Position numbers and translations under genes: made by a program. A stretch of 53,507 bases of DNA from Bacteroidales bacterium (lineage in GTDB: Bacteria > Bacteroidota > Bacteroidia > Bacteroidales > F082): NCBI GenBank assembly GCA_017439405.1, contig JAFSJF010000032.1, positions 1 to 53,507 on the forward strand, written 5' to 3'. The notes below the pieces were generated by a model. The model did not search any database and was not told where the DNA came from. It worked only from the letters and a program-made list of their open reading frames with translations. Shown here one piece after another: positions 1 through 53,507 of this stretch (positions are counted from its first letter, which is position 1; every line of letters starts with the position of its first letter).

Positions 1-403
1 GGGCTTTGCGATGGCTGGCGTTATGGCAAAGGAAGCAGTATTGGGAGCCGCCGTCGCTCACGTCCTCGATGGTGAAGGGCGGAGTCTTGCTGCTATTCAG
101 CAACTTGAACTCATTGATTTTCAGTTCAATGTCTCCCGTTGGCATATTCGGGTTCTTCGACTCGCGCTCGATGACAGTGCCCTTGGCTTGAATCACGTAT
201 TCGCGTCCGAAGGAACGGGCTTGTTCGAGGAGTTTCGGGTCGCTGCTGCCATCCAAGAAGAGTTGGGTGATGCCATAACGGTCGCGGAGGTCAATCCAAA
301 CGAGGGAGCCTTTGTCGCGGGTGCGCTGCACCCAGCCGGCCAATGTCACTTCCTTGCCGGCGTCGGCAAGACGAAGTTCGCCACAGGTATGTGTTCTGTA
401 CAT
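1..403 (-). CDS. aspS: aspartyl-tRNA synthetase, N-terminal part (runs off the window)
   Basis: This is the start of a class II aspartyl-tRNA synthetase, which charges tRNA-Asp in the cytoplasm. The 134 visible residues cover the N-terminal OB-fold anticodon-binding domain, with the typical stretch [20 protein letters not shown] near residues 25-44 and the linker KTPPFTIED near residue 107. The ATG at 403 sits 8 bases behind an AT-rich leader, and a TAnnTTTG promoter lies at 468-475. From about residue 118 (base 47 downwards) the sequence stops resembling the family: after DGG one expects DDLRMKYRYLDLRR but reads [14 protein letters not shown]. The deviant bases contain CTTTGC...GCAAAG arms like a dispersed repeat seen elsewhere in the window. 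They may be a repeat insertion or an assembly-edge artefact. Identity of the first 117 residues is secure. Confidence 0.93.
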
Positions 404-410
404 ATATTCG

Positions 411-445
411 AGATTTAAGATTTAAAATTTCAGATTCAAAGATTT
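411..445 (-). repeat. AT-rich leader repeat, copy before aspS
   Basis: In the sense of transcription this reads AATCTGAAATTTTAAATC and lies directly before the aspS start codon. Near-identical blocks precede groES (29023-29055) and glnA (4668-4698), all in the same orientation relative to the gene. Its function is unknown; a shared translation-initiation leader is an inference. Confidence 0.7.
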
Positions 446-467
446 GTTCAAATAATTAATGAAACTG

Positions 468-475
468 CAAAAGTA
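468..475 (-). promoter_or_regulatory. -7 promoter element for aspS
   Basis: The minus strand reads TACTTTTG followed by C, matching the Bacteroidota -7 consensus TAnnTTTG. It sits about 65 bases upstream of the aspS ATG. No clear -33 TTTG was identified. Confidence 0.6.
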
Positions 476-496
476 GTAAAAAAACAAACCAAATGC

Positions 497-832
497 TCAA
501 ACTACGGCCCGCATTAGGCTTTCTTTCACAAAAGCGTTGAGCGAAATGCCTTCTTCTTGGGCTTTGGCTGCTGCCTTGGCGTGAAGTTCGATGGGAATGC
601 GGATGTTGAAACTGCCTGTGTATGACTTATGTAAGGGAAGTCCTTTCTCTTTGCAGAATGCAATATAGTCTTCCACGGCATTGATGAAGTCTTCCTTCAA
701 TTCGGCAAGGGTGTTTCCTTCGTAGGTTACCAAAGTTCCTTTGTCCAAGCCGAGCACTTTTCCATAGAGGGTGTCGCTGTCAAGTTCGGCCTCTATGCTT
801 CCGATAAATCCTTTGTATTTCAGCGTATCCAT
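497..832 (-). CDS. hicB: HicB-family antitoxin
   Basis: The 111-residue protein has the HicB layout. An N-terminal degraded RNase H-like domain (about residues 1-70, with LYGKVLGLDKGTLVTYEGNT) is followed by a C-terminal ribbon-helix-helix DNA-binding segment (FNIRIPIELHAKAAAKA to the end). HicB proteins neutralise the HicA mRNA interferase and repress their own operon. The start ATG at 832 is one base after the hicA stop, so the two genes are translationally coupled, toxin first. It ends 22 bases before the aspS promoter. The family call is firm; activity is inferred. Confidence 0.88.
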   Translation of the reverse strand: MDTLKYKGFIGSIEAELDSDTLYGKVLGLDKGTLVTYEGNTLAELKEDFINAVEDYIAFCKEKGLPLHKSYTGSFNIRIPIELHAKAAAKAQEEGISLNAFVKESLMRAVV

Positions 833-833
833 T

Positions 834-1091
834 TTATATGAGTTTATTATTTATCAAGTAATTTACAATGTCTTTCAAAGCTTTCTCCTTGATGATGCTC
901 GAAGGGTGTGGTTTATGTGCCAAATACTGCATTTGTTTGTCTTTGTTATAGAACCTCACTCTTGAACCTGATGTCTTTCCTTTGTCGTCTTTCTCAAAGC
1001 CGAGTTGAAGAAAAACGGATTCCAATTCGGCGAAAGTGAAGTCCTTGGGCAAACGGCGTATCCTCTCTATCAGTTTTTCCTTTTTGGTCAT
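834..1091 (-). CDS. hicA: HicA-like mRNA interferase toxin
   Basis: This 85-residue protein (start MTKKEKLIERIRRLPKDFTF) is a HicA-type toxin of the dsRBD-like fold, which cleaves mRNA when not bound by HicB. I chose the ATG at 1091 because the longer reading frame would begin upstream at a non-ATG codon inside the promoter-leader. The usual HicA glycine-serine-histidine motif appears here as TSGSRVRF, with arginine where the catalytic histidine normally sits. A different histidine pair (AHKPHPS) lies further on. Related Bacteroides HicA-like proteins, as I recall them, also read GSRVRF, so this may be a subfamily trait and not inactivation. Confidence 0.82.
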   Translation of the reverse strand: MTKKEKLIERIRRLPKDFTFAELESVFLQLGFEKDDKGKTSGSRVRFYNKDKQMQYLAHKPHPSSIIKEKALKDIVNYLINNKLI

Positions 1092-1093
1092 AA

Positions 1094-1114
1094 TGCAACT
1101 ATTTTCCGGTTGCA
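1094..1114. promoter_or_regulatory. candidate HicAB operator (inverted repeat)
   Basis: TGCAAC and GTTGCA form a perfect 6-base inverted repeat separated by 9 bases, between the -7 element and the hicA start codon. HicB antitoxins usually repress from such sites; binding here is inferred. Confidence 0.45.
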
Positions 1115-1120
1115 AAGGTA
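1113..1120 (-). promoter_or_regulatory. -7 promoter element for hicAB
   Basis: TACCTTTG on the minus strand, 22 bases upstream of the hicA ATG and touching the inverted repeat at 1094-1114. Confidence 0.6.
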
Positions 1121-1153
1121 ATAACTATTTCTGGAATACAATAGAGTTTTTAT

Positions 1154-1161
1154 TAATTTTG
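1154..1161 (+). promoter_or_regulatory. -7 promoter element for the YD-like cargo gene
   Basis: TAATTTTG followed by CCGCC, 30 bases upstream of the ATG at 1192. The same TTTTGCCGCC context recurs before the genes at 36299 and about 40277. Confidence 0.6.
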
Positions 1162-1191
1162 CCGCCTATTCACCTAAAACAATCATCAATT

Positions 1192-2853
1192 ATGAAGAAA
1201 ATCATCTTTGTTTTTATCATGGCTTTCGCGACAATCACATTGATGGCGCAACAAACAGACGAACTTACAGAAGCCTTGGACAGCCTCGTCATTACTGACA
1301 TTGACTATGGTTTTGTAAGAGCCAAATTCAACTATGGTTACGACAGCAACAAACGCCTGAACCAAGTCGTTTTCTCGAAAGTGGAGGAATACTCCACCGA
1401 CTTACATTATTACGAAAAGCAGAACTACACCTATGACGACTACGGACGCTGCCTTTCATACACCCATTTCATTTGGGAGAACGGATGGATTGTCGACCGA
1501 AAAACAGACAGCACTTTCAACGCTATGGGAGAGTGCGTTTTCCTTAGGAACTATTCATATAGCAGTTACTTTTCCAACTACGAAAAAAGGGAATACACCT
1601 ACGAAAACGGGAACTGCACGGAACGAAGGATTTATGACGCACACTCTGCCGACACGCTTTGGGAACCATACAACCGCCTCACTTGGGAATATGACGATTT
1701 GGGCAACTGCCTGCAACAAATCGATTATCTTCCCGATGGCAACGAATGGAATTTCAGCACCAAGAGAGTTCACACATACGATGACAGGCATAACCTCGTG
1801 CTTTCGCAAATCTACCATTGGGACGACAATACGCAACAATGGATTCTAAATGAATCCTATACCTCGTACGAATACAATGCCGACAATCTTCTGTTGAGGA
1901 AGTATTATTATCAACCTAACAGAACACAAGAAACGAAATACACATACAATGAACATAACCAAGTGGCTGTGTATTATGATTGCATCGCCAATCCAAACTT
2001 CATCCAAAGCATTGACACCATTATCTATACTTATGACAACCAAGACAGTCTCATCACGAAATACGAATGGTTTTTGAATCACACCAATTTTTCTGATGAG
2101 ATTTATATCTATCTCCATGAATATGAACGGGATGAACAAGGGCGTGTCGTTTTGGAAACAGCGTATCATAATGTTTTTTTTGGAAACAATACGGAACTTT
2201 GGTACCAAAATGAATGTATCTACGACGAACAAGGCCGAGTTATCACCAAACATCTCATAGATTATTCGACTGGTCTCAATTCCAAGGTTGATTATGTGTT
2301 TGACGATGATGGAAACTTGATTCACGAATCGGAATTGTACGACCAATCTCCTTACTGGCACAATTTTTTCTTTGACCAGACTTTTGACTACAGCACACCA
2401 TCCGAAAATATTTTAGGATTGGACAGGGCTTGGAACGATTTCATCCGTTTCATGACCAATCATGAATCACTCATGTTGGAAATCGGCGACCCTTATTATT
2501 ATTGGAAAAACGACCATTTTCCAATCCATCACAAATGGGAATCAGGGACATGGAGGTTCAGCGACCCCGATTTGCCCGATATTATCTGGATTGTCAATGC
2601 AGATGTGGCGTTGTATTATTCCAAGCACTATGAAAGCCTTCCTGAAACGCCAGCAACCAATAACGCCCGCGTTTACAACATTGAAAATGGCTTGGCGGTG
2701 GAAAGCGATGAGCCAGCCGACATTGTGGTTTATGATATGCTGGGTCGCGCCGTGGCGCAAAAGCGACAAACCTTGCACGGCGAGTTTAACCTCAAAGCGG
2801 GTCTTTATGTGGTGAAGGTGAGCGAAACGGCAATCAAGGCGGTGGTGAAGTAG
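1192..2853 (+). CDS. secreted YD-repeat-like protein with T9SS sorting domain
   Basis: The 553-residue product begins with a signal peptide (MKKIIFVFIMAFATITLMAQ, cut probably after MAQ). It continues with many tyrosine-rich short units such as YTYDDYGRC, REYTYENGNC, YEYNADNLL and YTYDNQDSL, about 20-35 residues apart, which resemble YD/RHS-type repeats. The last 65 residues form a type A T9SS C-terminal sorting domain (VVYDMLGRAVAQ, LKAGLYVVKV). It is therefore predicted to be exported across the outer membrane and attached to or shed from the surface. I moved the start to the ATG at 1192, because the upstream part of the frame overlaps the hicA promoter and the signal peptide starts here. 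Ligand and role are unknown. Confidence 0.82.
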   Translation: MKKIIFVFIMAFATITLMAQQTDELTEALDSLVITDIDYGFVRAKFNYGYDSNKRLNQVVFSKVEEYSTDLHYYEKQNYTYDDYGRCLSYTHFIWENGWIVDRKTDSTFNAMGECVFLRNYSYSSYFSNYEKREYTYENGNCTERRIYDAHSADTLWEPYNRLTWEYDDLGNCLQQIDYLPDGNEWNFSTKRVHTYDDRHNLVLSQIYHWDDNTQQWILNESYTSYEYNADNLLLRKYYYQPNRTQETKYTYNEHNQVAVYYDCIANPNFIQSIDTIIYTYDNQDSLITKYEWFLNHTNFSDEIYIYLHEYERDEQGRVVLETAYHNVFFGNNTELWYQNECIYDEQGRVITKHLIDYSTGLNSKVDYVFDDDGNLIHESELYDQSPYWHNFFFDQTFDYSTPSENILGLDRAWNDFIRFMTNHESLMLEIGDPYYYWKNDHFPIHHKWESGTWRFSDPDLPDIIWIVNADVALYYSKHYESLPETPATNNARVYNIENGLAVESDEPADIVVYDMLGRAVAQKRQTLHGEFNLKAGLYVVKVSETAIKAVVK

Positions 2854-2856
2854 AGA

Positions 2857-2897
2857 AATTGAAAATCTTGGGAAAAAACAATTGAAAATCTTGGGAA
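2857..2897. repeat. 18-base direct repeat, two copies
   Basis: AATTGAAAATCTTGGGAA occurs at 2857-2874 and 2880-2897, directly behind the stop codon of the cargo gene. The interval to meaB also holds GGATTGCTTCGC (2907-2918), the opening of the composite repeat found before glnA and groEL. Confidence 0.7.
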
Positions 2898-3030
2898 TTT
2901 TGTTTTGGATTGCTTCGCAAGAAATACGCAGTATTCAACGTAGTTAAATCTTAAAAATCCAATAAAATCGCTGAAAATCATATGTTTATCCAGTTTTGAA
3001 TGGTTTTATTCTTGATTTTTGAAAGATTTC

Positions 3031-3044
3031 TGCCCTTCAGGGCA
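3031..3044. promoter_or_regulatory. perfect inverted repeat upstream of meaB promoter
   Basis: TGCCC-TTCA-GGGCA lies 12 bases upstream of the meaB -7 element, where the -33 region would be. It could be an operator; there is no direct evidence. Confidence 0.3.
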
Positions 3045-3056
3045 TACCAAAATGAT

Positions 3057-3064
3057 TACCTTTG
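3057..3064 (+). promoter_or_regulatory. -7 promoter element for meaB
   Basis: TACCTTTG followed by CAGCC, with the start codon 20 bases further on. Confidence 0.6.
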
Positions 3065-3083
3065 CAGCCGAGAACAACCAACT

Positions 3084-4199
3084 ATGGAATACGAACACTT
3101 TGAAAACCAAACCCATGAATGGGACTCAAACCTGAAAGTCACGGAAGGTGTGGAAAGTCCCGTGCAAGTCAACCCGAATGCGTTGGAACGCCTCCGCCGC
3201 AACCAGCAGCAACTCATGCCGTTGCAATGGTATGTGGACGGCATCCTCGCTGGAGACCGCGTGGCATTGAGCAAGGCTATCACGCTGGTAGAGAGCGCCT
3301 TGCCCAAACATCAGGACTTGGCACAACAGATTATTGCGGCCAGCCTGCCCCATGCGGGAAAGGCCTTGCGACTGGGCATCACGGGCGTGCCGGGTGCGGG
3401 CAAAAGCACTTTCATCGAGGCTTTAGGCGTGCATCTGTGCAACAAGGGACAAAAATTAGCCGTCCTCGCCATTGACCCGTCGAGCCAACGCTCAAAAGGA
3501 AGCATTTTGGGCGACAAGACCCGCATGGAGACGCTTTCGGTGCATCCCAATGCTTATATCCGTCCTTCGGCCTCGGCAGGCACCTTGGGCGGCGTGGCCC
3601 GCAAGACAAGGGAAACGATAATCCTTTGCGAAGCAGCGGGTTATGACACCATTTTCGTGGAAACCGTGGGCGTAGGCCAGTCCGAAACGGCGGTGCATTC
3701 CATGGTCGATTTCTTCCTCCTTATATTAATTAGCGGTGCCGGCGACGAGCTCCAAGGCATCAAACGCGGCATCATGGAAATGGCTGACGGCATCGCGGTG
3801 AACAAGGCCGATGGCGACAACGTGATGCGCGCCAACCGCGCCGCCGCCGAGTGCAGAAACGCTTTACATTTGTTTCCCTTGCCCGAATCGGGACAAGAGA
3901 CCAAAGTGCTGACTTGCTCGGCCCTGACGGGTTTCCAGATCGACGAGGTGTGGCAGATGGTGGACGACCATGTGCAGGCCATCCGCGACAACGGCTACCT
4001 TTACAGGAAACGTGCCCAACAAGACGTGCAGATGATGTACGACACGATGGATGCCGCCTTGAAGAACGACTTCTACCAAAACCAATTGGTCTCCGACCTG
4101 TTGCCCTTGGTCGAGAGCGACGTGCGCGGCCAGCGGATGAGCGCCTACATCGGGGCGCAAAAGCTGTTGGACGCTTATTTCAATATGCTGAAAAAGTAA
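3084..4199 (+). CDS. meaB: methylmalonyl-CoA mutase-associated GTPase MeaB (ArgK/LAO family)
   Basis: The 371-residue cytoplasmic P-loop GTPase belongs to the MeaB/ArgK family, which loads and protects the B12-dependent methylmalonyl-CoA mutase. The Walker A GVPGAGKST is near residue 101. The family signature DPSSQRSKGSILGDKTRM follows, then VETVGVGQSE as the Walker B/switch region and NKADGDN as the base-specificity motif. The C-terminal helical dimerisation arm ends in GAQKLLDAYFNMLKK. The start at 3084 is the first ATG after the promoter; the frame is open further upstream but across the -7 element. No mutase subunit genes are in the window, so the partner must be elsewhere. Confidence 0.93.
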   Translation: MEYEHFENQTHEWDSNLKVTEGVESPVQVNPNALERLRRNQQQLMPLQWYVDGILAGDRVALSKAITLVESALPKHQDLAQQIIAASLPHAGKALRLGITGVPGAGKSTFIEALGVHLCNKGQKLAVLAIDPSSQRSKGSILGDKTRMETLSVHPNAYIRPSASAGTLGGVARKTRETIILCEAAGYDTIFVETVGVGQSETAVHSMVDFFLLILISGAGDELQGIKRGIMEMADGIAVNKADGDNVMRANRAAAECRNALHLFPLPESGQETKVLTCSALTGFQIDEVWQMVDDHVQAIRDNGYLYRKRAQQDVQMMYDTMDAALKNDFYQNQLVSDLLPLVESDVRGQRMSAYIGAQKLLDAYFNMLKK

Positions 4200-4201
4200 G
4201 G

Positions 4202-4226
4202 ATTTTCGGAGTTGTATTCCGAAAAT
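4202..4226. terminator. convergent hairpin between meaB and the 74-residue gene
   Basis: ATTTTCGGA and TCCGAAAAT form a perfect 9-base stem with a 7-base loop, directly behind meaB and before the end of the opposing gene. It is A/T-rich on both flanks, so it could terminate either way. Confidence 0.5.
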
Positions 4227-4236
4227 TCCATCAAAA

Positions 4237-4461
4237 TTAGGAATAGGTTTGCGCTTTCTCCTCGTCGCCATTGAGCAGATACAACTCCTGCAAGTTGCGT
4301 AAAACCTCTTCGCGCACATGCTCCTCAGCCTCGGTGAAAGGCCCTTCGCCCAATTTGGACAACACGCGTTCGTATTCCGCTATCAATTCAGGACCTTCCT
4401 CGCCGTTGGCTTCCATCGTCTTGGCGTTGTTGAAGGAAATCATCCAATCTCTTAGTGCCAT
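4237..4461 (-). CDS. small acidic protein of unknown function
   Basis: A 74-residue, glutamate-rich, apparently all-helical cytoplasmic protein (MALRDWMISFNNAKTMEANG at the start). I do not recognise the family. Coding status is supported by its own TAnnTTTG promoter at 4491-4498, an ATG 30 bases behind it, a hairpin after the stop, and a protein-like composition with no signal peptide. The longer frame up to 4509 would start inside the promoter, so the ATG at 4461 is preferred. Confidence 0.65.
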   Translation of the reverse strand: MALRDWMISFNNAKTMEANGEEGPELIAEYERVLSKLGEGPFTEAEEHVREEVLRNLQELYLLNGDEEKAQTYS

Positions 4462-4490
4462 AATGCTTGTTTTTGCGTTGAAATCTCTTG

Positions 4491-4498
4491 CAAAAGTA
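4491..4498 (-). promoter_or_regulatory. -7 promoter element for the 74-residue gene
   Basis: TACTTTTG followed by C on the minus strand, 30 bases upstream of the ATG at 4461. Confidence 0.6.
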
Positions 4499-4570
4499 AG
4501 AAAAACCACAATATGTAGAGGAAAAAACCGCTTTTATTCTTCTTTTGGGCAACGATGACGGAATTATTAC

Positions 4571-4578
4571 TATCTTTG
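4571..4578 (+). promoter_or_regulatory. -7 promoter element for glnA
   Basis: TATCTTTG followed by CGC. The start codon is about 125 bases away, giving a long leader that contains two dispersed repeat modules. Confidence 0.55.
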
Positions 4579-4587
4579 CGCAAAATC

Positions 4588-4662
4588 TGGACTGCTTCGT
4601 GCCTCGCAGTGACGCGAAACGGCAAAAAGTCTCGTGTCCCGTGTCCCGCAGTCCCGTGTCAA
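4588..4662 (+). repeat. GC-rich composite leader repeat, copy before glnA
   Basis: The block begins GGACTGCTTCG, continues through CGCAGTGACGCG and ends in AGTCTCGTGTCCCG plus CAGTCCCGTGTCAA. The same order of modules, in the same orientation relative to the gene, lies between groES and groEL at 28622-28704. A short piece (GGATTGCTTCGC) lies upstream of meaB. Confidence 0.7.
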
Positions 4663-4667
4663 TATTG

Positions 4668-4698
4668 ATTCTTAAATCTTTAAATCTGAAATACAAAT
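4668..4698 (+). repeat. AT-rich leader repeat, copy before glnA
   Basis: The block reads CTTAAATCTTTAAATCTGAA and ends 4 bases before the glnA ATG. It is the sense-oriented counterpart of the blocks before aspS and groES. Confidence 0.65.
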
Positions 4699-4702
4699 CG
4701 TA

Positions 4703-6214
4703 ATGGACCAAAGAATTGCCATGAACCCCAATCGTCTGGTGCAGTACCTCCAGAAGCCTGCAGCAGAGTTCACTCGCGCCGACATCATCCGTTATTGCGA
4801 GGAAAATGAAATCGAATTCGTCAACTTCCACTATTGTGGCTGGGACGGCAAGCTGAAAACCCTCAACTTCGTGATTCACAGCGCCGAACACCTTGAGAAC
4901 ATCCTCACCGCTGGTGAACGCGTCGACGGCTCGAGCCTCTTCCCCTTCATCGAAGCCGGAAAGAGTGACCTGTATGTGGTGCCGAAGTACAAGACCGCCT
5001 TCCGCAACCCCTTTACCGAAGTGCCTACCGTCGACATCCTCTGTTCGTTCTACAACCGCGACGGCGAGCCTTTCGAAAGCTCACCCGAACACATCCTTCA
5101 CAAAGCTCACGAAGTGTTCAAGAAAACCACGGGCTTGCAAATGGAAACGATGGGCGAGCTGGAATATTACATCATCGCCGACGACGAGGAAATCTACGAA
5201 GTGCCCGACCAAAAGGGCTACCACGAGAGTGCCCCGTTCAACAAGTTCACCGAATATCGCGTGGAGGCCATGCGCCTCATCGCCCAAGCTGGTGGCTTGA
5301 TTAAATACGGTCACTCCGAAGTGGGCAACTTCACCCACGACGGCAAGATATACGAACAGAACGAAATCGAGTTCCTGCCCACCAACATCGAGGATGCCGC
5401 CGACCAACTCGTGGTCGCCAAGTGGATCATGCGCCAGTTGGCCTACGAATATGGTGTCACCTTGACCTTCGCCCCGAAGATCACTGTGGGCAAGGCCGGA
5501 TCGGGAATGCACGTCCACTGCAAGTTCACGAAGGACGGCAAGAGCGTGATGGTCAACAAGGGTGAACTCAGCGACTACGGCAAGAAAGCCATCGCCGGCT
5601 ACATGGACGCTGGCACTTCGCTGCCTGCCTTCGGCAACCCCAACCCGCTGTCGTTCCTCCGCTTGGTGCCTCATCAGGAAGCCCCGACTTCGCTGTGCTG
5701 GTCTTATTCAAACCGCAGTGCCTTGGTGCGTGTGCCGCTCGGCTGGATCAACAATGGCAAGGACATGGCCGCCAACGCCAACCCGCTGGAGAAGAAGTCG
5801 AACAAGGATTTCAGCGAGAAGCAGACCTTCGAATGGCGCGCCTCCGACGGTTGCGCCGACATGTACCTGCTGATGGCCGCCCTCTGCGCCGCCGCCCGTC
5901 ACGGCTTCGAGATGCCCAACGCGCTTGAAGTCGCCGAAAAGACCTACGTCGGCCTCGGCGTCAACATCCACGACGACAAGAACAAGAAATTGCAGGAGTC
6001 GCTGGAACAACTGCCCGACAGCTGCGTGGCCGCCGCCAAGGAACTGGCCAAGGACCGCGAGATCTACACCGCCAAGGGCGTGTTCTCCGACAGCATCGTC
6101 GACTATATGATCAAGTTCCTCACCAACTTCAACGACGCCAACCTCCGCAAGGAACTCGGCAACGACACCGAGAAGATTTTGAAATTGGTGAAGGACAACA
6201 TTCATGTGGGATAA
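4703..6214 (+). CDS. glnA: glutamine synthetase, type I-like
   Basis: The 503-residue cytoplasmic enzyme makes glutamine from glutamate, ammonia and ATP, the main ammonium assimilation step. The N-terminal beta-grasp domain has NFHYCGWDGKLKTLNF near residue 39 and ERVDGSSLFPF near 71. The catalytic domain follows with ELEYYI near 150, YEQNEIEF near 220 (metal-binding glutamates), GSGMHVH near 263 and SNRSALVRVP near 336. Length fits the 470-500 residue class. An in-frame ATG at 4721 is an alternative start, but the leader block ends right at 4703. Regulation by the long repeat-bearing leader is possible and untested. Confidence 0.95.
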   Translation: MDQRIAMNPNRLVQYLQKPAAEFTRADIIRYCEENEIEFVNFHYCGWDGKLKTLNFVIHSAEHLENILTAGERVDGSSLFPFIEAGKSDLYVVPKYKTAFRNPFTEVPTVDILCSFYNRDGEPFESSPEHILHKAHEVFKKTTGLQMETMGELEYYIIADDEEIYEVPDQKGYHESAPFNKFTEYRVEAMRLIAQAGGLIKYGHSEVGNFTHDGKIYEQNEIEFLPTNIEDAADQLVVAKWIMRQLAYEYGVTLTFAPKITVGKAGSGMHVHCKFTKDGKSVMVNKGELSDYGKKAIAGYMDAGTSLPAFGNPNPLSFLRLVPHQEAPTSLCWSYSNRSALVRVPLGWINNGKDMAANANPLEKKSNKDFSEKQTFEWRASDGCADMYLLMAALCAAARHGFEMPNALEVAEKTYVGLGVNIHDDKNKKLQESLEQLPDSCVAAAKELAKDREIYTAKGVFSDSIVDYMIKFLTNFNDANLRKELGNDTEKILKLVKDNIHVG

Positions 6215-6231
6215 TTTTCCGGTATAATCTG

Positions 6232-6259
6232 GTAGAGACGTAGCGCGCTACGTCTCTAC
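6232..6259. repeat. perfect 28-base palindrome, GTAGAGACG family (intergenic copy)
   Basis: GTAGAGACGTAGCG is followed immediately by its exact reverse complement, 17 bases after the glnA stop and 20 before the next start codon. It can fold into a strong hairpin and may end the glnA transcript. The same outer arms occur inside a coding region at 45963-46000. Confidence 0.85.
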
Positions 6260-6279
6260 AAACCGACCGAAAACGAGAA

Positions 6280-8091
6280 ATGGCCATGACAAAGGACAAA
6301 TTCAACTGGAAATTTTGCCTTTGTTGTGGCCTTTTCGTTTGGTTTGTCGTCAACCTGTTGCAGGGCATCTTCACCGAAATACAGGAAGACGAGGCCTATT
6401 ACCACCTTTGGGGCGAGCATCTCGCCTGGGGCTATTTCGACCACCCGCCCATGGTGGCTTTGATGACTTGGCTAAGCAGCAAATTGTTTACGGGAACTTT
6501 GGGCGTGAGGTTTTTCACGATTGTTGCATCGTGTTTATCATTGTTCGTCATCTGGAAAACGGCATCCTTCAATTGTCTGCCACAATGTGACAATACATGG
6601 CTGCCACAATGTGACAGCCCTACAACTGACAACTCTACACTGCTCTTTTTCACAATCGCCTGCTCCGTCGTGATGTTCAACATCTACGGCTTCGTCGCCA
6701 CGCCAGATGCGAGCTTGATTCTTTTTTCGGCTCTGTTTCTCCTTGTGTATCAGCGATATTTGGAGGAAAACACATGGCCTCGCGTCGCGCTGATGGGCTT
6801 GATGATGGCCCTGATGGTTTACAGCAAGTACCACGCTTTCCTGTTTTTGGGCCTGATTGTGCTCTCCAACCTCAAATTGCTGAAAGACGGCAAGTTCTAT
6901 GTGGCCTGCCTCGTGGCTTTGGCTTTGCTGATGCCGCATATCATCTGGCAAGTCAACAACGGTTTCCCGAGTTTCCGCTACCACCTATCAGGACGCAGCG
7001 AGCCTTTCCGTTGGAGCTATTTCCTCGAATATCTGCCTAACCAATTGCTGGTTTTCAATCCGTTCACGTTTGGCGCTGTGGCGTATGTATTGATTAAGGA
7101 TTGGGGTTGTGTCCGAATCGCCCCTGCCCCACTTTCACACTCCCAGCCCCCTCGTAAGGGAGAAAAGCTGACACCTGCCGGCGATTTCGAGCGGGGACTG
7201 AAATACATTCTCGTCGGATTCTTCTTTTTCTTCTGGCTGATGGCTTTCCGTGGGCATGTGGAGCCGCATTGGACCATCGTATGTGTCATACCCGTTGTGG
7301 TTTTGGTCTATCGCAAGGCATTGGTTGACAGAAAACTCTTGAATTACACCAAACGTTTCATCTTGCCTTCACTCTTTTTGGTTTTGGCCTTCAGATTCCT
7401 CCTGTTGACTCCATTGGTTGACCGTTTCGGCTATCATGGCAAGGAAGCTTATTACAAGGCCGTCCAGACCGTGGCAGGCGAGCATCCTGTCGTGTTCCAG
7501 GGTTCTTTTCAGAGACCTTCACTGTATCATTACTTTACGAATAACAAAAGTTCCTCGCTTAAAGCTTATTACGACCGCATGACGCAGTTCGACCTCTGGC
7601 AGTTCGACACGGCGTGGGTGGGTCAGCCGGTGTTCGTGTGTGGTCCCGTGCTGAATATGTCAGAGGTAATCGAAGCTGGTAACCAATGTGTTGAAGGCTA
7701 TCTGATGCAACGTTTCCAGTCGCCCAACCGCTTGGTAACGGAGTTTCGCGTCACCAATTTTGACGATGCCGAACCGCTCGTGTTGCACTATGGCGACACG
7801 ATAAGGATGGATTTCACCATTCGCAATCCATACGGACAAGCTGTTGATTTCCAAAATGATGAAATGTCAATTGGCATTGCTGCGCAATATCTTTCCACCA
7901 ACGGTTTCGGGTATTGTTTCTACGACAATCGGATTGTGATACCGCCGCATTCCACTTACTCAGGCCGTTTGTTCACAATCGTGACCGAAAACATCGGGAT
8001 TGGGCCAAACGAACTGACACTCGGATTGGGCGACGGCATCGCTTCCTTCGTCACGGAGGGAAGTCGTGCCAGGGTGAGAATCATGGAGTGA
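6280..8091 (+). CDS. membrane glycosyltransferase, GT39/ArnT-like
   Basis: This 603-residue polytopic membrane protein belongs to the PMT/ArnT superfamily, which transfers a sugar from a polyprenyl-phosphate donor on the outer face of the inner membrane. The first helix is followed by the diagnostic acidic loop IQEDEAYYHLWGEHLAWGYF with DHPP after it. About nine further helices follow, including VVMFNIYGFVATPDASLILF and GFFFFFWLMAF, then a soluble beta-rich C-terminal domain from about residue 480. Two in-frame low-complexity inserts coincide with repeats: residues about 100-115 (CLPQCDNTWLPQCDSPTTDN) and about 277-302 (CVRIAPAPLSHSQPPRKG and onward). Both fall in loops. The acceptor is unknown. 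ATG 6286 is an alternative start. Confidence 0.85.
   Translation: MAMTKDKFNWKFCLCCGLFVWFVVNLLQGIFTEIQEDEAYYHLWGEHLAWGYFDHPPMVALMTWLSSKLFTGTLGVRFFTIVASCLSLFVIWKTASFNCLPQCDNTWLPQCDSPTTDNSTLLFFTIACSVVMFNIYGFVATPDASLILFSALFLLVYQRYLEENTWPRVALMGLMMALMVYSKYHAFLFLGLIVLSNLKLLKDGKFYVACLVALALLMPHIIWQVNNGFPSFRYHLSGRSEPFRWSYFLEYLPNQLLVFNPFTFGAVAYVLIKDWGCVRIAPAPLSHSQPPRKGEKLTPAGDFERGLKYILVGFFFFFWLMAFRGHVEPHWTIVCVIPVVVLVYRKALVDRKLLNYTKRFILPSLFLVLAFRFLLLTPLVDRFGYHGKEAYYKAVQTVAGEHPVVFQGSFQRPSLYHYFTNNKSSSLKAYYDRMTQFDLWQFDTAWVGQPVFVCGPVLNMSEVIEAGNQCVEGYLMQRFQSPNRLVTEFRVTNFDDAEPLVLHYGDTIRMDFTIRNPYGQAVDFQNDEMSIGIAAQYLSTNGFGYCFYDNRIVIPPHSTYSGRLFTIVTENIGIGPNELTLGLGDGIASFVTEGSRARVRIME
6577..6623. repeat. intragenic palindromic repeat in the glycosyltransferase, GGCTGCCACA family
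   Basis: TGCCACAATGTGACA occurs twice (6578-6592 and within 6599-6623). The second copy, GGCTGCCACAATGTGACAGC then CCTAC, is a near-perfect palindrome (one G-T pair). It is the reverse complement of the element at 39966-39994. It is translated in frame between two transmembrane segments. Confidence 0.8.
7113..7189. repeat. second intragenic insert in the glycosyltransferase, C-run type
   Basis: The insert is framed by CGAATCGCC (7114-7122) and GGCGATTTCG (7180-7189), inverted with one bulged base. Inside it CTCCC (7140-7144) and GGGAG (7158-7162) surround CCCCCTCGTAA. Its C-run core resembles the core of the polA insert. Boundaries are approximate. Confidence 0.45.
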
Positions 8092-8099
8092 AAGCGAAA

Positions 8100-8639
8100 T
8101 CACATCCAAGCGGGAAGGTTTTCCGCCCACGTCACGGTGGCTCTTCGGCGCATCACTTCCTGCCGGATGTAGTCGAGACTGTTTTGCCGCTTGGTTTTTT
8201 CAAGCAGGTAGATCTCCTGGAGCTCTATGATTTCCAAGGCTTGCTTGAGGGCTTTCCCTTTGTTGACGTCGAGAAGGAAAGCGTGGCCGACGCCTTCGAT
8301 TTCGCGCAAGTTTTTGATGATTGCAGGCATCCTTTCTGGAAGAACGCCATTCCTGACCACCAAGAGATAGTCGAGACGTGGGCTGAAATCGAGTAGGGCC
8401 TTGCCGGCGCTTTGTATGGATACAAGATTGTAAACCTGGCAGTTCTCCCCTGCGGTGTAATAATAGAAGGAAAACGGGATGCCGTTGTCGTACAGGTCTT
8501 CCTCACGGGCAAGGTTGATGGAAAACTTCTTGTTGATCGACCACGCCAATTTGTAGTCAGGCAAACTTGAGTTGATGCCAATGGCGAAGGTGTCTTCAAA
8601 AGAAGCGACACGTATCTTATTTCTTTCCTTGGGATTCAT
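8100..8639 (-). CDS. IPExxxVDY family protein
   Basis: The 179-residue cytoplasmic protein matches the small Bacteroidota-only IPExxxVDY family, whose gene regularly sits behind rnc. The naming motif near the C-terminal half is here in a variant form, LLDFSPRLDYLLVV. The start MNPKERNKIRVASFED at 8639 overlaps the end of rnc by 23 bases, indicating translational coupling in the acpP-fabF-rnc transcript. The frame is open further upstream, but that part lies inside rnc. The molecular function of the family is unknown to me. The stop is only 8 bases from the convergent glycosyltransferase stop. Confidence 0.78.
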   Translation of the reverse strand: MNPKERNKIRVASFEDTFAIGINSSLPDYKLAWSINKKFSINLAREEDLYDNGIPFSFYYYTAGENCQVYNLVSIQSAGKALLDFSPRLDYLLVVRNGVLPERMPAIIKNLREIEGVGHAFLLDVNKGKALKQALEIIELQEIYLLEKTKRQNSLDYIRQEVMRRRATVTWAENLPAWM

Positions 8640-9384
8640 GCGACAAAGATACGTCTTTTGCCAATAAGTCCAAGGTTTTTTCTGCGGCATGTTGTTCTGC
8701 CCGCTTGATGGAGTAGTCGATGGCATCGGCATAGGGGTTGTCATCGACGAATACCTGCACGTGAAACAGCTTCTTGTTTTTCAGTTGTTCCTCATCCAGC
8801 AGCCTGAACTCTATGTGTTTCTTGACCTTGTCTTTCTGCGCCCACTCAAGGATTCTGCTCTTGAAGTTGATTTCGGTTTGCTGCAAATCCTCAAGGTCGA
8901 TGTGGGTGCGGATGATGCGGTCGATGATGACACGTTTGGTGAAGTCAAAGTCGTGGTCTAAGTAGATGGCACCCATGAGGGCCTCGAAAACGTTGCCGCC
9001 CAACGAGCGGAACGAGGGGAACTTGCTGTTGTCGGCAACGTAATGGATGTGGTCTTCAAAATGCAGTTTTTGAGACAGATTGTTGAGAGAAGCCCTGCTG
9101 ACGATGCGCGACCGCATTTCCGTCAAAAAGCCTTCCGATTGTGTGGGATACGTCCTGAAGAGGTAATCGGCTACGGCTGCGCTAAGCACCGCGTCGCCCA
9201 AATACTCGAGCCTTTCGTTGCTAAGGTGGTATTTGCCGATGTTTTCCCCCGACTTTGACTTGTGCGTAAACGCCAATTGGTACAAGGCCATGTTTTTCGG
9301 ATAGAACCCGAAGGTGCTATGGATGTATTTGGCAAGGGCTTTTTCTTCGGGAGAGCGACGGGAAAAGAGACCGGATAGCGTCAT
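8617..9384 (-). CDS. rnc: ribonuclease III
   Basis: The 255-residue double-strand-specific endoribonuclease processes rRNA and structured RNAs. The catalytic domain has the signature NERLEYLGDAVL (residues 56-67, with E57, E60 and D64) and the second acidic site FEALMGAIYLD (E134). The C-terminal dsRNA-binding domain runs from about residue 172 (INFKSRILEWAQ) to 240 (EQHAAEKTLDLL). Length is slightly above the usual 225-245 through an N-terminal extension, common in Bacteroidota. It starts one base behind the fabF stop. Confidence 0.95.
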   Translation of the reverse strand: MTLSGLFSRRSPEEKALAKYIHSTFGFYPKNMALYQLAFTHKSKSGENIGKYHLSNERLEYLGDAVLSAAVADYLFRTYPTQSEGFLTEMRSRIVSRASLNNLSQKLHFEDHIHYVADNSKFPSFRSLGGNVFEALMGAIYLDHDFDFTKRVIIDRIIRTHIDLEDLQQTEINFKSRILEWAQKDKVKKHIEFRLLDEEQLKNKKLFHVQVFVDDNPYADAIDYSIKRAEQHAAEKTLDLLAKDVSLSHESQGKK

Positions 9385-9385
9385 T

Positions 9386-10642
9386 TTATGACTGGAACTT
9401 TTTGAAAATCAAGGAGGCGTTTTGGCCTCCGAAACCGAATGAGTTGGAGAGGGCGTAGTTGATGTCGCGTCTGCGTGCCTGATTGAAAGTGAAATCGAGG
9501 CGGTTGTCGATTTGCGGGTCGTCTTCAAAATGGTTTATGGTGGGCGGGACGATGCCATTCTTGAGTGCAAGCACCGAGGCGATGGCTTCTATGGCGCCCG
9601 CACCACCCAAGAGGTGGCCTGTCATGGATTTGGTGGAGTTGATGCTGATGTTGTTGGCATGTTCGCCAAACACCGCTTTGATGGCGATAGGCTCGGCGAG
9701 GTCGCCCGCCGGTGTCGAGGTGCCATGGGTGTTGATATGCCCAATCTTGTCAGGAGTGATGCCTGCGTCATCAAGGGCACGTTGCATGCTCAAGATGCCG
9801 CCTTTGCCTTCGGGATGAGGCGCGGTGATGTGGTAGGCATCGGCAGAAGCTCCACCGCCCACCATTTCGGCGTAAATCCTCGCGCCGCGTGCTAAGGCGT
9901 GTTCGTATTCCTCCAACACGAGGCTGCCGGCACCCTCGCCCATGACGAAACCGTCGCGGTTGCGGTCGAAAGGACGCGAGGCGGTCAGCGGGTCGTCGTT
10001 GCGTGTCGAAAGAGCCTTCATGGCGTTAAAGCCACCGATGCCGCACTCGCCGATGGCTGCACCTGCGCCACCAGCCACAACGACTTTGCTCTTGCCGTAT
10101 CGGATATAGTTGAATGCCTCCATGATGGCATGAGCCGAGGACGCGCAGGCCGACACGGTGGCAAAGTTGGGGCCGCGGAAACCATACTTGATGGAAATGA
10201 CGCCACCTGGCATGTTGGCTATCATCTTGGTGATGAGGAAGGGACTGAAGCGTGGCGTGCCGTCGCCATTCACAAAATATTCCCTCATCTCGTTGAAGAA
10301 TTGGTTGACACCACCAATGCCTGAAGTCAGCATGACTCCCACATCGTCGAAGTCGGTGTTCTCGGGCGTGATGCCCGAGTCGGCAATGGCTTCGTCGGCG
10401 GCCACGATGTCGAACTGCGCAAACAAGTCATACTTGCGTGCAGTCTTCTTGTCGAAATAATCGTCGGGGTTGTACCCTTTCACCTCACAGGCGAAATGGG
10501 TCTTGAACAAAGAAGAATCGAAACGCGTAATCTCGCCGGCACCGTTTTTGCCGTTCACCAAACCATCCCAAAAATCCTTGGCGGTGTTTCCGATGGGGGT
10601 GATGGCTCCGAGACCTGTGACGACTACCCGTTTCGATTCCAT
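9386..10642 (-). CDS. fabF: beta-ketoacyl-ACP synthase II
   Basis: The 418-residue KAS II enzyme condenses malonyl-ACP with acyl-ACP in fatty-acid elongation. The Cys-His-His triad is visible: C166 in VSACASSAH, H306 in NTHGTSTPAGD and H343 in SMTGHLLGGAGA. Length and start (MESKRVVVTGLGAITPIG) are normal for the family. It lies 27 bases downstream of acpP, the gene for its carrier-protein substrate, in the conserved acpP-fabF-rnc order. Confidence 0.96.
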   Translation of the reverse strand: MESKRVVVTGLGAITPIGNTAKDFWDGLVNGKNGAGEITRFDSSLFKTHFACEVKGYNPDDYFDKKTARKYDLFAQFDIVAADEAIADSGITPENTDFDDVGVMLTSGIGGVNQFFNEMREYFVNGDGTPRFSPFLITKMIANMPGGVISIKYGFRGPNFATVSACASSAHAIMEAFNYIRYGKSKVVVAGGAGAAIGECGIGGFNAMKALSTRNDDPLTASRPFDRNRDGFVMGEGAGSLVLEEYEHALARGARIYAEMVGGGASADAYHITAPHPEGKGGILSMQRALDDAGITPDKIGHINTHGTSTPAGDLAEPIAIKAVFGEHANNISINSTKSMTGHLLGGAGAIEAIASVLALKNGIVPPTINHFEDDPQIDNRLDFTFNQARRRDINYALSNSFGFGGQNASLIFKKFQS

Positions 10643-10669
10643 GAAATCTATGATAGATTCGTAATGCGA

Positions 10670-10912
10670 TTAGTTCTCGGCACGCATTTTTTCAATCAAT
10701 TTGACAACGTCACCAACGGTCACGATGCTCTCTTGCTGGTCGTCAGGAATGGAGAGGTTGAAGTTCTTCTCGAACTCCATCATCAGCTCGACCGTGTCCA
10801 GCGAGTCGGCGCCGAGGTCGTTTGTGAAACTGGCTTCCATTGTGACTTCCGAAGGATCAACGCCTAGTTTTTCGGCGATGATTGGGGTGATTTCATTCAA
10901 AATTTCTTGCAT
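10670..10912 (-). CDS. acpP: acyl carrier protein
   Basis: The 80-residue acidic protein carries growing fatty acids on phosphopantetheine attached to Ser37 in the motif [16 protein letters not shown] start it at the ATG at 10912 ([10 protein letters not shown]); the frame three codons longer would use a TTG. A TAnnTTTG promoter lies 57 bases upstream, so acpP heads the acpP-fabF-rnc-IPExxxVDY operon. Confidence 0.96.
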
Positions 10913-10968
10913 AGTTTTCAATTTTTGCGTTTAACAAATATTAAATTGCTCGTTTTCGTTTTCGGCGA

Positions 10969-10976
10969 CAAAGGTA
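10969..10976 (-). promoter_or_regulatory. -7 promoter element for the acpP operon
   Basis: TACCTTTG followed by TCGCC on the minus strand. The same 13 bases TACCTTTGTCGCC occur at the promoter of the broken sorting-domain gene at 11361-11368. Confidence 0.65.
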
Positions 10977-11024
10977 CGACTTTTTTTTCATAGCAAGCCT
11001 TTTTTTCGGTTTTTTGGCGTTTTG

Positions 11025-11057
11025 GCGAAAAAAACGGGCGGTCATTTCCGTCCGTTT
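11025..11057 (-). terminator. rho-independent terminator behind the sorting-domain remnant
   Basis: On the minus strand AAACGGACGG, a 6-base loop and CCGCCCGTTT form a 10-base stem (one G-T pair), followed by a run of seven T in total. Confidence 0.7.
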
Positions 11058-11107
11058 ATGCAAGAGACATGATGCCTCCATAAAAACAGAAACCATCATT
11101 CTATATT

Positions 11108-11355
11108 CTATTCCTTCATCACCTTGTCCGAAAATGCCTTGCCGCCTTCGAGGGTGACGCGCATCAGGTAAACGCCCTGCGGCAGGCCTTCCAGACTGAC
11201 TTCGTTGGTGTTTTGGACGGTCTTCACTTGTTGTCCCATAGTATGGAACACCTGGGCTTTCGTTAAGTTTTCGGCTTCGATATGGACTGTGCCCGTAGTG
11301 GGGTTGGGATAGAGCGCGACAATCGTACCCGATTGTTCTTTGAACGCCGTTTCAT
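11108..11355 (-). pseudogene. remnant of a T9SS cargo gene: C-terminal sorting domain only
   Basis: Read from 11347 to the stop at 11108, the minus strand encodes a complete type A sorting domain: ALYPNPTTGTVHIEAENL, VFHTMGQQVKT, LEGLPQGVYLMRVTLEGG and SDKVMKE at the end. There is no start codon in this frame. The only nearby ATG (11355) is in another frame and stops after about 30 codons. Even so, a TAnnTTTG promoter lies just upstream and a terminator follows. The structure suggests that the body of a secreted-protein gene was deleted, leaving promoter, a few codons, the sorting domain and terminator. Confidence 0.75.
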
Positions 11356-11360
11356 GGCGA

Positions 11361-11368
11361 CAAAGGTA
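11361..11368 (-). promoter_or_regulatory. -7 promoter element of the sorting-domain remnant
   Basis: TACCTTTG on the minus strand, 6 bases before the orphan ATG at 11355. Confidence 0.5.
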
Positions 11369-11404
11369 GGGATAATTTTCTGCTTCTATTTTCTTGAAAT
11401 GTCG

Positions 11405-11412
11405 TATTTTTA
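11405..11412 (+). promoter_or_regulatory. -7-like element for polA
   Basis: TATTTTTA followed by CCCC, 20 bases upstream of the polA ATG; it differs from TAnnTTTG in the last base. Confidence 0.4.
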
Positions 11413-11431
11413 CCCCACAAAACCGAACCCT

Positions 11432-14299
11432 ATGGAAAACACGGACAAAAAACTCTTCCTTTTGGATGCCTACGCTTTGATTTACAGGGCGTTCTTCGCC
11501 ATGAACAAGAACCCACGGATGACCTCGAAGGGCTTGAACACCTCGGCGGTGATGGGCTTTCTCAACTCACTCTACGAAATCTTGCAGAAAGAGAAACCGA
11601 CCCACATCGGCGTGGCCTTCGACGTGGCCGGCACCGCGCAACGGCAGGCCGAATACAGCGAATACAAGGCCAACCGCGAGAAGATGCCCGACGACCTGCG
11701 CGACGCCATACCCTATATAATAAGGCTCATCGAGGCCTTCAACATCGCCATCTACGGCGTGGAAGGCTACGAGGCCGACGACGTGATTGGAACGCTGGCA
11801 AAAAAGGCTGAGCAACAAGGCTTCACCACCTATATGATGACCCCTGACAAGGACTTCGGGCAACTCGTCACCGACCACGTTTTGCTCTACAAGCCCGCCA
11901 AGTTCGGCGAGCCGGCACAAGTTTGGGGACCGAAGGAAGTATGCCAACGCTACGGCATCAGTGAACCCAAGCAACTCATTGACATTCTTGGGCTTTGGGG
12001 CGATGCCGCCGACAACATACCGGGCATCCCGGGCATCGGGGAGAAGACCGCCGCGCAACTGGTGGGGAAATACGGCAGCGTCGAAAACCTCATCGCCCAT
12101 GCCGACGAACTGAAAGGCAAACAAAAAGAGAATGTCATCGCGTTTGCCGAACAGGGAATGATGTCGAAAGCATTGGCCACCATCAATTTGGAGGTGCCGG
12201 TCGAGTTCGACGAGGAAGAGCTCCGCGCCAAGGAACCCGACCTGCCCGCACTGATGGCTCTTTTCGAGGAATTGGAGTTCAAGACTTTCGCAAAGCGGTT
12301 TTTGGAAGATTATAAAGGAAAGCATGGGGTTGACTCCCCCCTGCAGCCCATGCGGGTTGGCCCGTCCCCCTCTCAGAGGGGGGCAGGGGGGAGTCAAACC
12401 GACCTTTTCTCCAACGACACCCCTACTCCATCAGGACAATTCGACCTGTTCAACCAAGGCGATAGCGGCCTTCTGGAGTTTTCCGACAAAGGCTCGGCCA
12501 AGACCATGCCGCATGACTACAAACTCGTGGAAACCGAAGCCGACATCAAGGCATTGGTGGAACTGCTTTCCAAGCAGCCACAGTTTGTCTTCGACACCGA
12601 AACGACCAACATCGATGTGTATTCCGCTGATTTGGTGGGCCTTTCGTTCGCCATCAAAGCGCACGGGGCTTGGTATCTGCCTATGCCCGCCGAGCGCGAG
12701 GAATGTCAACAGAAGCTGGAACTTTTGAGACCTTTGTTTGAAAACGAAAGCATCCTGAAAATCGGGCAAAACCTGAAATATGACATTTCGATGCTCGCGC
12801 AATACGGCATCGCAGTGAAAGGCAAAATGTTCGACACGATGCTGGCGCACTACCTCCTCGAACCCGAGCAACGCCACAACATGGACTACTTGGCCGAGGT
12901 GTATCTCAACTACATCACCATCCCCATCGAGGACCTGATTGGCAAGGGAAGGATGCAAAAAACCATGCGCGAGGTGCCGGTGGAGTTGGTCAAGGAATAC
13001 GCCGCCGAGGACGCCGACATTACGCTACAATTGTATGAAAAACTGCTGCCGCTGCTGAAGGAAAACGGCGTGGAGAAACTGTTCTGCGAGATAGAGATGC
13101 CGCTCGTGCCTGTGCTGAGCCGCATGGAAGCCAACGGCGTGAAGATCGACACCGAGAATTTGCAGCAAATCAGCGAGGCGTTTGGCGGCGAAATCCACAA
13201 GATTGAGGAAGAGATTTACGAATTGGCTGGCACACCTTTCAATATCGCCTCGCCGAGGCAGCTGGGCGAAGTCCTGTTCGAGCGACTGAAAATCGACGAG
13301 AAGGCCAAGAAAACCAAGACGGGACAATACGCCACGGGTGAGGACGTGCTGCAAAAACTCTCGCACAAGCACCCCATCATCCAGAAAATCCTCGACTACC
13401 GCTCGTTCACGAAGCTGAAATCCACCTATTTGGACGCGCTTCCGGCCTTGGTCAACCCGAAAGATGGCCTGATTCACACCTCTTACAACCAGGCAGTTAC
13501 GGCTACGGGACGACTTAGTTCCAACAACCCGAACCTGCAAAACATCCCCGTGCGCACCGAGAAAGGCCGCGAAATCCGTCGTGCCTTCGTGCCACGAAGC
13601 GAGCAATACACCCTCCTTGCCGCCGACTACAGCCAAATCGAGTTGCGCATCATCGCTCATCTGAGCCAAGACCCCGCCATGGTCAGCGACTTCAACCTCG
13701 GCCACGACATCCACGCGGCCACGGCTGCCAAGGTGTTCCATGTGCCGATGAATGAGGTCACTAAAGAGCAGCGCAGTCGCGCCAAGGCGGTGAATTTCGG
13801 CATTATCTATGGAATGTCGGCTTTCGGCTTGGCCGAGAGGATGGAGCTTTCACGCAGCGAGGCCGCCGACATCATCAAGAAGTATTTCGAGGAGTACGCG
13901 GGCATCAAGGAATACATGAACCGCAGCATCGAATTGGCGCGTGAACGCGGCTATGCCGAGACCATCTTGGGCCGCCGGCGCTATTTGCGCGACATCAACA
14001 GTGCAAACAGCGTCGTGCGCGGCTTCGCCGAGCGCAACGCCATCAACGCGCCCATCCAAGGCAGCAGTGCCGACATGATCAAAATCGCGATGATTGGCAT
14101 CCACGAGGAGATGACGCGGATGAAGATGCAATCCAAAATGATTCTGCAAGTGCACGACGAATTGGTCTTCGACACGCATTTGGATGAACTCGCCGACCTG
14201 AAATCTATTGTCGAGAATAAGATGGTGAACGCCTTGCCGCTGTCGGTGCCGGTGGTCGTTGAGATGAACACGGGCGCAAATTGGCTTGAGGCGCATTAA
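11432..14299 (+). CDS. polA: DNA polymerase I with an in-frame palindromic insert
   Basis: The 955-residue enzyme fills repair and Okazaki gaps and removes RNA primers. The 5'-3' exonuclease domain spans residues 1-295 (LLDAYALIYRAFFAMN, EADDVIGTLA, MTPDKDFGQL). The 3'-5' proofreading domain spans about 365-560 and keeps the acidic motif FDTETTN at 388. The polymerase domain has SSNNPNLQNIP, DYSQIELR at about 732, GMSAFGLA and QVHDELVFD at about 906. The start is the ATG at 11432; the longer open frame runs back through the neighbouring promoter. Residues about 300-322 (DSPLQPMRVGPSPSQRGAGG) come from a perfect-armed palindrome and sit in the linker between the two nuclease domains. Confidence 0.96.
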   Translation: MENTDKKLFLLDAYALIYRAFFAMNKNPRMTSKGLNTSAVMGFLNSLYEILQKEKPTHIGVAFDVAGTAQRQAEYSEYKANREKMPDDLRDAIPYIIRLIEAFNIAIYGVEGYEADDVIGTLAKKAEQQGFTTYMMTPDKDFGQLVTDHVLLYKPAKFGEPAQVWGPKEVCQRYGISEPKQLIDILGLWGDAADNIPGIPGIGEKTAAQLVGKYGSVENLIAHADELKGKQKENVIAFAEQGMMSKALATINLEVPVEFDEEELRAKEPDLPALMALFEELEFKTFAKRFLEDYKGKHGVDSPLQPMRVGPSPSQRGAGGSQTDLFSNDTPTPSGQFDLFNQGDSGLLEFSDKGSAKTMPHDYKLVETEADIKALVELLSKQPQFVFDTETTNIDVYSADLVGLSFAIKAHGAWYLPMPAEREECQQKLELLRPLFENESILKIGQNLKYDISMLAQYGIAVKGKMFDTMLAHYLLEPEQRHNMDYLAEVYLNYITIPIEDLIGKGRMQKTMREVPVELVKEYAAEDADITLQLYEKLLPLLKENGVEKLFCEIEMPLVPVLSRMEANGVKIDTENLQQISEAFGGEIHKIEEEIYELAGTPFNIASPRQLGEVLFERLKIDEKAKKTKTGQYATGEDVLQKLSHKHPIIQKILDYRSFTKLKSTYLDALPALVNPKDGLIHTSYNQAVTATGRLSSNNPNLQNIPVRTEKGREIRRAFVPRSEQYTLLAADYSQIELRIIAHLSQDPAMVSDFNLGHDIHAATAAKVFHVPMNEVTKEQRSRAKAVNFGIIYGMSAFGLAERMELSRSEAADIIKKYFEEYAGIKEYMNRSIELARERGYAETILGRRRYLRDINSANSVVRGFAERNAINAPIQGSSADMIKIAMIGIHEEMTRMKMQSKMILQVHDELVFDTHLDELADLKSIVENKMVNALPLSVPVVVEMNTGANWLEAH
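12330..12397. repeat. palindromic element inserted in frame in polA
   Basis: TTGACTCCCCCCTGC (12330-12344) and its exact reverse complement GCAGGGGGGAGTCAA (12383-12397) enclose a second palindrome, CCCCCTCTCAGAGGGGG. The element is translated in frame and falls in a domain linker of DNA polymerase I. Confidence 0.88.
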
Positions 14300-14339
14300 A
14301 AATGGGAAGAACGTCGATTCCAACACCTATTTTGGCATG

Positions 14340-14365
14340 AAAAAAGGGCACCCTTTCGGATGCCC
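14340..14365 (-). terminator. terminator of the gldKLMN operon
   Basis: On the minus strand GGGCATCC-GAAA-GGGTGCCC forms an 8-base stem with a GAAA tetraloop and one G-T pair, followed by TTTTTT. It lies 28 bases behind the gldN stop. Confidence 0.85.
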
Positions 14366-14392
14366 TCCCCTTGTGTGAAACTTAAGACACTT

Positions 14393-15241
14393 TCAATACT
14401 CCCACAGGCTTTGCTCGAAATCGAACATCTCGTTCTTGATGCGTTCCGATTCGTAGAGCGCGTCGATGTTGAAGGCGTATGAATTGATGTAGCGGTCATA
14501 GACGTTCTCTTCCTTGACGATGTAACTGTCAAAGATGCGCTTTTGCAGCACTTCGTCGAAGGTAAGGCGTTGGGCCGCGTTGTTGCGGTTGAAGGCGAAG
14601 GCCTTGGCCAAAACGTCTCTCGAATCCTCGTAAGGTATCCAGCACACTTGCGACAGGCCTCCGTCGTCGTCAACGACGATGGGGCCGAGGGCGATGATGC
14701 GTACCAGGAACTGCGACAGTTTCTTGTCGAAATACCAGTCTTCCTTGATCCTGAGGCGCAACACGTTGAGCATGCGGTCCTTGAAGGCGATTTCATTGGG
14801 CACTTCGGTACCCAACTCTTCGTTCCAGATGGTCGGCGGGTCGCCAATCTTCGTGTTTTCCTGTTCAAAGTCGGCCAAGGTCAGGGGCGTCACCATGTCG
14901 TCGATGTTGTTCTCCACGCGGTAGGGCGTGATTTCGCCACTCATGATGCCGTCGTAAACCACTGTGATGAAGTTTCTCCAGTCCTCGGTCGGGTTGATGG
15001 GATAGTAGAACACTTGATTGATTTTCTGGCGGAAGTCGATCTCGCGGATGACCGTCTTCTTCCACATAATGGTGGATTCGTCGATGACGGGCAGTGGCGA
15101 GGCTTTCTTCTCGTTAATGACTTCTTGCCGACCCGAAAGGATGCTGTTCTTTGGCGGCTTGATGTCGGTCGTCTGGGCCTTGAGGCCGAGGCTTCCGAAG
15201 AATACCGCGAGGGTCAACAATGAAACAAGTGTTTTTTTCAT
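14393..15241 (-). CDS. gldN: T9SS/gliding component GldN (PorN)
   Basis: The 282-residue periplasmic protein has a signal peptide (MKKTLVSLLTLAVFFGSLGL, cut after AQ). It matches GldN/PorN, which binds the lipoprotein GldK/PorK to make the ring under the outer membrane in the type IX secretion system. Family features are the repeated aromatic-rich stretches FRQKINQVFYYPINP, WYFDKKLSQFLVRIIALGPI and CWIPYEDSRDVLAKAFAFN. It is the last gene of porP-gldK-gldL-gldM-gldN, 20 bases behind gldM, with a strong terminator after it. Confidence 0.94.
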   Translation of the reverse strand: MKKTLVSLLTLAVFFGSLGLKAQTTDIKPPKNSILSGRQEVINEKKASPLPVIDESTIMWKKTVIREIDFRQKINQVFYYPINPTEDWRNFITVVYDGIMSGEITPYRVENNIDDMVTPLTLADFEQENTKIGDPPTIWNEELGTEVPNEIAFKDRMLNVLRLRIKEDWYFDKKLSQFLVRIIALGPIVVDDDGGLSQVCWIPYEDSRDVLAKAFAFNRNNAAQRLTFDEVLQKRIFDSYIVKEENVYDRYINSYAFNIDALYESERIKNEMFDFEQSLWEY

Positions 15242-15261
15242 CTTATTTAGGTTTTAAATGT

Positions 15262-17004
15262 TTACTTGATTTCAACACCAAGAGGCGTATCAAGGGTCTT
15301 GGTCTTACCGTCGTTACCGCGCACTTGAATAGCAGTGAACACGAACATATCGCCCACATTAGCCGAGTTGATGGCGTTCTTCATCTCATCGCTGAATCTG
15401 CTGCCGTTGCTCTTGGCTTCCTTGGTGGTACCAGCCTTTGTCTTGTAGCGGAAGGTATAGCCTACCACATCGTAGTGGACGCCTTCGAAGTCGAAGTCCT
15501 TCATTTCGGCAACCACGCCGCCGGCACTAAGCAATGCGCTCTTCGACACTTGGCCGTTGACCACGTTACGGATCAAGGCTTCGGGCTTCGGAAGGTCTTT
15601 CACGCGGAACTTCATGCTACCGAGGTTGGAACCGCCAGAGCTGACATTGACCGTCACCTCATTGGCTTCGCCGGGACGCAGGTTATAGGTACCGTTGCCT
15701 GTGCGGGTCAGGGTGGCACCCGTGGCCGTGGCACTGATTTCGCCACCGACACCGCCACCGACGGCAATCGGGTTGTCGATACCGCGATACACCACGTTCA
15801 TCTTGGTGGCCGAGACGCTCACCGCAGGCGGAGCCACGACGAAGGAGCCTTGGAACGGGAATTCTTCGATTTGGTTGGTGGAAGGATCAAGCATGTCGAT
15901 GACACCTGAGTAGCTGTGCGAACCAACGCCAACGTTCCATTCCAGCGGAATGACACCTTGGGCGTCGCTGGTGTAAACCTTCTCGGCGCCGCCATCCAAC
16001 TTGACGCGGGCGGTCAGTTGGGAGTTCTTCCATGCGGTCACCATGGCTTGGGCCCTATAGGTCTGGCCAGATAGGAGATAGCCGCTCTCGGCAAACACCC
16101 TTGCGCCGATTTCGTCGAAGGTGAAGTCGGAGGCGTGGATGTTCGTCATCAGTTGGGTGATGGTGTTCAGCTCGGCGGTCTGGGCTTCAGAGATAATCTT
16201 GTTCAACAGGGTCACATCGGCAACCAAAACGGTGTGGTGGAAGTTGCGGTATTCCCAGCTGTCTTGGACGGCGTCGGTGGAGCCAGGGTAATAGCTCAAC
16301 TTGGCACCATAGAAATCGCCCTTAAGCGGGAGTTTCTTCAGCTTGCTTTCGGAGACTTCTGCTTGTTGCATGACATATTCCTTGGTGCCATAGACACTGT
16401 CGGTAATCAGTCCGATTTCGTGGATGTGTTCCGGACCCATGGCATTGACGACAACGCCACGGAAGCGCCTGATTTTCTCAGACAGTTCATAGGCCTTACC
16501 GCCATTGCCCGGACCTTCGGGATTGCCCATCATGTATTCGGTGGGGCGGTTGTAGTTGTCTCTCGACTTGACTTTGGCCGTATTGATGTCGTAAATCTTG
16601 CGACCGTAACGAATGGTGTCGGCACTTTTCAACAAGCCGTCGTCAAGAGCCTTTTGGACGGCTTCTTGTGAAGTCTTGGCCTTGTCGAGTTCGATGCGCT
16701 TCACCAAGTCCCACTTCAGGGCCTCAACGTAGTTGATGAGGTCGGTGGCTTCCGCCCTGACCTGTTGTGCCTGCTCCCAATAGGGGCCTACTTTTTCCTT
16801 GTCCAAGCCGTATTGCTCTTCAAAGGCTGCGTATTTCTGTTGGATCTGTTGCGAAAGGGTGATGTTGGTCGTCTGCACACCATTGTTAACCGTGTCGAAG
16901 GCATCAAGGATGTCTTTCGAGACGTTCATGGCTAACAAGGCAGTATAGACCAGGTACATCATACCGATCATTTTCTGTCTTGGGGTTTCTTTTGCGCCTG
17001 ACAT
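15262..17004 (-). CDS. gldM: T9SS/gliding motor component GldM (PorM)
   Basis: The 580-residue protein is anchored by a single N-terminal helix (MIGMMYLVYTALLAMNVS, residues 12-29) behind the typical MSGAKETPRQK opening. A periplasmic part follows, with a helical region and then several beta domains (FTFDEIGARVFAESGYLL, RNVVNGQVSKSALLSAGG). With GldL it forms the proton-driven motor that spans the periplasm and energises secretion. It is longer than the roughly 515-530 residues usual for characterised GldM/PorM. It lies between gldL (44 bases) and gldN (20 bases). Confidence 0.95.
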   Translation of the reverse strand: MSGAKETPRQKMIGMMYLVYTALLAMNVSKDILDAFDTVNNGVQTTNITLSQQIQQKYAAFEEQYGLDKEKVGPYWEQAQQVRAEATDLINYVEALKWDLVKRIELDKAKTSQEAVQKALDDGLLKSADTIRYGRKIYDINTAKVKSRDNYNRPTEYMMGNPEGPGNGGKAYELSEKIRRFRGVVVNAMGPEHIHEIGLITDSVYGTKEYVMQQAEVSESKLKKLPLKGDFYGAKLSYYPGSTDAVQDSWEYRNFHHTVLVADVTLLNKIISEAQTAELNTITQLMTNIHASDFTFDEIGARVFAESGYLLSGQTYRAQAMVTAWKNSQLTARVKLDGGAEKVYTSDAQGVIPLEWNVGVGSHSYSGVIDMLDPSTNQIEEFPFQGSFVVAPPAVSVSATKMNVVYRGIDNPIAVGGGVGGEISATATGATLTRTGNGTYNLRPGEANEVTVNVSSGGSNLGSMKFRVKDLPKPEALIRNVVNGQVSKSALLSAGGVVAEMKDFDFEGVHYDVVGYTFRYKTKAGTTKEAKSNGSRFSDEMKNAINSANVGDMFVFTAIQVRGNDGKTKTLDTPLGVEIK

Positions 17005-17048
17005 AGTTCTTACTCCTTTTTAAATTAGACAAACAGGTTCGAGTAGAA

Positions 17049-17897
17049 TTATGCCTTGATGTTCATTGCCGACAGCATTCCACCATAGACGTTGTTGAGA
17101 GCGGTCAAGCGCTGCGACAACTGTGTCAACTGTTGGTTGAGTTGACCTGCGTTCTGTGATGAAGCGGTGAGGTTATCCATGTACTTGTTCATAGTTTCGG
17201 TCAGCTTCTTGCTGGCGGCCGAAGTCTGCTCGGCACCTTGCAATTGCAACTCGTAGATGGAGTTGAGCGACGACATGCTGGCGGCCACTTTCTTGATGGT
17301 GTTGGCATCCAAGGCGCTGAAGTCAAGCTTGCCCAACGAGTCGGTCAGCTTCTGGTTGGTTTGGATGTAAGCCGTCGAGAAGTCGGAGATTGACTTCGTG
17401 GCGCGGTCCATGGCGTTGGCATAGTTGGTGGTGGCGGCCATGGCGTTGCTGATGTCAGCCATCTGTCCGGCGTTCTGGGCCAGCTTGTCGAGGCCCTTGC
17501 CCAGCTTCTGGAAAGTGTCTTCGCTGACGTTCATCTTTTCGAACATCTTGCTCAACACGGCATCTTCAGCATTTGTGGGAGCGCTCTTGCCGCCGCCAGT
17601 AGTGGCAAATTGTGTCTTTGTTTTACCATCCCAGTCTTCCTCGAGTTCAACGAACACGTTGTCCCATGCATATTCCATGTGCTGGGGCTCGAATGCCGAC
17701 ATGAAGAAGATGACGGCTTCAACACCCAGACCAATGGCCAACATGGCGTCGGCGCCGGGGATATGGGTCAGTTTGAAGTAAGCACCGACCATAACGACAG
17801 CGGCGCCCCAACCATAGAGGTAGCCCATAAAGGTCTTGTACTTCTTCGACATGAGGAATTTCTGGAATTTACTTAGTTCTTTTTTTTCTTTTGCCAT
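17049..17897 (-). CDS. gldL: T9SS/gliding motor component GldL (PorL)
   Basis: The 282-residue inner-membrane protein has two closely spaced helices after a basic N-terminus: GYLYGWGAAVVMVGAYFKLT (about residues 25-44) and MLAIGLGVEAVIFFMSAFEP (about 53-72). A long cytoplasmic helical tail rich in alanine, asparagine and threonine follows and is probably a coiled coil. GldL is the stator-like part of the GldLM motor; the conserved membrane glutamate is in GVEAVIFF. Gene order gldK-gldL-gldM-gldN is conserved. Confidence 0.94.
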   Translation of the reverse strand: MAKEKKELSKFQKFLMSKKYKTFMGYLYGWGAAVVMVGAYFKLTHIPGADAMLAIGLGVEAVIFFMSAFEPQHMEYAWDNVFVELEEDWDGKTKTQFATTGGGKSAPTNAEDAVLSKMFEKMNVSEDTFQKLGKGLDKLAQNAGQMADISNAMAATTNYANAMDRATKSISDFSTAYIQTNQKLTDSLGKLDFSALDANTIKKVAASMSSLNSIYELQLQGAEQTSAASKKLTETMNKYMDNLTASSQNAGQLNQQLTQLSQRLTALNNVYGGMLSAMNIKA

Positions 17898-17959
17898 GAC
17901 AAATTGAATTTTAATGTGTTTTTACTTATGTTATTTGATTGATGATTTGTTTTCGATGA

Positions 17960-19369
17960 TTATCTGTAAACCCTCGACATTCTCGGGTTGTCGCCCTTGT
18001 TGCGGCCTAAGTAAGGTTGGATGCAGCGGAAGCCAGTGTAGCAGTTGGCCGAATCCTGATATTGGTAGTCGCGGGTGGTGACTTGCAGATAGTAGGAAAT
18101 GTCTTTCCACGAGCCACCACGCACCACCTTGCGCTTCATGACCGGCGGGTCGTCGGCCTTGGCGTTGTAGGTGTAGTTGGGGTTCATGTCCCAGGTGAAG
18201 TTGTAGGAACTGGGGTCATAGGCACTGTTGGTCCACTCGGCCACGTTGCCAGCCATGTCATAAAGTCCCCAGCCGTTAGGCGGATAGCAGCCTACCACCA
18301 GGGTTCGCAAGCCGCCATCGGCCAAATAATTGCCTCTTCTCGGCTTGAAGTTGGCCATGAAGCAACCTTTGGCGTTGCTGGCGTTGGGGCCACCCCACGG
18401 ATATGGGTTCAGCATGTGGCCGCCGCGTGCAGCCCATTCCCACTCGGTCTCGTTGGGCAGGCGGAACTCCGAGAGGTCAACGCCCTTGCGCGAACGCAGA
18501 TAGGCATTGAGCAGCTCGGTGCGCCACACGCAGAAGGCGCGAGCCTGCTGCCAAGTGACTCCCACCACCGGATAGTTGTCGTAGGCCGGATGCCAGAAGT
18601 ATTTCTCCGTCATCGGGTCGTTGAACGAATAGGCATAGTCGTGGATCCAGCAAAGGGTGTCCGGATAGACGTTGATGACTTCGGAACGGGCATATACCGA
18701 GCGGTCGCTGTAGCCCTGCTTACGGTTCGACCAGGCGCCCTTCCTATCGACATTGATGCCGGCATCGGCTTCTCCTAGCGAATAGTCGTTTTCGATGAGC
18801 TTGTCATCGCTGAAGTCTTTCTTTGCCGCAGCCTGCATGTCGAACCAATAATAAGAATAGTAAAGCTTGCGCGTGTCGATTTCCTTGCGGCGGAAATAGC
18901 GCTCGTGTTCAGGCAGGTACATCGGCTCGAGAGCCTCGCGCACGTCTTGCTCCTTGCTGTTCCAGTCGAGTTTTTCCTTCCAGTTGAGGTGCGGCGGGTC
19001 ATACACCTCGCCCGACTTGCTCTCGGTGATGGCATACCTGTCGGGGAAGTTGTCGGCGAGAAGCCGTCTTGCGATGGAGTCTCTGACCCAGTAAACAAAC
19101 TGGCGGTACTCGTTGTTGGTGATTTCGGTCTCGTCCATGAAGAAAGCGGGGACGGAGACGGTTTTCGGCTCGTTGAGATAGGACGAGGTGATGTCCTCGC
19201 CTCCAACGCCAAGGGTGAAACTCCCTTGCGGGACGAACACCATGCCGTAGGGGTCGGGCTGGTTGAAGGTCTTGTTGGATTTCCTGACGCCAACCAATTC
19301 GCCTTGATTCGAATTGCCGCACGCCGTAAATAGCAGTGCCAGCGAAAATGCAAACAGTAGTTTCTTCAT
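17960..19369 (-). CDS. gldK: T9SS/gliding lipoprotein GldK (PorK)
   Basis: The 469-residue lipoprotein starts with a lipobox (LLFTACGN, cysteine 17). It has the formylglycine-generating-enzyme/sulfatase-modifying fold: MVFVPQGSFTLGVGG near the start, FFMDETEITNNEYRQFVYW, LPNETEWEWAARGG, YDMAGNVAEWTNSAYDPSSY and VVRGGSWKD near the end. In the T9SS it is structural and forms the outer-membrane-bound ring with GldN. It has its own -7 promoter (19453-19460) and is followed by gldL after 62 bases. Confidence 0.95.
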   Translation of the reverse strand: MKKLLFAFSLALLFTACGNSNQGELVGVRKSNKTFNQPDPYGMVFVPQGSFTLGVGGEDITSSYLNEPKTVSVPAFFMDETEITNNEYRQFVYWVRDSIARRLLADNFPDRYAITESKSGEVYDPPHLNWKEKLDWNSKEQDVREALEPMYLPEHERYFRRKEIDTRKLYYSYYWFDMQAAAKKDFSDDKLIENDYSLGEADAGINVDRKGAWSNRKQGYSDRSVYARSEVINVYPDTLCWIHDYAYSFNDPMTEKYFWHPAYDNYPVVGVTWQQARAFCVWRTELLNAYLRSRKGVDLSEFRLPNETEWEWAARGGHMLNPYPWGGPNASNAKGCFMANFKPRRGNYLADGGLRTLVVGCYPPNGWGLYDMAGNVAEWTNSAYDPSSYNFTWDMNPNYTYNAKADDPPVMKRKVVRGGSWKDISYYLQVTTRDYQYQDSANCYTGFRCIQPYLGRNKGDNPRMSRVYR

Positions 19370-19452
19370 CTTCTTGATAACGATGGGGTTATTCTTTAAT
19401 TTATACTCTTTTGTCTTGGTCTTTTGCCTGACGGCTTGTTTTAAAAAACCGC

Positions 19453-19460
19453 CAAAATTA
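19453..19460 (-). promoter_or_regulatory. -7 promoter element for gldKLMN
   Basis: TAATTTTG followed by GCGG on the minus strand, about 84 bases upstream of the gldK ATG. It suggests that gldKLMN can be transcribed separately from porP. Confidence 0.55.
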
Positions 19461-19512
19461 GTAATTATTATCTTTGATACAACTTTTTTCGTCCATTTTT
19501 TTCTTTTTTTTG

Positions 19513-20493
19513 CTACAAGTACCTTACGCTTCGGTAGTCGCGAGGAGTCTTGTCGAGGTCAAGTTTGAAGCAATAGCTAAGGGCCACTTCGTGCGACCCG
19601 GGTATGGCCAAGCCCATTGTGTTGATGTCGTAGGCATAGCCGATGGTAAGGTCTTTTATGGAGAAGCCGACCATCAGGCCGACCGACTCTTGCGGGCGGT
19701 AGTTGACACCGAGCGAGAAGACGTTGTTGTAAATCACCCTCGCACTGGCATTGAGCTGGGTGGAGGCGATATCTGACATCACGCTGACCGATGGGACGAA
19801 AGTGAACATCGGGAGGTCCTCGAGTTGGAAGGGCCATCCAGCCAAGGCGTAAAACGTGCGGTCTGTGGTGAAGCTGGCACTGCTTGTGGCGTTCTCGCTC
19901 AAGGTCTTGCCGACCGACTCGAGCACATTGACGACCGACACGCCGATGTAGAACGACTCGGGCATTTGCCAAAACAGGCCCACGTTGAAGTCGAACAGCA
20001 TGTCGCTCGTCTCGCCACTGAGGCCCGAAAGGAGGGGGTCGCTAGGGTTGATGGGCTTCAGCTGCGAGAAATCGACGGTGCGGTTGAGCAGCGTCCCGCT
20101 TAGGCCGATGCCAAGCGTCGAGCCGCCGAGGTCGAGGTGATAGGAATAGCCGAGACCCACGTTGATGTTGTTCTCAAACCCTATGTGGTCCTGCATGATG
20201 GACAGGCCGATGCCGCCGTGGATAGCCCGAATGGGCATGTCGCCCGTCAGCAGGAAGGTTTGCGGCGCTATCTCATTCCCGTCGGTATCGACAAAGCCAG
20301 CCCACTGCTGGCGGTATAGCCCCAGCACGTTGATACCTTCGCTTAGGCCGGCAAAGCCAGCGTTCACGTAGGAATAGGAGTTGGTGTAGTTGGTGAAAAT
20401 AGGAGTCTGTTGTGCCTTGGCGTCCAAGACGGAGGCCAAAACCATGACGAGAACAAGTGCAATATGGGCAGTTTCCTTCTTCAATTTCAACAT
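19513..20493 (-). CDS. porP: PorP/SprF family T9SS outer-membrane protein
   Basis: The 326-residue protein has a signal peptide (ending VLDAKAQ) and the PorP/SprF opening QQTPIFTNYTNSYSYVNAGFAG, including the N-A-F-G core of the family. Alternating amphipathic strands follow that suggest a beta-barrel, and the end is RSVRYL. PorP/SprF proteins sit in the outer membrane and help anchor or secrete T9SS cargo. The gene precedes gldK by 143 bases in the standard porP-porK-porL-porM-porN order. A poor -7-like TATTTTAG lies at 20512-20519. Confidence 0.92.
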   Translation of the reverse strand: MLKLKKETAHIALVLVMVLASVLDAKAQQTPIFTNYTNSYSYVNAGFAGLSEGINVLGLYRQQWAGFVDTDGNEIAPQTFLLTGDMPIRAIHGGIGLSIMQDHIGFENNINVGLGYSYHLDLGGSTLGIGLSGTLLNRTVDFSQLKPINPSDPLLSGLSGETSDMLFDFNVGLFWQMPESFYIGVSVVNVLESVGKTLSENATSSASFTTDRTFYALAGWPFQLEDLPMFTFVPSVSVMSDIASTQLNASARVIYNNVFSLGVNYRPQESVGLMVGFSIKDLTIGYAYDINTMGLAIPGSHEVALSYCFKLDLDKTPRDYRSVRYL

Positions 20494-20627
20494 GACTGGT
20501 TCGATTAAAACCGCTAAAATACGGATTTAGTATTTATCTCGACAAATTAATTTTTACCACGACGACCTAATTAATTGATAATGAGTTATTTATTTTTTGT
20601 AACACATTCCCGATTACACATTCCGCA

Positions 20628-22103
20628 TTACCTGAAGAGTCTGATGATGTCGTTGCCGTTGGCGAGAATCATCAAGGCGAAAACGAGGACAAGTCCCACG
20701 GTTTCGGCCACTTCCATGAACTTGTCGCTGGGCTTGCGCCGTGTGATGATTTCGAAGAGAAGGAAGAGGATGTGGCCACCGTCCAAGGCTGGAATAGGCA
20801 GGATGTTCATCACGGCGAGGGCGATGGAGAGAAACGCCGTGAGACGCCAGAACATGCTCCAGTCCCATGTTTCGGGGAAAATCTTGCCGATGCTGATGAA
20901 GCCGCCGACGCTTTCGTAGGCCTTCGTCTTCGGGCTGAAGATAAGCTTGACCTGTTTCCAATAGTCGCCAAGCTCCCTGAAGGTCTTGGAGAATCCGGCG
21001 GGGATGGCTTGGAGGAAGGTGTATTCCTTGGTCTCGAAAACAAAGCTGTCGGGGACAGGTGCCAGATAAGCCCCGATTAGGCCTTCGTCGCCAATGTGCA
21101 TGGGAAGGCTGAGCGTATCGAGGTCACGCACCACTTTCAGTTCGATGTCTTGGTTTCGGAACTGCTTCATTGTCCTCATAAACTCTTGTTGGTACACCGT
21201 TTCGATATCATTAATGCCGATGATTTGGTCGCCCACCTCAAGACCTGCGGCTCGGCCAATGCTGTTTTCGGGCATATCGGCAACGATGAAAGGCACGCGG
21301 AACGAGATGAAGTTGGCATCTTGCTTGCCGAGCAGCTTGGTCACGGCCTCCTCGGGGAGGACGATTGTGGTGTCGCGTCCGTTGCGTTCCACCTCGATGG
21401 TCTTTGCCTTGTCGAGGACGATTTGCAGCGGGATTTGTGAGAAGTTCTCGATGTATTTCCCATCGACGGCCAATATCTTGTCGCCGTCGCGGAGGCCGAA
21501 CTCGTAGGCAAGACTATCTACCGAAATGCCGTATTTGTTGACCTCGGCGGTGGGCAGGTATTGCTCTCCTTCCTTGGTCAGCAGGCCTATATAAATAATG
21601 AAGGCCAGCAACACGTTCATGAAAACACCTCCGATCATGATGATGAAGCGTTGCCATGCGGGCTTCGAGCGGAACTCCCATTCCTCGGCGGGCTTTTGCA
21701 TGGCCGCCTTGTCCATCGACTCGTCGATCATACCCGCGATTTTGTTGTAGCCACCGAGCGGGAACCACCCGATGCCGTATTCCGTCTCGTCGCTTTGGCG
21801 CCAGTCGTCCTCGGGCAGTGTGCTCAAGTCGATGGGGTCGTACTTCTTTTGTTTCTTTCCGGCGGCGTCGTTGTATTCCGTGGTGACGTATCGTTCGGGC
21901 ACGTTCTTGGAGAAGAACTTGAAGCGCCACTTGCCGTTCACTTTTTTGCAGCGGAAGAGCGAGAAGCCCCAGTCGAAGAAGAGATAGAACTTCTCGACAC
22001 GGGTCTTGAAGGCCTTGGCGGCCAAGAAGTGGCCCAACTCGTGGACGAAAACAAGGATGGAAAGAGCCAGTAGGAATTGGAGTATCTTGATGAATATGAC
22101 CAT
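20628..22103 (-). CDS. rseP: RIP metalloprotease RseP (site-2 protease)
   Basis: The 491-residue inner-membrane zinc protease cleaves anti-sigma factors or signal-peptide remnants within the membrane. The HEXXH site is at residues 21-25 (VFVHELGHFLAAK), inside the first helix. Two PDZ-like segments follow (YEFGLRDGDKILAVDGKYIE and AAGLEVGDQIIGINDIE). The third zinc-ligand motif, NILPIPALDGGH, is near residue 435. It is about 40 residues longer than E. coli RseP because of an insert after the first helix (about 45-110). It follows the M23 gene on the same strand but has its own -7 element. Confidence 0.95.
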   Translation of the reverse strand: MVIFIKILQFLLALSILVFVHELGHFLAAKAFKTRVEKFYLFFDWGFSLFRCKKVNGKWRFKFFSKNVPERYVTTEYNDAAGKKQKKYDPIDLSTLPEDDWRQSDETEYGIGWFPLGGYNKIAGMIDESMDKAAMQKPAEEWEFRSKPAWQRFIIMIGGVFMNVLLAFIIYIGLLTKEGEQYLPTAEVNKYGISVDSLAYEFGLRDGDKILAVDGKYIENFSQIPLQIVLDKAKTIEVERNGRDTTIVLPEEAVTKLLGKQDANFISFRVPFIVADMPENSIGRAAGLEVGDQIIGINDIETVYQQEFMRTMKQFRNQDIELKVVRDLDTLSLPMHIGDEGLIGAYLAPVPDSFVFETKEYTFLQAIPAGFSKTFRELGDYWKQVKLIFSPKTKAYESVGGFISIGKIFPETWDWSMFWRLTAFLSIALAVMNILPIPALDGGHILFLLFEIITRRKPSDKFMEVAETVGLVLVFALMILANGNDIIRLFR

Positions 22104-22127
22104 GACTTAACGTTTTTGAAAAGCGTG

Positions 22128-22135
22128 CAAAGATA
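22128..22135 (-). promoter_or_regulatory. -7 promoter element for rseP
   Basis: TATCTTTG followed by CACGC on the minus strand, 25 bases upstream of the rseP ATG. Confidence 0.55.
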
Positions 22136-22142
22136 CACAAAA

Positions 22143-23081
22143 TTAGTTGTCAATCGGATTAATTTCTATCCTCATGTATTCGGAGGGGTTGAGCGAGACA
22201 CCATTGTGCCACAACTCAAAGTGCAGGTGTTTCAGTGTGGCGGTCTCACCCGACTGGCCGAGGATGGCCACGGCTTCACCGGCTTTCACGAAATCGCCCT
22301 CGTTTTTCAGCAACGTGGCGTTGTGCTTATAAATGGAGAAATAACCGTCTTCGTGCTGTATGCCAAGGCTATAGCCGTCTTCAATGCTCCAAATGGAGAA
22401 GACCACCGTTCCGTCTAAGGTGGCGTTGATGATTTGGCTTTCGTCGGAGACGATATCTATGCCCATGTGCCCCGCCTGGGAACCATAGTCCTTGATGATG
22501 CGGCCGGTGATGGGGGCAAAGAAGTTCTTGACCGTGGTGTTGCGCTTGGTGGATGAGAGCAGGTTTTCGCCGAACAGGTTATATTGGTTCTGGGCCTCGA
22601 ATTCGACGCGGAGCAGGCTGTCCTGAACCGACTTTTTCAGCACGATGGTATCGGTAACCAAATGCGGCAATGGCTGATAGATATTGATGGGCGTGCCTGT
22701 GGTGTCGGCGGAGAAATCGTAGCCCTCGATGATGTGCTTCAAGTTTTGGAAATAGATGTCTTTTTTGTTCATCTCGCGTCTGAGCGAGTCGGCGCGAAGG
22801 CTCAGTTCATAGACCTCGCGGTTGAGGTTAGTGTCGGTGTAGCCCGGGATGTATTCGCGCAAAGGCGTGAAAGCGATGATGATGGACGTGATGATGATGA
22901 GCAACAGCGCAATGCCAAGAATGACAAGGACGAGATTGAGCAAATTGAGGCGGAACTTGAGCATGGTTCGCCCGGTCTCGTCGTGCGACATCAGGAAGTC
23001 GTACTTACGGTTCAACTTCTTGAAAGAAATATTGCGGAGGCTGGGTTTCCGCCGTTTCTTATGGTTGTTTTCTTCTGGCAT
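22143..23081 (-). CDS. M23 family (LytM-type) metallopeptidase, membrane anchored
   Basis: The 312-residue protein has a basic cytoplasmic N-terminus, one transmembrane helix (LVLVILGIALLLIIITSIII, about residues 55-74) and a short helical region. A C-terminal LytM domain follows with zinc motifs GHMGID (about 205-210) and HLHFELW (about 285-291). It is predicted to cut peptidoglycan cross-bridges from the periplasmic side. The start is the ATG at 23081; three more upstream codons would require TTG. It lies 39 bases upstream of rseP, so the two may be co-transcribed. Confidence 0.9.
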   Translation of the reverse strand: MPEENNHKKRRKPSLRNISFKKLNRKYDFLMSHDETGRTMLKFRLNLLNLVLVILGIALLLIIITSIIIAFTPLREYIPGYTDTNLNREVYELSLRADSLRREMNKKDIYFQNLKHIIEGYDFSADTTGTPINIYQPLPHLVTDTIVLKKSVQDSLLRVEFEAQNQYNLFGENLLSSTKRNTTVKNFFAPITGRIIKDYGSQAGHMGIDIVSDESQIINATLDGTVVFSIWSIEDGYSLGIQHEDGYFSIYKHNATLLKNEGDFVKAGEAVAILGQSGETATLKHLHFELWHNGVSLNPSEYMRIEINPIDN

Positions 23082-23214
23082 TTCTAACAATTACAATTAA
23101 TCAAGGTATTAATAACTTGAAAAGGCGGGAGATATTGCATTATGCAACAAAAAAAAGCCAAACGCCCGCGCGAATGGCACACTCTTTTGTAATTGTTGTC
23201 ACATATTATGGAGA

Positions 23215-24207
23215 CTATAGCTTTGAGATTTCGTCGGGAGTTAAGCCTGTCACTTGACTGATAAATTCTACAGTTGCTCCAAGTTCCCTCATTTTTCTTG
23301 CGTTGGCGATATTTGCTTGCTCTTGGCCTTCTGCACGACCTTCTGCACGACCTTCTGCACGACCTTCTGCACGGCCTTCTGCACGTCCTTCTGCACGTCC
23401 TTCTGCACGACCTTCTGCACGACCTTCTGCACGACCTTCCGCATGACCTTGGGCATGGCCTTCTGCATAGCCTGTTTCGCGAGCTTTTTTCGTCTCGCCG
23501 TACAACAGTGTCCTATGCGTAGAAACGGCATCCCAATAGCGGTCGTAGGCATACAACTCTGACTTGCTGTAGCTGGCTTCCTCCAACAGTTGCAAGGCTT
23601 TTTTCGTATAACGGTTGTCGAGCAATTCCTTCGGCACCGACTCGGTCTGGTCTTTCACTTCGGTCAGATAACGCAGCCAAAGCGCCACCATCTTCTTGTC
23701 CCTGAAATTCTTCGGCTTGAACTTGGGCAGTTCCACGAAAACGAACTCCATGCCCTTAAGGTGCTCGTTGGTCTCATACACATCCACGATGCTGTAATGA
23801 TGATAGCAGTTCTCCGCGTCCTTAAGCTCGGTCCTGAACACGTCGTTCACCAAGCTCAGCGAATAGACGGGCTGCAAGTCGGAGTAGCGTCTTCCCCTGT
23901 CCAACTGACGGACATACGCCTTAGACGAGTTGAAAAGCACCCGTTGCAGGAAATCGTCAGTCCAATACATCTGCATCTCGACGATGAACTGGCGGCCTTG
24001 CTTGTCGAAGCACCTGACATCCACGATGGAATCCTTGCTGAAAGGCGTTTCGGGGACAATCTCCGCAGGCAGGTATTCCACAGTCTCGATGTAGTCGTCT
24101 TCGGAGGCGAAAGGCATAAGGGCGTTCAAGAAACTGATGAGCAAATCAGGATGTTCGCCAAACACCTTCTTGAAGGTAAGGTCGTTGCGCGGGTCGAGGT
24201 ATCTCAT
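23215..24207 (-). CDS. Rpn/PD-(D/E)XK nuclease-family transposase-like protein with AEGR tandem repeat
   Basis: The 330-residue protein belongs to the Rpn family of PD-(D/E)XK nucleases, also annotated as transposase_31, linked to DNA cleavage and recombination. The N-terminus MRYLDPRNDLTFKKVFGEHP is diagnostic. The nuclease core has DSIVDVRCFD and QFIVEMQM (the D and E-X-Q residues). Residues about 246-293 are a run of GRAE units encoded by a 12-base tandem repeat, and a short helical tail follows. The ATG at 24207 sits directly behind its promoter; the frame extends 88 codons upstream but only as the shadow of the next gene. The protein is probably intact. Confidence 0.9.
   Translation of the reverse strand: MRYLDPRNDLTFKKVFGEHPDLLISFLNALMPFASEDDYIETVEYLPAEIVPETPFSKDSIVDVRCFDKQGRQFIVEMQMYWTDDFLQRVLFNSSKAYVRQLDRGRRYSDLQPVYSLSLVNDVFRTELKDAENCYHHYSIVDVYETNEHLKGMEFVFVELPKFKPKNFRDKKMVALWLRYLTEVKDQTESVPKELLDNRYTKKALQLLEEASYSKSELYAYDRYWDAVSTHRTLLYGETKKARETGYAEGHAQGHAEGRAEGRAEGRAEGRAEGRAEGRAEGRAEGRAEGRAEGQEQANIANARKMRELGATVEFISQVTGLTPDEISKL
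23327..23470. repeat. 12-base tandem repeat, 12 units
   Basis: The unit CCTTCTGCACGN (plus strand) repeats nine times with only the last base changing, then three diverged units follow. It encodes Gly-Arg-Ala-Glu repeats on the minus strand. Both strands stay open across it. Confidence 0.95.
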
Positions 24208-24231
24208 AGTGTTCCAATTTGTTTCTGACGG

Positions 24232-24251
24232 CAAAGATAGACAAATTTGTC
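24232..24251 (-). promoter_or_regulatory. -7 element and adjoining palindrome of the Rpn-family gene
   Basis: TATCTTTG (24232-24239, minus strand) lies 25 bases before the ATG. The perfect 12-base palindrome GACAAATTTGTC (24240-24251) abuts it upstream and is a candidate operator. Confidence 0.5.
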
Positions 24252-24280
24252 GGTTTGGAGAAGCCTTTGCCCTAAAAACT

Positions 24281-25780
24281 TCACTCCTTGACGAACTTCC
24301 CGCCCGCCAGTTCCTGTTCTGCGTTGTAGACGCGATAGGTGTAGACGCCCGCCTTGAGGCCCGAAACGCCCACCGTGAGCACATTGCCCTCGCCTCGGAC
24401 AAACCTGTCAACGCAGGGACGGCCAAGGGCATCCGTGATGCTGATGCGGCAGCCTTCCAAGTTGTGCACATCGCTGATGTCGATGTTCAACGCATCCTTG
24501 GCAGGGTTGGGATAAGCCATAGCCTTTATCGCTTCCTTTGGCAATTCCTTTACACTACAAGGAATGGGATTGAAATCCTCGCGGTTCATTTTGATGAGTT
24601 TGCCCTGGGACTTTTGATTGCTTAAAGTAAAGGATGTGACAATGATGCAACCTCCATCATTTTGAGGCAGGATGAAATGTGAGGGCTGATTGGTGTATTC
24701 CTCGTCCAGAAACACCATGTTGCCAAGAACCTCCATGTCTTTATCGAACAGGCAAACACTTGGGAAATAGGGGCCATACATGCTTTCCGAGGAACGATAG
24801 GAACCATAGATGGTCGTGTCGTTGACAAAGGTGGCACTGTTGTACTTCCCTGACGCGGTACGGAACGGAAGTACAGGCTCGATGCGAATGGTATCCAGCC
24901 GTGGAACGCCACCACTCAATTTCACATCAAGCAGGCCTATGGTGCGCGATTGCGCATCATAAGGCCTCAATGTTCCAAATACAAGCAGATCATCGTCCGA
25001 AAGCCAACAGCATGTACTATATTGGGTGAAAAGCAACATGTGGTCGTTCTCCATCCAAATGTTGTCAATGTAATTGAAGTCGCGGTCATAGCAAATGAGG
25101 GACGGGAGGCCATTTTGCCCTATTCCCATAAAAATCAGTCCATTATCCTGGGGATTCTTTAGAATTTGGTGGCATTCGAACTCCTGTAAATAGTACTCGG
25201 GATGGGGAGCTTCTGGCATGACATAGCGGCAACGTATGGTGTCGGCGTTTTCATCAAATCGATATAGGTAAGGGCGTGTGAAATAGCTTCCATATATTGC
25301 GGGATACCTTGCACCCCCTGTCATCACCACTGTGCCATCTTCGTCAAGGAGAAGCCGCCCTCCGTGGAGCGAGAGGGCGGTTTCCGTCTTTTCGTAGCGC
25401 TTGTCTGCAACGATATCCAAATTGGCATCAAGCACCATTGCCACTACGGCTTCTTCCGAAGCGACGCCTGCCGCAAAATAGTTGCCGTTAGGCAGTTGCA
25501 CAACATCTGTCAGTATCAACCCGTCAAAGCCTTCGTATTCACGCTCAAAATGCGTCCCGTCCGACTCAACATGCATCACAATCGGGTGGCAATCTGGATA
25601 GACAGGGCCGCATCCACCTACCATGATGCCATTCCCTTCCGTGTCAAGAATGCCATTCACATAGGCGATATAACTCTCGCCATCCGAATAGTCAAATTCC
25701 CATTGTTGGGCCATCACAGGAAACGTCCATGCCGCAAGCAGCAGCAAAAGGACGGCTTTTTTCATTGTCGTTTTTTTCAT
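24281..25780 (-). CDS. secreted protein of unknown function with T9SS sorting domain
   Basis: The 499-residue product has a signal peptide (MKKAVLLLLLAAWTFPVMAQ), a long beta-rich body and a type A T9SS sorting domain over the last 80 or so residues (MAYPNPAKDALNIDIS, ISITDALGRPCVDRF, VSGLKAGVYTYRVYNAEQEL). The body contains repeated segments like DTEGNGIMVGG, LPNGNYFAAGVAS, DEDGTVVMTGGARY and NPQDNGLIFMGIGQNG. These recall the blades of delta-60/beta-propeller-like repeat proteins. I start at the ATG at 25780 (MKKTTMKK); 25765 is possible. Upstream of it the frame runs through the promoter. The gene is intact. Confidence 0.78.
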   Translation of the reverse strand: MKKTTMKKAVLLLLLAAWTFPVMAQQWEFDYSDGESYIAYVNGILDTEGNGIMVGGCGPVYPDCHPIVMHVESDGTHFEREYEGFDGLILTDVVQLPNGNYFAAGVASEEAVVAMVLDANLDIVADKRYEKTETALSLHGGRLLLDEDGTVVMTGGARYPAIYGSYFTRPYLYRFDENADTIRCRYVMPEAPHPEYYLQEFECHQILKNPQDNGLIFMGIGQNGLPSLICYDRDFNYIDNIWMENDHMLLFTQYSTCCWLSDDDLLVFGTLRPYDAQSRTIGLLDVKLSGGVPRLDTIRIEPVLPFRTASGKYNSATFVNDTTIYGSYRSSESMYGPYFPSVCLFDKDMEVLGNMVFLDEEYTNQPSHFILPQNDGGCIIVTSFTLSNQKSQGKLIKMNREDFNPIPCSVKELPKEAIKAMAYPNPAKDALNIDISDVHNLEGCRISITDALGRPCVDRFVRGEGNVLTVGVSGLKAGVYTYRVYNAEQELAGGKFVKE

Positions 25781-25807
25781 CGTTTTATGGATTTGTGATT
25801 TTGAGGG

Positions 25808-25815
25808 CAAAAATA
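25808..25815 (-). promoter_or_regulatory. -7 promoter element for the 499-residue cargo gene
   Basis: TATTTTTG followed by CCC on the minus strand, 28 bases before the ATG. Just upstream the octamer CCTGCCCA occurs twice in tandem. Confidence 0.55.
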
Positions 25816-26054
25816 GGGAAATTTTTGACCTGCCCATACCTGCCCAAACCATTGGAGGCGTTTTGTCCATGTCTTTTTTGGAAGGTTTGTTTTTAAGATA
25901 TTGTTTGTCAATTGTTTGGAAAATATTGCTACAAAGTTTTGTCCATACGATTTTTGGGATGGAGATGGGAGAAAAGACGAAAAAGGCCGAACTTTTTTGT
26001 TCACTTCCAGTGTTTTGTCGGCTTATGGAGACAATAAGCAAATAGCATTTGGGG

Positions 26055-26309
26055 TTAGACCTTTATTAGATCCTCGCCCAAAACTGTTGATATTTTTGCC
26101 AAAGTACGAAGGGTGAAATTATGCGTTCCGCCTACCCATCGAGATACTTCCGGCTCGGTTTTGCCCATAAGATGCGCAAATTCCTTTTGCGACAAGCCGC
26201 GCTTTTTAAGCAAAGCATCAATCTTGTCGGCGATGGCCCACGACAAATCCACCTGTTTGCGCATATCAGCTGGAATCTTTGCCAATTCTTCCCTAAACAT
26301 ACTATTCAT
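26055..26309 (-). CDS. XRE-family antitoxin (HigA-like)
   Basis: The 84-residue protein is a short helix-turn-helix DNA-binding protein. The HTH is about residues 36-75 (LLKKRGLSQKEFAHLMGKTE, then PEVSRWVGGTHNFTLRTLAK). Its ATG overlaps the stop of the upstream toxin-like gene by 4 bases (ATGA). This is the usual toxin-first order of HigBA-type modules, where the antitoxin both neutralises the toxin and represses the operon. Family assignment is firm; pairing is inferred from the overlap. Confidence 0.85.
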   Translation of the reverse strand: MNSMFREELAKIPADMRKQVDLSWAIADKIDALLKKRGLSQKEFAHLMGKTEPEVSRWVGGTHNFTLRTLAKISTVLGEDLIKV

Positions 26310-26782
26310 AACCTAAATGTTTTGTCTTCGATACCAACCAGTTTCGTTTTCTCTATTTCAATCTCTCCTTTTTGAATAAAGGATTTCAATAGCGCATCAA
26401 ATTTCTGCAAGTCCATCACATAGCCTTTCAGCTCATCACTTTCTTCGTAGGTTTTCGTGTTTTTCTCGCCGCCATTACCCAAAATCAGTATTTTATCTGA
26501 AAGGCGAAGGCAATATAATCGCAACCTGCTTTTATCGATAGGCAATGCAACGACATTATCATTCATTTTCCCCTCTGGTCGAAAATTTCTTTCCAATGCG
26601 CCGTGGGTGGTGATTTTGTCCAATGCAAGCAGAATCAACTGATAGTCGCGCTGCAAAGTGGCGTTATCTTTAAATTTGTCCATAAACTTTTCAAATTCAG
26701 AAAGTTCGTTGCCCTCAAACGTGATAGTATATAAACTAACGGACTCGGTTTGATCAATAATATCGACTTTTGCCTCTCTCAT
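26306..26782 (-). CDS. putative toxin of a HigB/RelE-like module
   Basis: The 158-residue protein has an N-terminal region of its own. A C-terminal part then resembles RelE/HigB (phage Gp49-like) toxins: LALDKITTHGALERNFRPEG, then SRLRLYCLRLSDKILILGNG and a helix ending VMDLQKFDALLKSF. Such toxins cleave mRNA on the ribosome. Support comes from its position directly before an XRE antitoxin with a 4-base overlap. It is larger than typical HigB (about 90-120 residues). Toxicity has not been shown. Confidence 0.65.
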   Translation of the reverse strand: MREAKVDIIDQTESVSLYTITFEGNELSEFEKFMDKFKDNATLQRDYQLILLALDKITTHGALERNFRPEGKMNDNVVALPIDKSRLRLYCLRLSDKILILGNGGEKNTKTYEESDELKGYVMDLQKFDALLKSFIQKGEIEIEKTKLVGIEDKTFRL

Positions 26783-26801
26783 AATGATGTGTTTTACGGG
26801 G

Positions 26802-26809
26802 CAAAAATA
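26802..26809 (-). promoter_or_regulatory. -7 promoter element for the HigBA-like module
   Basis: TATTTTTG followed by CCCCG on the minus strand, 20 bases before the toxin ATG. Confidence 0.6.
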
Positions 26810-26895
26810 AACATTTTTTCCAAAATAATTACTTTATATGCTATTTTTCTGCATTTCTCAGCGATGATATCTCCAATAACCTGCGATAATAGATG

Positions 26896-26928
26896 AAAAA
26901 GGCCAGCCCTTTTCAGGACCAGCCTTTT
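26896..26928 (-). terminator. groEL terminator
   Basis: On the minus strand AAAAGGCTGGTCC pairs over 13 bases with GGGCTGGCCTTTT (three G-T pairs) around a 6-base loop, and the downstream arm runs into five T. It lies 23 bases behind the groEL stop. Confidence 0.85.
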
Positions 26929-26950
26929 GCTCGTTTCCATTTAGATTGGA

Positions 26951-28585
26951 TTACATCATCCCGTCCATTCCGCCGCCCATGGGCATAGGAGGTGTGGGAG
27001 GCGTAGGCTCCTTGTGGTTGCTGATGACGCACTCGGTGGTCAGCAGCATACCGGCGATGGAAGCAGCGTTCTCTAAGGCGACTCTCGACACCTTGACAGG
27101 GTCGATGACACCGGTGGTGAGCAGGTTTTCGTACACCTCGGTGCGGGCGTTGAAGCCAAAGTCACCCTTGCCTTCCATGACCTTGTTGACGACGACCGAG
27201 CCTTCCAAGCCGGCGTTCTCAACAATCTGGCGCAGCGGCTCTTCCAAGGCGCGCTTGATGATGGCGATACCCGTGGTCTCGTCCTCGTTGTCGCCCTTCA
27301 GCTTCTCGATGGCCTTGATGGCGCGGATGAAGCCGACACCGCCGCCAGGGATGATACCCTCTTCGATGGCGGCACGGGTGGCGTTCAAGGCGTCCTCGAC
27401 GCGGTCTTTCTTCTCCTTCATCTCGACCTCGGAAGCGGCACCGACGTAGATGACTGCCACGCCACCGGCCAATTTGGCCAAGCGCTCTTGCAGTTTCTCG
27501 CGGTCATAGTCACTCGTGGTGGTCTTGATTTGGGCCTTGATTTGGTTGGTACGGGCCTCGATGTCGCTCTTGGCGCCGTGACCGTTCACGATGGTGGTGT
27601 TGTCCTTGTTGATGCTCACCTTGTCGGCCTGGCCGAGCATTTGCAGGGTGGCGTCTTCAAGCTTATAGCCCTTCTCTTCGCTGATGACAGTGCCACCGGT
27701 CAGGATGGCGATGTCTTCCAGCATTTCCTTACGACGGTCGCCGAAGCCAGGAGCCTTGACGGCAGCCACTTTCAGCGAGCCACGCAGACGGTTGACGACC
27801 AAGGTAGCCAAGGCCTCGCCGTCAATGTCCTCAGCGATGATGATGAGGGCGCGACCGGTTTGCAGGGTCTTTTCGAGCACGGGCAGCAAGTCTTTCATAA
27901 CCGAGATCTTCTTGTCGTAGATGAGGATGTAAGGATTCTCATAGACGGCTTCCATCTTCTCGGTGTTGGTGACGAAGTAAGGCGAGATGTAGCCACGGTC
28001 GAACTGCATACCTTCGACGACGTCGACGTAGGTGTTGATGCCTTTGGCGTCCTCAACGGTGATCACGCCTTCTTGCTTCACCTTGCCCATAGCCTCGGCG
28101 ATGAGGCCGCCGATGGTGCTGTCGTTGTTGGCCGAGATGGTGGCCACTTGCTTGATCTTCTCATTGTCACCGTCGACCTTCACCGACATCTTCTTCAGCG
28201 AAGCGACCACAGCGGCAACAGCCTTGTCGATACCACGCTTCAGGTCGAGCGGGTTGGCACCGGCGGTGACGTTCTTCAGACCCGTGGCAACGATGGCTTG
28301 GGCCAACACGGTGGCGGTGGTGGTACCATCACCAGCCAAGTCGTTGGTCTTGGAGGCCACTTCCTTCACGAGTTGGGCACCCATGTTTTCGACGGGGTCG
28401 ATGAGTTCGATTTCCTTGGCGACCGTCACACCGTCCTTGGTGATTTGGGGAGCGCCATACGATTTTTCGATGACCACGTTACGACCTTTGGGGCCGAGGG
28501 TCACCTTCACTGCGTTTGACAAAGCGTCGACGCCTTTCTTCAGGCCGTCGCGCGATTCGATATTGAAAAGAATGTCTTTTGCCAT
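26951..28585 (-). CDS. groL: chaperonin GroEL (Hsp60)
   Basis: The 544-residue chaperonin forms the double-ring folding chamber closed by GroES. It starts [20 protein letters not shown] and has the ATP-binding signature [20 protein letters not shown] and [16 protein letters not shown] near residue 87. The signature [12 protein letters not shown] near residue 400 appears here as [16 protein letters not shown]. The tail is the methionine-glycine repeat [10 protein letters not shown]. Length is standard. It lies 150 bases downstream of groES, a spacer enlarged by a dispersed GC-rich repeat. Confidence 0.98.
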
Positions 28586-28621
28586 GATATTTGTTGTTTA
28601 TTTGTTGACTGTTTAATTGTT

Positions 28622-28704
28622 GACTCGGGACTGCGGGACACGAGACTTCGGGACTTCCCTACTTCTCGTCGCTTTGCGTCATTGCGAGCAAAGCGAAGCA
28701 ATCC
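28622..28704 (-). repeat. GC-rich composite repeat, copy between groES and groEL
   Basis: In the sense of groEL transcription it begins GGATTGCTTCGC, contains the perfect hairpin CGCTTTGC...GCAAAGCG and ends AGTCTCGTGTCCCG, CAGTCCCGAGTCAA. It matches the block before glnA module for module and splits the groESL operon. Confidence 0.75.
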
Positions 28705-28735
28705 ATTTGTTTGAGATTTGTTCGGATTTGTTTCC

Positions 28736-29014
28736 TTAAATGATAGCGATGACGTCGTTCTCGCGCATGATCATATAGTCTTTGCCGTCGAGGTGGAACT
28801 CGGTGCCGGCGTATTTGCCGTAGATGACATTGTCGCCGACCTTGAGGGTCATGGCGTTGTCCTTGGTGCCAGGGCCAACGGCGACTACGGTGCCTTGTTG
28901 GGGTTTTTCTTTTGCGGTGTCGGGGATGATGATACCGCTTGCGGTTTTCTGTTCAGCGGCGGCGGGCTCGATAACCACGCGGTCAGCCAAAGGTTTGATT
29001 GATAGTTTTGCCAT
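28736..29014 (-). CDS. groES: co-chaperonin GroES (Hsp10)
   Basis: The 92-residue lid protein of the GroEL chamber. It starts [17 protein letters not shown], with the mobile loop [20 protein letters not shown] at about residues 19-38 and the end [15 protein letters not shown]. Length is normal. The start codon is 8 bases behind an AT-rich leader block shared with aspS and glnA. No clear TAnnTTTG element was found upstream, so a heat-shock type promoter is possible. Confidence 0.97.
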
Positions 29015-29022
29015 AATTATTC

Positions 29023-29055
29023 GGATTTAAGATTTAAAATTTCAGATTTCAAATT
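29023..29055 (-). repeat. AT-rich leader repeat, copy before groES
   Basis: In transcription sense GAAATCTGAAATTTTAAATC and onward, ending 8 bases before the groES ATG. It is nearly identical to the block before aspS. Confidence 0.72.
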
Positions 29056-29145
29056 ATTGACGGCGCGGATTTGTCACATTTCGTGCCAAAGTGGAAAATG
29101 GCAAGTTTTTGTCAGTCGAGGTGACAAAGTGGCATTTTTTTTGCC

Positions 29146-29153
29146 TAATTTTG
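29146..29153 (+). promoter_or_regulatory. -7 promoter element for the beta-barrel/S41/TonB cluster
   Basis: TAATTTTG followed by CACAACA, 19 bases before the ATG at 29173. Confidence 0.65.
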
Positions 29154-29172
29154 CACAACAAAATCTCAACCC

Positions 29173-30027
29173 ATGAAACGAAATCGTATATCAAGGAAGT
29201 TGTGTGGACTGCAGTTGCTTCTCATGCTGTCGCCATGCGTTCTGGCCCAAAATGCGGGAGAGGACGTTACGGACTATGGCCACCGCGAACAATCAGAGTC
29301 CCAGGCCGGAGTTTGGCTCAACGGCGGCGCGGGCATCGGCGTGGCCGAGACCTACGACAACGGCGCGGCTCCCATGTCGCTGTTCGGCCTTGGCGCGGGA
29401 CTTCAAGCGGGTATCGCCGTCGATTGGCAACGCTACCACATCCAGCAGGAGACGCGGGTTTTGGCGGGAATGCTGCTCTTGCCGCTTGAGGGCTACGACA
29501 TCGGCATCCAAGAGCGGATAGAGGTGCTTTATCGCTTCCACGACGGGATGCGCAACCAACTGCATCTTTGGGCTGGTGGAGCAGGCATTATAGACCTGAA
29601 TATCAAGCAGCTGCCAAGCCTAATGAACGCTTCGACATGCGGGTCGGCCTTCGGTAGTCTCTGTGCCGCGGGCATGGTGCAATACGACTTCGACTACATC
29701 AACGGCGGCACACATAACCTTTGGACGGTTTATGCCAAACTGACGCTGCCTTTGGGCGGTGTGGTCGGTCGGCCTGGATTCGCCTATATGGACAACTACA
29801 CCAGCAGCCTTAACACTGCCAATACGATACTGGGAGATTACGAATGGTTCGGCAAGGCTTTCCCTGGCGTCGGCACCGACGTCGGTTTTCGCCTCAACCT
29901 GCCCAATGGCAACCGCATCGGGGTTTCATACCGCTGGGACTACCTCTCAACAGGCAAGAAAGGCACCTATCGGTTCGACAACGCCTTCCACACCCTCAAC
30001 CTCGACTTTATGTTCAGGTTGTTCTAA
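29173..30027 (+). CDS. predicted outer-membrane beta-barrel protein, family unknown
   Basis: The 284-residue protein has a signal peptide (about residues 1-25, ending CVLAQ). It continues with glycine- and aromatic-rich alternating strands such as VWLNGGAGIGVAETYD, MSLFGLGAGLQAGIAVDWQ, NLWTVYAKLTLPLGGVVG and IGVSYRWDYL. The last residue is phenylalanine (LDFMFRLF), the usual outer-membrane barrel ending. No specific family was recognised. It is first in an apparent transcript with an S41 peptidase (23 bases to the next start codon) and a TonB-dependent receptor. Confidence 0.75.
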   Translation: MKRNRISRKLCGLQLLLMLSPCVLAQNAGEDVTDYGHREQSESQAGVWLNGGAGIGVAETYDNGAAPMSLFGLGAGLQAGIAVDWQRYHIQQETRVLAGMLLLPLEGYDIGIQERIEVLYRFHDGMRNQLHLWAGGAGIIDLNIKQLPSLMNASTCGSAFGSLCAAGMVQYDFDYINGGTHNLWTVYAKLTLPLGGVVGRPGFAYMDNYTSSLNTANTILGDYEWFGKAFPGVGTDVGFRLNLPNGNRIGVSYRWDYLSTGKKGTYRFDNAFHTLNLDFMFRLF

Positions 30028-30050
30028 ACCCAATCAAATAACTGTTGAAT

Positions 30051-31070
30051 ATGAACAATTTAAAACTAATAACGATAACTTTTTCCGCCCTTGTTCTGAC
30101 CTCGTGCGAGCGTGCCTTCATACCCGACGACGAACCCAATAACCCCGTCAGTGTCTTCAACTACCTTTGGAACAAGGTTGACCAGCAATATGCCTTTTTC
30201 GACATCAAAGGCGTGGATTGGGACTCGGTTTATGAGGTCTATCGCCCGAAAGTGCATGACGAGATGGACAAGGATAGCCTCTTCCGTGTATGTGCCGCCA
30301 TGCTCAACACCTTGCGCGACGGCCACACCAACCTGATTTCGGGTTTCGACGTTTCGCGCAACGACTCGGTATATTATAAGATGTATGCCGAGAAGAACAT
30401 CGACCCCGACGTGGTGACGCTGAACTACCTGACCATCAACTACCACACCACGGGCGGCTTCATGCACAACGCCATCCGAAACGGCGAAGTGGCCTACATC
30501 AATTACTCCTCATTCACGAATGACGTCACCGAAAGCAGCCTGTCGTACCTGCTCAACCGCTATAAGGACTGCAAGGGACTGATTCTCGACCTGCGGCAGA
30601 ACGGCGGCGGCAGCATCGACAACATCGGGAAGCTCCTAAGCATCCTCGACAACCACGGACAGCCACTCTACCAAACCCAGATCAAGTCGGGGCCGGGGCA
30701 TGACGAGTTTTCAAGTTCGACCACCGTGTATGCCGACGAGGTTTCCATCGATCCTTACACCAAGCCTGTGGCCGTTCTCATCGACCGTGGGTCGTATAGC
30801 GCGACCTCGTTTTTCGCCCTTTGCACGATGGCCTACGACAACATCAAGCTGTTCGGCGACTACACCGGCGGCGGCCTCGGCCTGCCAAACGGCGGCGCCT
30901 TGCCCAACGGCTGGACCTACCGCTTCAGCATCACCCGGACGCTCGACATGAGCGGCAACAATTACGAGAACGGTGTGCCGCCCGACGTGCGCGTCATCCT
31001 CGACCCGGCCTGCACCGCCCAAGGCATCGACAATGTGATTGAGGCGGCGGCGGACTGGATTATGCAATAA
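30051..31070 (+). CDS. S41 family peptidase, lipoprotein
   Basis: The 339-residue protein has a lipobox (ALVLTSCE, cysteine 19), so it is probably anchored in the outer membrane. The C-terminal-processing-protease fold is recognisable: LRDGHTNL in the cap region, GLILDLRQNGGGS as the conserved strand-loop, and RGSYSATSFFALC with the presumed nucleophilic serine near residue 250. FGDYTGGGLGLPNGGALPNG follows. No PDZ domain is evident. I use the ATG at 30051 because the longer frame begins with TTG. It lies between a barrel protein and a TonB receptor. Confidence 0.85.
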   Translation: MNNLKLITITFSALVLTSCERAFIPDDEPNNPVSVFNYLWNKVDQQYAFFDIKGVDWDSVYEVYRPKVHDEMDKDSLFRVCAAMLNTLRDGHTNLISGFDVSRNDSVYYKMYAEKNIDPDVVTLNYLTINYHTTGGFMHNAIRNGEVAYINYSSFTNDVTESSLSYLLNRYKDCKGLILDLRQNGGGSIDNIGKLLSILDNHGQPLYQTQIKSGPGHDEFSSSTTVYADEVSIDPYTKPVAVLIDRGSYSATSFFALCTMAYDNIKLFGDYTGGGLGLPNGGALPNGWTYRFSITRTLDMSGNNYENGVPPDVRVILDPACTAQGIDNVIEAAADWIMQ

Positions 31071-31112
31071 AAAAAGAGCTCCCGCGTTAATTCGGCGATA
31101 AAACCATTTGCT

Positions 31113-33527
31113 ATGAAACATCATTACTTCCGCCGATGGCTCGCCGTCATCGGCTTTGTGCTTGCTTGTTTGTCGGGTTTTGCGCAGAAGCGCACCATCA
31201 GCGGCTATGTGATGGATGCCGCCAGCAAGGAAACCCTCATCGGGGCGACCGTTTACGACAAAAGCTCAGGGAAAGGCTGTGCCACAAACAGTTATGGATT
31301 CTATACCCTGACCCTCAACCAAGGCGAAGTCGAACTGCAGGTCTCGTATGTGGGCTATGCGCAACAGAACAAGCCCCTCAACCTGAAGGAAAGCCTCAGC
31401 CTCAACTTCATGCTTGAGGCCAACACGACCTTGGACGAGGTGGTCGTGGAAGCCTCACGTGCCACGGTCAGCGCACGCAGTCCGCAGATGAGCGTGGTGG
31501 AGCTGCCCGTGCAGCAAATCAAGACCATCCCGACCCTCTTTGGCGAGGCCGACGTGCTGAAGGCCATCCAGCTGCTGCCCGGTGTGCAGAACGGCTCGGA
31601 AGGCTCGGCTGGCATGTATGTGCGCGGCGGCGGCCCCGACGAGAACCTGCTGCTCTTGGACGGCGTGCCGGTCTACAACGTCAACCACGCGCTCGGCTTC
31701 TTCTCGGTCTTCAACCCCGATGCCTTGAAAAACGTCACCTTATACAAAGGCAGCTTCCCTGCCCATTTCGGAGGCCGTCTCTCTTCTGTGGTCGACATCC
31801 GCATGAAGGAAGGCGACATGCAGAAATACCACGGCAACGCCAGCATCGGCCTCATCTCGTCGAAGTTCAACTTCGAAGGCCCGATTGTGAAAGACAAGCT
31901 GTCGTTCAACCTCTCCTACCGCCGCACCTACGGCGACCTGTTGCTGAAGCCCGCCTTTTGGATTGCAAGCCTCTGGGATCCCGACGTCGGCAACTTCAGC
32001 GTAGGCTACTATTTCTACGACTTCAACGGCAAGCTGAACTGGAAGATTTCGGACAAGGACCGGCTCTACCTCAGCTTCTATTCGGGCGACGACGCCATCT
32101 ATTTCGGCGTGAAGAACCGCGATTATGAAACCGACGACATCGGACGCTATACCACCAAGGTCGGGTTCGACTGGAAGTGGGGCAACAAAGTGGCCGCCTT
32201 GCGCTGGAACCATCTGATGTCGCAGAAGCTCTTCATGGACGCTTCGGTCAACTACACGCAATACCGCCACCACCTCGGCGCGAGCCTGTTGGACGAACTT
32301 GTGGCACCCGACGGCTCGGGCTACAAGGACGAGATGGACATGGCCTACAACTCGGGCATCCACGACCTCACAGCCAAGGTCGACTTCGACTACACGCCCC
32401 TGCCCAACCACGAGATCCGCTTCGGCGGTAGCTACACCTACCACCAATTCCGCCCTGACGTGCAGTCAGCGAAACTCACCGAAAGCGGGCATGCGTTTAT
32501 CGACACGGTCGTCGGCGCGCCCACGGTGTTTGCCCACGAAACCGCACTCTACGCCGAGGACAACATGACCTTGGGCGACATCTTCCGCGTCAATGCCGGC
32601 GTGCATTACTCGACCTTCACCGTCGATGGCAAGACCTACCAAAGCGTGCAACCGCGCCTCAGCACGAGTGTGATGCTCGCCTCCAACTTCTCGCTCAAGG
32701 CGGGCTATGCCTACATGACGCAATACGTCCACCTGCTCTCCAACAGCAGCCTCAGCCTGCCCACCGACCTCTGGGTGCCCGTCACCAAGAGCATCGTCCC
32801 GATGAACGCCCACCAGTGGTCGCTCGGCGCGTTCTACGAAATGCCGCGCCTGTTCGACATCTCCGTTGAGGGCTACTACAAACAGATGGACAACCTCTTG
32901 GAATACAAGGACGGCGCGACGTTTTTCGGCTCCAGCGAGACGTGGGAGAACAAGGTCTGCTTAGGCAAGGGCTGGGCCTATGGCGTCGAGCTGCTCGTGC
33001 AACGCTCGTTCGGCAAGACGACGGGCTGGGTGGGCTACACATGGGCACACTCCAACCGCCAGTTCGACCGCGAGGGCCAGATGATCAACAGCGGAAAGGT
33101 GTTTCCCGCCAAATACGACCGCCGCCACGACGTGAGCATCACCGTGCAGCACAAGTTCAGCGACAAGTTCGACCTCTCAGGCACTTGGGTGTTCAGCAGC
33201 GGCAACTGTGGCACCCTCGGCACGCAAATCTATGAAGGCTTGCCCGACCACAACGGCTACATCCCGGAAATCAACGCATTGGAACGCAACAACTTCCGCC
33301 TTGGAAGCTACCACCGCTTAGACCTTGGCGCCAACTTCCACATCCCTTCGAAAACCGGCGTCAGCACCATCAACGTCAGCGTCTATAACGTGTATAACCA
33401 CCGCAACCCATTCCTCGTCTACACCGAATACAAATGGGACGAAACCCTGCTCCAAGAAAGGAAAGCCCTCATGCAAGCCAGCATCTTCCCCATCATCCCA
33501 ACCGCAAGTTTCAGTTTTAGGTTCTAA
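31113..33527 (+). CDS. TonB-dependent receptor with carboxypeptidase-regulatory-like domain
   Basis: The 804-residue outer-membrane receptor has a signal peptide (to about residue 24, SGFAQ). An N-terminal CarboxypepD_reg-like domain follows (RTISGYVMDAASKETLIGAT to about residue 105). The plug domain has the typical PTLFGEADVLKAIQLLPGVQ and MYVRGGGPDENLLLLDGVPV. A 22-strand-type barrel of about 550 residues ends in FSFRF. Such receptors import large ligands with energy from TonB-ExbBD. The next gene encodes a DUF4249 lipoprotein, a frequent partner of this receptor type. The substrate is unknown. Confidence 0.93.
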   Translation: MKHHYFRRWLAVIGFVLACLSGFAQKRTISGYVMDAASKETLIGATVYDKSSGKGCATNSYGFYTLTLNQGEVELQVSYVGYAQQNKPLNLKESLSLNFMLEANTTLDEVVVEASRATVSARSPQMSVVELPVQQIKTIPTLFGEADVLKAIQLLPGVQNGSEGSAGMYVRGGGPDENLLLLDGVPVYNVNHALGFFSVFNPDALKNVTLYKGSFPAHFGGRLSSVVDIRMKEGDMQKYHGNASIGLISSKFNFEGPIVKDKLSFNLSYRRTYGDLLLKPAFWIASLWDPDVGNFSVGYYFYDFNGKLNWKISDKDRLYLSFYSGDDAIYFGVKNRDYETDDIGRYTTKVGFDWKWGNKVAALRWNHLMSQKLFMDASVNYTQYRHHLGASLLDELVAPDGSGYKDEMDMAYNSGIHDLTAKVDFDYTPLPNHEIRFGGSYTYHQFRPDVQSAKLTESGHAFIDTVVGAPTVFAHETALYAEDNMTLGDIFRVNAGVHYSTFTVDGKTYQSVQPRLSTSVMLASNFSLKAGYAYMTQYVHLLSNSSLSLPTDLWVPVTKSIVPMNAHQWSLGAFYEMPRLFDISVEGYYKQMDNLLEYKDGATFFGSSETWENKVCLGKGWAYGVELLVQRSFGKTTGWVGYTWAHSNRQFDREGQMINSGKVFPAKYDRRHDVSITVQHKFSDKFDLSGTWVFSSGNCGTLGTQIYEGLPDHNGYIPEINALERNNFRLGSYHRLDLGANFHIPSKTGVSTINVSVYNVYNHRNPFLVYTEYKWDETLLQERKALMQASIFPIIPTASFSFRF

Positions 33528-33605
33528 GTTAGTTTTAGTGAAACAAAACCTGAAAAACTCACAAAACAATGGATGAGTCCAAAGGGAAGCGAGTGGCGGT
33601 TTTGT

Positions 33606-33613
33606 TAGTTTTG
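33606..33613 (+). promoter_or_regulatory. -7 promoter-like element before the DUF4249 gene
   Basis: TAGTTTTG followed by TGAC, 21 bases before the ATG. The gene may also be read from the upstream receptor promoter. Confidence 0.4.
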
Positions 33614-33634
33614 TGACAAAAAAGAAATTGGAAA

Positions 33635-34642
33635 ATGAAAAAAGTACTTGTTTTAGTATTAAGTGCAATAGTGTTGGTTTCCTGCGTCAAGGAAATCGAG
33701 TTCAACGGCGAACAGACGGATCCGAAAATCGTCATCAACAGCCTTGTGGAACCGGGCAAACCCGTCACGGCTTATGTCAGCAAAAGCTGGTTCTTCCTTG
33801 ATCCTTACAGCCAGACAGAATCGCAAATTCCTGAAAACGTGCAGGCTTCTCTCTATGTGAACGACACTTTCATCGGCGAGATGACGCCCTATATCGACAC
33901 CATTTGGACGGCAGATTCTTCGTGGCTTGACATAGCTTACAAAACGATGTGGGCTTTTGCTCACCCCTACTGCCCCGAAACGGGCGACGTGGTCAGGATC
34001 ACCGCCTCGGCCAACGGCTTCGACGATGCCGAAGCCACGACAAGCCCGCTGCCCAACGCCCCGATTTGCGGCATCAGCGGACAAAAGATCACGGAGTGGG
34101 AGAAGTATGTGTACTTCGCCTACGGCGACAGCGAGCAAGACACGGCCTGGTGCATCAGCGCCACCGTTGAGATGACCTTGAACCTCGTTGACCCCAATCC
34201 CGGCCAGACCGACTATTTCCGGATCTACATCAACACCCACGGATACAACTACGGCGACGACATCTGCCATTTCTCCAACACCATGTCGTACACCGATCCG
34301 GTTTTCAGCAACGCCTCAATGGGTCTCGACTATTTCGGCAGCAACATCCCTGTGTTCACCGACCAGCTTTTCGACGGCGGGTCATACCATGTCAAGATAC
34401 CGTTGTATGTCTACCTCACGCTCACCGACTATGTTGACCCGGAATTTTACCGCGAAAGAATCTTCGTGGAACACCTCACGAAGGAATACGCCGACTACCT
34501 GGGCACCTGCGACCAAGGCGACGATCTGACGCAGTTCTTCTCCGAGCCTATACAGACCTATTCCAACGTGAAGGGCGGCTACGGCATCGTGGCCGGACGT
34601 ACTATGGACACGCTTTGGGTCAACCTGCCGCTGGAGGAATAA
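33635..34642 (+). CDS. DUF4249 family lipoprotein
   Basis: The 335-residue protein starts with a lipobox (AIVLVSCVKE, cysteine 17) and the family opening IEFNGEQTDPKIVINSLVEP GKPV. Segments such as VQASLYVNDTFIGEM and GDVVRITASANGFDDAEATT follow. DUF4249 proteins are outer-membrane-associated and are typically encoded beside TonB-dependent receptors, as here (108 bases downstream). A role as an extracellular lid or ligand-binding partner is suggested by context only. It is followed after 3 bases by a palindromic repeat. Confidence 0.85.
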   Translation: MKKVLVLVLSAIVLVSCVKEIEFNGEQTDPKIVINSLVEPGKPVTAYVSKSWFFLDPYSQTESQIPENVQASLYVNDTFIGEMTPYIDTIWTADSSWLDIAYKTMWAFAHPYCPETGDVVRITASANGFDDAEATTSPLPNAPICGISGQKITEWEKYVYFAYGDSEQDTAWCISATVEMTLNLVDPNPGQTDYFRIYINTHGYNYGDDICHFSNTMSYTDPVFSNASMGLDYFGSNIPVFTDQLFDGGSYHVKIPLYVYLTLTDYVDPEFYRERIFVEHLTKEYADYLGTCDQGDDLTQFFSEPIQTYSNVKGGYGIVAGRTMDTLWVNLPLEE

Positions 34643-34645
34643 TAC

Positions 34646-34733
34646 CGTAGGGCTGCCGCTGTGGTTCGCAGGCGCCTCGGTTCGCAGACGTCTCGCCTGC
34701 CGACAGCGTCTTCCACGGAGCGCCAGCCCTACG
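34646..34733. repeat. long nested palindrome, GTAGGGCTG family
   Basis: CGTAGGGCTG (34646-34655) pairs exactly with CAGCCCTACG (34724-34733). Inside, GCAGGCG pairs with CGCCTGC, and GGTTCGCAG occurs twice as a direct repeat. It fills the space between two convergent genes and may serve as a bidirectional terminator. Confidence 0.85.
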
Positions 34734-34751
34734 CACAAACTGATTAATGAA

Positions 34752-35330
34752 TCATTTCACCGCAGCGGCCCATTTTTCCACATCGCCTTTGTCGATATGG
34801 TTCAGAAGGCGGCCTTCGCCGAACTTGTAGTCGGGGTAGGCGGCCTTCAGGTCTTCGCACGACTTCTTGATGTTGCTTCCGCCCGAGGTGGCGAAGGGCA
34901 CGATGGTCTTGCCCGTGAAGTCGTTGGCCTCGATGAAGGTGTTGATGATGGTCGGGGCGGTGTACCACCAGATGGGGAAGCCCACGAAGACCACATCATA
35001 ATTGGTCAGGTCGACTTTGCCGCCGTCCTTGATGGCCGGGCGCGACTGCTTGTCGTTCATCTCGATGGTCGAGCGCGACTGTTTGTCGCGCCAGTCCAAG
35101 TCGGCCTCGGTGTAAATCTGTTCGGGGACGATTTCGAAGAGGTCGGCACCGATGATGTCGGCCACTTGTCTTGCGGCATTGCGGGTCACGCCCGAAGCCG
35201 AGAAGTAGGTCACTAATGCTTTCATTTTCTTGTCCGGTTTTGTTTCCTTGCTTGCCTTCGGGCAGCAGTCTTGAGCCGAAACGCCGAGTGCCACCATGGC
35301 AAGAGCCAATAATATTGCCTTTTTTTTCAT
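34752..35330 (-). CDS. exported flavodoxin family protein
   Basis: The 192-residue protein carries a signal peptide (MKKKAILLALAMVALGVSAQ) in front of a complete flavodoxin fold. The FMN phosphate loop is TYFSASGVTRNAA, and VVFVGFPIWWYTAPTIINTF and IVPFATSGGSNI form the isoalloxazine-side loops. Most flavodoxins are cytoplasmic, but Bacteroidota have several periplasmic or lipid-linked versions. I start at 35330 because nine further codons upstream precede the signal peptide and lie against the promoter. It is divergent from the DUF937 gene, the two -7 elements being 14 bases apart. Confidence 0.88.
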   Translation of the reverse strand: MKKKAILLALAMVALGVSAQDCCPKASKETKPDKKMKALVTYFSASGVTRNAARQVADIIGADLFEIVPEQIYTEADLDWRDKQSRSTIEMNDKQSRPAIKDGGKVDLTNYDVVFVGFPIWWYTAPTIINTFIEANDFTGKTIVPFATSGGSNIKKSCEDLKAAYPDYKFGEGRLLNHIDKGDVEKWAAAVK

Positions 35331-35354
35331 TGATGGGTTTTTTTGATTAGGCTG

Positions 35355-35362
35355 CAAAAGTA
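35355..35362 (-). promoter_or_regulatory. -7 promoter element for the flavodoxin gene
   Basis: TACTTTTG followed by CAGCC on the minus strand, 25 bases before the ATG at 35330. Confidence 0.65.
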
Positions 35363-35376
35363 CGACTTTTTTTTCC

Positions 35377-35384
35377 TATTTTTG
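35377..35384 (+). promoter_or_regulatory. -7 promoter element for the DUF937 gene
   Basis: TATTTTTG followed by CGCC on the plus strand, facing away from the flavodoxin promoter; the two probably overlap in their -33 regions. Confidence 0.65.
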
Positions 35385-35437
35385 CGCCTCGGCAACAAAT
35401 AAACAGTCCAACAACCAACGATTAAACGTCAATTAAT

Positions 35438-36007
35438 ATGGATTTAACCAACATCTTGGGCGCTTTGACGGGCAACGATGCCGTCGGCGCCATCTCGCAA
35501 AACCTCAAAATCGACTCGAAGCAAGTGTCTTCGGTCATCACCGCTGCCTTGCCCTCGCTCTTGGGCGCCATGCAGAAGAACGCCTCCACCGAAGCCGGAG
35601 CCTCATCCTTGGCCAAGGCCTTGGGCGACCACGCCGGCAGCGCAGGCAACATCATCAGCAACCTGAAGGCCACCGACCTCACCGACGGCAACAAGATCTT
35701 GAGCCACATCTTCGGCGGCAACCTGTCGAACGTGATTGGAGGCATCTCGAAATCGAGCGGCGTGTCTTCCAACGGCGTGAGCAGCATCCTTGCCTCCATT
35801 GCCCCGAGCCTTCTTGCCCTTCTCGGCAAGCAAAACGGCAACTCGGGCGCGGCCGGCCTGACCGGGATGCTTGGCGCACTGCTCGGTGGCGGCCAGCAGC
35901 AAAGCAGCGGCCTCGGCAGCATCCTTGGCGCGGCCATGAAGGATAACGATGGCGACGGCAAGCCTGACATCCTCGGCGGCTTGGGTAGCATCTTCGGGAA
36001 GAAATAA
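35438..36007 (+). CDS. DUF937 (YidB-like) domain protein
   Basis: The 189-residue protein is rich in glycine, serine, alanine and leucine with no signal peptide. It has the DUF937 pattern of repeated helical hairpins: SSVITAALPSLLGAMQKNAS, KILSHIFGGNLSNVIGGISK and SSILASIAPSLLALLGK. The tail has a glycine-rich linker and an aspartate-rich loop, DNDGDGKPDILGG, which looks like a calcium-binding EF-hand/thrombospondin-type loop. Family function is unknown. A strong terminator follows 37 bases after the stop. Confidence 0.8.
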   Translation: MDLTNILGALTGNDAVGAISQNLKIDSKQVSSVITAALPSLLGAMQKNASTEAGASSLAKALGDHAGSAGNIISNLKATDLTDGNKILSHIFGGNLSNVIGGISKSSGVSSNGVSSILASIAPSLLALLGKQNGNSGAAGLTGMLGALLGGGQQQSSGLGSILGAAMKDNDGDGKPDILGGLGSIFGKK

Positions 36008-36044
36008 CCCGCCACACGGACGTCTCCCGGTGGGATTTGTCTTT

Positions 36045-36081
36045 CCGCCGAGGGCATCGAAATGCCCTCGGCGGACTTTTT
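36045..36081 (+). terminator. rho-independent terminator of the DUF937 gene
   Basis: CCGCCGAGGGCAT pairs perfectly over 13 bases with ATGCCCTCGGCGG around a CGAA tetraloop, followed by ACTTTTT. Confidence 0.9.
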
Positions 36082-36213
36082 GTGCTCCGCCGGCTCCGAC
36101 CGAGGCCTTGCTTTTTCCAGTTGAGCGTTTGTAACGGACATTTCGACCCAAAAAAAGCAGCGTGTCGAAATAATTTTCGAACATTTTGCCTTGCCCTATG
36201 TTTTTTTTTTCAC

Positions 36214-36221
36214 TATTTTTG
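36214..36221 (+). promoter_or_regulatory. -7 promoter element for the 85-residue gene and first giant cargo gene
   Basis: TATTTTTG followed by CCGCCTC. Promoter plus leader (CAAGACAACA) resemble those before the second giant gene at 40224. Confidence 0.6.
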
Positions 36222-36298
36222 CCGCCTCAAACAAAACAAGACAACATACTCAAAATCAAGCAAAAAATCAAGTCGAATTCTTTAATTATAACAAACAA

Positions 36299-36556
36299 GT
36301 GAAGAAATCATTACTGACTTTAGCCATCGTCCTCGGGATGACCCTCGCAGGCATGGCGCAGCACGGCGGCGGCCTCTTTGAACGTGGAGCCACCGCAGAA
36401 ACCAGCAACGACTACAGCCACCGCGACGGCGGCCTCATCCTCCCCGGCTCCCACGGTGCAACGGGCGATGCCGACGCGCCTTTGGGCGGCGGCATGGCTA
36501 TCCTCGCAAGCCTCGGCGCGGCCTACCTCATGACCAAAAAGCGCAAGGAGGACTGA
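36299..36556 (+). CDS. small exported protein with C-terminal glycine-helix-basic anchor
   Basis: The 85-residue product begins at a GTG (VKKSLLTLAIVLGMTLAGMA is the signal peptide); no ATG fits in front of the signal sequence. The mature part is short and hydrophilic. It ends in the tripartite tail DADAPLGGGMAILASLGAAY LMTKKRKED, that is, a DAPLGGG motif, one hydrophobic helix and a basic end. This resembles the short C-terminal sorting signals of Bacteroidota described as PID-CTERM type. It lies 3 bases before the next gene, so the two are co-transcribed. Start choice is fairly safe; function is unknown. Confidence 0.7.
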   Translation: MKKSLLTLAIVLGMTLAGMAQHGGGLFERGATAETSNDYSHRDGGLILPGSHGATGDADAPLGGGMAILASLGAAYLMTKKRKED

Positions 36557-36855
36557 CGAATGAAGAAACTTTCACTTATCCTGCTCACCCTGCTCACTTT
36601 CGGGCTGGGACAAATGGCCTATGCGCAGACTAGCTACAACCCCGGTAACTATCAAGATTTGGTTACTTACATTAACCAATGTAGTGAAAACGATTATATC
36701 ACTCTTGACGCTAACATCTTGCTTGAAAGCAGGCTTGAAATCAGCGCAAACAAGGTCGTCAATCTTAGGCTTGCCGGCTACAAGCTGTATCGCAACCTCT
36801 CGGAAGCTGACGACAATGGAAGCGTCATCCACATCGCTGAAGGCGGCACGCTTAA

Positions 36856-36860
36856 CTAAG
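36856..36860 (+). other. frameshift site 1 in giant gene 1
   Basis: CTTAAC-TAAGCAATGGG would read L-N-I-S-N-G with one extra A; as found it reads L-N-stop. The downstream frame has no start codon of its own at this point. Confidence 0.75.
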
Positions 36861-37342
36861 CAATGGGAGTGAATCCCCGTATGCAGCTGGAACAGCTACG
36901 ATTTCCGGCGGCAATGCCACCAAGGGCGGCGGCATCCTGAACGAAGGCACGCTTGTTATTAATGGTATCAACGCCATCAATATCACAGGCAATACCGCCA
37001 CCGAATGCGGCAGTGGCATCTGGAACAGCGGCACATTAAGCATGACTGGCAACGTCACAGTCAAAAACAACACGAATGACGACGTCTATCTGAAAAAAGG
37101 CACGAAAATCACTACGGGTACACTCACAAGCGAACAGAACAGCATCGGCATCGCCATGGAAGTCGCGGGGGTGTTTACACAAGACTATCAAACCAATAAC
37201 CCAAATAACACCATCCATTTCTTCCCCAACAACAATACCATCTACACCATGGGCTTGAATAACGATGGCGAAGGCTATGTTACGAATAATAGCTATATCG
37301 AATGCTCTTGGAATGCCGACAACAAGCAAGTGGTACTCACCC

Positions 37343-37347
37343 AAAAA
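37343..37347 (+). other. frameshift site 2 in giant gene 1
   Basis: The run of five A in CACCCAAAAATCC would restore the frame if it had six (reading VVLTQKIHSYWYNIYKLEDL). Confidence 0.75.
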
Positions 37348-39742
37348 TCCATTCCTACTGGTACAATATCTATAAACTCGAGGATCTCACGGATTGGAGC
37401 AACCTGAACGGCAATTGGATTGTGGCCGAGGGTGAGATAGTGATAGAGAATGCAGTGGTTTTCGACCCAAGTGCTACCTGGGCGGTTTACCTCATCCTTT
37501 GTGATGGCGCAAAGGTGACGTTCAAGAAGGGCCTGACCATCGGCCAGTTAGTTGGTTTGAATATCTACAGCCAATCCTATGGCGGCAACATGGGTCAGCT
37601 CATTGCCGAAGGAACGAACGACGATGCTGCGGCCATCGGCGGAAAAAGCGGCATGTATGCTGGCAACATTGTCATCCACGGGGGCAACATCAAAGCCACG
37701 GGCGGCAGCGACGTGGCAGGCATCGGCGGCGGTCATGGCAGCTATACTGGCACCGTCGTAAATAGCGGTTTCGGTGAGATTTTGATCTTCGATGGCATCA
37801 TCGAAGCCCAAGGTGGCGAGAACGCCGCTGGCATCGGTTACGGCGACGACAACACCTACAACGACACCTATATGGGTCAAAATAAAATAATCATCTACGG
37901 CGGCACCATCACCGCCACGGGGAAACGCTACGGGTCGGGCATCGGCGTCGGACAAGACAACGGCGCTTGCAACGTCAGCATCAACGGCGGCAATGTCACA
38001 GCAAACAACGAAGCCGATGAGGACGTTAGCGGCAAAGGCATCAAGGCTAACAGCATCACCCTCGGTTGGACCAACGCCACCGACAAGATCCATTCCAGCA
38101 GCTACGAAGGCACCACGGTAGCAGTCACGAGCGGCCAAGCCTTGTATTACGACAACAACGGAAGCCAAGTCTTCCTCTCAGGCACGCCCACAAGCGACCA
38201 AGTCGCTGCCCTTGCCGACAAGGACCTGTTGCCCGCCTCCATCGTCAACTACATTGACGCTAACGGTGCTTCACAAAGCGCTTCCGCCAAAGTTTTATTA
38301 GGCAATGAGAGCACCCTTGCCCCTGGCTGGTATGTGGCCACTGGCACTGTCAACCTCGGCTATCTTTACGGTATAGACGGCAGTTTTAACTTCATCCTCA
38401 GCGACGGTGCCGAAATGAATGTCACAACCGAATCACAACAAAACACTATTTTCCTCCCTAATTCCAGCATGAACATCTACGGCCAAAGCGCAGGCACTGG
38501 AAAGCTTAACGTGAGTGCAAGTAGCAGCGGAAATCAGGAAGTTTTTGCTATCAATTGTGCGGGACGCCTCACCATCAATGGCGGCATCATCAATGCCAGC
38601 GCCACAGGTGGCTCTCAGGGCTCCACAGGTATCATTGCCGGTGGTGTCACCATCAATGCCGGACAAGTGACAGCCACGGGGTCTAAGTACGGTATTTATG
38701 CAAGCAACACCCAAGGCAACATCACCCTCGGCTGGCGCAACACCACCGACTTCATCCATGCAAGCAAATATTCTAGTTATAGGGAGCTTGTTTATGTCGC
38801 CGAAAACAAGACCTTCATTAGTGAAGACGGCAACAGCTATACTTATGATGGCGAAGGTTTAAGCGAAGATGAAATTAACGCCATCGCGGGCAAGACGCTT
38901 TATCCTAACAGCAGCGTTGTGGTGAGGACGATTGAAGGCTACGGCACGGGCAACGACAAGTGGGCGTTCATCGCTTCGCCGGTCGTGGGAAGCCTCACGC
39001 CTGATGAAGTCGGCAACCTTTTGGGGACTCAAATCAGTAACGATCCGGCACTTTACAACTACGACCTCTACCGCCTAAACAACACCATTTGGGAGAACTA
39101 CCATGCCCATGATGGCTTCACTATCGCCAACGGCACAGGCTACCTCTACGCCACCAAGGAACAGAAGAACTTGGTGTTCAGGGGCGAGTTCAACACGGAC
39201 ACCGAGCAGACCCTTTCGGGCCTTGGCGAAGGTTGGAACCTCGTGGGCAACCCGTTCACAACGGCTGCTTACATCAACATGGCCTACTATACGCTGAACA
39301 GCGATGGCTCGGCAATCGTGGCGCAAGAAAACAGCACAACGACCGCCATCGCGCCTTGCACTGGTGTCATCGTGCAGGTTAACGAGAGCCAAACTGTCAT
39401 CTTCAGCACCACGTCGCAGAACGCCGCCAACCAAGGCAGCCTGCAAATCGCCTTGGCACAAGCCAACACACGCGGCAACGCCATGATTGACAACGCCATC
39501 GTGAGCTTCAACGAGGGAGCCAAGTTGGGCAAGTTCTACTTCGGCACGCAGGCCGCCAACGTCTATCTGCCCCAAGGCGGCGAGGACTACGCCATCGCCT
39601 ACAGCGAAGGCCAAGTCGAGATGCCCCTCAACTTCAAGGCCACGAAGGACGGCGAATACACCCTTAGCATCGCCCCCGAAGGCGTGGAGATGAACTACCT
39701 GCACCTCATCGATAATATGACCGGTGCCGATGTGGATCTCAT

Positions 39743-39766
39743 CCCCCTTTTAAGGTGGCAAGGGGG
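39743..39766. repeat. C-run palindromic insert in giant gene 1
   Basis: CCCCCTT (39743-39749) and AAGGGGG (39760-39766) flank TTAAGGTGGC. It is translated in frame as IPLLRWQGG between the ordinary family sequences GADVDL and ATYTFTAKTTDYASRF. Confidence 0.7.
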
Positions 39767-39965
39767 TTTAAACGAACCCGCCACCTACACCTTCACCGCC
39801 AAAACCACCGACTACGCCTCACGCTTCAAATTGGTGTTTTCCGCAGAGGCTGCAAGCGGGGACGCTTGCGAACCTTCGTTTGCCTTCATCAACAACGGCA
39901 ACATCATCGTCAACGGCGAGGGAACCTTGCAGATGGTTGATGTGACGGGACGCGTCATCCGCACT

Positions 39966-39994
39966 GTAGGGCTGTCACAATGTGGCAGCCGTAC
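39966..39994. repeat. palindromic insert in the sorting domain of giant gene 1, GTAGGGCTG family
   Basis: GTAG-GGCTGTCACA-A-TGTGGCAGCC-GTAC; the 10-base arms have one G-T pair. Translated VGLSQCGSRTT inside the sorting domain, just before GMAPGVYVLRL. Related copies lie at 6599-6623 and 40095-40163. Confidence 0.85.
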
Positions 39995-40094
39995 AACGAC
40001 CAGCGGGATGGCGCCTGGCGTTTACGTCCTGCGCCTCGTCAACGGCAACGACGTGAAAACGCAAAAAATAGTCATAGAATAAACGTGGCATCTG

Positions 40095-40163
40095 TAGGGC
40101 TGTCTCATTGTGGCAGCCGCCATGATCATCAAAAATCGGCCGCCCTAATAGGACAGCCCTATA
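40095..40163. repeat. intergenic nested palindrome, GTAGGGCTG family
   Basis: GTAGGGCTGTC (40095-40105) pairs with GACAGCCCTAT (40153-40163), with one mismatch. The left half contains CTCATTGTGGCAGCC like the coding copies. It lies 12 bases behind the stop of giant gene 1 and may terminate it. Confidence 0.8.
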
Positions 40164-40223
40164 AGGCGACCCTCATCGGATTGCCTTTTTCGACCTAAAC
40201 ATCTGACATTCAACATTTTTTCA

Positions 40224-40231
40224 TAATTTTG
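40224..40231 (+). promoter_or_regulatory. -7 promoter element of giant gene 2
   Basis: TAATTTTG followed by CCGCTTC, 46 bases before the ATG at 40277. The leader resembles that of the 36299 gene. Confidence 0.55.
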
Positions 40232-40404
40232 CCGCTTCTTTTCAAACAAGACAACAAACAAGGATAATTCTATAAAATGAACAACTTAAGCTGACTGACC
40301 CAAGTCGCATCGCCGTTGCGGGCACACGGGTCTATGCCTCGATTCCTGAAGGCCAACTCAGCAAGGTGTGCCACCTCATCGACGGCAACGACTATTACGC
40401 GATA

Positions 40405-40407
40405 TGA
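40405..40407 (+). other. in-frame TGA in giant gene 2
   Basis: The frame reads NDYYAI-stop-ITVSGVASVYKYQDG, with clear protein-like sequence on both sides in the same frame. Confidence 0.7.
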
Positions 40408-43028
40408 ATTACGGTTAGCGGAGTCGCTTCGGTTTACAAATATCAAGACGGGAATGCCATCACCATCAGTTACACTGTGAAAGAGGCCGACGGCACCGTG
40501 CTGACGAAAGATGCCGACTATGCGGAGACCATCACGAACAGCGATGGTGAAACCGTGGCCTCCGTCAACGACATCGACGACTACACCTTGACGCTGACGG
40601 TCCTCCCCGCAGCAGGATGCTACGGCTCCTATTCCAAGTCTTTCCGTGTTATCGAAGGAGACGGCACTGGAGGACAACCTTTCCTGATTGATGACGTGGC
40701 AAGTTGGGACCTCTTTGCCCAGCGCGTGAACAATGGAGAGACAGACCTGTATGGCATGTTGGTTGCCGACATCGATCTCGGTGACGACCAGACCATGGTA
40801 GGCACGAGCAACCGGCAGTACAGCGGGCGTTTCGACGGCAACGGCCACACGCTGACGGTTCACTACAACACCACCGCAGAATATACTGCGCCCTTCCGCT
40901 ATGTCAGGGGCGGTCGTATCTACAACCTGCACACGGCAGGCACCATCCAGACCAGCGCCAAGTTTGCGGAAGGTATCGTGGCGGGCCACTACGGCGAGAG
41001 TTCGGCCCTGATGAACTGCAGGTCGAGCGTCACCATCATCTCCTCGTTAAACGGCGATGGCACACACGGAGGCCTTATCGCCAATGCGGATGGCAGCACC
41101 TTCGAAATTCCCCTCTTGAACCATTGTGTCTTCGATGGCAAACTGCTCACTACCAATGGCACCACCTCATGTGGAAGACTGGTGGGATATTGTGCCAAAT
41201 CCTTCCGCGTTTGCTACTGTCTCTATGCTCCTGCTGAATTGGAGGAAGGGGAAACGGAAATTGCATCGGAACAAACGTTTGTCAGGGTTGTCAGTGGCAG
41301 GAACCCCATCATCATCAACAGCTATTACACCCGTACCTTAGGCTCGGCTCAAGGAAACGATGCTTCGGGCTATTCCGCCGAGCAGTTGGCATCACGGTTG
41401 GGCAGCCATTGGCAGGAGGAAGACGGCAACGTCGTTCCCGTCTATGACCGCACCATGCTTCAGGGCGATGGTACACAAAGCTCTCCCTACCTCATCACAA
41501 GCGATGAGGACTGGGAAACATTTGCATACGCGCTCAACTCGGGTTCTCGCATGATAGACATCTACGTAGCGCTCACCAACGACATCACGGTCCGCACCGC
41601 GGCAGGTATCAAGGAAAACAATTTCGATTTCTGTGGTAATCTTGAAGGCAATGGCCATACGATGACCCTCGACATGAACACTTCATCCGACTACGGGGAA
41701 CCTATCCATATCAGCGCAGGCTACATCAACAACCTGCACGTCACGGGCATCCTTCGTACCAGTGGACGGTATGCCGGTGGTTTGGTGGGCTATGCGTCGG
41801 GAGGGGTTGATCTTTACAGCTGTTGGTCGAGCGTCACCATCATCTCGTCCTACAACGGCGAGGGCTACCACGGAGGATTGGTGGGCGTTGACTATTGGAT
41901 GTCGGGCATCGTGCTCCACAATTGTCTCTTCGATGGCAAGCTGCTCACCACTGGCGGCACCACCAATTGCAGTGGACTCGTCGGCGAAGCATATAACCAA
42001 TTGTCCATCTACAACTGCCTTTCGTCGCCCGCCGAACTCGCCGAGGGCGAAACGGCTTGCGGCTCGTGCAACACCTTGTATCATATAGATATGGCAAATG
42101 TAATGCAGGGCCAAGCGAGCAATTACTATTTGCCTGCTCCCTACATGACCACCTTGCAAGGTGACGATGCCTCCCCATACACTCCCGAGGAACTGGTGGG
42201 GCTGTTGGGAAGCGAATGGTCGCTTCTCGATGGCAAGCCTGTTCCCCTTCACCAAGTCTTTGACCTGGTGGGCAGCGGCTCAAACACCGACCCCTATCTG
42301 ATACGCAACGTCGATGACTGGAGGGCCTTTAGCTCCAATGTAAGGTCAGGCAACACGTATGATGACAAGTACTTCTTGATGACCGCCGACATCGACTTGG
42401 GCGATGACCAGTCGATGATCGGAACAAGCCGTTACGGCTTTGGTGGCCATTTCGATGGAGGAGGCTATACCCTCACGGTCCATTACGTCAGCACGGGAGA
42501 TTTCTGCGCGCCTTTCAGTTACCTTAAAAGCAATGAGCACACGTTCAAAAACTTACACACCGCCGGCAGCATCCAAACCAGTGGAAAGTATGCTGCCGGA
42601 ATCATCAGCAATAATAATGGTTATTATGGTTATGTCGCCACGAATACGCTCGAAAAATGCCGCTCGAGTGTCATCATCACCTCCACCAGGGAAGGCGAAG
42701 GGATCATTGGAGGCCTCATAGCAGAGCACTCGGGTCAATTAGTTATATCTAATTGCCTCTTTGACGGAAGTATTCTTGGCGAGAACACCCATACCTGCAG
42801 CGGACTGCTCGGCGTCAATCAAGGTAATCATGTTGGCATCTCCCATAGTCTTTACAATCCAAAAGAGCAGACGGTGGGGACAACCAACAGCTGCACCTTG
42901 GGACGCAATGGGAACAGCTATTATCCCAATGCAGTAGGTTTCACCACCAGCTACTATATTCGCACGTTAGGCACGGCGCAAGGCAACGACGGTTCACAGA
43001 TGACCGGTGCCGAACTGGTGCAGGCCTT

Positions 43029-43032
43029 GGGG
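43029..43032 (+). other. frameshift site in giant gene 2 (G run)
   Basis: TTGGGG-CACAG with a fifth G would read ELVQALGAQNWTLEDGQPIP and join the 40297-43080 frame to the 43047-44288 frame. Confidence 0.75.
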
Positions 43033-44237
43033 CACAGAACTGGACCTTGGAGGACGGCCAACCCATACCGCGCGTGGTGAAGCCCGTGGAACTCAATGGC
43101 TCAGGCACCGAGAACGATCCTTACCTCATCGCCAGCGAACAAGACTGGAACAACTTAGCCAACAACTTGGAGGCGGAAAGAAGCTATCAGGACAAGCACT
43201 TCCTCCAGACCGCCGACATCACCGTCAGCACGATGGCAGGCACCAACGACTACCCCTTCAACGGTATCTACGACGGTGACGGGCATACCCTCACCTTCAA
43301 TGCCGGAACGGCGGATGCCTACCAAAGCGAACAGCACTGCGCTCCGTTCCGGTATGTGAAGAATGCCACGGTAAAGAATCTGTGTACCCAAGGTAACATT
43401 TATACCTCAGCTATGTTTGCCGCAGGTCTCGCATCCTACGTGTCGGGAAACTTCACTGTCACCAACTGCCTGAGCAACATCTCCATCAACTCCAGCGTCG
43501 ATGGCGACGGCACCCATGGCGGTTTCGTGGCAAGAGCCATGGCAGGTGCCACCGTCTTCACAGGTTGCGTGTTCAGCGGGGAGCTGCTGGGCACTACCAC
43601 CCACAGCTGCGGCGGCTTTGTTGGATGGACCGAGACGAACAATGGTGCCACGACTGTCTTCACCAACTGCCTCTTCGCTCCTCAAGCGTGTTCCTTTAAT
43701 TCGAATAATAGCAAGACCTTTTCCCGTGCACGTAACGAAAGCCAGTCGCTCTCCTATAACAACGCATACTATCTTTCCCAGTTGGGCGGTGTCCAAGGCA
43801 AACTGGCCCACAGCATCAGTGGCGGGGAGGCTGTCACCGTAGCACTCGCGGAAGAGACCATCGAGCATCCTGTTAGCGGCATCACCGCCAATGGCACGGG
43901 CATCGAGTACAACGGTGTGGCCCTTGCCAGCCAAGGCGACAACGTGAGCCTCACCTTTGGTGGCACAGCGCCTTCGGGTTATGCCGTTTCCGGCTACGAG
44001 ACGAGCGCGGGAACCCTTACGGGCACGGAGAATCCCTATACGCTGCAGGCCATGCCCAATGCCGACGTCACCATCACAGCCCTCTACGGCCCTGCCGACT
44101 GGGAAACCCTCAACGAAGGCACCGAAGACGACCCCTACCTGATCTACAACACTGGCCAATGGGACCTGCTCTCTACCCGTGTGAACAGCGGCACGGGTTA
44201 TAGTGGCAAGGTCTTCAAGTTGATGGATGACATCAGC

Positions 44238-44246
44238 GTTAACCAT
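44238..44246 (+). other. second frameshift site in giant gene 2
   Basis: The upstream frame ends DDISVN and the correct downstream frame resumes TMVGASKDINFWGTFDGNGH. The five other modules show DI-x-V-x-TM(V/A)G or similar here, so two bases are missing or one is extra. Confidence 0.7.
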
Positions 44247-45813
44247 GGTGGGCGCAAGCAAAGACATCAATTTCTGGGGCACCTTTGACGGAAACGGCCA
44301 CACACTTACCCTAAACTACAATACCACCGAGTCATACACCGCCCCGTTCCGCTATACTCAAGCGGCCACCATCAAAAACCTTCATGTGGATGGCACCATT
44401 GAGACCTCTGGGCAATATGCCGCAGGTTTCTGTGGACGAGTCTACAAAACTACCATCACCAACTGTCGCAGCAGTGTCATCATACGCAGCAGCAAAAGTG
44501 GCTGGGGTGGACATGGCGGCTTCGTGGCACTGAAACCTAACACTACCGGTATAGCCCTCGTCATCGAGGGCTGCGTCTTCGACGGCAAGATCCTGTCCGT
44601 GGGTGAGCAAGCCACCACTTCCTGTGGCGGTTTCGTGGGCTATTCCAGCTATAGCTCCATAACCATAAAGGACTGCCTCTATGCCCCTGCTGCTTTAGCC
44701 GAGGGAGAGACTGCCGTCAGCAATAGCTATACCTTTGCCCAATTGGGTGTCGACCCGCATTTTACGCTCACCAACAGCTATTACACCCTGCCTCTCGGCA
44801 CCGAACAGGGCAAACTCGCCTACCATATCACGGGCGGCACGGGTGTGACCGTGACCCATACGGGTACTGCCACCGACTACGATTTAAGTGGCCTCACCAG
44901 TTATGGTACGGGCCTCCAGTATAATGGCACCCTATACGCTGGCTATGGCGACGCGGTAAGCCTTAACGTCGCGGCACCTGTGAGCCAAATCATTACGGCT
45001 GTCACTTATACCCCTGAAGGCGGCACCGCAACAGTCATCACCCCGGCTGACGGCGTTTATTCTTTCACCATGCCCGATGCCAACGTGGTCATCAACGCCA
45101 CCCTTACACCTGGTTGCACCCTCGACATCGCTGGCTACGGCGACAGCGACGGCGGCTATGTCCTCATCGCTTCGCCTGTAGGGACAGTTAGTCCTGGGAA
45201 TGTGAGCCACATGCTTGACAACGACTTCGACCTCTATCGCTTCAACCAAGCCGCCGACAAGGAATGGGAAAACTACAAGGCTTTAGATCAAAACGACCAA
45301 CCGCTTCATCCAGATTTCACCACGTTGGAAAGTGGCAGAGGCTACCTCTATGCCAGCAAGGAAGATGTCACCCTCATTTTTTCCGGTACCCTTTACGATG
45401 GTGAAGGCACTTTCGACTTGGAGTATTCCACTGAGAACCCGGATGAAGGCATGCATGGCTGGAACCTCATCGGCAACCCGTTCGCCACGGAAGCCACCAT
45501 CGACCAACCTTTTATGAGGATGAACGACGGCGGCACGGCACTTTCGGTGCAAGTGGAAACCGGCAACACCGTGGCGGCCATGGAAGGCGTATTTGTGCAG
45601 GCTACGGCAACGGACCAAACCGCCAGCTTCACGAAAGTCAACAGGGGTAGAAGTGGAGGAAAGAGCATGATACCCATGCTCAACATCAGCCTCAGCCGTA
45701 ATCGTGGCGAAATACTTGCCAACGCCATCGTCCGCTTCGACGGCGGCCAGACCCTCGGCTGCCTATCGCTCCGCGAGGACGACAGCAAGTTCTACATTCC
45801 ACAGAACGGCAAA

Positions 45814-45822
45814 GACTACGCC
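45814..45822 (+). other. junction of an inferred 225-base in-frame deletion
   Basis: In giant gene 1 GACTACGCC occurs at 39585-39593 and 39810-39818, 225 bases apart. In giant gene 2 the sequence before the first copy and after the second copy meet at a single GACTACGCC, so 75 codons are absent. Confidence 0.65.
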
Positions 45823-45962
45823 TCGCGCTTCCGCTTGGTGTTTTCCACAGAGGCTGCAAGCGGCGACGCTTGCGAACCATCGTTTGCCTTCGTCAGCAAC
45901 GGCAACATCATCGTCAACGGCGAGGGATTGTTGCAGGTGGTGGACGTGATGGGGCGCGTTAT

Positions 45963-46000
45963 CGTTTGTAGAGACGCACGTCCGTGCGTCTCTACAAACG
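45963..46000. repeat. palindromic insert in the sorting domain of giant gene 2, GTAGAGACG family
   Basis: CGTTTGTAGAGACGCACG and its exact reverse complement flank a 2-base centre (TC): 18-base perfect arms. Translated VCRDARPCVSTN just before GMTPGVYVLRL. The outer arms match the palindrome at 6232-6259. Confidence 0.9.
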
Positions 46001-46110
46001 GGATGACACCCGGCGTTTACGTTTTGCGCCTCATCAATGGCAACGACGTAAAAACGCAGAAGATTGTCATTGAATGACTTGCAGGAATGCCAGCAAGTCA
46101 GGGTTTCAAC

Positions 46111-46142
46111 AAAGCCGACGGCGCAAGTTGTCGGCTTTTTTT
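46111..46142 (+). terminator. rho-independent terminator of giant gene 2
   Basis: AAGCCGAC pairs over 8 bases with GTCGGCTT around a 10-base loop and runs into seven T. Confidence 0.85.
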
Positions 46143-46174
46143 ATGCCCAACCTTCCCGTTTCAACAATTATCCT

Positions 46175-46182
46175 TATTTTTG
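46175..46182 (+). promoter_or_regulatory. -7 promoter element for metG-dnaG
   Basis: TATTTTTG followed by CACCC. The ATG is 160 bases away, so metG has a long leader. Confidence 0.6.
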
Positions 46183-46291
46183 CACCCGTTTTCCTCCCCC
46201 AAATAAAACGACCACAAAAACGGAGGAACAACTGAAAGAACGAATTGAGGAGATTGCCACAGCCAACGGCCTCACAATGGACATACTAAAC

Positions 46292-46336
46292 AACTGAATA
46301 ACTGAACAACTGAATAACTGAACAACTGAATAATTG
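46292..46336 (+). repeat. 16-base tandem repeat in the metG leader
   Basis: AACTGAATAACTGAAC occurs at 46292-46307 and 46308-46323, with a partial third copy to 46336, ending 6 bases before the metG ATG. Upstream an open stretch (EEQLKERIEEIATANGLTMDIL, starting near 46223) has no ordinary start codon; I do not call it a gene. Confidence 0.85.
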
Positions 46337-46342
46337 TTTACC

Positions 46343-48403
46343 ATGGAATCAACGAACAAACCCTTCAAGCGTTACACTGTAACCACGGCCTTGCCCTACG
46401 CCAACGGCCCTGTCCACATCGGTCACTTGGCCGGCGTTTATATCCCTGCCGACACCTATGTCCGCTACCTGCGATTGTGCGGCGCTGAGGTGCTGTTTGT
46501 CGGTGGTTCCGACGAGCACGGCGTCCCGATTACCATAAAGGCCGAGAAAGAGGGCGTCACGCCGCAAGATATTGTAGATCGCTACCACGCCATCATCAAG
46601 AAGTCGTTCGAGGAGTTGGGCATCAGCTACGACATCTACTCGCGCACCTCGTCGAAGATGCACCGCACCACGGCACAGGAGTTTTTCAAGAAGCTCTACG
46701 ACGAAGGCAAGTTCATCGAGAAGGAGACCGAGCAATATTTCGACCCGGAACGACAGAAGTTCTTGAGCGACAGATATATCGTCGGCACCTGCCCGAAATG
46801 CGGCGCGGATGGCGCCTACGGCGACCAATGCGAGAAATGCGGCTCGTCACTTAGCCCCGACGAACTCATCAACCCGCATTCGCAACTCAGCGGCGCGGCC
46901 TTGGTGAAGAAACCAACCAAGCATTGGTACTTGCCTTTAGACCAATACGAGCAATGGCTCCGCGAGTGGATCCTCGAAGGCCATAAGGAATGGAAACCCA
47001 ACGTTTACGGCCAAGTGAAGAGCTGGCTCGACGGCGGATTGCAGCCCCGCGCCGTCACCCGCGACCTCGACTGGGGCGTGCCCGTCCCGATTGAAGGTGC
47101 CGACGGCAAGGTGCTCTATGTGTGGTTCGACGCGCCCATTGGCTACATCAGCAACACCAAGGAGATTTGCGAACAACGCGGCGAGAATTGGGAAAAATGG
47201 TGGAAAGACCCCGAAACCAAGTTAGTGCACTTCATCGGCAAGGACAACATCGTGTTCCACTGCATCATCTTCCCCTGCATGTTGAAGGCTTACGGCAACT
47301 ACATCGTCCCCGAAAACGTGCCCGCCAACGAGTTCCTCAACCTCGAAAACGACAAGATCTCGACTTCGCGCAACTGGGCCGTGTGGCTGCACGAATACCT
47401 ACAGGAATTCCCTGGAAAGCAAGATGTTCTGCGCTACGTCCTGACCGCCAACGCGCCTGAAACCAAGGACAACAACTTCACCTGGAAGGACTACCAAGAC
47501 CGCAACAACAACGAGCTGTTGGCCATCTTCGGCAACTTCGTCAACCGCACCCTTGTGCTGACGCATAAGTTCTACGAAGGTGCCGTTCCCGCTTTGGGCA
47601 CCCTCAACGACACCGACAAGGCCACCATCGAGGAAATGAACGCATACCCCGCGAAAATCGGTCACCTCGTCGAGACCTACAAATTCCGCGAAGCCCTCGG
47701 CGAACTGATGAACCTTGCCCGACTTGGCAACAAATACCTCACCGACAACGAGCCTTGGAAGCAAATCAAGACCGACCCCGAAAGGGTGAAGACCGTGATG
47801 GCTCTGAGCTTGCAGATTGTGGCACATTTGGCCATCTTGAGCGAGCCTTTCCTGCCCTTCAGCGCGAAGAAACTGCAAAAGATGATTGGCCTCGACGTGA
47901 AGGGCTGGAATGATGCCGAAAACACCGTTTTGCTGCCCGAAGGCCACGTCATCAACCAGCCGGAACTGCTGTTCGAGAAGGTTGAGGATAGTGTTGTTGC
48001 GGCGCAGTTGCAGAAATTGGAAGACACCAAGAAAGCCAACCAACTCAACGCCTGGAAGCCCGCCGAGGTGAAGCCTGTGGTCAGCTTCGACGACTTCATG
48101 AAGGTCGACATTCGCGTGGGCACCATCCTCGAATGCCAAAAGGTGCCGAAGGCCGACAAATTGCTCCAATTCCTCATCGACGACGGAATGCAGAAGCGCA
48201 CCATCGTGAGCGGCATCGCCAAGTATTACACCGAGCCTGAGAAACTTGTGGGCAAGCAGGTGTGCTTCATCGCCAACTTCGAGCCGCGCAAGCTGAAAGG
48301 CGTGGTCAGCGAGGGCATGATCCTTTCCGCCGAGGACAAGGACGGTCGGCTCGTTCTGCTCACCCCGAGCGATTTGGTGACGCCCGGCTGCAACGTGGGA
48401 TAA
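46343..48403 (+). CDS. metG: methionyl-tRNA synthetase
   Basis: The 686-residue class I synthetase charges initiator and elongator tRNA-Met. The HIGH motif is PVHIGHLAG near residue 19. The four-cysteine zinc knuckle is [18 protein letters not shown] near 150, and the KMSKS loop is the variant NDKISTSRN near 336. The C-terminal tRNA-binding (EMAP II-like) domain runs from about 585 ([20 protein letters not shown]) to the end. The ATG at 46343 follows the leader repeats; the frame upstream begins at a non-ATG codon. dnaG follows after 12 bases. Confidence 0.97.
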
Positions 48404-48415
48404 ACTCTCCGCGCC

Positions 48416-50380
48416 ATGGCCATTCCGAGGGAAACCGTTGAACAAATCCTGCAAACCGCTCGCATTGAGGAGGTTGTGGGCGAGTTCGTCACGCTGAAGA
48501 AGCGTGGCTCTAACCTGTGGGGCAATTGTCCGTTCCACAACGAGAAAACCCCGTCGTTCAGCGTCAATCCAGCCCGAAACATCTTCAAGTGCTTCGGCTG
48601 CGGCAAGGCCGGCGACTCGGCCAAGTTCCTCATGGAACACGAACACTTCTCCTATCCCGAGGCACTGCGCTATTTGGCCAAGAAATACAACATCAAGATT
48701 GAGGAGAAGGAGCTGACCGCCGAAGAAATCATGCAGCAGAGTCTCCGCGAGAAGATGTTCAATATCAACGAGTTCGCTGACAAGTTTTTCATTGACAAGC
48801 TTTGGAACACCGAGGAAGGCAAGACCATAGGCCTGCAATATTTTCGCGAGCGCGGCTACCTGAACCCCATCATCGAGAAGTTCCACCTTGGTTACAGTCC
48901 CGCCGAATGGGATGCCTTCACGAAACACGCCAAGCAAAACGGCTACACCGACGAGCTTTTGGAGCAAATCGGCCTGTCCATCAAGGGCAACAAAGGGCTC
49001 TACGACCGCTATCACGGCCGCGTGATGTTTCCCATCCACAACCTGACGGGGCGCGTCATCGGCTTCGGCGGGCGCATCCTTCAGAACGACCCCGAAAAGA
49101 AGCTCGCCAAGTACCAAAACTCGCCCGAATCGGAGATTTACGACAAGAAGCAGACGCTCTACGGCATCTATTTCGCCAAGAACGCCATCGCCAAAAACGA
49201 CGAGTGCATCCTCGTGGAAGGCTATTTCGACGTGCTTCGGATGCACCAAATCGGCATCGAGAACGTGGTGGCCAGCAGCGGCACCTCGCTGACGATGGAG
49301 CAGATACGCCTCGTCAAGCGCTACACGAAGAACATCACCATGCTCTACGACGGCGACTCGGCGGGCGTCCACGCGGCCTTGCGCGGCACCGACATGATCT
49401 TGGGCGAAGGCATGAACGTACGCATCGTGGTCTTGCCGCCCGAGCACGACCCCGACACCTTCGGCAAGGAGTTTTCGGTGGAATATGTCACCAACTACCT
49501 GAAAGACAACGCCAAAGACTTCATCCGCTTCAAGACGGAACTGCTGCTGAAAGACGCCGAAAACGACCCCATCAAGCGTGGGCAGGTGGTGCGCGACATC
49601 GTGGAGACCATCTCCGTCATCCCCGACAGCATCTTCCGCATCACCTACGTCAAGGAATGCAGCCGCCTTTTGGACATGCCCGAACAAACGCTCACCAACG
49701 AGCTGAACAAGATCTTGAGGGCGAAGTTCAAGAAATCATTGGGAGTGGAAGGCGAGGCGGTTCCCGAAACGGAAAACACGACAACGACCCAACCCAAGCA
49801 GGAGGAAACCCTTGAGGAACAACTTCCTGCGGGCTACTATCAAGAGCGCGAGTTGGTGAAGCTCCTGCTGATGTATGGTCGTGAAACCATTGTGGATGAG
49901 CGCATTGACGAGGAAGGAAAACGCCTGCTCGAACAAGTTTCGGTAGCCCAATTCATCATCGACGACCTGAAGAACGACGGATTTCTTTTCACCAACGCCG
50001 TCAATCGCAAGATCTTCGACCTTTTCGACCAGGCTCTCGACGAGGGTCGCATCCCTGACGACCAGTTTTTCGTCTCGCACGAAGACGAGGCCATAGCCCA
50101 ATTAGCCGCCGACCTGCTTTCGTCGCCCTACAAGCTCGACCAATGGGAAAAACATGGCATTTTCGTCAAACGCGAGGAAGACGTGCTACGCGCCACGGTG
50201 CTTTCCACCATCTACCGCTACAAAGACCTCATCATCGAGAAACGCCGCAAGGCTGTCGAAGAAGAGTTGAAAAACGCCAACGACAGCGACGACCAGCTCA
50301 TCTTGCTCAAGCGCAAAAAGGACCTCGACGACATTCGCAAGCAGATTAATAAGGAGTTGGGGATTGTGATAGCCAAATGA
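48416..50380 (+). CDS. dnaG: DNA primase
   Basis: The 654-residue primase lays RNA primers at the replication fork. The N-terminal zinc-binding domain has CPFH (C38, H41) and CFGC (C59, C62). The catalytic core has the TOPRIM elements ILVEGYFDVLRMHQIGIENV near residue 265 and MLYDGDSAG near 312. The C-terminal part is helical and charged, the region that would bind the DnaB helicase, ending KQINKELGIVIAK. It is transcribed with metG. Overlapping long frames on both strands are codon-bias shadows. Confidence 0.97.
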   Translation: MAIPRETVEQILQTARIEEVVGEFVTLKKRGSNLWGNCPFHNEKTPSFSVNPARNIFKCFGCGKAGDSAKFLMEHEHFSYPEALRYLAKKYNIKIEEKELTAEEIMQQSLREKMFNINEFADKFFIDKLWNTEEGKTIGLQYFRERGYLNPIIEKFHLGYSPAEWDAFTKHAKQNGYTDELLEQIGLSIKGNKGLYDRYHGRVMFPIHNLTGRVIGFGGRILQNDPEKKLAKYQNSPESEIYDKKQTLYGIYFAKNAIAKNDECILVEGYFDVLRMHQIGIENVVASSGTSLTMEQIRLVKRYTKNITMLYDGDSAGVHAALRGTDMILGEGMNVRIVVLPPEHDPDTFGKEFSVEYVTNYLKDNAKDFIRFKTELLLKDAENDPIKRGQVVRDIVETISVIPDSIFRITYVKECSRLLDMPEQTLTNELNKILRAKFKKSLGVEGEAVPETENTTTTQPKQEETLEEQLPAGYYQERELVKLLLMYGRETIVDERIDEEGKRLLEQVSVAQFIIDDLKNDGFLFTNAVNRKIFDLFDQALDEGRIPDDQFFVSHEDEAIAQLAADLLSSPYKLDQWEKHGIFVKREEDVLRATVLSTIYRYKDLIIEKRRKAVEEELKNANDSDDQLILLKRKKDLDDIRKQINKELGIVIAK

Positions 50381-50394
50381 ATTGAAAAAAAACG

Positions 50395-50402
50395 TACTTT
50401 TG
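50395..50402 (+). promoter_or_regulatory. -7 promoter element for map
   Basis: TACTTTTG followed by CGGCC, 20 bases before the map ATG. Confidence 0.65.
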
Positions 50403-50422
50403 CGGCCTAATTTGAATGCGTT

Positions 50423-51277
50423 ATGTTTAACAGGCGTAAGAAATGGCGTGTGCCGGCCGGACAGGAACCGACAGCATTGGACAAAAAGGTGATGGCTATG
50501 GAGGCCAAGGGCGCGATGGTGCCCAAACGCAGCCTCATCCGCACCCCCGAGGAAATCGAAGGCATCAAAAAGAGCGGCGTCATCACCACGGCCATCCTCG
50601 ACCTCGTGGGAGAGAGAATCCACGCTGGTATGAGCACATTGGAAATCAACGAATTGGTTCACAATTATACCATCGAGCACGGAGCCATTCCCGCTCCGTT
50701 GGGCTACGAAGGCTTCCCGAAAAGCGTCTGCACCTCCATCAACGAGGTGGTCTGCCACGGCATCCCCTCGGCGAAGGAAATACTCAAGGATGGCGACATC
50801 ATCAACGTCGATGTGACCACCATCCTAAACGGCTTCTATTCCGACGCCTCGCGCATGTACGTCATCGGCGAGACCACAAAACGGAAGCAGAAACTGGTCG
50901 ACGTGGCCAAGGAATGCCTCTACATCGGTATGGAGGCCGCCCAGCCTTTCGGCTTCGTCGGCGACATCGGCAACGCCATCGAGAAGCATGCCCACAAGAA
51001 CGGTTTCAGCGTGGTTCGCGACCTTTGCGGCCACGGCGTGGGGCTCAAGTTCCACGACGACCCCGAAGTGCTGCACTACGGCAAGAAAGGCACGGGAATG
51101 TTGCTCGTGCCAGGCATGGTGTTCACCATCGAGCCGATGATCAACACCGGCACTTGGAAGGTCTTCATCGACAGCGCCGACGGCTGGACCGTGATCAGCG
51201 AGGACGAACTGCCCTCCGCGCAATGGGAACACACTTTCCTCATGACCGAAACGGGCTTGGAAATACTGACACACTGA
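50423..51277 (+). CDS. map: methionine aminopeptidase, type I, with N-terminal extension
   Basis: The 284-residue metalloenzyme removes the initiator methionine. Metal ligands are visible: DVDVTTILNGFYSDASRM carries the two aspartates, GHGVGLKFHDDPE the histidine, and FTIEPM and EHTFLMTE the two glutamates. The roughly 40-residue extension before RTPEEIEGIKKSG (MFNRRKKWRVPAGQEPTALD at the start) is basic and lacks the zinc fingers seen in eukaryotic enzymes. It has its own promoter. The next gene starts 11 bases after the stop. Confidence 0.95.
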   Translation: MFNRRKKWRVPAGQEPTALDKKVMAMEAKGAMVPKRSLIRTPEEIEGIKKSGVITTAILDLVGERIHAGMSTLEINELVHNYTIEHGAIPAPLGYEGFPKSVCTSINEVVCHGIPSAKEILKDGDIINVDVTTILNGFYSDASRMYVIGETTKRKQKLVDVAKECLYIGMEAAQPFGFVGDIGNAIEKHAHKNGFSVVRDLCGHGVGLKFHDDPEVLHYGKKGTGMLLVPGMVFTIEPMINTGTWKVFIDSADGWTVISEDELPSAQWEHTFLMTETGLEILTH

Positions 51278-51288
51278 AACATCAGCAC

Positions 51289-51930
51289 ATGGCGAAGAAC
51301 AAGTTTTACGTCGTTTGGAGCGGTCGCAACCCAGGCATTTACAGCGACTGGGAAGTCTGCAAGAAGGAAATCATGGGCTGCAAGGGAGCCAAATTCAAGG
51401 GTTTCCCCGACCGTCTGAGCGCGGAAAAGGCTTTCAAGCAAGGGCCGGATGCCTATTGGGGCAAGGATGCGGCCCCGGTGATGGACCTTTCGGCTGCGAC
51501 AGAACGGCCGCTCAGCCCCTGCATCGCGGTGGACGCCGCCTGCTCGGGCAACCCTGGAAAGATGGAATACCAGGGCGTTTACGTTGACTTCAGCACACAA
51601 CCGACCACAAAAAAAGACCTGTTCAAAAGCCCCGTTTTCCCTAACGCCACCAACAACATCGGGGAGTTTTTGGCCCTCGTCCACGCGCTTTCCTTGCAGA
51701 AGAAGAACGGCTGGCGTTACCCCATCTACAGCGACTCGGTGAACGCGCAGATATGGATAAGGCAGAAGAAATGCAAGACCAAGCTGCCGCCCAACGCCAA
51801 GAACGAGCGTCTCTTCGAGCTTATCGCCCGCGCCGAGAAATGGCTGGCCGAAAACACGATAGATGTGCCCGTCTTGAAGTGGAAGACCGAGATTTGGGGC
51901 GAAATCCCCGCCGACTACGGGCGGAAATGA
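51289..51930 (+). CDS. ribonuclease H family protein with viroplasmin (caulimovirus-type) N-terminal domain
   Basis: The 213-residue protein starts with a viroplasmin/RNase HI N-domain (KFYVVWSGRNPGIYSDWEVC and onward, about residues 3-45), which binds RNA-DNA hybrids. An RNase H domain follows from about residue 78. The acidic residues are in AVDAACSGNPG, NNIGEFLAL and YSDSVNAQIW. The usual N-terminal active-site aspartate is present, and the tail is ENTIDVPVLKWKTEIWGEIP. It degrades RNA in hybrids. It is co-transcribed with map. Other long frames here are shadows. Confidence 0.9.
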   Translation: MAKNKFYVVWSGRNPGIYSDWEVCKKEIMGCKGAKFKGFPDRLSAEKAFKQGPDAYWGKDAAPVMDLSAATERPLSPCIAVDAACSGNPGKMEYQGVYVDFSTQPTTKKDLFKSPVFPNATNNIGEFLALVHALSLQKKNGWRYPIYSDSVNAQIWIRQKKCKTKLPPNAKNERLFELIARAEKWLAENTIDVPVLKWKTEIWGEIPADYGRK

Positions 51931-51940
51931 AAAATAGTCT

Positions 51941-51948
51941 TACCTTTA
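51941..51948 (+). promoter_or_regulatory. -7-like element for the zinc-ribbon gene
   Basis: TACCTTTA followed by CCGCC, 21 bases before the ATG; last base differs from the consensus. Confidence 0.4.
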
Positions 51949-51969
51949 CCGCCGCAAACAAGAACGGAA

Positions 51970-52710
51970 ATGCTGAAATTCGACTCGTATTATTTCCAAT
52001 GCCCCCATTGCCAAGCCTGGCTCGAAGGCCGCAACCTGAAAGCCGAGCTCGTCAACGAGGCCATCTTGTATTCCGACGGCAAGGTGCTGAACGACAACCT
52101 CATCACCACGCCGCAAAAGATGATCCTTTGCCCTTCGTGCGCCCATGTGTTTTGGGTGGAGAAGCCGACCGAGCCTTTCATCACTTACGAAAAGCCCGAT
52201 GTCGAGGCCTATTCCTGGAACACTTGGCGCTTCTACGGCATCCGCTTTTCCGACAACAAGGGCAAGCTCGCCCTCATCAACCACTACCAGACCTTCCTGA
52301 AGAAGAGCCACTATGAGCCGAAAAACGAGATTTACCTGCGACGGTTCCTGTGGTGGGCCTACAACGACCTGCACCGCAACCACCAGCACGTGCGCCTGAA
52401 GTACCTCATCAACGGCTTCATGAGCTTCGGGGTGTGGCACAACAACCGCAAGATGATTCTCGAAGGCGAGAAGCTGTTCATCAAGAACCTGAAAGGCTTC
52501 AACGACAACCTGAAGCGACTCTTGGCCCTGCTCGAAAAGCACCCCGAGGAGCAAATCGACCTTGAAGTGCCGGAAATCCATCGCGAGTTGCGGCAGTTCG
52601 ACAAGGCCAGGGAACTGCTCGACAAGATGGGCAGCCGCACCCACTTCACCAACGAGATGCTACGGCACTCGAAGTGGAAGGACGGACGGGTGTTTGTGGT
52701 TTCAGGATAA
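51970..52710 (+). CDS. zinc-ribbon protein with helical repeat region, function unknown
   Basis: The 246-residue cytoplasmic protein has two CxxC pairs, CPHC (residues 11-14) and CPSC (about 54-57), which probably bind one zinc. A helical region follows with TPR-like character (IYLRRFLWWAYNDLHRNHQH, FNDNLKRLLALLEKHPEEQI). I do not recognise a named family with confidence. It has its own -7-like element and ends at a hairpin shared with the convergent ssb gene. Confidence 0.8.
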   Translation: MLKFDSYYFQCPHCQAWLEGRNLKAELVNEAILYSDGKVLNDNLITTPQKMILCPSCAHVFWVEKPTEPFITYEKPDVEAYSWNTWRFYGIRFSDNKGKLALINHYQTFLKKSHYEPKNEIYLRRFLWWAYNDLHRNHQHVRLKYLINGFMSFGVWHNNRKMILEGEKLFIKNLKGFNDNLKRLLALLEKHPEEQIDLEVPEIHRELRQFDKARELLDKMGSRTHFTNEMLRHSKWKDGRVFVVSG

Positions 52711-52738
52711 AGGAAACGGGCGAACCTCCCGTTTCCTT
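52710..52738. terminator. convergent hairpin between the zinc-ribbon gene and ssb
   Basis: AAGGAAACGGG and CCCGTTTCCTT pair perfectly over 11 bases with a 7-base loop. No long T run, but the position between two convergent stops fits bidirectional termination. Confidence 0.6.
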
Positions 52739-52750
52739 CATCCAAACGTG

Positions 52751-53092
52751 TCAATCCTTAGCCTTATCCATCAGCAGCAAGTCGTTCACCCAGACCTCGG
52801 TGATGGAATGCCGATTGCCCTTGTCGTCGGTCCACTCGTTGTTGCGAAGCATGCCGCTGATGGCCACTTGCATCCCTTTCCTGACGTTGTTCTCGACGCG
52901 CTCGGCGGTCTTGCCCCAAGCCACGATGGGGAACCACTGCGTGTCGCTCACCCACTCGTTGTTGGCGTTGCGCTTGCGTTCCGTCACGGCGAGGCTGAAA
53001 CGCGCCTTCTTGTTGTTGTTGCCAAAGATTCTCACTTCAGGCTCTGCGCCCGGGCGGCCAACCAGCGTGACCGAATTTCTCATTGTACTCAT
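52751..53092 (-). CDS. ssb: single-stranded DNA-binding protein
   Basis: The 113-residue OB-fold protein matches bacterial SSB: NSVTLVGRPGAEPEVRIFGN, ARFSLAVTE, WFPIVAWGKTAERVENNVRK GMQVAISG and ITEVWVNDLLLMDKA. It is short and lacks the acidic C-terminal tail that recruits partner proteins; it ends MDKAKD. It may therefore be an accessory SSB and not the main replicative one. Start at 53092 (MSTMRNSV) or 53083 (MRNSV) is undecided. A -7-like TTACTTTG lies near 53181, and a good TACCTTTG at the window edge points the same way. Confidence 0.93.
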   Translation of the reverse strand: MSTMRNSVTLVGRPGAEPEVRIFGNNNKKARFSLAVTERKRNANNEWVSDTQWFPIVAWGKTAERVENNVRKGMQVAISGMLRNNEWTDDKGNRHSITEVWVNDLLLMDKAKD

Positions 53093-53507
53093 GGTTTTGT
53101 GTGTTTTGATGAATTAATAATACGTTTGTTTCCTGTCCCTCCGAGGTTGGCGAGCTTGCCGAACCATCGGTTTGACGCTGCAAAGTAACAACCTTTGTCA
53201 ATACCGAGCCGTTGATTAAACGTTTGTAGTCGATTATTGTCGTTTGCTGTCGGGTATATTGCTGGTTTTCAACAGAAACAAATCTTATGCAAATCTAAAG
53301 CAAATCTTGGTAATACCCATTCGAGTCTTTCGATAACGAAATCCAACGGGTAAATTTTTGTACACATTATAAGTTCAACTTAGAAAGTTATAAAAGGAGG
53401 GTACAAATAACCCCGCCAAGAGTGACGGGATTAATGGAAAAAATGCCACATTTGCGGTCTCCAAAACAAAAGCAAGATGCAACATCTTAACGAGACGCAA
53501 AGGTACA
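53093..53507. other. 415 bases without a gene, upstream of ssb
   Basis: No plausible protein frame was found on either strand. The region holds a TACCTTTG element on the minus strand at 53498-53505. A perfect small palindrome, AAGATG-CAA-CATCTT (53474-53488), lies just inside it. A -7-like TTACTTTG is near ssb (53181-53188, minus). If transcription starts at the right-hand promoter, ssb would have a roughly 400-base leader or a separate small RNA would lie here. Confidence 0.5.
53498..53505 (-). promoter_or_regulatory. -7 promoter element at the right edge
   Basis: TACCTTTG followed by CGTC on the minus strand; nothing but the unexplained region and ssb lies downstream. Confidence 0.5.

Follow-up and report, generated by a model that had tools for sequence, protein, structure and literature searches.

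Many C-terminal sorting domains of a large family of secreted proteins in this Bacteroidales genome and its relatives carry REPs at one loop, here called loop 2, and sister genes, like different species, vary in the type of repeat found there. Loop 2 is probably a coding site of a permissive kind, into which REPs spread by REP-associated tyrosine transposases (RAYTs) come in frame, are retained as part of the reading frame and are exchanged, in part through conversion from paralogs. In the window, by which we mean the whole stretch of 53,507 nucleotides analysed, the pattern is seen in gene A (ORF 37302-40082) and in gene B, whose last ORF is 44227-46077. Each ends in a T9SS type A sorting domain with its linker, at 39840..40079 (+; TIGR04183, 32.7 bits, cut-off 23) and 45844..46074 (+; 26.5 bits, same cut-off), and both domains extend to the stop codon and so form the extreme C-terminus; Pfam PF18962 scores 20.1 in gene A, below its cut-off of 27, and is absent from the match list of gene B. 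The ends of the two genes, described as almost identical in a sequence-only reading of this DNA, share 79.9% DNA identity over 273 bp, and the domains 77% identity across an 80-aa query. The motifs quoted in that reading are found in the sequence and, as it proposed, different palindromes lie at the same point of the two domains, between GRVI and GM(A/T)PGVYVLRL.

In gene A this point is occupied by a type A REP at 39965..39995 (+), GTAG followed by GGCTGTCACA..TGTGGCAGCC (in full TGTAGGGCTGTCACAATGTGGCAGCCGTACA), which encodes TVGLSQCGSRT. The gene B palindrome, CGTTTGTAGAGACGCACGTCCGTGCGTCTCTACAAACG at 45963..46000 (+), is perfect and encodes CRDARPCVST; it contains a type B REP, GTAGAGACG-CACGTCCGTG-CGTCTCTAC, at 45968-45995, beyond which pairing extends by 5 bp on each side. 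Type B fits the double-foot definition given in PMC6006769, a palindrome that opens (5′) with GT[AG]G and closes (3′) with C[TC]AC, as do 46 more copies. According to the same source, subclass 2.4 tnpA-REP (RAYT) genes go with double-foot and canonical REPs and are abundant in Bacteroidetes. With its GTAG...CTAC feet, the element of gene B belongs to the double-foot class of the kind tied to subclass 2.4, a class that RAYT-like genes of relatives carry. Contrary to what had been supposed, the two elements are not unrelated, in that both are GTAG-tagged, REP-like and linked to RAYT-like genes. Upstream of them lie two palindromes that both encode ASGDAC, GCAAGCGGGGACGCTTGC in the gene A linker (39852..39869, +) and the type E-like GCAAGCGGCGACGCTTGC in gene B (45856..45873, +); the former closely resembles, with one base more in the loop, the type E element flanking the RAYT gene on contig C135 of the same genome. 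Directly past the stop codon of gene A stands an inverted pair of type A-like REPs (40094..40162, edges set by eye, with pattern matches at 40095 (+) and 40152 (−)). An Rfam search of 39000-46400 returned nothing up to E 1.

Both element types are dispersed. Pattern searches of the genome give 47 matches for type B and 71 for type A, the latter with a pattern that leaves out GTAG, a tag observed within the window and next to RAYT-like genes, and none for reversed control patterns. Forty-four of the 47 type B copies are distinct by flank and were read in context; of 40 genomes from the genus 39 have type B, as do 37 of 119 across the order. The type A matches form 17 neighbour pairs within 100 bp, 15 of them on opposite strands, and with its terminal GTAG beside a GC-rich hairpin and its inverted dimers type A has the marks of a canonical GTAG REP. 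In this genome a RAYT-like gene on contig C60 (35.7 bits) is flanked by type A copies on both sides, and another on C118 (46.8 bits) has a CAAAATTTTG copy upstream, both genes scoring below the NF047646 cut-off of 80. Several cores occur beside RAYT-like genes, most of which fall below that cut-off. The exact core of gene B was seen with none of these genes, the nearest being its one-base neighbour CACGGCCGTG, found in relatives only, where it flanks one RAYT-like gene (L443) and is internal in four (L421, L440, L441 and L444). As in RAYT genes of subclass 2.4, which have an in-frame copy between HuH and Y, 26 of the 58 ORFs with a HUH motif contain an element of type A, B or D past that motif; eight other loci gave no HUH ORF. 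Internal and flanking element classes agree in 13 of 17 RAYT-like genes (shuffle mean 2.2, with 0 of 20,000 shuffles as high), a figure to be read with the classes having been drawn up after the sequences were seen and with related RAYTs not being independent. The four that disagree are L423 and L439, with type D inside and type A outside, L464, whose internal and flanking cores are related (TTGCGCGCAA and TAGCGCGCTA), and L429, where a CAAAATCTTG copy in the flank escapes the class scan. From these associations we infer that RAYTs did the moving.

The sequence-only reading had called for the sorting domains to be aligned at this loop and the palindromes counted. Across 125 rows of related domains, loop 2 has a hairpin score of at least 8 in 55, compared with 18 of 1250 synonymous shuffles, whereas in the same rows such hairpins occur in 14 of 125 upstream stretches of equal length and in 4 of 125 downstream remainders; uninterrupted versions of the loop exist. 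The 44% share is a biased frequency, because the rows were gathered by similarity to palindrome-bearing queries (in one search the best 80 of 367 relatives), domains failing the motif pattern were left out and two rows are doubles (L341 and L359). Less biased, though incomplete, is the set of TIGR04183 domains of the genome itself (173 candidates, 150 scored and 23 unscored, with later-found domains on C155 and C56 outside the set), in which the best hairpin reaches a score of at least 11 in 10 of 150 domains as against 0 of 1200 synonymous-codon shuffles; by eye, nine of the ten are type B and one is another palindrome. Within two and three substitutions, type B is found in loop 2 of 26 and 45 of the 125 rows, compared with 3 and 11 of 1000 shuffles. 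These limits were used because at five arm substitutions 126 of 500 synonymous shuffles pass too; the scan at that limit was discarded as evidence, and element-class counts made there are descriptive only. More than ten different cores occupy loop 2.

The sequence pattern suggests that loop 2 is a beta-hairpin turn, bounded by the stretch that follows D-V-x-G-R and by the strand leading into G-V-Y-V-L-R; a PDB sequence search with the gene B domain gave a single weak match (E 0.4). REPs spread by RAYTs would enter this turn in frame and be kept as ordinary protein sequence, after which whole loops may be swapped among paralogous sorting domains by short-tract replacement, that is, gene conversion, with renewed REP arrival possibly adding to the exchange. 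As a result, paralogs and also orthologs would differ, at a single point, in the transposase lineage of their REPs. A bolder and rather doubtful version makes the loop a genus-wide docking cassette, to which REPs of many transposase lineages are repeatedly delivered and at which they are exchanged, continually supplying new and useful variants of a secretion or surface-anchoring tag; if true, the variation may serve how cargo is recognised, cleaved or displayed. Against our preferred reading, mean length at loop 2 itself is 18.7 aa with a hairpin score of at least 8 and 19.4 aa below 6, hence no net gain, and neither an empty site nor a target duplication was found in the rows examined. Since there is no net length gain and plain insertion is unseen, replacement must be assumed at this loop.

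A case of exchange comes from syntenic orthologs in two genomes, G012 and G018, which share 7.4 kb at 88% identity. Their domains are 97 and 98% identical on the two flanks of the loop and 63% within it, so that they differ over about 60 bp between near-identical neighbours, which is a local replacement. Because the G018 loop nearly matches the loop of the tandem paralog in G012, while the loop of G012 recurs in RUG13092, this pair need not record a newly arrived REP; conversion by the paralog is no less likely. In the G012 genome, which is 80% complete, a donor with the same flanks for the G012 loop was not found; besides the tandem paralog (73%), the matches cover little past the element, the longest spanning query positions 17-65 at 78%.

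That a single ancestral palindrome entered the sorting domain once and was copied with it by gene duplication, new cores being made in place by quasi-palindrome correction (template switching in which one arm is copied onto the other), is unlikely. An intact type B REP is open in two of three phases, giving ..CRD....VST.. or ..VET....ASL.., and within the clade 25 of the 26 loop 2 elements are in one phase and one in the other, as common descent would have it, with arms alike and cores varying. The six exact copies in the genome's own domains are split three and three, and in another sorting-domain clade the equivalent loop has type B read in the other phase, which speaks against a single origin. 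So do the difference in arms and phase between types A and B, the match of several loop cores to dispersed cores and to cores in or beside RAYT-like genes, the switch of a whole loop between orthologs with near-identical flanks, and the scarcity of compensated arm changes.

An equally improbable account is that the transposase targets the loop, or REPs already in it, making loop 2 a genuine hot spot of insertion and more than a tolerated site. The 150 domains make up 0.9% of the genome and hold 6 of the 47 exact type B copies, where 0.42 are expected (binomial P 3.8e-6), an excess that fits our preferred reading too, and elsewhere in these proteins sites iii and iv are fixed in position with variable cores. 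At one site iv (L003) two elements stand in a row. There is net insertion at site iv, which favours our preferred reading, the empty form measuring 16 aa and forms with type B elements 22-35 aa in ten sequences hand-picked from 17 rows of one search and the site iv rows of another. Other members of the family have heptamer tandem repeats in place of REPs at the same loop, several other protein sites are used, and no shared target motif was established. The earlier suggestion of a preferred insertion site or positional exchange stands as to a recurrent site and exchange, from paralogs and syntenic orthologs alike. A preference of the insertion machinery would be one reading of the pattern; a permissive loop taking many in-frame sequences explains it equally well, given the heptamer repeats that fill loop 2 elsewhere and the type B elements that, besides loop 2, are found repeatedly at three more sites in proteins of this sort. 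Not every copy is in frame; L005 has its site iv element in the phase that, as read by eye, opens with a TAG stop.

Less probable still is that the palindromes are selected for the structures they form in DNA or RNA close to the 3′ ends of cargo genes, acting in mRNA stability, pausing or attenuation. The palindromes do stop some 26 codons short of the stop codon, gene A is followed by a REP pair, and REPs behind genes have been proposed to act on RNA (PMC3733652), but pairing is freely lost. Among 52 loop elements with at most four arm substitutions, 116 arm positions are changed, 90 in the left arm and 26 in the right, and no pair is compensated, a count biased low by the limit of four substitutions at which elements were accepted; a looser set of 60 elements (five substitutions, many of them chance matches) gives four compensated changes. 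The hairpin score also falls below 6 in 55 of the 125 rows. Because arm changes are almost never compensated, the protein rather than the hairpin seems to be constrained, which suggests selection on the protein under our preferred reading of a permissive coding site. An artefact of draft assembly, binning or collapsed repeats is hardly credible, for although the genomes are all drafts, mostly MAGs, and the 'giant' gene B of the sequence-only reading is in this assembly spread over different frames (ORFs 40477-43080, 43047-44288 and 44227-46077), the elements recur at the same codon position across many independent assemblies, each time with the frame kept and the flanks unique.

REPs inside RAYT genes are not new, in-frame insertion within transposase genes having been reported for subclass 2.4 (PMC6006769); here the elements occupy a single loop of T9SS sorting domains, and paralogs and orthologs differ in type, a recurrent use not found in the literature searched. 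Di Nocera (2013, PMC3733652) describes intragenic GTAG/CGTC REPs inside ORFs, including different REPs at about the same site of the recB genes of two Xanthomonas species, and lists Bacteroidetes as one of the phyla in which CGTC repeats occur; that account stresses varied proteins and repair genes, whereas in the present case a single family of secreted domains uses the same loop in many of its members. Rickettsia palindromic elements, selfish palindromes read in frame in proteins, are described as 105-146 bp long (PMC2229807), in contrast to about 28-31 bp and length neutrality at loop 2. PARCEL, dyad-symmetric coding DNA that occurs in proteins of the membrane and cell surface and is believed to shuffle within genomes (PMC2996958), is presented as tandem 25-residue domains in an abstract that draws no link to RAYTs, whereas each loop here holds a single element of about ten codons and RAYT-like genes carry related elements. 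REPs, usually seen as extragenic regulators or parasites, thus occur in a fixed loop of a large secreted-protein family and switch between orthologs. With donor core, acceptor loop and flanks all readable, loop 2 is a natural test bed for REP movement and for the ways in which sorting domains accommodate or exploit arbitrary sequence in a loop; in these genomes, repeat masking or palindrome filters will catch coding sequence. The loop 2 pattern was seen in uncultured gut bacteria, many of them ruminant-derived. Elsewhere in the window, a pattern match places a type B REP with core TAGCGCGCTA at 6232..6259, between ORFs 4703-6214 and 6280-8091.

The two paralogous cargo genes of the window, contig C12 of a draft source genome of 3.53 Mb in 159 contigs, each carry a T9SS sorting domain at their end. 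By sequence, the domain of gene A ends at 40079 and that of gene B at 46074, and with 32.7 and 26.5 bits, respectively, both pass the cut-off of 23 of the T9SS model TIGR04183. The sequence-only reading that paralogous sorting domains hold different palindromes at one point is borne out: the gene ends share 79.9% identity across 273 bp, while the stretch between GRVI and GM(A/T)PGVYVLRL, hereafter loop 2, is TGTAGGGCTGTCACAATGTGGCAGCCGTACA in gene A and CGTTTGTAGAGACGCACGTCCGTGCGTCTCTACAAACG in gene B. The ASGDAC of both genes is encoded by an element closely similar to the flanks of a REP-associated tyrosine transposase (RAYT) gene on contig C135. The cargo part of gene B reads as overlapping ORFs in differing frames (40477-43080, 43047-44288 and 44227-46077), reflecting either decay of the gene or errors in the assembly. 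Seen by eye, a AACTGAAT/AACTGAAC tandem repeat lies at 46292-46336, ahead of what looks like a metG gene.

The palindromes belong to two types of REP (short mobile-type palindromic repeat). Type A, found in gene A, was searched as GGCTGTCRY-N2-8-GGCAGCC, a pattern that leaves out the terminal GTAG, which type A copies of the window and those next to RAYT-like genes do carry; type B, found in gene B, was searched as GTAGAGACG-N6-12-CGTCTCTAC. The source genome holds 71 type A and 47 type B matches and no match to the reversed control patterns. Neighbouring type A copies at most 100 bp apart lie on opposite strands in 15 of 17 pairs, as inverted pairs. Of 40 genomes of the genus, 39 contain type B, as do 37 of 119 sampled across the order. 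On contig C80 of the source genome (L219:548 and L219:1596), each of two adjacent ORFs, from their motifs presumably a Sir2-type and a macrodomain protein, contains an in-frame type B REP. The ends of type B are GTAG and CTAC, matching the double-foot form that PMC6006769 defines for subclass 2.4 REP transposases.

Palindromes recur at this loop across species. A set of 125 domain rows (2 of them doubles) was drawn from the source genome, its genus and 80 Bacteroidales MAG loci (the best 80 of 367), which come from ruminant gut where titles tell. When these were compared, 55 of the 125 rows have a loop 2 hairpin of at least 8 (18/1250 shuffles) and 31 one of at least 10 (2/1250 shuffles). Hairpins of at least 8 occur in 14 rows in the equal-length upstream stretch, mostly ascribed to loop 1 elements, and in 4 in the downstream rest. 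The loop 2 cores are many: GTGTGCACAC, CACGTCCGTG, CAATGCATTG, GTGCATGCAC, TTGCGCGCAA, CGATGAATCG, TTTCAGGAAA, TCATATTATGG, GGACGCATCGAATGCGTCC, GGACACACGCGGTGTGTCC and type A. Heptamer tandem or related repeats, with units such as CAACTGC, TTTCACC or ATTCCGC, occupy loop 2 in 15 rows (1 double), taking the place of REPs at L071, L077, L080, L246, L256-L260, L267, L359, L383, L397 and L402. The uninterrupted versions that the reading had asked about do exist: other rows have an ordinary sequence, for example SSETVNGSVSKAINA. Loops average 18.7 aa with a hairpin of at least 8 and 19.4 aa with one below 6, and thus an element at loop 2 replaces sequence and does not add to it. GPSTGSGT-like peptides from CCCTTCGACAGGCTCAGGG-type DNA, a repeat with intergenic copies too, appear at L236, L242, L247, L251, L254, L255 and L270, in loop 1, in the linker or at other places.

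Within the source genome, 14 of 150 scored TIGR04183 domains have a best hairpin of at least 10 (5/1200 synonymous shuffles) and 10 have one of at least 11 (0/1200); by reading, all of the 14 except that on C66 are REP type A or B. The 150 domains make up 0.9% of the genome and hold 6 exact type B copies where 0.42 are expected (P 3.8e-6). A second sorting-domain clade (VEIVNALGMVVET..RASLQ) carries type B at the corresponding loop in the other reading phase. Of 44 distinct type B copies read in context, 14 by hand count fall within the C-terminal modules of cargo genes of this kind. Four sites recur among them: loop 2, loop 1, site iii before YETNAVVGSF and site iv before (E)IPVNF. Among ten picked sequences, site iv measures 16 aa in four empty forms, 22, 22, 24, 25 and 35 aa in forms bearing type B elements (one or two), and 27 aa in another member with a different inserted stretch. 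The site iv insert of L234, ARPSLRGTKQEAIQT, resembles by eye another dispersed repeat read in frame.

Exchange at the loop is seen between orthologs. The loci G012:C58 and G018:C5 form a collinear stretch of 7,453 bp with 88.2% identity. Within the domain, identity is 97 and 98% on the two sides of the loop and 63% in the loop itself, which is GTTCAGACGGTGTGCACACCGTCTCTAC in G012 and TGTAGGGACGCATCGCATGCGTCC in G018. Since RUG13092 (L328) has the loop of G012, and the G018 loop matches almost exactly the one in the tandem paralog of G012, the simplest event would be conversion of a short tract in the G018 lineage. A search of the G012 genome for another donor of its loop gave, beyond the tandem paralog, matches that extend barely past the 30-bp element. 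At a locus before a gene that we take, from its translation, to be mfd, six genomes have at least four different loops, and the stretch behind the domain is 83-93% identical; this case is weaker because the cargo ends are mostly only 60-84% identical. Loop identity is at least 0.78 in 19 of 39 syntenic pairs; about half thus keep similar loops, and switching is not the rule among relatives.

Loop elements accepted at up to 4 arm substitutions number 52; 90 of their substitutions fall in the left arm and 26 in the right, with no pair-keeping changes on both arms; a looser set of 60 has 4 compensated changes. The right arm codes for VST, in keeping with the domain. Together, the near-lack of compensated changes and the coding of the right arm point to constraint on the protein rather than on a working hairpin. 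Related literature covers intragenic REPs, RPEs and PARCELs (PMC3733652, PMC6006769, PMC8266576, PMC2996958, PMC2229807, PMC2817692), and no report of palindromes in T9SS sorting domains was found by title or abstract opening in sources spanning few subscription journals. We therefore take REP-derived coding sequence as known and, as the apparently new part, its recurrence and exchange at a single loop of a secretion tag.

The elements are also linked to transposase genes. Matches to the RAYT model NF047646 (E <= 1e-5; cut-off 80 bits) occur in 27 of 40 genus genomes, above the cut-off in 8. Three are in the source genome. The C135 gene (L214:891-1538; 90.3 bits) lies directly behind a sorting-domain gene with GGTTCGCAAGCGTCCCGCTTGC copies on its flanks, and this cassette at the mfd locus is missing at the same place in five relatives. 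The C118 gene (46.8 bits) has CAAAATTTTG-like type B copies within and upstream, and the C60 gene (35.7 bits) type A copies on both sides. Confidence in the overall reading is slightly lower because the C60 and C118 genes fall under the cut-off and the phases shown are two, not three. A HUH-motif ORF is present at 58 of 66 scanned NF047646 loci, with an element in the loop behind the motif in 26 and none in 32; in-frame REPs within subclass 2.4 transposases are already published (PMC6006769). Where RAYT-like genes have elements both inside and beside them, the class is the same in 13 of 17 (shuffle mean 2.2; 0/20000 shuffles as high), for classes defined after the sequences were seen and related genes that are not independent. 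The core CACGGCCGTG, one base from the CACGTCCGTG of gene B, lies inside RAYT-like genes of relatives at L421, L440, L441 and L444 and beside one at L443.
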